A DNA stretch of 21,298 bases from the IMG/VR virus record IMGVR_UViG_3300021960_007283, positions 1 through 21,298 of that record, one strand, 5' to 3'. The translations under genes and the position numbers were made by a program. The DNA comes from a virus. Within the stretch, counting starts at the first letter, position 1. Every line of letters starts with the position of its first letter. Positions 1-21,298 of the stretch are shown piece after piece. The notes beneath the pieces were generated by a model. That model saw only the letters and a list, made by a program, of their open reading frames with translations. It was not told the DNA's origin and did no database searches.

Positions 1-57
1 CATTTTTCCAAGAATACCTTTCTTCTTGGTTTCTTCTTTTTTTACTTCCTCTGGCAT
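1..57 (-). CDS. Start of a small lysine/glutamate-rich protein (partial)
   Basis: The minus strand from 57 to the window edge is open for 19 codons, beginning MPEEVKKEETKKKGILGKM. The start is an ATG at 57-55. A CTAAATA late-type motif at 80-86 lies 23 bases upstream, the same spacing seen before two other genes in this window, which supports this start. The visible part is highly charged and gives no function. It resembles the N-terminus of a conserved small cyanophage protein as I remember it, but this is recall only. The rest lies outside the window. Confidence 0.5.
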   Translation of the reverse strand, partial: MPEEVKKEETKKKGILGKM

Positions 58-78
58 TCCATGTGGAGCAACGCATTT

Positions 79-753
79 CTATTTAGAAATATAACCTTCT
101 TTAATTAGATACTCTCTGGTCAATGGAGTAGGAGGATATACATTCCACATCTCACCAGCAGCACATGCCTCTAGTGCTGCCATAGTCATGCCCTCAGTAT
201 GTCCTGCCCAATATGCCTCTTTTTCCCAGGGAATTGCACCTGGTTGAAGTATATATGTCCTCTTTACAATGTTTTGATACATGGGAGGAACTTGATCCTC
301 TGGCAAAATAATAGCAATCAAACTATTATCAATCGTTCCTGCCATACAATCTTGGGCAGCATGCCATCCTTCATGTCGCATCACAGACATCAGTGTGCCA
401 GGACGACCCATAAATGCCTTGTTCAAGAAGAAGTTATTACTCACAGTATGATAAACACCACGATGTCCTACTGGAAAATACTTCTCGTCCGCAAGATATA
501 CTTTAACACCCACTTGGTTCAATGACACAAGCATGTTGTTAAATTCATTTGCCACTGGAGTAAATGATTCAGTATTAGGATACTGAGAAGAAACATCTAA
601 AAGAGAAAATACTTCATCTACATCATCAGTACACTCTTGAAGAAGCATACATCCCATTGAATGATTAGTATAGTAGTCATCCTTTCCAATAGGATCTGCC
701 ATTACAGGAGCAGCAAGACATGCTGCCATCAAGGCCATAATAATTTTTTTCAT
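79..753 (-). CDS. Secreted protein with HExxH zinc-protease-like motif
   Basis: This 224-residue protein begins with a clear signal peptide (MKKIIMALMAACLAAPVMA, cleavage expected before DP). An upstream in-frame start at 804 would place 17 residues before the signal and run into the previous gene, so I chose 753, one base after that gene's stop. Residues 127-131 read HEGWH, a literal HExxH metal-binding motif, preceded by SVMR and followed by AAQDC. Glutamates at about 177 and 179 (WEKEAYW) could be the third zinc ligand, as in gluzincins. Several cysteines fit an exported protein. It is last in a four-gene cassette headed by a lysozyme. A role in the periplasm or envelope, such as attacking host protein during lysis, is inference; no named family was identified. 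Confidence 0.8.
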   Translation of the reverse strand: MKKIIMALMAACLAAPVMADPIGKDDYYTNHSMGCMLLQECTDDVDEVFSLLDVSSQYPNTESFTPVANEFNNMLVSLNQVGVKVYLADEKYFPVGHRGVYHTVSNNFFLNKAFMGRPGTLMSVMRHEGWHAAQDCMAGTIDNSLIAIILPEDQVPPMYQNIVKRTYILQPGAIPWEKEAYWAGHTEGMTMAALEACAAGEMWNVYPPTPLTREYLIKEGYISK

Positions 754-754
754 A

Positions 755-1039
755 TCAGAAAGGAAGGGAAGGTCCAGTAGTTGTAGGAAGTGGTAGAGCA
801 CCACCAGTAGAAGCAGGCATACCTATGGCACCACCAGTCGCACTAGGGAGTTCTGGCATTGCGGAATCCATCATTCCAGGAAGTGCTCCAGAGATTGCTT
901 CTGCAGCCGCAGATGCAACTTGAGATTTGATATTTTCAACAATAGAATCTTTATTAAGATATAGTGCAGCACCGCCTCCGACGATACCCGCAGTTCCTAC
1001 AAAAGAAAGAACTGCTAAAACATTAATTACTTTTTGCAT
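755..1039 (-). CDS. Small membrane protein with Ala/Gly/Pro-rich tail
   Basis: 94 residues starting MQKVINVLAVLSF. The start at 1039 is preferred over an upstream in-frame one because the protein then begins directly with its hydrophobic segment (about residues 4-30, ending AALYL). After this come KDSIVENIKSQVASAAAEA and a long low-complexity tail rich in Pro, Gly, Ser and Thr. The layout suggests one N-terminal membrane helix and a flexible outer domain. The gene overlaps its upstream neighbour by 17 bases and is one base from the next gene, so it is translated as part of the lysozyme cassette. I recall similar proteins in marine T4-like phages, with no known function. A holin-like or spanin-like role is possible given the neighbours, but nothing in the sequence proves it. 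Confidence 0.75.
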   Translation of the reverse strand: MQKVINVLAVLSFVGTAGIVGGGAALYLNKDSIVENIKSQVASAAAEAISGALPGMMDSAMPELPSATGGAIGMPASTGGALPLPTTTGPSLPF

Positions 1040-1244
1040 AATAAGCCTCGTAGTATTTGGTAATGCCATTACAATTTACATTACCTTGGGATACCCAGTC
1101 ATGGGCACATTCGTATATAGACTGGTTAGTATACTTTGATTTTTTTGTGTTGTCAAGTTCTGTACCATACCTACTTAACAAAATGAGGAGAGCCTGCTCT
1201 CTAATCTCAAGTTTCTCTTTACTGTATCTCCAGTCACCAATCAT
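1023..1244 (-). CDS. Conserved small protein of the lysozyme cassette
   Basis: 73 residues, MIGDWRYSKEKLEIREQALL onward, with no signal peptide or membrane segment. The first half looks helical and charged; the second half has two cysteines (ECAHDW and NVNC) and many tyrosines near the end. The start codon overlaps the lysozyme stop as ATGA, which implies translational coupling. I do not recognise a family. Small size and position suggest a cyanophage accessory protein co-expressed with the lysozyme and the exported proteins that follow. Confidence 0.7.
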   Translation of the reverse strand: MIGDWRYSKEKLEIREQALLILLSRYGTELDNTKKSKYTNQSIYECAHDWVSQGNVNCNGITKYYEAYYAKSN

Positions 1245-1825
1245 ACTAGTACCATTTTATTTTCGTATTCATAAGCGTACAGTTCGCGGTTACCTTTGAT
1301 GCCCCATCCTAACCAGTAGTAAGCAGGAACCATGTACTGTGAGATGGTTTGACCACTACCCTCAAACTCAGGAAGAACACGTTGGAAGATTGGTTCATTA
1401 ATCATCCAGCGAACCTGACCTGCAAGTGATGATGGATCACAATCAAACTTCTTACAGAAATCACCAAGACCCCTATAGCGTCCGATACTAGTCCATTGGA
1501 TTAAACCATACCCACCTGACAGACAGTTCTCATAAGAGACCCTAGCACCACCCTCACAGATGTTAGCGATGAACTTGCTTTCTTGTTTAATATTACCCAT
1601 CAACGTAGCAAGGGCATTCTTATCATAAATTTTTGTTTGCTCTTGGAGTTGTTTAAGAACATATTTTTCTTCTGGAGAACATTCAAGACAGTGCCAAGAA
1701 GGTTCGTGTGGAACTACAGAAACTTCAGGAACTGCAGGAGCATCATTTTTAATTGATGCAGATTTAGATGCACAGGATGCACCAAGGATTCCTAGTACAA
1801 CTAGGGCAGCTAAACGACGGAACAT
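1241..1825 (-). CDS. Tail-lysozyme-type peptidoglycan hydrolase with lipoprotein-like signal
   Basis: 194 residues. Residues 1-18 are a positively charged, hydrophobic signal ending LGASC, a loose lipobox, so it may be a lipoprotein. A linker follows, then a domain from about 55 resembling the phage tail lysozyme family (Pfam Phage_lysozyme2). Glu82 in MGNIKQES is the likely catalytic residue, and GYGLIQWTSIGRYRGL at 105-120 is the family's second signature. The predicted reaction is cutting the glycan backbone of peptidoglycan. It heads a four-gene cassette read from a consensus promoter at 1852-1880. There is no Shine-Dalgarno motif; the start directly follows a T-run belonging to a hairpin. 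An export signal on such a domain is unusual for a tail component and suggests a periplasmic lysis role instead (inference). Confidence 0.82.
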   Translation of the reverse strand: MFRRLAALVVLGILGASCASKSASIKNDAPAVPEVSVVPHEPSWHCLECSPEEKYVLKQLQEQTKIYDKNALATLMGNIKQESKFIANICEGGARVSYENCLSGGYGLIQWTSIGRYRGLGDFCKKFDCDPSSLAGQVRWMINEPIFQRVLPEFEGSGQTISQYMVPAYYWLGWGIKGNRELYAYEYENKMVLV

Positions 1826-1851
1826 TAAAAAAAGGAGCGTATTGCCCCTTG
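1826..1851 (-). terminator. Hairpin plus T-run between promoter and lysozyme start
   Basis: On the minus strand AAGGGGC, loop AATAC, GCTCCTT forms a seven-pair stem with one G-U, followed by a T-run that abuts the ATG of the lysozyme gene. It has the form of an intrinsic terminator for the hli operon upstream. The expected start of transcription from the promoter at 1852-1880 falls inside the left arm. Confidence 0.65.
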
Positions 1852-1880
1852 ATTATAGTTTATTCGGTTTTGTTTGTCAA
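1852..1880 (-). promoter_or_regulatory. Perfect sigma70-type promoter for the lysozyme cassette
   Basis: The minus strand reads TTGACA (1880-1875), a 17-base spacer, then TATAAT (1857-1852): a complete match to the consensus. The TGA stop of the 44-residue gene (1879-1877) is part of the -35 box. Transcription should begin near 1845. Confidence 0.85.
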
Positions 1881-2011
1881 GAAGATGACGGTGCGTAAAC
1901 TGGTTGCATCAATCCACCACCTGGTCCGTCATTGTCATCGTCAATATCAATATCAGATAATACTGCATTAATAATAAAAAGAAGTACCAAACCTGATGCG
2001 AATACTAGCAT
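1877..2011 (-). CDS. 44-residue one-helix membrane protein with acidic patch
   Basis: A hydrophobic N-terminal helix (about residues 3-18) is followed by an acidic run DIDIDDDNDGP, then GGGLMQPVY and a short tail ending SSS. The ATG at 2011 directly follows the TAA of the hli gene with no gap, so the two are almost certainly co-translated. Proteins with this helix / Asp-run / PGGG-QPVY layout are, as I remember, common beside hli in cyanophages, but their function is unknown. Coupling to a chlorophyll-binding protein suggests a thylakoid or membrane role (inference). Confidence 0.75.
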   Translation of the reverse strand: MLVFASGLVLLFIINAVLSDIDIDDDNDGPGGGLMQPVYAPSSS

Positions 2012-2119
2012 TTACCATACCCCTGGAATAATTTGGCCTGTGACTGCATAACTACCCATTGCGGCAATGACTCCAAGCATTGCTGCCCAACCGTTAATGC
2101 GTTCTGCGTTTTCGTTCAT
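2012..2119 (-). CDS. hli: High-light-inducible protein (Hli), 35 residues
   Basis: The protein reads MNENAERINGWAAMLGV, then IAAMGSYAVTGQIIPGVW. The ER-NG-AAM motif is the chlorophyll-binding helix of the Hli / CAB superfamily, and TGQ-IPG-W is the usual cyanobacterial C-terminus. Hlips sit as single helices in the thylakoid membrane, pair through this motif, bind chlorophyll and carotenoid, and help dissipate excess light energy and protect photosystem II; phage copies are thought to keep the photosystems working during infection. This one is close to the minimal size. Its start overlaps the stop of the 49-residue gene upstream as ATGA. This is the best single marker that the host is a cyanobacterium. 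Confidence 0.93.
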   Translation of the reverse strand: MNENAERINGWAAMLGVIAAMGSYAVTGQIIPGVW

Positions 2120-2265
2120 TTGTTTTGCTCCAAAGTTTTGTTGTAAATAATAATTTTCTCTCCATCATGAGAGAATTGTAGCTCGTCTTCTGGATGCCAG
2201 AGAAGTTCTTCGTACATGTCATCCAGTTTCTGCATGTCCTCGTAGAGTTGATTGGGGTTTGGCAT
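2116..2265 (-). CDS. 49-residue conserved cyanophage protein
   Basis: MPNPNQLYEDMQKLDDMYEE, then LLWHPEDELQFSHDGEKIII and YNKTLEQNK. It is soluble and acidic, with no membrane segment: a helical first half and a beta-like second half. The stop overlaps the following hli start by four bases, and a TATAAT promoter sits just upstream at 2300-2327. The gene belongs to a mini-operon of 49-residue protein, Hli and 44-residue membrane protein. I believe close relatives occur in other marine T4-like phages, with no known function. Confidence 0.75.
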   Translation of the reverse strand: MPNPNQLYEDMQKLDDMYEELLWHPEDELQFSHDGEKIIIYNKTLEQNK

Positions 2266-2299
2266 ATTACTTTTTGCTATTCTCCATATCTATTCCACT

Positions 2300-2327
2300 A
2301 TTATAGCAGACAATTTTCAAGTGTCAG
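2300..2327 (-). promoter_or_regulatory. Sigma70-type promoter before the 49-aa/hli/44-aa operon
   Basis: Minus strand CTGACA (2327-2322), 16-base spacer, TATAAT (2305-2300). The -10 is perfect and the -35 differs at one base. The TGA stop of the upstream hli gene (2326-2324) lies inside the -35 box. The expected start is near 2293. Confidence 0.75.
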
Positions 2328-2542
2328 AATCCGAAGACACCAAAGAAAAATACACTACCACTGAAAGCATAAGAGACAACAGCAGCAACAAATCCAACCA
2401 TAGCAGTGCGTCCATTCAATTTCTCTGCTTTTTCTGCATAACTCTCATATCCATAACGCTCTGCGTCTGTCTCAGAGATATACATTCTAGGCTCAGTGGC
2501 ATACATGTTTGTGCGTCCACCGTCTTCAGTTGTTACAGTCAT
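2324..2542 (-). CDS. hli: High-light-inducible protein (Hli), 72 residues
   Basis: A hydrophilic N-terminal half (about 1-38, rich in Tyr, Glu and Thr) leads into the chlorophyll-binding helix KLNGRTAMVGFVAAVVSYA at about 41-59, followed by FSGSVFFFGVFGF. This ending differs from the IPG-W ending of the other hli gene, so the two copies belong to different Hli subtypes and are not a recent duplication. The role is binding of chlorophyll and carotenoid in the thylakoid membrane and photoprotection of the infected cell. GGAG lies eight to nine bases before the ATG, a good ribosome-binding site. It has its own promoter (2570-2598). Confidence 0.93.
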   Translation of the reverse strand: MTVTTEDGGRTNMYATEPRMYISETDAERYGYESYAEKAEKLNGRTAMVGFVAAVVSYAFSGSVFFFGVFGF

Positions 2543-2569
2543 GTTACACTCCGTAATGTTTCTTTACAT

Positions 2570-2598
2570 AGTATATAGGAAATCTAAAGACCTGTCAA
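2570..2598 (-). promoter_or_regulatory. Sigma70-type promoter for the 72-aa hli gene
   Basis: Minus strand TTGACA (2598-2593), exactly 17 bases, TATACT (2575-2570). The -35 is perfect and the -10 differs at one base. It lies directly after the stop codon (2602-2600) of the 69-residue gene. The first eleven bases, TTGACAGGTCT, recur in the promoter region at 3388. Confidence 0.85.
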
Positions 2599-2599
2599 G

Positions 2600-2809
2600 T
2601 CAATAATCCATGTCTCCACCATAACTGATGCAGGTCTTTTTGTTTTCTGCTGATGATCTACACCACTGCCTCACATAGGCATCCGCGTCCTTATCCATTG
2701 TAAAGTGAGCATGGTTATGTAATGCTCCTATTGTGATGAGCAGTCCAATAGTAAGCACATTATAATGGACTGCTGGATGAGTAATCATCTTTAGAAAATA
2801 ATTTTTCAT
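2600..2809 (-). CDS. 69-residue single-pass membrane protein
   Basis: Read from ATG 2809 as MKNYFLKMITHPAVHYNV, with a hydrophobic helix at about 18-33 (VLTIGLLITIGA), then a His-rich patch (HNHAH) and a polar C-terminal domain with two cysteines (QWCRSS and KKTCIS). A start ten codons earlier would lie inside a terminator hairpin, so I rejected it; Met8 is another option. There is no Shine-Dalgarno motif, only a T-run before the ATG, as with the lysozyme gene. A TATAAT at 2838-2843 is placed to drive it. The function is unknown; the two cysteines on one side of the helix suggest a periplasmic or lumenal domain. Confidence 0.65.
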   Translation of the reverse strand: MKNYFLKMITHPAVHYNVLTIGLLITIGALHNHAHFTMDKDADAYVRQWCRSSAENKKTCISYGGDMDY

Positions 2810-2836
2810 AAAAAAAGAGGGATGCCGTCGCACCCC
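2808..2836 (-). terminator. Intrinsic terminator after the beta-barrel-like gene
   Basis: On the minus strand GGGGTGC, loop GACG, GCATCCC makes a seven-pair stem with one G-U, followed by TC and seven Ts running straight into the ATG at 2809. It ends transcription of the gene at 2876-3247 and also sits in the leader of the next gene. Confidence 0.8.
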
Positions 2837-2837
2837 C

Positions 2838-2866
2838 ATTATAACATCTAGATGTTTATGTGTTTA
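2838..2866 (-). promoter_or_regulatory. Probable promoter overlapping the terminator
   Basis: Minus strand TAAACA (2866-2861; four of six), 17-base spacer, TATAAT (2843-2838; perfect). The start is expected near 2831, inside the left arm of the terminator hairpin. This copies the arrangement before the lysozyme gene. Confidence 0.55.
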
Positions 2867-2875
2867 TATTGAATA

Positions 2876-3247
2876 TCAGAAGCTGTACTTCAGACCCAAC
2901 TTAGTACCGTAACCACGGTCAATGTCAGCATCGCCAGATCCGACGAAGGAGACTTCGCCGTATGCACCCAGGGCATCGGTCAATGCAAGACCTAGACCTG
3001 CCTTACCAGAGGGAACGGTATCGCCTTCACCGCTGTCAGGAGAGAGCACGGTAGCACCTGCTTGGACGTAGTAAGAAGAGTTCTCACCAATTGCTCCTTC
3101 GTAACCTACGTGCAGATCGGTATTTGTACCGTTATAATCGGATCCCGTGAAACCGGAGTTGGCTTCGACGTTAACATATGGACCTGCAAGGGCAGCGCCT
3201 GCGGACATGGACAGAGCAGCAGCAGCTGCGAATACAGATTTAATCAT
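2876..3247 (-). CDS. Secreted beta-barrel-like (porin-like) protein
   Basis: 123 residues: a textbook signal peptide (MIKSVFAAAAALSMSAGAALA, cut before GPYVNVEAN) and a body of alternating polar and hydrophobic strands rich in Gly, Tyr, Asp and Ser, such as SSYYVQAGATV and LGAYGEVSFVGSG. It ends in KLGLKYSF. A C-terminal Phe after alternating strands is the signature recognised by the outer-membrane assembly machinery, so a small outer-membrane barrel is likely. Compared with typical eight-strand barrels it is short, perhaps four to six strands. I recall similar proteins in many cyanophages, function unknown. It is expressed alone from a late promoter with a long structured leader, and a strong terminator follows. 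Abundant late expression is implied; a virion component or a host surface modifier are both possible. Confidence 0.8.
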   Translation of the reverse strand: MIKSVFAAAAALSMSAGAALAGPYVNVEANSGFTGSDYNGTNTDLHVGYEGAIGENSSYYVQAGATVLSPDSGEGDTVPSGKAGLGLALTDALGAYGEVSFVGSGDADIDRGYGTKLGLKYSF

Positions 3248-3267
3248 TTTGTTTACCTATTGTGTCT

Positions 3268-3356
3268 CGTAGAGATTAACCTACGGATGAAAAGAACCTC
3301 GACTTGGTTCTGTTTGTAACCTTTTGTTACTTTAATTGCCTGAAAGACAAAAGGTT
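3268..3356 (-). promoter_or_regulatory. Structured leader with three hairpins
   Basis: Between the late promoter and the start at 3247 the minus strand contains three inverted repeats: a perfect ten-pair stem 3347-3356 / 3318-3327 (AACCTTTTGT / ACAAAAGGTT, 19-base loop, extendable inside by CTTT/AAAG); five pairs 3306-3310 / 3294-3298; and five pairs 3281-3285 / 3268-3272. The first begins about where the late transcript should begin. Such 5' hairpins often stabilise abundant phage mRNAs (inference). Confidence 0.6.
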
Positions 3357-3359
3357 AAG

Positions 3360-3367
3360 TATTTATA
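3360..3367 (-). promoter_or_regulatory. T4-type late promoter TATAAATA
   Basis: The minus strand reads TATAAATA exactly, the -10 element recognised by the T4 gp55 late sigma factor. A TTGACA (3393-3388) lies upstream with CATTAT at 17 bases, so a weaker sigma70 promoter may overlap it. Both serve the beta-barrel-like gene. Confidence 0.75.
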
Positions 3368-3389
3368 ATGGCAGGGTTTTTGAGACCTG

Positions 3390-4214
3390 TCAAGTTGGTG
3401 GGTTTTCCGAATTTTGTTCTGCTGCTTGTTTTGCAGCAGAGTTTTCAGTAATTCGGCCCAAGTATGGATCATAGTTCATATGATCTCGAATGTCAATACT
3501 AGCGCCACTCTGTTGCCACCAGTTCAGGAGAGCATCATGTGGGCCTTTGTGAAACACGCCAATGTGTTCCTGATGTATTGTAGAACCAAAATTTAAATTA
3601 TATAAAAACAATGGGATTGTATATGTTTTACCAGTCTCAAGGATAACATCCTCAGACACGGCTCTTGGTTTAACCCCATTGTCTAGTTTAAACTTACTAC
3701 CACGTACATGGTTCCTAACAATCTTAGCAGCATGGTGCCTAGAAATCAAGTAGACTGCTGCAGAAAAGTCATTGATAAACTTAAGATGTAGTTTGACATG
3801 AATATCTCCTGTACAAATCGTGGTCAACTGAAGACAGTCCCAATCATATGGGACAAGACCAAAGAATTCTTTCCAAGTAAAGTTCCAGTATCGAGCAATG
3901 TCAAAACTCACATCGTCCTCAACGATCATACAATAATCGTCATTTGTTTCCTCATAAAAATGCTTGATTGCTTTGATATGACTCAAACAGCAACCAAGTT
4001 CTCCAGAAGTAATGTTGTCTGGAACCTTACCTTTAAGATGATAGGCGACATCATCTTCACGGCCATCAAATCCAGAGATGCGAGTATGATTTGTAATTTG
4101 CCAGTATTCAAATTGCTGTTCCATATACTGACGACGATTGTCATCAGCATCAAGATTTAACCAGTAGATATGAGGAATTCCCTCTAACTTGAAAGCAGAT
4201 TTGTTTTTATCCAT
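3390..4214 (-). CDS. Glycosyltransferase family 25 protein
   Basis: 274 residues. The N-terminus matches the GT25 (LPS/procollagen-type) pattern: IYWLNLDADDNRRQYMEQQF at 16-35, GELGCCLSHIKAIKHF at 71-86, and MIVEDDVSF at about 96-104, where the EDD acidic cluster binds the nucleotide-sugar/metal. GT25 enzymes transfer galactose or related sugars to lipopolysaccharide cores or to proteins; the substrate here is unknown. The ATG at 4214 was chosen over a TTG two codons earlier. It starts three bases before the upstream gene's stop ends. It is the last gene of the sugar operon, and its TGA stop lies inside the TTGACA at 3388-3393. The C-terminal tail, rich in Ala, Gln, Glu and Asn, looks disordered. 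Confidence 0.87.
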   Translation of the reverse strand: MDKNKSAFKLEGIPHIYWLNLDADDNRRQYMEQQFEYWQITNHTRISGFDGREDDVAYHLKGKVPDNITSGELGCCLSHIKAIKHFYEETNDDYCMIVEDDVSFDIARYWNFTWKEFFGLVPYDWDCLQLTTICTGDIHVKLHLKFINDFSAAVYLISRHHAAKIVRNHVRGSKFKLDNGVKPRAVSEDVILETGKTYTIPLFLYNLNFGSTIHQEHIGVFHKGPHDALLNWWQQSGASIDIRDHMNYDPYLGRITENSAAKQAAEQNSENPPT

Positions 4215-4216
4215 TA

Positions 4217-5755
4217 TCAAAAGTACTTAGTCAGTTTTTCTCTATCTCCTTTAATATAAGAGATGCATTCTTTCAGATCGTCTTGAAGACTATTCCAAAG
4301 TCCTCCCATCTCTTCGCCTGCAGAATTCTTATTGTAGTTGGTTCCTTTGGCATGTTGAATCTGGTGGGCATAGTCACGGATAACTGGTCTACCTTTTAAG
4401 AAAGAAATACCATTCATCACTAGATCCCATCCCCAGCCCATCTTCATTCGTTGGTGAGTCATGATTTCGGGTAGGCCTCTTGCATAGTATTCGTCAATGA
4501 CATCTCTATGCACAAACCATACCGTCTCATCAGTACAGGCAACCATCTTGATATTTTCATCTTGAGATTCAATACCATTAATATCGGTGTGCTCTGGAGT
4601 GTACCAAACGTTTGTTACGTCTGGTGCATATACCCCCCACTCATATAGATTATAATACTTTCTTGCATCTTTGACAAGTTCTTTATAATTATCAAAAACA
4701 GTGTCGCCCTGGCAATGCATCAAAACTTTCTTGTCTGGTTTTAAAAGATCTAGTGCTTGACGGAATTGCATCGTAAAGTATGCTTCATCCCCAAGATCAA
4801 TCCAACCTTCGCGAGTATTCTCTTCATCACTATTAATGACAGTCACTTCGCCAAATATTTCTTTTAGAGAATCTTCAATCACACAAGACTTTTCAAACTG
4901 GCCTCTCCAATTAAAGATGAACGGTTGAATGTCCTTAGTTCTAATTTGCGGGAACTTCTCTGAGTTTTCATCAAAGTCACGATGGTCTCCATGATCATTA
5001 CTAGTATTCAGATCTTGATACAAGGTCTCTAGAAATGGATTGAGGATACGTGCATAATTAGTAATATTGGAAGACTTTCCAATCATCGTCTTACACATTG
5101 ACAGGGTAGTTGCATCAATAAGAACCTCATCGCCAGCCAAAATCCTCTCAGGAGAGTTTGGTTGTGCCTGAATGGAATAGTGCAGGCCAGCATTACTCAT
5201 GGTCCTTTGATGGTCATAGCAATATACTTCGACACCTTCAAATTTTTCTCTGAAGATATCAACAATATTGGTCTGATCTGTGGCAAGAAAGATTGCCTCG
5301 TAATCTCCAGTAGCAAACTCTTCTTCAGTTGCTTTCAGATATTTTTCAACAGCAACAAACTCAGTGTGACCCACACCGTCAGTCCCACGATAATGTACGC
5401 CCAAACAAGTTGCATACTTTTCTACTGGAATTGCGTCAAGAATTCCCTGTACTCTAGGATTAAAGGGAATGTACTTTCGGTATTTATTTAAATCAAAGTC
5501 CCTAAACGTTCCCCAAGGATAATCACAATCAAATAGATCTTGCGTATTTGCTATCTGTGAAGCATCGTCAGATACCTTATCAGGATCAAACCAGTTGCTT
5601 GGGTCACCATAAAGCATAAACATTGAAGGATCGACACAGACCTTATTCAGATCTACTCCTGCCTTCTCTAATGCTCTATAACTAGTCAAAATAGTAATAA
5701 AGTTGGATAGGAAACCTCGATGATTTCCCTCCATCAATTTAATGTCAAAATTCAT
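4217..5755 (-). CDS. Two-domain glycosyltransferase (fucosyltransferase-like plus second GT domain)
   Basis: 512 residues. The first half resembles alpha-1,2/1,6-fucosyltransferases and related GT-B proteins: GVHYRGTDGVGH at 119-130 corresponds to the HxRxxD-like nucleotide-binding loop, AIFLATDQTN at about 154-163, and IGKSSNITNYARILNP near 225-240 is the donor-site loop. From about 275 a new domain starts (PFIFNWRGQF) with no similarity to the first; it contains MHCQGD, VWYTPEHTDING, VWFVHRD and MGWGWDLVMNG, and looks like a separate glycosyltransferase. The protein may therefore add two sugars in sequence. GGAG lies eight bases before the ATG. One base separates it from the cupin gene. The acceptor and donors cannot be read from sequence; GDP-activated 6-deoxy or galacto sugars fit the first half and the upstream GDP-mannose epimerase. 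Confidence 0.8.
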   Translation of the reverse strand: MNFDIKLMEGNHRGFLSNFITILTSYRALEKAGVDLNKVCVDPSMFMLYGDPSNWFDPDKVSDDASQIANTQDLFDCDYPWGTFRDFDLNKYRKYIPFNPRVQGILDAIPVEKYATCLGVHYRGTDGVGHTEFVAVEKYLKATEEEFATGDYEAIFLATDQTNIVDIFREKFEGVEVYCYDHQRTMSNAGLHYSIQAQPNSPERILAGDEVLIDATTLSMCKTMIGKSSNITNYARILNPFLETLYQDLNTSNDHGDHRDFDENSEKFPQIRTKDIQPFIFNWRGQFEKSCVIEDSLKEIFGEVTVINSDEENTREGWIDLGDEAYFTMQFRQALDLLKPDKKVLMHCQGDTVFDNYKELVKDARKYYNLYEWGVYAPDVTNVWYTPEHTDINGIESQDENIKMVACTDETVWFVHRDVIDEYYARGLPEIMTHQRMKMGWGWDLVMNGISFLKGRPVIRDYAHQIQHAKGTNYNKNSAGEEMGGLWNSLQDDLKECISYIKGDREKLTKYF

Positions 5756-5756
5756 T

Positions 5757-6113
5757 TCAGTCTCCTTTTAATACGCGATAACTATCTTCGTCAAAATGTT
5801 GTGTTGAGAATTCAAATAACTCAGATGGTTCGATAGCAATCATCTGATGTCTAAGGCCACGATAGATGTGAAACTTATCTCCTGGCGTTAGGATAAGATC
5901 TTTTGCACCTTCCAGACTGTCGTTGTCTCCGTAATACAAAAGAAGTTTACCTGATTGAAGATAAAAAGTCTCATCCTTAATCTTGTGATAATGCCAAGAG
6001 CATCTCTTCCCCTCTTCAAAGAAAAGAAGTTTGCCACAATATTCATCGTTATTAACGATCCATTTTTCATGCCCCCATCCTTTGGGGACGAACTTAATCT
6101 CCGAAGAAGTCAT
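5757..6113 (-). CDS. Cupin-domain sugar-pathway protein
   Basis: 118 residues forming one cupin barrel. Motif 1 is visible at about 36-55 with His41, His43 and Glu48 (CSWHYHKIKDETFYLQSGK) and motif 2 around GDKFHIYRGLRHQ, with His89 completing a metal site. The opening KFVPKGWGHEKWIV is typical of small mannose-6-phosphate isomerase-like cupins. The start is ATG 6113 with GGGG about nine bases before it; a TTG eight codons earlier is less likely. It overlaps the phosphatase gene by 20 bases. In this operon it could act as the sugar-phosphate isomerase or epimerase that the kinase/phosphatase set otherwise lacks (inference). Confidence 0.82.
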   Translation of the reverse strand: MTSSEIKFVPKGWGHEKWIVNNDEYCGKLLFFEEGKRCSWHYHKIKDETFYLQSGKLLLYYGDNDSLEGAKDLILTPGDKFHIYRGLRHQMIAIEPSELFEFSTQHFDEDSYRVLKGD

Positions 6114-6423
6114 CAGAGTGTACCCCTTTGTCGTCAATGTAATAGTCTGCAGAGGGTTTGCCTAAGAATAATTGATGATACTTACATCCCCACAAACTTA
6201 GTTGTATCTCTGTAAATTCGTAAAATTCTTTAATTGCCAGGTCTGCATTATTTTTATACCTACCCATTCCTCTGGCAGTGAGATATACGATGGTATGACC
6301 ATCGTCATATAGTTTATTTATTTTATCAATTCTATCCTGAATTGGCATTGCCTGTTCATATCGCATCTCTTCCGTGAGGCCTGGAGTGCAGATAGTTCCA
6401 TCAATGTCTATGACGTATCTCAT
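6094..6423 (-). CDS. Small HAD-family phosphatase
   Basis: 109 residues. The HAD motifs are plain: DIDGT at 6-10 (Asp6 nucleophile, Asp8 acid/base), YLTARG at about 47-52 as motif II, and YYIDDKG near 94-100 for the metal-binding acidic pair. With no large cap it belongs with the compact capsule/LPS-biosynthesis phosphatases. Lying between a heptokinase-like gene and a cupin gene, its likely job is removing the 7-phosphate from a sugar 1,7-bisphosphate, as GmhB does in ADP-heptose synthesis. This is inference from neighbours; it is shorter than GmhB. ATG 6423 was chosen over the TTG just before it. Overlaps of 23 bases upstream and 20 downstream. Confidence 0.83.
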   Translation of the reverse strand: MRYVIDIDGTICTPGLTEEMRYEQAMPIQDRIDKINKLYDDGHTIVYLTARGMGRYKNNADLAIKEFYEFTEIQLSLWGCKYHQLFLGKPSADYYIDDKGVHSDDFFGD

Positions 6424-7198
6424 CAATATCCTGTGTATTTAATATGTAAGTTCCAAAGTTGGATACAGCAATTGATGCTGCTTTGTTTGCATATGGTATA
6501 GCAGTTTCTATTTTACCATACAAAAGATAAAAGTAAACTAAAGCAGACAAGAAAGTATCACCTGCACCACATACATCGTATGTACTTACCTTCTCCCCTG
6601 GATATAGCGTACCGCGATACTCTGCTCCTTTGGATCCTCTAGTGATAATCAGGTTATCAGTGTTCTGATTTTCTAGTTTGTCATACTCGTAATTGTTGAT
6701 CTTGATAAAGGCACTATCTACTGGGAGAACTGTCTTCTTACTATCAATAAAGATAGGACCATCAAACCATTCAACCAATTCAAACAATCGTTTAGATGTG
6801 ACAAATCCCTTATCATAATCAGATATGACAAGGGCATTAAATCTATCTTGCGGGAGATCGTAACCCAAAGGTTTAATTTCTCCTTCAGTATCAACTCTCA
6901 GTATCTGCTGACTATATCGCTCATCAATGTATCGTGTCTTGAAGATACTCTCTTCCTGAGTGATTGTAGTAACGTCCAGACCAAATGCCTGCAGGTTATT
7001 CCTGACATTATAAGCCATTCCATCAACACGTTTCTCCCTCGTATACTTGAGGATAGGAACAGGTGCCTCTGGATTGATTTTATCGCAGGTCCCATAGACA
7101 TACTGGTCTATGCAACTATCACCGATAAGAAGAACCTTGAATTGTTTTTGTAGTGGAGTAATCACCGATTCTTTTGAAGTAACTGATTTGTTTTGCAT
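6401..7198 (-). CDS. PfkB-family sugar kinase, HldE kinase-domain type
   Basis: 265 residues. LLIGDSCIDQYVYG at 23-36 and INPEAPVPIL at 41-50 are characteristic of the D-glycero-manno-heptose-7-phosphate kinase half of HldE (RfaE). IFKTRY...QQILRVD at 85-103 is the lid/substrate region, and CGAGDTF at 210-216 is the PfkB anion hole with catalytic Asp214. The glycine-rich GGAANV motif of HldE appears here as DGMAYNV, so substrate preference may differ. It is shorter than the usual kinase domain (about 310). Role: phosphorylate C1 of a 7-phosphosugar. The gene overlaps the nucleotidyltransferase gene by 80 bases, and the two halves lie in the reverse order of bifunctional HldE. Confidence 0.83.
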   Translation of the reverse strand: MQNKSVTSKESVITPLQKQFKVLLIGDSCIDQYVYGTCDKINPEAPVPILKYTREKRVDGMAYNVRNNLQAFGLDVTTITQEESIFKTRYIDERYSQQILRVDTEGEIKPLGYDLPQDRFNALVISDYDKGFVTSKRLFELVEWFDGPIFIDSKKTVLPVDSAFIKINNYEYDKLENQNTDNLIITRGSKGAEYRGTLYPGEKVSTYDVCGAGDTFLSALVYFYLLYGKIETAIPYANKAASIAVSNFGTYILNTQDIDEIRHRH

Positions 7199-7520
7199 AC
7201 TGAGATCCTACTACCTCCTTTCCTTCCCAATCAGAACCAACAACCATTATATCAGGTGCAATGTTCTTGACTAAACTTTCCAACTCTTCTTTACTATTAA
7301 ATGTAAGGACCATATCAACACCCCTAAGGCATGTCATTTGATAGACTCTATCATATAAAGGATAAATTGGTCTATTAGGTCCTTTGGCTTTCGCCACCTT
7401 TTCATCCGTATCTAGAGCAACAGTTAGAGTTCCTAAACTGGAGGCATATTTAATTAGTTCAAAGTGGCCTCGATGCAAAACATCGAAGCATCCATTAACA
7501 AAGACTTTTGTAGAGTTCAT
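7119..7520 (-). CDS. Sugar-1-phosphate nucleotidyltransferase, HldE domain-2 type
   Basis: 133 residues, one nucleotidyltransferase domain. VFVNGCFDVLHRGHF at 6-20 contains the HxGH motif (His16, Gly18, His19), and the closing GDYSTTKTIQ corresponds to the ISTTKII motif of cytidylyltransferase-fold enzymes such as HldE domain 2 and TagD. The predicted reaction joins a sugar-1-phosphate to a nucleotide, with ADP-heptose as the precedent. LRGVDMVLTF and VVGSDW are also typical of the HldE relatives. The gene overlaps the previous epimerase by 26 bases. The C-terminal end reads out of frame through the start of the kinase gene. Confidence 0.86.
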   Translation of the reverse strand: MNSTKVFVNGCFDVLHRGHFELIKYASSLGTLTVALDTDEKVAKAKGPNRPIYPLYDRVYQMTCLRGVDMVLTFNSKEELESLVKNIAPDIMVVGSDWEGKEVVGSQYAKQISYFKRIGDYSTTKTIQGSSYR

Positions 7521-8304
7521 AAATGCCTTGGTCTAATCCAATATAGTTTAGATCAATACTAAACTTTCCACAATAGGGTTCCCCCCTTTCTTTAGATTCA
7601 TTAATGATTGGAACCGTATAACTGTTCAAATCATTAATCATTTCAGCAATATCACTCAGATAAAACTTACGATCATATGTACAATCTATCATATGCGGCC
7701 TTGCTTGAATCAGATAAGGACTACATTCTAAACTATACTTCAAGATCTTATAAAAGTCCTTAACATACATAAAATCCATCAACTTATCTTGGAAGATAAT
7801 GATGGGTTCTTTGTTAATATAGTTTTTGATTGCTGTTGTAATAAACCTATGATCGTCTTCATGGATACCAAAGCAACCAAAGAGTTTTAAATTAATACCA
7901 CGTTCAATGCTTCCTACACTGCGAGCAGCACAATACTTAGAAAATCCATAAGGATCTATAGGTATAGTTCCAGAATCAAAAAGAGATGCACCACTATCAA
8001 TATTAATAAAACGATCAACATATTTGTAATATGCAAATATATTTTCAAAAATTCGCATATTATCAAGATAGGTAATCAATCCATCTTTTTTAGTTCTACG
8101 ACCACCTATAACAGCAGCATGAACGATTGCATGATAATTAAATCCATGCTCATTAAAATATTTTATAACTGAATTATTATCAGTAAAATTTAATTCAAAT
8201 GATGATGGAGCAACAACTTCATATCCATCTTTACGGAGAAGTGGAATGACTTCTTTTCCAATGAAGCCCCCACCACCAGTGAAGAAGATTTTCTTACTTA
8301 TCAT
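7495..8304 (-). CDS. NAD(P)-dependent sugar epimerase/reductase (GDP-fucose-synthase-like SDR)
   Basis: 269 residues from ATG 8304 (an earlier start adds eight residues that overlap panB more deeply). GGGGFIG at 10-16 is the Rossmann dinucleotide loop. YGFSK gives the catalytic Tyr119 and Lys123, with Ser before them in INIDSGAS. HAAVIGGR and LMDFMYVKDF recall GDP-L-fucose synthase, which epimerises C3/C5 and reduces C4 of GDP-4-keto-6-deoxymannose; several residues differ, so the substrate is open. It could equally perform the reduction that completes a branched 4-keto sugar (the YerF-type step) or epimerise an NDP-heptose (the HldD step). It overlaps panB by 11 bases and the next gene by 26. 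Confidence 0.8.
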   Translation of the reverse strand: MISKKIFFTGGGGFIGKEVIPLLRKDGYEVVAPSSFELNFTDNNSVIKYFNEHGFNYHAIVHAAVIGGRRTKKDGLITYLDNMRIFENIFAYYKYVDRFINIDSGASLFDSGTIPIDPYGFSKYCAARSVGSIERGINLKLFGCFGIHEDDHRFITTAIKNYINKEPIIIFQDKLMDFMYVKDFYKILKYSLECSPYLIQARPHMIDCTYDRKFYLSDIAEMINDLNSYTVPIINESKERGEPYCGKFSIDLNYIGLDQGIYELYKSLC

Positions 8305-9160
8305 GCTTCCAACCTGCTCCCTGTCCAAGAAGTTTCTCTAGTTCTTCATCCTTGATTGCATAGAAGTTCTCCTCTGAAGGGAACTTAAGATCACGGACTT
8401 CACTCACATAATCAGTAAGAGCAGACTGGATCATCTGTCCTGCCTCACAGTATCGCTTCACAAACTTAGACTTGAACTCCCAGAAGAGTCCAACCAAGTC
8501 GTGCATGATAACCAGTTGGCCATCAACTTTGTCACCTGCACCAATACCATATACGGGAATCTCAAGGTTGGTTGCAATCATCTCAGCAGACTCTCTAGGC
8601 ATACCTTCAAGCAGAAGGAACGTGCAACCAGCATCCTGAAGACGCAGGGCCTGATCAAGAATAATCTTTGCCTGATCAGCAGTCTTACCCTGAACACGAT
8701 AACCACCAAGTTTAGCACGGGTATGTGGAGTCAGACCAAGGTGACTCATCACCATGATACCCGCATCACAGATTGCCTTGACCCTTTCTACCATACAACC
8801 CTCTACCTTGACTGCATCCATACCTGCTTGAATGAAGTCACCAGAATTTCTGACTGCTTCTTCATTAGAGATCTGATACGACATGTAAGGCAAGTCACCC
8901 ACAGTAAAGGCGCGACTGGAACCTCTTGCAACTGCTCTAGCAGAACGGAGCATATCATCCATGGTAACAGGAATAGTGCTTTTATATCCTAGAGTAGTCA
9001 TGCCAAGAGAATCTCCAACCAAAATCCAATCAACACCAGCATTATCTGCCATAAGTGCCTGCGGATAATCATAGGCAGTTACACCGACCGTCTTCACATT
9101 GTTCTGTTTTTGTTTGCGTAACTTTAGAATAGTTACCTTGTCTTTATTATCAGCAGGCAT
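8294..9160 (-). CDS. panB: 3-methyl-2-oxobutanoate hydroxymethyltransferase (PanB)
   Basis: 288 residues, slightly longer than the usual 264. PanB moves a hydroxymethyl group from 5,10-methylenetetrahydrofolate to 2-oxoisovalerate, giving ketopantoate for pantothenate and coenzyme A. The active-site signatures are intact: VGDSLGM (Asp50, Ser51, metal site), VGDLPYMSY (Asp89), VKVEG (Lys118, Glu120), SHLGLTPH (His140), LLLEGMP (Glu185) and YGIGAG...GQLVIMHDLVG. The enzyme is therefore expected to be active. Its placement inside a sugar-transfer operon is odd: it starts one base after the thiamine-diphosphate enzyme stop and overlaps a sugar epimerase. It might boost coenzyme A supply, or be recruited to add a one-carbon branch to a keto sugar or side chain (inference). 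Confidence 0.93.
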   Translation of the reverse strand: MPADNKDKVTILKLRKQKQNNVKTVGVTAYDYPQALMADNAGVDWILVGDSLGMTTLGYKSTIPVTMDDMLRSARAVARGSSRAFTVGDLPYMSYQISNEEAVRNSGDFIQAGMDAVKVEGCMVERVKAICDAGIMVMSHLGLTPHTRAKLGGYRVQGKTADQAKIILDQALRLQDAGCTFLLLEGMPRESAEMIATNLEIPVYGIGAGDKVDGQLVIMHDLVGLFWEFKSKFVKRYCEAGQMIQSALTDYVSEVRDLKFPSEENFYAIKDEELEKLLGQGAGWKHDK

Positions 9161-9161
9161 A

Positions 9162-10847
9162 TTAGTCTAAGGGCTTAATAATCATGTTATCATAAAATTC
9201 CTCTCTTGACAAGAAAGGATACATATCTTCTAAAGGTGGTGCGCTAATCGTACCATCTACATTTTTCCTACCTTGCATTGTAGGAACAACTTCTTGCCAT
9301 CTCTCACAAAGAACCTCACATACAATAGGACCACTACAATCAAGAGTAGTTTGAACTGCATGTTCTAAACCTTTTGCATCAGCATAAATGTGATCAATAC
9401 CAAAGCTCTTTACCACATCACGAATGTTTGGGATAGAGACACCGCTTTCAGCATCTGTTCCGATTTCTCTACCCTCAAAAAATTTCTTTTGAGTTGTGCG
9501 AATAGAGAGGTATCCATCATTATTCCATACAAACAACTTGATAGGGAGGTTATAGTGTTTAATAGTCTGAAGTTCTTGTAGGTTCATCATAAAAGAACCA
9601 TCGCCAGTTACACCAATTACATCTCCCTCTTTGGCAAATGCAGCGCCGATGCAGGCAGGAATTGTAAATCCCATCTCTGCTTGAGAACTAGATGTGATAT
9701 ATCTCTGTTGATTTTTAATTGTAGTTGCTTGAGAACAAACATAGAATGCAGAACCTGCATCAGAAATTAGAACATCATCATCTCTCTTCAAAGTATTCAG
9801 GCATTGCATAAAGTAATAGAGATCTACTTTTTCAGATGGATTTTCTGTAGGGCATACTGGCCATTTTTCTTTCCACTCTTCACAAAGATAATTCCAATCA
9901 CTCTTGCTACGATCAAACCAATAAAGATCAAGAAAGTTTTTTGCATCACGATTAATAAGTCTATCAATCTTTACTGTATCCTTTGAGTGCTCATCCTTAT
10001 CAATATCAACAACAATAACTTCTGCTTCTCTAGCAAAAGTTTTATAGTTATATCCAGTCACAGGAACAGGAAGACGGCAACCAATCACAAGAAGTAGATC
10101 ACAATTTTGCATTGCAAAGTTACCAGAACGAGTTCCCTTTACTCCAACTCTACCAACATAGTTTCTATCATCAGAGGAAATGAGATCAACACCATTGTAT
10201 GAAGTAACAACTGGAATGTTTGTTTGATCAACAAAGAACTTAAACTCTTCTCTTGCTTGAGCACAGTTGATACCGTTACCAGCAAGAATCAAAGGTCTCT
10301 TTGCCCTCTTTATTGCATCCTCAATACTAAAACATTCAACACCCTGTACGTCCATAGGAATATCAATCCATACAGGACCAGGACGACCATGAGTAGCAAT
10401 ACGAATCGCATCTTTCATTACCTCATCAATCATCTCAGGATCTTCAACCACAGTTGCATACTTAGTGATTGGTTTTACAATATCAATAATGTTTGCTTCT
10501 TGAACTCCAAGATTTCTTACACCTGCAGGAGCCATATGTGGTCTGTTTACATTGCCAGACACAAAAATAACAGGAACACTATCCTGCCATGCATCTAGAA
10601 GACCAGTAATTGCATTGGTTCCACCACATCCTGTAGTAACACAAACAGCACCTAAACTGTTTTTATATTTTGCATATGCAACTGCACCCATTGCACATGC
10701 TTGTTCATGATGATTGCAAACTGGTTCAATTTTTTCATGAGCAGCAATTGCATCATTTAAAAACATAGCTCCGCCACCAGTTACAAGGAAGATATGTTCG
10801 CAACCTGCCTTGTAAATCTGGTCAATAACATAATCTGCTACTCTCAT
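9162..10847 (-). CDS. Thiamine-diphosphate enzyme, acetolactate synthase/YerE-like
   Basis: 561 residues with the three-domain layout of acetolactate synthase large subunits: N-terminal Pyr domain with catalytic Glu48 in HHEQACAMG, a central domain (about 180-310), and a C-terminal PP domain with GDGSF at 415-419 and NN at 442-443, the Mg-ThDP motif. It decarboxylates pyruvate or a similar 2-oxo acid and transfers the acyl anion. Its start overlaps the stop of the E1-type dehydrase gene as ATGA. That pairing matches the yersiniose pathway, where YerE adds an acetyl branch at C4 of CDP-4-keto-3,6-dideoxyglucose. Alternatives: a true acetolactate synthase feeding the adjacent PanB (valine/pantothenate route) or another carboligase. 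The YerE reading is inference from context. Confidence 0.85.
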   Translation of the reverse strand: MRVADYVIDQIYKAGCEHIFLVTGGGAMFLNDAIAAHEKIEPVCNHHEQACAMGAVAYAKYKNSLGAVCVTTGCGGTNAITGLLDAWQDSVPVIFVSGNVNRPHMAPAGVRNLGVQEANIIDIVKPITKYATVVEDPEMIDEVMKDAIRIATHGRPGPVWIDIPMDVQGVECFSIEDAIKRAKRPLILAGNGINCAQAREEFKFFVDQTNIPVVTSYNGVDLISSDDRNYVGRVGVKGTRSGNFAMQNCDLLLVIGCRLPVPVTGYNYKTFAREAEVIVVDIDKDEHSKDTVKIDRLINRDAKNFLDLYWFDRSKSDWNYLCEEWKEKWPVCPTENPSEKVDLYYFMQCLNTLKRDDDVLISDAGSAFYVCSQATTIKNQQRYITSSSQAEMGFTIPACIGAAFAKEGDVIGVTGDGSFMMNLQELQTIKHYNLPIKLFVWNNDGYLSIRTTQKKFFEGREIGTDAESGVSIPNIRDVVKSFGIDHIYADAKGLEHAVQTTLDCSGPIVCEVLCERWQEVVPTMQGRKNVDGTISAPPLEDMYPFLSREEFYDNMIIKPLD

Positions 10848-12136
10848 AGTTTGAATGATGCCGTTACAGTTCCAATGTAGTCAATCATTTCTTCTGTGAT
10901 GGTAGGAGAACACCCAACAAAGAATACGTTATCAAGAACCTTACATGCATTGGGGTAATTCTTGTAGTAGTCAAGGTGACTATATCCAGGGTGCATCAGA
11001 ATATTACCAGCAAAATAATTACGGGTTTGAACTTTGTTCTTTTCCAGGTGTTGGGTCAATCCATTCTTAATCTCTGCATTATCACAGATAATAGGAACAC
11101 CGAACCAACTTGTCTCTGCTTGAGGAAGTTCATTTACACTACGGACACCAGGGATCTTCTCAAGATATTCTTGAATTGCATTCTTATTCTTACGACGGAG
11201 ACGATGGATCTCATCTTGCTTCTCCATTTGAACGGAACCAATAGCACCTTGGAAGTCCATTGGTTTCAAGTTGTATCCCATCTGAGAATACACATACTTG
11301 TGGTCGATGATGCCATCATACTTTTCAATCCACTTATCAAATCGCTTACCACAAGTTCCGCATGACAGAAGATTCTGCTGGCCCACACAGTAGCAGTCAC
11401 GTCCCCACCAAGCAATGCTGCGAGAGAGATTGATCAGATCTATGTCATCAGAAGAGATCATACCACCCTCACCCGTGCAGATATGGTGTGCAGGGTAGAA
11501 GGAGCAAGAAGCAGAAATAGAGTGATCAGTCAGATAGTGACCGTTCCATTTACTACCAAGAGTATCACAGTTATCAGAGATCAGTTCAAGTTTGTATCGA
11601 TCACAGATATCCAGAACGATATCATAATCATACGGATTACCAAGAACAGGAGAGGAGAACAATGCCTTAGTTCTTGTAGTGATCTTATCTTCAATCTCTT
11701 CTACGTTCCAGTTCAGGTCAGAGAAGTCAATGTCAACGAAGACTGGTTTCAGACCGTTCTGAACAATGGGAGCAATGGTGGTTGGAAATCCAACGCAAGA
11801 CACAATAATCTCATCACCGTCAGACCAGCCAAACCGCTTCTTCAGAGCAGCAAGCATAACCAGGTTAGCAGAACTACCAGAGTTCACCATCAAAGAAGAT
11901 TGCTTATTAAACTTTTTAGAGAAAAGACGTTCAAACTTATTAACTTCTTCGCCAGAAGCCAACCATTTACCTTTTAGAAAACAATTAAAGATAGTTTCAA
12001 TCTCTCTATTGTCCCAGTATGGACCAGAATAATAGACAGGAGATTCTCCAGGAATAAACTTCCTGCGATTTGCCATATATGGGTAGAGTCCTTCCTCACC
12101 AGAAATAGACTCTAAAAAATCTTGTACTTGCTTCAT
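10844..12136 (-). CDS. rfbH: RfbH/E1-type NDP-4-keto-6-deoxyhexose 3-dehydrase (PLP, Fe-S)
   Basis: 430 residues of the DegT/DnrJ/EryC1 fold, but not an aminotransferase. In SFYPAHHICTGEGGM at 212-226 the residue aligned with the PLP-anchoring lysine is His217, as in E1 (AscC/RfbH). Cys190, Cys248, Cys250 and Cys262 (with Cys259 nearby) reproduce the E1 iron-sulphur pattern: C, 57 residues, C, one residue, C, then a slightly longer gap. GRDCYC and TCGKRFDKW are close to the family sequence. E1 removes the 3-hydroxyl of CDP-4-keto-6-deoxyglucose with a reductase partner (E3). No E3, cytidylyltransferase or 4,6-dehydratase is visible here, so the host or another phage region must supply them. 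GGAG lies just before the start. Confidence 0.9.
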   Translation of the reverse strand: MKQVQDFLESISGEEGLYPYMANRRKFIPGESPVYYSGPYWDNREIETIFNCFLKGKWLASGEEVNKFERLFSKKFNKQSSLMVNSGSSANLVMLAALKKRFGWSDGDEIIVSCVGFPTTIAPIVQNGLKPVFVDIDFSDLNWNVEEIEDKITTRTKALFSSPVLGNPYDYDIVLDICDRYKLELISDNCDTLGSKWNGHYLTDHSISASCSFYPAHHICTGEGGMISSDDIDLINLSRSIAWWGRDCYCVGQQNLLSCGTCGKRFDKWIEKYDGIIDHKYVYSQMGYNLKPMDFQGAIGSVQMEKQDEIHRLRRKNKNAIQEYLEKIPGVRSVNELPQAETSWFGVPIICDNAEIKNGLTQHLEKNKVQTRNYFAGNILMHPGYSHLDYYKNYPNACKVLDNVFFVGCSPTITEEMIDYIGTVTASFKL

Positions 12137-13014
12137 CAGTCTCCTACAATAGAACGAATGTGATCGGCAACATCTTTACTAATTATACCATACAACCAAT
12201 GATATTGGTCACCATATTCCTTAATAGTTTCCATAGTTCCCACACCAGCAGCATGAAGGACACTGGTTCTCAAAGGTTCTTTAGTCAGAGGATGATCAAT
12301 ATAGACTTCTCCATCCTTCATATAGAGTTCTTTCCAACTCTCACAATGATCAGTCTGTCCCCACTGGTTATAAATGCCATAGGTAACACCACTGCCGTCT
12401 CTATCTACAATCTCACTGGTGTATTTTTCCTTAGCATGGAAAATGTGATTCCAAGTATCTTGTTCGTTACGAATCATGGGCCATGGTTGGTAAGTAAAGG
12501 TCCGACCATCACTCTGTTCAGCAACAAACTTATTAAAGTCTCTCCACTCATACCAGAAAGACTTGTCGTTTGATGCAACAAAACCTGCATTCAAAAACTC
12601 ATTGACACCGATTGTTCCGTTGTCTCCATAGGGAGCATAGAAAGGACTCACACAAGGACTAGCAGCACCTGCCTTACCATATGGATTGTTGTTGCGAACA
12701 CCAATCAATTCTGCTTCAGAGTTGATCACGCGATCAAGGCTGCCGATACAGAAAGAGTCAGCATCCATATGAATGACCATATCATAATCTTCCACAAAGG
12801 GAAGACAAGACATAACCATCATCCAATCAGGATACCTAATAGTCTCAGCAAGCATCCAAGGATTTTCTTTCTTGATTTCTTCAGTCTGAGATGTATCTAC
12901 AATATGAAAATCAATCTCTGGATGAAAATGATTTACAAGTTTTTTTAGTTTATCTGGGCGAAGATGTACCGCATAGTCATCAGTACACCAAGTTGATACT
13001 GCAATCTTTTTCAT
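12136..13014 (-). CDS. GT-A-fold glycosyltransferase (GT8-like)
   Basis: 292 residues. The N-terminus KKIAVSTWCTDDYA is a Rossmann-like strand and loop; DMVIHMDADSFCIGSLD at 78-94 holds the DxD metal/nucleotide-sugar motif (Asp84, Asp86); LNAGFVASN and EQDTWNHIF are conserved positions of GT8-type and related retaining transferases; SVLHAAG near 257 supplies a late His. The donor and acceptor are unknown. The stop and the next ATG share one base, and its own start overlaps the upstream stop as ATGA, so it is embedded in the sugar operon. Confidence 0.83.
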   Translation of the reverse strand: MKKIAVSTWCTDDYAVHLRPDKLKKLVNHFHPEIDFHIVDTSQTEEIKKENPWMLAETIRYPDWMMVMSCLPFVEDYDMVIHMDADSFCIGSLDRVINSEAELIGVRNNNPYGKAGAASPCVSPFYAPYGDNGTIGVNEFLNAGFVASNDKSFWYEWRDFNKFVAEQSDGRTFTYQPWPMIRNEQDTWNHIFHAKEKYTSEIVDRDGSGVTYGIYNQWGQTDHCESWKELYMKDGEVYIDHPLTKEPLRTSVLHAAGVGTMETIKEYGDQYHWLYGIISKDVADHIRSIVGD

Positions 13015-13805
13015 TTCTTAAATGGATAATCAATAATAAACCAACGATTGCCATTAGCGGCACAGTTTGTTTGTGTGATGTTATTCATACGAATATCATG
13101 ATAGAAGAGATTTGGTTTAATTCTCTTCGCCACACTATCTACAAGGCAGAAGAAACTACTATTAACACAATGGATTTCTTTTGCATTTTCAATCAGTTTC
13201 ATATAGGCCAACATATTAGTTGTCTGCCCCAATCCAATCTCAATGATCTTAGTGTCAGGAATAGCACCAATCTGATTGCGTCTCCAACTCCAGAGGTCGA
13301 TAGGATAATCTCCCTCTGCACTAGAGTTTTTGTGTACAATAATATACTCATCTTCACCCTGAGTCAAGTTTTCATAGACTTCATCAGATCCTGGAATATC
13401 TTTAGGAAGGATGAACTTATCATAGCGTTCTTTGAATAATATATTTGCTTCTTCATAGAACTGCCTATCAAAGTTAACAGCAAAGAATTCTGGAGGAGTA
13501 TTTTCTCTCTTTAGTTGACGATAGACAACCTTCTCAAATCCAATACGGGCAACAGGCCACCCTTTATCTTGTGCCCAAGGAAACATCTCTCGCTCAAGAG
13601 TTGCCCAGTCATCATTAAATGGCTCGATAATAATATTATCAAAGTCTTGATAGAGACACTCAATCGTCTCTTGATACTTGCGATGGATAGGAATATGAAG
13701 TCTATCGCAAAGTTGTTCTGCATAAGTATGGACAATACCATTGCAGATAAAATTATCACCAAGTGATGTGTGATGATGAAATACTAAGTCAGGTACTTTA
13801 TTCAT
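13011..13805 (-). CDS. Putative GT-B glycosyltransferase (heptosyltransferase-like)
   Basis: 264 residues. The opening VFHHHTSLGDNFICNGIVH resembles the phosphate-loop start of GT9/heptosyltransferase-type GT-B proteins (SLGDxLxxxP). The C-terminal half has YIIVHKNSSAEGDYPIDLWSW and KEIHCVNSSFFCLVDSVA, like the donor-binding domain where a serine-rich loop holds the nucleotide sugar. The resemblance is by pattern only. A heptosyltransferase role would fit the HldE-like genes in the same operon. It is coupled by ATGA overlaps on both sides. Confidence 0.65.
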   Translation of the reverse strand: MNKVPDLVFHHHTSLGDNFICNGIVHTYAEQLCDRLHIPIHRKYQETIECLYQDFDNIIIEPFNDDWATLEREMFPWAQDKGWPVARIGFEKVVYRQLKRENTPPEFFAVNFDRQFYEEANILFKERYDKFILPKDIPGSDEVYENLTQGEDEYIIVHKNSSAEGDYPIDLWSWRRNQIGAIPDTKIIEIGLGQTTNMLAYMKLIENAKEIHCVNSSFFCLVDSVAKRIKPNLFYHDIRMNNITQTNCAANGNRWFIIDYPFKK

Positions 13806-14374
13806 AAGATTATCAATGATGCTTGTTCATGCGATGTTCGGGAAATCCACTTATATTTTATATTAGTTCTTTCTACAAATTCTGTCCATGCTTTCATTTC
13901 ACTATCAAGATAAACTGGATTGTTCCAAATTTCATCAAAAGATATAACTGTTCCTGAAACAATTCTGGATTCTAATTGATCCAAAACATACTTGGTTGAA
14001 GAATACAAGTCACAATCAATATGAATATATGCAGCTGGATGAGGATATTCTTCTAAAAATAATTCTAGAGTATCTTGAAATAATCCAACGATTAATTCAA
14101 CGTTACTATTAACTTCTGGAAGTTTTCCATCTTGAGAGAACACGCCTTTTGCTTGCCAACCATCACCCCAGTCTTCTGGAAGGCCTGTAAAGGTGTCGAA
14201 TCCAAATACTTCACCCACTGCTTTCTCTGAGATGATATTGATAGTTCTACCAGTAGCAACTCCAAACTCTAACCAAAGTCCACCAATAGATACATTATCA
14301 ATAGTCTTATAGAAGTATTCTTTAGTATTCCAATTGTATGGACTTAGTGCTTTAATTTCATTTACATCATTCAA
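13802..14374 (-). CDS. TylF/macrocin-type O-methyltransferase
   Basis: 190 residues of class I SAM methyltransferase. GGLWLEFGVATGRTIN at 31-46 is motif I, with Glu36 and the Gly loop; VFGFDTFTGLPEDWGDGW at about 56-73 is the hallmark of the TylF/MycF (macrocin O-methyltransferase) family; AAYIHIDCDLYSSTKY at 114-129 contains the metal-binding acidic residues; ISFDEIWN follows. TylF-type enzymes methylate hydroxyls on deoxysugars, so this gene probably caps a sugar made by the operon. Shorter than TylF itself (about 250). ATGA overlap with the next gene. Confidence 0.85.
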   Translation of the reverse strand: MNDVNEIKALSPYNWNTKEYFYKTIDNVSIGGLWLEFGVATGRTINIISEKAVGEVFGFDTFTGLPEDWGDGWQAKGVFSQDGKLPEVNSNVELIVGLFQDTLELFLEEYPHPAAYIHIDCDLYSSTKYVLDQLESRIVSGTVISFDEIWNNPVYLDSEMKAWTEFVERTNIKYKWISRTSHEQASLIIL

Positions 14375-15233
14375 GATCTATTGTCCCCACTTCATTGAAT
14401 TGATAAACGCCATCTAGACTACCACGATACAAGTTTGCAAAGAATGCAACATTGCCAGTATGATTAACCATGTATCGACAATCAGATACACATCGCAGAG
14501 CAGCGTCAAACCACTGCGACCATTCAATACTATCTGCACCATTCTTCTCCATCAGATTCCAAATCACACTGTTGGATGTAGTGCTTGGAGTTTCTTCAAA
14601 GAAGACTACCTTATCACCCAGTGCCTCAACAAACATTTGAATGACTTGAGTTTGATCTGTTTGAAGAAGAACCTTGAAATCTGGATTCTCTTTAAGTAAC
14701 TTCTGAGTTACAATCAAATAGTCTTGGGGGTGTGCAAGAACAAGTTCTGTTGATTTATCAGTTCCACGATAAAGAACGGAGATCATCTTATCCGGATCAA
14801 GCAAATACTTATTAGTTAAGATATCAATCTTATTCGATACATTTTTACTAGGGCCAAAAAATCTATCAGTGATCTGATTGTAGATGTGAAAATCGTAAAG
14901 GTTTGGTTCAAACTTATTAGAATCTGGAAGTTCTACACCTGCATACAATTCCAAATCTACCTTAGGATTGATCTCATGGAAGTCAGGATAGATATCTTGC
15001 TCTGGATCTTTCTTGAAATGACGAAACCCCAGAGAGTAATCAATCCTCTCTGGGATAATACCATGACTTAAAAGAGTAAGAAGTGAATTGAAGACTTGGA
15101 ATTCATTAGAATAGAATCCACAGTTCCAAAGACAATACAATTCATCTACCTCTGGATGTGCCAAAAGGTCACATCCAGCATATCTCCCTGTGGTGCCACT
15201 AGCAACCACATACTTACAATTATGAAGTCTCAT
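14367..15233 (-). CDS. Fucosyltransferase-like GT-B protein
   Basis: 288 residues. MISVLYRGTDK at 150-160 and FKVLLQTDQTQV at 186-197 match the GVHYRGTD and IFLATDQTN motifs of the first domain of the large glycosyltransferase at 4217-5755, so the two share a fold and probably a donor class. NHTGNVAFFANLYRG near the C-terminus corresponds to the donor-binding loop. GT11/GT23-like fucosyltransferases use GDP-sugars, consistent with the GDP-mannose epimerase two genes upstream. The N-terminal 100 residues are less conserved. One-base stop/start overlap upstream and eight bases downstream. Confidence 0.75.
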   Translation of the reverse strand: MRLHNCKYVVASGTTGRYAGCDLLAHPEVDELYCLWNCGFYSNEFQVFNSLLTLLSHGIIPERIDYSLGFRHFKKDPEQDIYPDFHEINPKVDLELYAGVELPDSNKFEPNLYDFHIYNQITDRFFGPSKNVSNKIDILTNKYLLDPDKMISVLYRGTDKSTELVLAHPQDYLIVTQKLLKENPDFKVLLQTDQTQVIQMFVEALGDKVVFFEETPSTTSNSVIWNLMEKNGADSIEWSQWFDAALRCVSDCRYMVNHTGNVAFFANLYRGSLDGVYQFNEVGTIDLE

Positions 15234-15892
15234 TATGCACCAACAACATAATTACGAACTTTTTCTTCTTCAGTTGAAACAGGGAAGCAGATCAGATAGC
15301 CTTCTTGCAGATAAGACTCAACGATAATGTGAGTGTCATCAAGCAGTTCATAGACAAAATCCAGGTTTGCTCCACCGTGCAGGGTCTTGTTCTCAAAGTT
15401 TCCGTTCTCGTAAGGACCATCCTTGTAGATACGGATATCATCGATAACAATGATGTCCTTGCTTACGTCGCGCTTCTGACACAAGATACGTAGTTCTCCT
15501 TCCAGAGGGATCTTGATAAAGTCAGGATCATCACGAATAACCTCACGATGAAACTCATCACGATAAGAGTCAGGAAAGTGTGCGTCAAGGAAAAATAAAG
15601 CAGGGTTCTCATCTAGTTCTTTGATAACTTTAGGAAGTTCATCGTGACTATTACCCAAGTGCATCACTACATGATCGTTATCTTTAAAGTATTCTACTGC
15701 CTCGTCATGAATACGATCAAGGATCTCAATCGAATGCATCGTCAGATCAGGTTTCTGTAGTTGAGATACTTGAAGTAAAGAATTTTGGCCGTATGAATCT
15801 AAAATACCACCGGTTCCTGTTTCGACATAGTGTTGAATACCAAAGTCCTCAAAAGTTGGACGAAGGTTAATTGCATTTTGAAGTTTTGCCAT
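15233..15892 (-). CDS. Putative SAM-dependent methyltransferase
   Basis: 219 residues. HYVETGTGGILDSYG at 21-35 looks like motif I of a Rossmann methyltransferase, MHSIEILD at 52-59 the acidic ribose-binding strand, ALFFLDAHFP at 98-107 motif IV, and DIIVIDDIRIY at 146-156 the following strand. These fit a small sugar or natural-product O-methyltransferase, and an FkbM/TylF-like role is plausible in this operon. I cannot name the subfamily. The start and the GME stop share one base (TGATG). Confidence 0.65.
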   Translation of the reverse strand: MAKLQNAINLRPTFEDFGIQHYVETGTGGILDSYGQNSLLQVSQLQKPDLTMHSIEILDRIHDEAVEYFKDNDHVVMHLGNSHDELPKVIKELDENPALFFLDAHFPDSYRDEFHREVIRDDPDFIKIPLEGELRILCQKRDVSKDIIVIDDIRIYKDGPYENGNFENKTLHGGANLDFVYELLDDTHIIVESYLQEGYLICFPVSTEEEKVRNYVVGA

Positions 15893-16947
15893 CAGAGGTT
15901 TCCTTTCGTATTTTCAATTTGTTCTTTGATCCAATTATAAGTGATTCGGATCCCTTCTTCAAGTGTTTGCGAATAGTCCCATCCAAGTTTTTCGCGGATT
16001 AAATCGTTGTTAGAGTTCCTACCACGCACACCCAGAGGACCATCAATATGAATCTTAGTAACTTCTTTCTCTGCAACTCTAGCAGCAGTATCTACCAGTT
16101 GATTAATAGTCACCATCTCTTCAGAACCAATATTGACTGGTCCCATAAAGTCTGATTGCATCAATCGGAAAGTTGCTTCAACGCATTCGTCAACGAACAA
16201 GAAGGAACGAGTTTGTAAGCCATCTCCCCACACCTCGATTGCTCCACCTTGCTGCGGAAGGAAAGCAACTTTACGGCAGATTGCAGCTGGTGCCTTCTCT
16301 CTTCCACCGTCCCAGGTTCCTTCAGGACCGAAGATGTTGTGATACCTAGCAATCCTAACAGGGATGCCATGGTTGCGATTGTAAGCAAGGTAGAGACGCT
16401 CACTAAAGAGTTTCTCCCATCCATACTCGGAGTCTGGTGCTGCGGGGTATGCAGATTCTTCACGGCAGTCTGGGTTATCAGGATCGAGTTGATTATGCTC
16501 AGGATACATACAAGCAGAACCAGAGTAGAAAATTTTAGCAGTACGTTCTACTGTCTCATTAAACTTACGCTGCTCCTCAAGAACATTCAGATTAATAGTT
16601 ACAGAGTTATGCATGATATCTGCATCATTCTCACCAGTGAAGACGAAACCTGCACCACCCATATCAGCAGCAAACTGATAGATCTCATCAAAGGAAAGGT
16701 GATATCTATCAGGAACACTGGCATAGAAGTTCCCTTGAAATCCTTTAAATCGAATAACACGACTAACGAAAACTGGATCAGTCAGATCACCCAGAATAAA
16801 TTCGTTTGCTTCAGTTTCACAATACTCAGGATACTTTAAGTCTACTCCACGCACCCAGTATCCTTCGGCACGAAGTCTCTTGACCATATGACTTCCAATA
16901 AAGCCACCAGCACCTAGAACCAGTGCTGTTTTACTATATTCAGACAT
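15892..16947 (-). CDS. GDP-mannose 3,5-epimerase homologue
   Basis: 351 residues, an extended SDR. GAGGFIGSH at 12-20 binds NAD. The protein follows the plant/bacterial GDP-mannose 3,5-epimerase pattern closely: YQFAADMGGAGFV at 90-102, SACMYPE with acid/base Cys146, EYGWEK with Tyr175 and Lys179, RYHNIFGPEGTWDGGREKAP with Lys218, VWGDGLQTRSFLFVDECVEA, and GVRGRNSNNDLIREKLGW. GME converts GDP-D-mannose to GDP-L-galactose and GDP-L-gulose. It is the first gene of the sugar operon, read from the promoter at 16971-16999 with a very short leader. The product would feed the GDP-sugar transferases downstream. All catalytic residues I know for the family are present. Confidence 0.92.
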   Translation of the reverse strand: MSEYSKTALVLGAGGFIGSHMVKRLRAEGYWVRGVDLKYPEYCETEANEFILGDLTDPVFVSRVIRFKGFQGNFYASVPDRYHLSFDEIYQFAADMGGAGFVFTGENDADIMHNSVTINLNVLEEQRKFNETVERTAKIFYSGSACMYPEHNQLDPDNPDCREESAYPAAPDSEYGWEKLFSERLYLAYNRNHGIPVRIARYHNIFGPEGTWDGGREKAPAAICRKVAFLPQQGGAIEVWGDGLQTRSFLFVDECVEATFRLMQSDFMGPVNIGSEEMVTINQLVDTAARVAEKEVTKIHIDGPLGVRGRNSNNDLIREKLGWDYSQTLEEGIRITYNWIKEQIENTKGNL

Positions 16948-16970
16948 TAATAAAAAGTTTCTTCTTATAT

Positions 16971-16999
16971 ATGATACTAAAAAAGACCCTTGATGTCAA
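16971..16999 (-). promoter_or_regulatory. Sigma70-type promoter of the sugar operon
   Basis: Minus strand TTGACA (16999-16994), 17-base spacer, TATCAT (16976-16971; one mismatch). The start is expected near 16964, leaving a leader of about 17 bases. The -35 box is the loop and adjoining stem of the terminator hairpin at 16979-17007. Confidence 0.8.
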
Positions 17000-17007
17000 G
17001 GGTCTTT
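16979..17007 (-). terminator. Intrinsic terminator upstream of the sugar operon
   Basis: A 12-base perfect inverted repeat (AAAGACCCTTGA / TCAAGGGTCTTT, arms 16982-16993 and 16996-17007) has a two-base centre and on the minus strand ends in six Ts. It would stop transcription coming from the 66-residue gene and separate it from the operon. Confidence 0.85.
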
Positions 17008-17028
17008 GAGGGTTTTGCAGGCTCGCCA

Positions 17029-17047
17029 CTTACTTTTAGGAAGCAAG
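17029..17047 (-). repeat. Hairpin repeat copy 1, downstream of the 66-aa gene
   Basis: Minus strand CTTGCTT, loop CCTAA, AAGTAAG: a seven-pair stem with one G-U. The surrounding forty-odd bases (GGTTTCTTG... to AAGTGG) are similar to copy 2 at 17312-17330, giving an imperfect direct repeat flanking one gene. Confidence 0.7.
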
Positions 17048-17052
17048 AAACC

Positions 17053-17253
17053 TTAGACTTTTGTTCTAGCGTCAAGATACCAGGCATAAACCTCTTTGAT
17101 CATTTCTGCTAAGTCTCCACTTACTTCACCACTAGTACCCTTATCGGGATGTGTATGAGATTCAAGTGCTTGAAGTCTTGCTTCGACTTCTACGTCATAC
17201 TTTGACATCGCTGCACCAGATGCAGATTTTGCTGCCTTTCCTTGTGTTGACAT
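17053..17253 (-). CDS. 66-residue conserved small protein
   Basis: It starts MSTQGKAAKSASGAAMSKYD, a basic, Ala/Ser-rich flexible start, followed by a short coiled-coil-like segment (EVEARLQALESH), a Gly/Ser linker and a C-terminal helix. No enzymatic motif. I recall proteins with the same ASGAxMSKYDVEVE opening in marine T4-like phages; the function is not known to me. A CTAAATA motif at 17277-17283 lies 24 bases before the start, hinting at late expression. It is a single-gene unit between two related hairpins and ends before a strong terminator. Confidence 0.75.
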   Translation of the reverse strand: MSTQGKAAKSASGAAMSKYDVEVEARLQALESHTHPDKGTSGEVSGDLAEMIKEVYAWYLDARTKV

Positions 17254-17276
17254 TTGATTAAGAATAACTCTTGGAC

Positions 17277-17283
17277 TATTTAG
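17277..17283 (-). promoter_or_regulatory. CTAAATA late-type element
   Basis: Minus strand ACTAAATA, close to the T4 late TATAAATA, 24 bases before the start at 17253. The same motif and spacing occur before the starts at 57 and 19910. Confidence 0.45.
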
Positions 17284-17311
17284 TTTTTAGAAGGGTCTGA
17301 TGACTCCACCA

Positions 17312-17330
17312 CTTAGTTTTACGAACTAAG
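17312..17330 (-). repeat. Hairpin repeat copy 2, upstream of the 66-aa gene
   Basis: Minus strand CTTAGTT, loop CGTAA, AACTAAG: a perfect seven-pair stem. Relative to copy 1 two stem pairs have changed with pairing kept (G-U to A-U and C-G to G-C), suggesting selection for the RNA or DNA hairpin. It is flanked by GTCATTAGACCC and GTCATCAGACCC on the minus strand. Confidence 0.7.
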
Positions 17331-17363
17331 AAACGCAGGGGTCTAATGACCATCCCGACAGGG

Positions 17364-17606
17364 CTAGTTTACACGACTTACCGAGTCTGTTGTATAACAT
17401 GGTACACCAGATGGATCTAACCATTTAGTATACTCTGGGTCTTCAATCGACGAAAAAAGTTGCATCTGATTATCAAGAAGATACATATCACTGTATCTTT
17501 TTGTCCAACTATCTGCTTTCTGAATGCGGTAGTCTGGCATACCATTAATTTCTAATGTGCCACACTCAACATAACGATAAGGGAAACGTTCTAAAAGGAC
17601 TTTCAT
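17364..17606 (-). CDS. 80-residue hypothetical protein
   Basis: MKVLLERFPYRYVECGTLEI onward; soluble, with many Tyr, Asp and Pro, and no recognised motif. The ATG overlaps the stop of the preceding 70-residue gene (ATGA), so the pair is translated together from the promoter at 17838-17866. The length and the even spread of charged and aromatic residues look like a real folded protein. Function unknown. Confidence 0.65.
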   Translation of the reverse strand: MKVLLERFPYRYVECGTLEINGMPDYRIQKADSWTKRYSDMYLLDNQMQLFSSIEDPEYTKWLDPSGVPCYTTDSVSRVN

Positions 17607-17815
17607 GCTTCTACCGCTTCAAGATCAACAGCGACTTGTTCCATCAAGATATCATAATCATCAAGAGGATCGCCAGAAAAGACGACTCCGTTGTTCTCAT
17701 AATAACGACGGACCTTTTTGAGAAGTTTCGGATTCTTCACATCCAGGAAGAAATCACCATTTACAGCACCCCTAAGAGTTTGGATATCTTTCTTGAACTT
17801 AGTAGTCAGTGTCAT
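17603..17815 (-). CDS. 70-residue conserved small protein
   Basis: From ATG 17815: MTLTTKFKKDIQTLRGAVNG, then DFFLDVKNPKLLKKVRRYYE and an acidic C-terminus (GDPLDDYDILMEQVAVDLEA). A start 17 codons earlier would place the protein start at the promoter, so I rejected it. It reads as a small helical protein with a basic first half and acidic second half. I believe it has relatives in other cyanophages but know no function. It is the first gene of a two-gene unit. Confidence 0.7.
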   Translation of the reverse strand: MTLTTKFKKDIQTLRGAVNGDFFLDVKNPKLLKKVRRYYENNGVVFSGDPLDDYDILMEQVAVDLEAVEA

Positions 17816-17837
17816 TGTTCCGTTTGTTGACCTTAGT

Positions 17838-17866
17838 ATTATAAGTGATTTGACCATAAAGGTCAA
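17838..17866 (-). promoter_or_regulatory. Sigma70-type promoter with inverted repeat
   Basis: Minus strand TTGACC (17866-17861), 17 bases, TATAAT (17843-17838). The -35 is the left half of an inverted repeat TTGACC-N5-GGTCAA, and GGTCAAC occurs again just after the -10. The repeat could be an operator (inference). Confidence 0.75.
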
Positions 17867-17911
17867 CAGGACAGTCAGAGTTCTGTCTGAGTGCTTTCTG
17901 TGAGGAAGCCA

Positions 17912-17984
17912 TGCTGGTTGTGGGAATTGAACCCACTTTAGGCGCTTTATGAGAACGCTGCATTTACCAAATTGCTAAACCAGC
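17912..17984 (-). tRNA. trnM: tRNA with CAU anticodon (Met, or Ile if lysidine-modified)
   Basis: 73 bases fold as a full cloverleaf: acceptor GCTGGTT/AACCAGC (perfect), D stem GCA/TGC, anticodon stem GCGTT/AGCGC around loop CTCATAA, T stem GTGGG/CCCAC with loop TTCAATT, discriminator A, no encoded CCA. The anticodon CAT is at 17949-17951. CAU can be elongator methionine or minor isoleucine after modification; sequence alone does not decide, and the acceptor is not of the initiator type. A stable hairpin lies directly upstream. Confidence 0.9.
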
Positions 17985-17987
17985 TCG

Positions 17988-18006
17988 GTTAGGAACTCTT
18001 CCTAAC
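17988..18006 (-). other. Hairpin just upstream of the CAU tRNA
   Basis: Minus strand GTTAGGAA, loop GAG, TTCCTAAC: eight perfect pairs and a three-base loop, ending three bases before the tRNA 5' end. No T-run follows, so it is more likely a processing or stability element than a terminator. Confidence 0.6.
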
Positions 18007-18039
18007 TACCTCCAAAGTGTAGCATATTGTGGCAGTCCC

Positions 18040-18210
18040 TCAGGATCCTTCGTTGTGGTCTGTGTATATGCGTATGAGTTCATCATCCGCTGGAACCATC
18101 ACTGCTCTTTCCCCTTTATCGTTTTCTACACCTATGGTCTCTCCATTCTCCACTCTCTCCATGAGAGTTTCCCAGTTCTCCTGCCAGTATTCCACAGAAA
18201 AAAATTGCAT
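18040..18210 (-). CDS. Phd/YefM-like antitoxin (orphan)
   Basis: 56 residues: MQFFSVEYWQENWETLMERV, then ENGETIGVENDKGERAVMVP, ADDELIRIYTDHNEGS. The pattern S-V-x(3)-Q-x-N-(x)-L-x-x-R-V-x-x-G-E-x-x-x-V-x-x-x-x-G-x-x-A-V-M-V-P is that of the Phd/YefM antitoxin family, which dimerises, binds its operator and neutralises a partner toxin through its C-terminus. No toxin gene lies beside it, so it may block a host toxin-antitoxin system (inference). A perfect promoter at 18232-18260 drives it, inside the previous gene, giving it independent strong expression. Confidence 0.75.
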   Translation of the reverse strand: MQFFSVEYWQENWETLMERVENGETIGVENDKGERAVMVPADDELIRIYTDHNEGS

Positions 18211-18231
18211 CTTGCCATTATGTATGCAGAC

Positions 18232-18260
18232 ATTATATCTCTACTTATGTCCTCTGTCAA
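18232..18260 (-). promoter_or_regulatory. Perfect sigma70-type promoter for the antitoxin and tRNA
   Basis: Minus strand TTGACA (18260-18255), 17 bases, TATAAT (18237-18232), a full consensus match. It lies over the end of the 52-residue gene, with the TAG stop inside the spacer. Expected start near 18225. The CAU tRNA may be part of the same transcript. Confidence 0.85.
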
Positions 18261-18399
18261 ATGGTGCCCAGTGCTCCCATCCATATTTGTGGACAAGTTG
18301 CAACCCTATAATAGGAACAACAATTAATGAAAGGCTGAGTGCTCCAATTCCAAAAGGATTATTGAGAACTAGTGCTGCGAAGTGTGCTGCTTGATGCAT
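18241..18399 (-). CDS. 52-residue single-helix membrane protein
   Basis: MHQAAHFAALVLNNPFGIGA, then LSLSLIVVPIIGLQLVHKYG and a polar end WEHWAPFDRGHK. One membrane helix at about 18-36. The start and the stop of the 48-residue gene overlap by one base (TAATG). No family recognised. Part of the run of tiny membrane proteins. Confidence 0.7.
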   Translation of the reverse strand: MHQAAHFAALVLNNPFGIGALSLSLIVVPIIGLQLVHKYGWEHWAPFDRGHK

Positions 18400-18545
18400 T
18401 ATGGATTCCTTGGGTCAACACCCATATCTTTTAAATACTGGATCCACCAGTCTGCGTCTTTTATATATCTCCAATTTGGAACAGGTTTATCATGAAGCGA
18501 ATAGTATTCGTTAATCGCTTCATCGATAATCTGTGCGATCTCCAT
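18399..18545 (-). CDS. 48-residue small protein
   Basis: MEIAQIIDEAINEYYSLHDK, then PVPNWRYIKDADWWIQYLKD, MGVDPRNP. Start 18545 is chosen because AGAGGAAT directly precedes it; a longer version from 18665 would overlap the neighbour deeply and lack such a site. A helical, Trp/Tyr-rich soluble protein with no known motif. It overlaps the neighbour upstream by 26 bases. Confidence 0.65.
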   Translation of the reverse strand: MEIAQIIDEAINEYYSLHDKPVPNWRYIKDADWWIQYLKDMGVDPRNP

Positions 18546-18729
18546 ATTCCTCTTCCTCTTCATCAACATCTGCATATGCATCTGCCACGAAGGGTCCTCG
18601 TTTTCTAAAAGGTTCTTTTCCGACATAATTGCTTTCGTCGTTAACAGCAGATACCCAAACCGCAAGTTTCATTACTATAAAAATGATGACCAGTGGTGTG
18701 AAGCAACCAATTAAAATTACTGGATTCAT
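18520..18729 (-). CDS. 69-residue membrane protein with acidic tail
   Basis: A long hydrophobic segment at about 3-27 (VILIGCFTPLVIIFIVMKLAVWV), then a polar domain with PFRKRGPFVADAYADVDEEE and a strongly acidic end. One transmembrane helix with a cytoplasmic or lumenal tail. I recall similar MKLAVWVSAVNDES proteins in T4-like cyanophages, function unknown. Confidence 0.72.
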   Translation of the reverse strand: MNPVILIGCFTPLVIIFIVMKLAVWVSAVNDESNYVGKEPFRKRGPFVADAYADVDEEEEEYGDRTDYR

Positions 18730-18745
18730 AATTCATTAAAAGGAT

Positions 18746-18934
18746 TTACTGTAGTGTGATTTTTAACCATGGAAAAATAGGTTCAATCACTCCGATAAGT
18801 CGAAGAAGACCCTCAGCAAAAAGTGCGAGAACAACCCAACCAACACACATACTGATAATTCCAGCATTGCGATTATGTTTTCGTATAGCATCATCAATCA
18901 TCTCCTGCACTTCTACTTTAGTGACATTAGTCAT
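18746..18934 (-). CDS. 62-residue membrane protein
   Basis: From ATG 18934: MTNVTKVEVQEMIDDAIRKH, then a hydrophobic helix (about 25-50; IISMCVGWVVLALFAEGLL) and a short end. An N-terminal amphipathic helix plus one or two membrane segments. An upstream in-frame start would add seven residues and overlap the zinc-ribbon gene more deeply. Unknown function. Confidence 0.72.
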   Translation of the reverse strand: MTNVTKVEVQEMIDDAIRKHNRNAGIISMCVGWVVLALFAEGLLRLIGVIEPIFPWLKITLQ

Positions 18935-19196
18935 TGTCAAATTTGTTGAGCTCATCTAATACTTTTTTGCGTTCTTCAATTTTTCCATCTATATATCCCG
19001 TTCTCCATTCCCAAGTTTCTCCTCCGTCAATTCCTCTACTTGGATTAATGCATTGATTATCTGCATATTTGTTACAGACAAGGCCGGCAAGATCTAATTC
19101 ATTGCCTTTATTCATCGTCCCTGACCATCGATGACCTCCATTAATCCAAACTGCCCCACATTTAGGGCACTCTCTCCTCTCTAGTTTGAGATCCAT
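18927..19196 (-). CDS. 89-residue zinc-ribbon-like protein
   Basis: CPKCG at 10-14 and two further cysteines at about 41 and 49 (LVCNKYADNQC) make a plausible four-Cys zinc site. A conserved-looking NGGHRWSG, then GNELDLAGLVCNKY, INPSRGIDGGETWEW and a charged helical end. This CPKCGA-WINGxH type is, as I recall, recurrent in marine T4-like phages, of unknown function; nucleic-acid or protein binding is the usual role of such ribbons. Overlaps both neighbours. Confidence 0.78.
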   Translation of the reverse strand: MDLKLERRECPKCGAVWINGGHRWSGTMNKGNELDLAGLVCNKYADNQCINPSRGIDGGETWEWRTGYIDGKIEERKKVLDELNKFDND

Positions 19197-19395
19197 GGTT
19201 TCTATCCTTAATTAGTTGTATATGATCTAGGTTTAATGTATGGCGAAGTCTTCTTCGCATGAAGTACATTCTCACCTTAATAATTTGATATTTGATCAAA
19301 AGATCTAGATAAGAAACTAATCGCATGGTTTCATCATACCCAGCATATGCAATTAAGATTGCGAATGTTACGATAAGAAGATAAAACAGTAACAT
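19162..19395 (-). CDS. 77-residue membrane-anchored basic protein
   Basis: From ATG 19395: MLLFYLLIVTFAILIAYAGY gives an N-terminal membrane helix, followed by an amphipathic region and the very basic stretch RMYFMRRRLRHTL, so the tail should lie in the cytoplasm. An earlier in-frame start adds 15 polar residues inside a hairpin region and is less likely. Overlaps the zinc-ribbon gene by 35 bases. Unknown function. Confidence 0.7.
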   Translation of the reverse strand: MLLFYLLIVTFAILIAYAGYDETMRLVSYLDLLIKYQIIKVRMYFMRRRLRHTLNLDHIQLIKDRNHGSQTREERVP

Positions 19396-19433
19396 AGGTT
19401 TTAACTTATATTTGTATATAGACGATACACTAA

Positions 19434-19466
19434 TTAACAAATATTATTAGTATTTGTTAATACTAA
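19434..19466 (-). promoter_or_regulatory. Two mutually exclusive hairpins between small genes
   Basis: Stem A pairs 19451-19460 with 19434-19443 (TTAACAAATA / TATTTGTTAA, ten perfect pairs, loop of seven). Stem B pairs 19459-19466 with 19447-19454 (TTAGTATT / AATACTAA, eight perfect pairs, loop of four). They share bases, so only one can form at a time. Stem B overlaps the end of the 71-residue gene including its stop. Confidence 0.5.
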
Positions 19467-19662
19467 TAGGATCAACCTTCTTTAAAAATTCTTTTTCAGA
19501 TTGATAAATCTTTTTTTTTCCAGACCATAATTGATACCCTTCTACAAGTTCTGGAATTAACCATTGATCCACACGATAACAATACTTCCAATTAACTGGT
19601 TGAAAGCAATTTATTACTACCACTTGCCAGAATGCTACCAAGTGGATCATCAAACTTTTCAT
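19447..19662 (-). CDS. 71-residue hypothetical protein
   Basis: MKSLMIHLVAFWQVVVINCF, then QPVNWKYCYRVDQWLIPELV and a basic end (SGKKKIYQSEKEFLKK). The hydrophobic start could be a signal or membrane segment. The ATG overlaps the stop of the zinc-ribbon gene by one base (TAATG), which is the main reason for preferring this frame over a competing one of similar length at 19592-19819. Confidence 0.6.
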   Translation of the reverse strand: MKSLMIHLVAFWQVVVINCFQPVNWKYCYRVDQWLIPELVEGYQLWSGKKKIYQSEKEFLKKVDPISINKY

Positions 19663-19910
19663 TAGCGGACTTCAAAATCCAATCTCTTGACCTTACGTCT
19701 CCTACGTTCTTCTTGGTACAAAAGTTCTGAACGAGAGAAGATACTATCAATTTTTTCTTCCCTATCATAAGAAACCATAACAACTTTATCAAGATCAACC
19801 GCTCCAACTTTGTTATCAATCAAAGTCATCTTGTTTTGACAACTACAAGCCTGCAACTTATTAGTACTTACTAATTCCGTGTTACATTCTTTACATCTTA
19901 CAATAATCAT
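19662..19910 (-). CDS. 82-residue zinc-ribbon protein
   Basis: Begins MIIVRCKECNTELVSTNKLQ, followed by ACSCQNKM: CxxC and CxC pairs form a likely zinc knuckle. The C-terminus LYQEERRRRKVKRLDFEVR is highly basic, suggesting nucleic-acid binding. I recall this layout as widespread in T4-like cyanophages. A CTAAATA motif lies 24 bases before the start. Confidence 0.8.
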   Translation of the reverse strand: MIIVRCKECNTELVSTNKLQACSCQNKMTLIDNKVGAVDLDKVVMVSYDREEKIDSIFSRSELLYQEERRRRKVKRLDFEVR

Positions 19911-19933
19911 AATTACGGATTGTTGAGTGATTT

Positions 19934-19940
19934 TATTTAG
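19934..19940 (-). promoter_or_regulatory. CTAAATA late-type element
   Basis: Minus strand AACTAAATA, 24 bases before the start at 19910, matching the spacing at 17253 and 57. Confidence 0.45.
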
Positions 19941-19961
19941 TTAAGTTTAAATCAAACTAAG

Positions 19962-20132
19962 TCACCCAAATGGGTTTCTTCCTTGATCCTTACAAAGTTT
20001 GAAATACATTTTATAATATCTATTACACATTTCTCTGATAGTATCTTTGTCATCATCAAAATCATTTACTTTGAGGTGATGATAACTTCCTTCCAAATCA
20101 GATATTAGAAGTAAGATTTTTACAGGATCCAT
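19962..20132 (-). CDS. 56-residue small acidic/helical protein
   Basis: MDPVKILLLISDLEGSYHHL, then KVNDFDDDKDTIREMCNRYY and KMYFKLCKDQGRNPFG. A short helical protein with two cysteines. The reading frame is open between tRNA-Gly and the zinc-ribbon gene with no competing frame. Unknown function; I recall relatives in cyanophages. Confidence 0.68.
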   Translation of the reverse strand: MDPVKILLLISDLEGSYHHLKVNDFDDDKDTIREMCNRYYKMYFKLCKDQGRNPFG

Positions 20133-20147
20133 AGTATAAAGAGGACA

Positions 20148-20218
20148 AGCGGAATACCAGAATCGAACTGGTGACGAAAGGTTGGAAACCTTTAGTTTTA
20201 CCTCTAAACTAATTCCGC
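20148..20218 (-). tRNA. trnG: tRNA-Gly(UCC)
   Basis: 71 bases: acceptor GCGGAAT/ATTCCGC, D stem GTTT/AAAC, anticodon stem AAAGG/CCTTT around TTTCCAA (anticodon TCC at 20184-20186), T stem ACCAG/CTGGT with loop TTCGATT, discriminator T as usual for glycine, no encoded CCA. All stems are perfect. Confidence 0.95.
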
Positions 20219-20240
20219 ATATAGGTGGGCCTTACATGAA

Positions 20241-20262
20241 AGAGGAGGTGGTGGTGGTGGTC
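20241..20262. repeat. Short GGT microsatellite between tRNA genes
   Basis: The plus strand has GGAGGTGGTGGTGGTGGTC in the 59-base spacer between tRNA-Gly and tRNA-Arg (ACC repeats on the transcribed minus strand). No further feature is seen in this spacer. Confidence 0.6.
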
Positions 20263-20277
20263 TCTTCCAATGCCCAA

Positions 20278-20350
20278 CGCCCCGTGGAGGATTCGCACCC
20301 CCGACCGCAAACTTAGAAGGTTCGTGCTCTGTCTCCTGAGCTAACGGGGC
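20278..20350 (-). tRNA. trnR: tRNA-Arg(UCU) with an altered elbow
   Basis: 73 bases: acceptor GCCCCGT/ACGGGGC, D stem GCTC/GAGC, anticodon stem CGAAC/GTTTG around CTTCTAA (anticodon TCT at 20315-20317), T stem GGGGG/CCTCC with one G-U, discriminator G. The T loop is TGCGAAT, so position 55 is G instead of the almost universal U/pseudouridine. The D loop AGGAGACA seems to have A at position 18. It reads AGA codons, common in AT-rich phage genes. Confidence 0.88.
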
Positions 20351-20403
20351 AAACTAATCACAGATTGTGATCGTACTCCCAATGGCAATAAGGAAGTTAC
20401 CGC

Positions 20404-20421
20404 AGTGGTTTCTCAACCACT
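20404..20421 (-). other. Hairpin upstream of tRNA-Arg
   Basis: Minus strand AGTGGTT, loop GAGA, AACCACT: seven perfect pairs. It falls right after the promoter at 20427-20455, so it probably forms the 5' end of the tRNA precursor. Confidence 0.55.
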
Positions 20422-20426
20422 CATAT

Positions 20427-20455
20427 AATATACAGTATTTTTAGTAGAATGTCAA
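20427..20455 (-). promoter_or_regulatory. Sigma70-type promoter for the tRNA-Arg/tRNA-Gly unit
   Basis: Minus strand TTGACA (20455-20450), 17 bases, TATATT (20432-20427; one mismatch). Start expected near 20420, at the hairpin. Confidence 0.75.
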
Positions 20456-20510
20456 ATCTCTTAGATACTTAAGTAATACTTATAGCTCCCCTTGGAACCG
20501 GACAAGCCAA
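20456..20510 (-). other. Gene-free spacer between two tandem promoters
   Basis: This part of the 20351-20591 gene-free stretch holds no open frame. On the minus strand it contains CTTGTCCGGTTCCAAG (a weak hairpin of four pairs) and a palindromic TAAGTATTACTTA. It would be the first transcribed part from the promoter at 20511-20539. Confidence 0.35.
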
Positions 20511-20539
20511 ATTCTACTTATCAATCAGAGTATTGTCAA
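20511..20539 (-). promoter_or_regulatory. Sigma70-type promoter directly after the terminator
   Basis: Minus strand TTGACA (20539-20534), 17 bases, TAGAAT (20516-20511; one mismatch). It lies five bases beyond the T-run of the terminator at 20544-20571 and about 70 bases before a second promoter. Confidence 0.7.
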
Positions 20540-20543
20540 GCAT

Positions 20544-20571
20544 AAAAAAAGAGAGGTCTTAAGACCCCTCT
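20544..20571 (-). terminator. Intrinsic terminator after the acidic small gene
   Basis: Minus strand AGAGGGGTCTT/AAGACCTCTCT is a near-perfect palindrome (one G-U) followed by seven Ts. It ends the transcript of the gene at 20592-20792. Confidence 0.88.
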
Positions 20572-20591
20572 GTAATGCTCTGTATGGCGCT

Positions 20592-20792
20592 CTATTGTTC
20601 TTCCAATGAAAGGAGTTCAATATCATCTCCTTCGGGTTCAAGCCACTCCTCAAACTCCTGGTAGATGGCATAGGCGTCATCTAGTTCGCCATTATCATGT
20701 TGCTTGCCTGCAACCCCTTCATGGATTTCTGAGATGCGTTCTAGAGACCACTCACGAATGTGACATACAATGTCTTCAGTCGTCTTTTCCAT
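20592..20792 (-). CDS. 66-residue acidic small protein
   Basis: From ATG 20792: MEKTTEDIVCHIREWSLERI, then SEIHEGVAGKQHDNGELDDA and YAIYQEFEEWLEPEGDD to the end. Strongly acidic and helical. A longer frame from 21008 exists, but its first 72 residues run over the nuclease gene and are of different composition, so I take the shorter one. Overlaps the nuclease by 17 bases. I recall the ELDDxxAIYQEFEEW motif from other cyanophage small proteins; function unknown. Confidence 0.68.
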   Translation of the reverse strand: MEKTTEDIVCHIREWSLERISEIHEGVAGKQHDNGELDDAYAIYQEFEEWLEPEGDDIELLSLEEQ

Positions 20793-21222
20793 AATAATCT
20801 TTTCGGAAGTACCTTGAGAGGATGTTGCTATTGTAGTAGCAAGGGGTTCCGTCGTCAAGGGATTCGGTAAGAACGTTGTTTCCGAAGAGTTGTTTCGTTT
20901 CTTCAAAATTAGTTTTGCCCTTCGTTTTATGAAGGCTGATGATAGTTCTACTAAAATTTTGTCTACCCAGTTTGTCAATGTCCTCTTTAAGTTCTGGACA
21001 AGACCCATAATACTTTCTCCAATCAGATTCTTGTTTTACTTTTCTCTTTTTTCCTTTTGGTGTTCGGAAAGACCAAAAATACTTTCGCCCAATGTATTGT
21101 CGTTGGTTGGTGAGATTGGTAATGTTATAAACAAAACCAAAGTGGTCCCCAATAAGGCTACCATCAAAGGGAGTGCCCAAATAGATCCATGGGTTTTCAT
21201 AATCAGTATCTATATTCTTCAA
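20776..21222 (-). CDS. GIY-YIG-type phage endonuclease (SegE-like)
   Basis: 148 residues. GFVYNITNLTNQRQYIGRK at 29-47 is the GIY-YIG core (GFVY replacing GIY, then YIG); Arg46 and a Glu in TNFEETKQ near 107 are the likely catalytic residues. SDWRKYYGSCPEL and GRQNFSRTIISL are typical of the compact phage relatives of T4 Seg nucleases. There is no separate DNA-binding domain, so it may be a free-standing homing nuclease or a DNA-processing enzyme. No in-frame ATG precedes the motif; the start appears to be TTG at 21222, which overlaps the previous gene by 20 bases. Start uncertain. Confidence 0.8.
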   Translation of the reverse strand: MKNIDTDYENPWIYLGTPFDGSLIGDHFGFVYNITNLTNQRQYIGRKYFWSFRTPKGKKRKVKQESDWRKYYGSCPELKEDIDKLGRQNFSRTIISLHKTKGKTNFEETKQLFGNNVLTESLDDGTPCYYNSNILSRYFRKDYYGKDD

Positions 21223-21298
21223 TGATGTTCAATACCTTGTCGAGATATTTATGTGCCATATCTCGATCCCCTTGCCACACTGTGTCAGGTTCTTCGTA
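21203..21298 (-). CDS. C-terminal end of an upstream small protein (partial)
   Basis: The last 31 residues are visible (YEEPDTVWQGDRDMAHKYLD, then KVLNIIEEYRY). Acidic and helical; no motif. It ends within the start of the nuclease gene. The N-terminus lies outside the window. Confidence 0.6.
   Translation of the reverse strand, partial: YEEPDTVWQGDRDMAHKYLDKVLNIIEEYRY

Follow-up and report, generated by a model that had tools for sequence, protein, structure and literature searches.

A fusion of terminator and promoter of about 50 bases recurs beside many unrelated genes, psbA and psbD included, and the underlying arrangement of a -10 hexamer and a terminator hairpin is far commoner than chance in cyanomyoviruses. 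Judging from sequence comparison, the promoter of a gene and the putative terminator of the operon preceding it probably share DNA in these units, with a predicted transcription start (+1) inside the left arm of the hairpin. Two such units, sites A and B, lie in the window (the whole 21.3-kb virus fragment analysed here), which by its genes and its nearest relatives belongs with the T4-like cyanophages that infect Synechococcus and Prochlorococcus.

Two units on the minus strand

Both units are encoded on the minus strand (Table 1). The order of elements at site A (1880-1823) is TTGACA-N17-TATAAT-C-[7-bp terminator hairpin]-T-run-A-ATG, and that at site B (2866-2807) is TAAACA-N17-TATAAT-[8-bp hairpin]-T-run-ATG. 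The preliminary description had given both sites the same order of TATAAT, hairpin, T-run and start codon, which is confirmed with gaps of one and zero bases between -10 and stem, except that at site A a single A parts the T-run from the ATG. Its figure of under 60 bases for the proposed insulation applies to site A, where 51 nt separate stop and start, and not to site B, where the distance from the stop of the Phage_OMP gene to the start is 66 nt. As it had also stated, direct reading of the two leaders reveals no Shine-Dalgarno site.

Table 1. Positions of the features of sites A and B, their genes and the second layout within the window.
Feature	Position	Strand	Remarks
Gene A, 194-aa lysozyme-like protein	1241-1825	minus	Pfam Phage_lysozyme2 PF18013, E 4e-11; PHROG 512
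Site A T-run	1833-1827	minus	doubles as U-rich leader of next gene; one A, then ATG 1825-1823
Site A terminator hairpin AAGGGGC-AATAC-GCTCCTT	1850-1832	minus	one base (C) after -10
Site A -10 TATAAT	1857-1852	minus	17-nt spacer; invariant in 10-sequence alignment
Site A -35 TTGACA	1880-1875	minus	kept in aligned site A relatives and cultured phage S-SM2
Gene B, 69-aa small protein, no assigned function	2600-2809	minus	PHROG 2587
Site B T-run (7 T)	2816-2810	minus	touches ATG 2809-2807
Site B terminator hairpin GGGGGTGC-GACG-GCATCCCT	2837-2818	minus	then C
Site B extended -10 TGT-TATAAT	2843-2838	minus	zero bases before stem
Site B palindrome ACATCTAGATGT, 12 bp	2855-2844	minus	last 12 bases of 17-nt spacer (TAAACA-N5-ACATCTAGATGT-TATAAT); adjoins -10
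Site B -35-like TAAACA	2866-2861	minus	weak in window (4/6)
Gene upstream of site B, cyanophage outer-membrane-like beta barrel	2876-3247	minus	Pfam Phage_OMP PF24653, E 2e-50
Type II hairpin AAAGACCCTTGACATCAAGGGTCTTT holding -35 TTGACA	17007-16971	minus	-10 TATCAT 17 nt on

Both sites carry putative sigma-70-type promoters, with conserved hexamers 16-18 nt apart: site A matches at 12/12 positions, one of only two such matches in the window in a consensus scan, and site B combines its extended -10 with a -35 that agrees at 4/6 positions in the window. A T4-type late promoter (TATAAATA) was rejected, as the sites read TATAATCA and TATAATGG and have -35 elements. At each site a GC-rich stem is directly followed by a T-run, as in intrinsic (rho-independent) terminators; the stem at site A has modest stability (-8.7 kcal/mol, shuffle z -1.3). 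The TTGACA of site A includes the TGA stop (1879-1877) of the small upstream ORF 2011-1877. The product of gene A has an apparent lipoprotein signal with the lipobox LGASC, recognised by eye. No Rfam model matched positions 1780-2920, which cover both sites, at E values up to 1.

In homologous loci drawn from IMG/VR, the whole unit is kept in relatives of both sites; the sequence of the hairpin turns over and its placement stays constant. For site A, TTGACA and TATAAT are unvarying in the aligned set and the pairing is kept in 91% of alignment cells, with no pair changed on both sides in the alignment of relatives. Its hairpin variants include GCCCC in L003, GGGAGC/GCTCC in L022, GGGGGTACTACGCACCCCC in L103 and AGGGGACAGTTACATGGTCCCCT in L262, and the cultured phage S-SM2 has, at SSM2_227, a site A-type hairpin of different sequence (GGGGGTACTACGCCCCC) in the identical placement. 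In L031, one of the relatives, the right arm of site A has been lost but promoter and gene are retained; promoter and terminator functions thus appear separable. At site B the pairing is kept in 99.2% of cells, and two of the pairs have changed in both arms. The -35 position there reads TAGACA (5/6) in 66/80 relatives, some of which were retrieved with a pattern containing the palindrome and the -10, and in 22/26 of the subset found by protein alone. An in-frame upstream start at site B (ATG inside TATAATGGGG) was rejected because most relatives read TATACTGGG.

The unit that follows the Phage_OMP gene is also present in the cultured phages S-CAM1, Syn1 and RN05-S. In the cultured phage Syn9 a unit stands after psbD, at 168317-168350 of the Syn9 record, with only ~30 bases between psbD and gp219, and the TGA stop of psbD supplies the TG of the extended -10.

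A genome-wide class in cyanomyoviruses

The search of other cyanophages for TATAAT, hairpin and ATG, which the preliminary description had proposed, extended the two cases to a genome-wide class and also yielded a sister layout (see below). Based on 4.2 Mb of cyanomyovirus DNA, we obtained 248 distinct strong terminators and defined a close -10 as a TATAAT-like hexamer ending 0-3 nt before the stem (gap 0-3) and a good -35 as at least 5/6 matches at 16-18 nt. A -10 at gap 0-3 was found in 37/248 terminators, compared with 2-11 per 4-nt bin at distances of at least 12 nt. Good -35 elements accompanied 18/37 of these cases but only 1/46 of those at gaps 8-24, against a background of 2.4%. Start codons within 2 nt of the T-run were enriched among gap 0-3 units (odds ratio 4, P=2e-4), some of which are weak or have no adjacent gene. 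Cyanobacterial host DNA showed 3/116 terminators at gap 0-3, none of them with a good -35; none with a good -35 was found in T7-like cyanophage (13 terminators) or T4-like coliphage (4 terminators) either, which are weak controls because of these small samples.

The same loci could be read as ordinary compact neighbours, in which the terminator belongs to the upstream gene, the -10 lies nearby by accident of short AT-rich spacing and the downstream gene is expressed otherwise. Short intergenic distances occur everywhere, some terminators have a -10 with no gene start after them, and, because the 24 nt before the stems are AT-rich, shuffling these bases alone gives a mean of 12.8 close -10 hexamers (sd 3.4, maximum 24 in 500 shuffles). 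The observed 37, however, lie above this range, nearly half of them carry a correctly spaced -35, the 116 host terminators provide no case with a good one, and at one orthologous place the presence of the -10 tracks a gene start at the T-run (see below). We therefore regard this explanation as quite unlikely.

Among the genes upstream of the units are Phage_OMP, psbA, psbD and one for a small '...GGGLMQPVYAPS' protein, and among those downstream are glutaredoxin-like, PurC-like and oxygenase-like genes, named here from their sequences, as well as many small proteins. One set of units, suspected to lie behind gp23, instead has psbA D1 as its upstream protein. At the psbA terminator a -10 abuts the stem in L036:8819, L019:11903, L020:11901 and L400:3733, mostly with no adjacent gene start, and in L401 a glutaredoxin-like gene starts at a psbA terminator with an abutting -10.

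The left arm is G-rich in 25/27 strong units versus 129/211 other terminators, which is as expected if the arm must double as the start region; G-rich arms suit such a region and perhaps also the discriminator. A GGGA-like discriminator is contacted by sigma region 1.2, and the arm might be kept mainly as a promoter element of this kind, the hairpin being a by-product. The frequency of G-rich arms and the occurrence of TATACTGGGA in L271, L245 and L079 would fit, but many units carry AAGGG or GAGGG instead, and the right arm and the T-run are also kept, with matching changes, so that a mere discriminator is highly improbable.

Predicted folding and comparison with known systems

For a polymerase arriving from the upstream gene, hairpin and T-run would constitute an intrinsic terminator, which at site B would end the transcript of the Phage_OMP gene. 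Early sigma-70-type promoters of cyanomyoviruses are believed to be read by the host polymerase in unmodified form (PMC2984593). A host promoter of this type would direct transcription from ~5-8 bases downstream of the -10, a position within the left arm, and at site A the predicted +1 at the 7th base does fall in this arm. As transcription would begin inside the arm, much of it would be missing from the local RNA and the terminator could not form; the U-rich leader of this RNA, ~20 nt long, would be unstructured and extend to the ATG. RNA that reads through the terminator would carry the hairpin ~7-8 nt before a start codon that has no Shine-Dalgarno site, and would probably be translated poorly.

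The predicted folding is consistent with this scheme. When the RNA starts at the 7th base after the -10, its folding energy changes from -8.7 kcal/mol for the full RNA to -0.4 kcal/mol at site A and from -14.5 to -2.9 kcal/mol at site B, and the mean over 38 units, -12.6 kcal/mol for the full RNA, shifts to -2.7 kcal/mol when transcription begins within the arm. It could be argued that the promoter's own RNA retains enough hairpin to be attenuated or stabilised, as a 5' stem-loop or attenuator, since RNA beginning with the 4th base could still form a weaker stem of -7.0 kcal/mol at site B and a neighbouring class with the -10 ~10 nt before the stem would include the whole hairpin in the RNA. 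Against this, the peak at gap 0-3 sets the usual +1 inside the arm, the mean stem energy drops as described, and L031 manages without a hairpin; we consider a retained hairpin very unlikely.

The preliminary description had promoters firing into the arm of a terminator, so that incoming transcripts stop and local ones escape. The anatomy and logic of this proposal are well supported comparatively, by the -35 elements, the placed hairpins and the starts at T-runs, and from them we infer start sites, termination and escape. Transcript maps reportedly exist for Syn9; our search of the open literature found no start-site map of a cyanomyovirus.

In the late genes e, soc, 49, I-TevI and segB of T4 and in mobE of Aeh1, the sequence encoding the 5' strand of a hairpin includes a late promoter of T4 type. 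The hairpin, which hides the ribosome site, is complete in long transcripts but has no 5' arm in those started locally, and the ribosome site is unmasked on late RNAs (PMC3014915, PMC2988022). The cyanophage promoter is likewise placed so that, by geometry and folding, the local RNA would lack the 5' arm. A translational device of the gene e or I-TevI type, with the hairpin chiefly blocking translation of longer read-through RNAs and termination being secondary, would share this geometry, and gene A is lysozyme-like, as is T4 e. In contrast to these genes, the cyanophage stem ends ~7-8 nt before the ATG and contains no Shine-Dalgarno site, which leaves start codon and leader outside it; a T-run, needless for a translational hairpin, directly follows the stem; and the downstream genes are of many kinds. 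Their stem does not cover the start codon and their promoter is of host sigma-70 type; the cyanophage units thus lack two defining features of the T4 e/I-TevI system, and a translational device appears unlikely. What would be disarmed in the local RNA of the cyanophages is a terminator rather than a sequestered ribosome site.

Further parallels exist outside the T4 group. In the transposase genes of IS10 and IS50, transcripts from outside carry an inverted repeat that is missing from internal ones, and incoming RNA of the cyanophage units would similarly carry a repeat that local RNA lacks; the protection in IS10/IS50 is translational and belongs to mobile elements. Attenuators and terminator riboswitches also place an intrinsic terminator just before a start codon, whereas local RNA of the cyanophage units is expected to be incapable of folding into the terminator, irrespective of any signal. 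Promoters (BPROM) and terminators (TransTermHP) of cyanomyoviruses have been predicted, including around pstS (Sullivan et al. 2010, PMC3037559), and text passages of that paper make no mention of promoter-terminator overlap. A search of the text of open papers found no description of terminators fused to promoters in cyanomyovirus genomes; a Corynebacterium paper using the words 'within the terminator' was set aside, as it concerns 3' ends.

The post-OMP site, a sister layout and accessory genes

The terminator behind the Phage_OMP gene allowed us to compare 92 distinct orthologous terminators with respect to the -10. Where a -10 abuts the stem, 64 terminators have an adjacent gene start and 12 have none, while among those without a -10 only one has such a start and 15 do not. 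The association of the abutting -10 with a gene start at the T-run is strong when relatedness is ignored (P=4e-9); since relatives are not independent, P values overstate it, and the contrast between the 64 and the 15 is partly lineage. In L008 and the cultured phage S-SKS1, palindrome and hairpin of site B are present and the -10 is lost, and the T-run there is not joined to the start of any usefully long gene. Several cases lacking a -10, for example that of the Syn9 OMP gene, have on direct reading a downstream gene with a GGAG-like Shine-Dalgarno site some bases on.

Across 3.3 Mb of cyanophage DNA, the palindrome ACATCTAGATGT was counted 51 times, versus 0.35 expected by composition. All 51 copies are at post-OMP sites, and 50/51 abut a -10-like hexamer. 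It looks like an operator and is a candidate binding site for a regulator. A genome-wide operator role was rejected, because the palindrome is confined to the post-OMP site.

In the sister layout, here called type II, the stem-loop itself contains a TTGACA-like hexamer, and a -10 lies 16-18 nt beyond it. This was found in 26-27/248 cyanomyovirus terminators, compared with 0-2 at wrong spacings and 0 in host DNA. Both layouts save space; in type II the start falls beyond the hairpin. Near the end of gene B, the hli promoter (TTGACA at 2598, TATACT; region 2640-2570, minus strand) shares bases with CAGGTCTTT; this stretch could form a stem across a ~38-nt loop with AAAGACCTG, found where gene B ends. 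At a place comparable to the hli promoter, the relatives L608 and L609 carry a compact hairpin that encloses the -35.

More tentatively, T4-like cyanophages may systematically fuse terminators to host-type promoters in these two layouts, and the start-inside-stem unit after Phage_OMP, psbA, psbD and similar genes may be a ready-made landing site. If so, any ATG joined to the T-run would obtain its own promoter as well as insulation from its neighbour, which would help swaps of accessory genes and suggests how these could be exchanged with the neighbours undisturbed. This reading would also account for genes without a Shine-Dalgarno site that start directly on a terminator T-run, and it would provide a sequence rule for the ends and starts of operons in ocean-abundant T4-like phages, including around psbA and psbD. 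Elements of ~50 bases could moreover be natural compact insulators for cyanobacterial genetics.

Other structured regions were also observed in these genomes. Downstream of an hsp20-gene B pair, L120, L121, L143 and others share a conserved TATAAT that is separated by 10 nt from a terminator hairpin (AGAGACC...GGTCTCT); the new RNA would contain this hairpin in full, and a start preceded by GGAG comes after it, a logic unlike that of sites A and B. Syn9 and a relative contain wcaG and PhotoRC-II RNA motifs (L164:13184-13278 and 15875-15970; L036:5300-5394 and 7589-7684), which in Syn9 precede hli and psbA genes.
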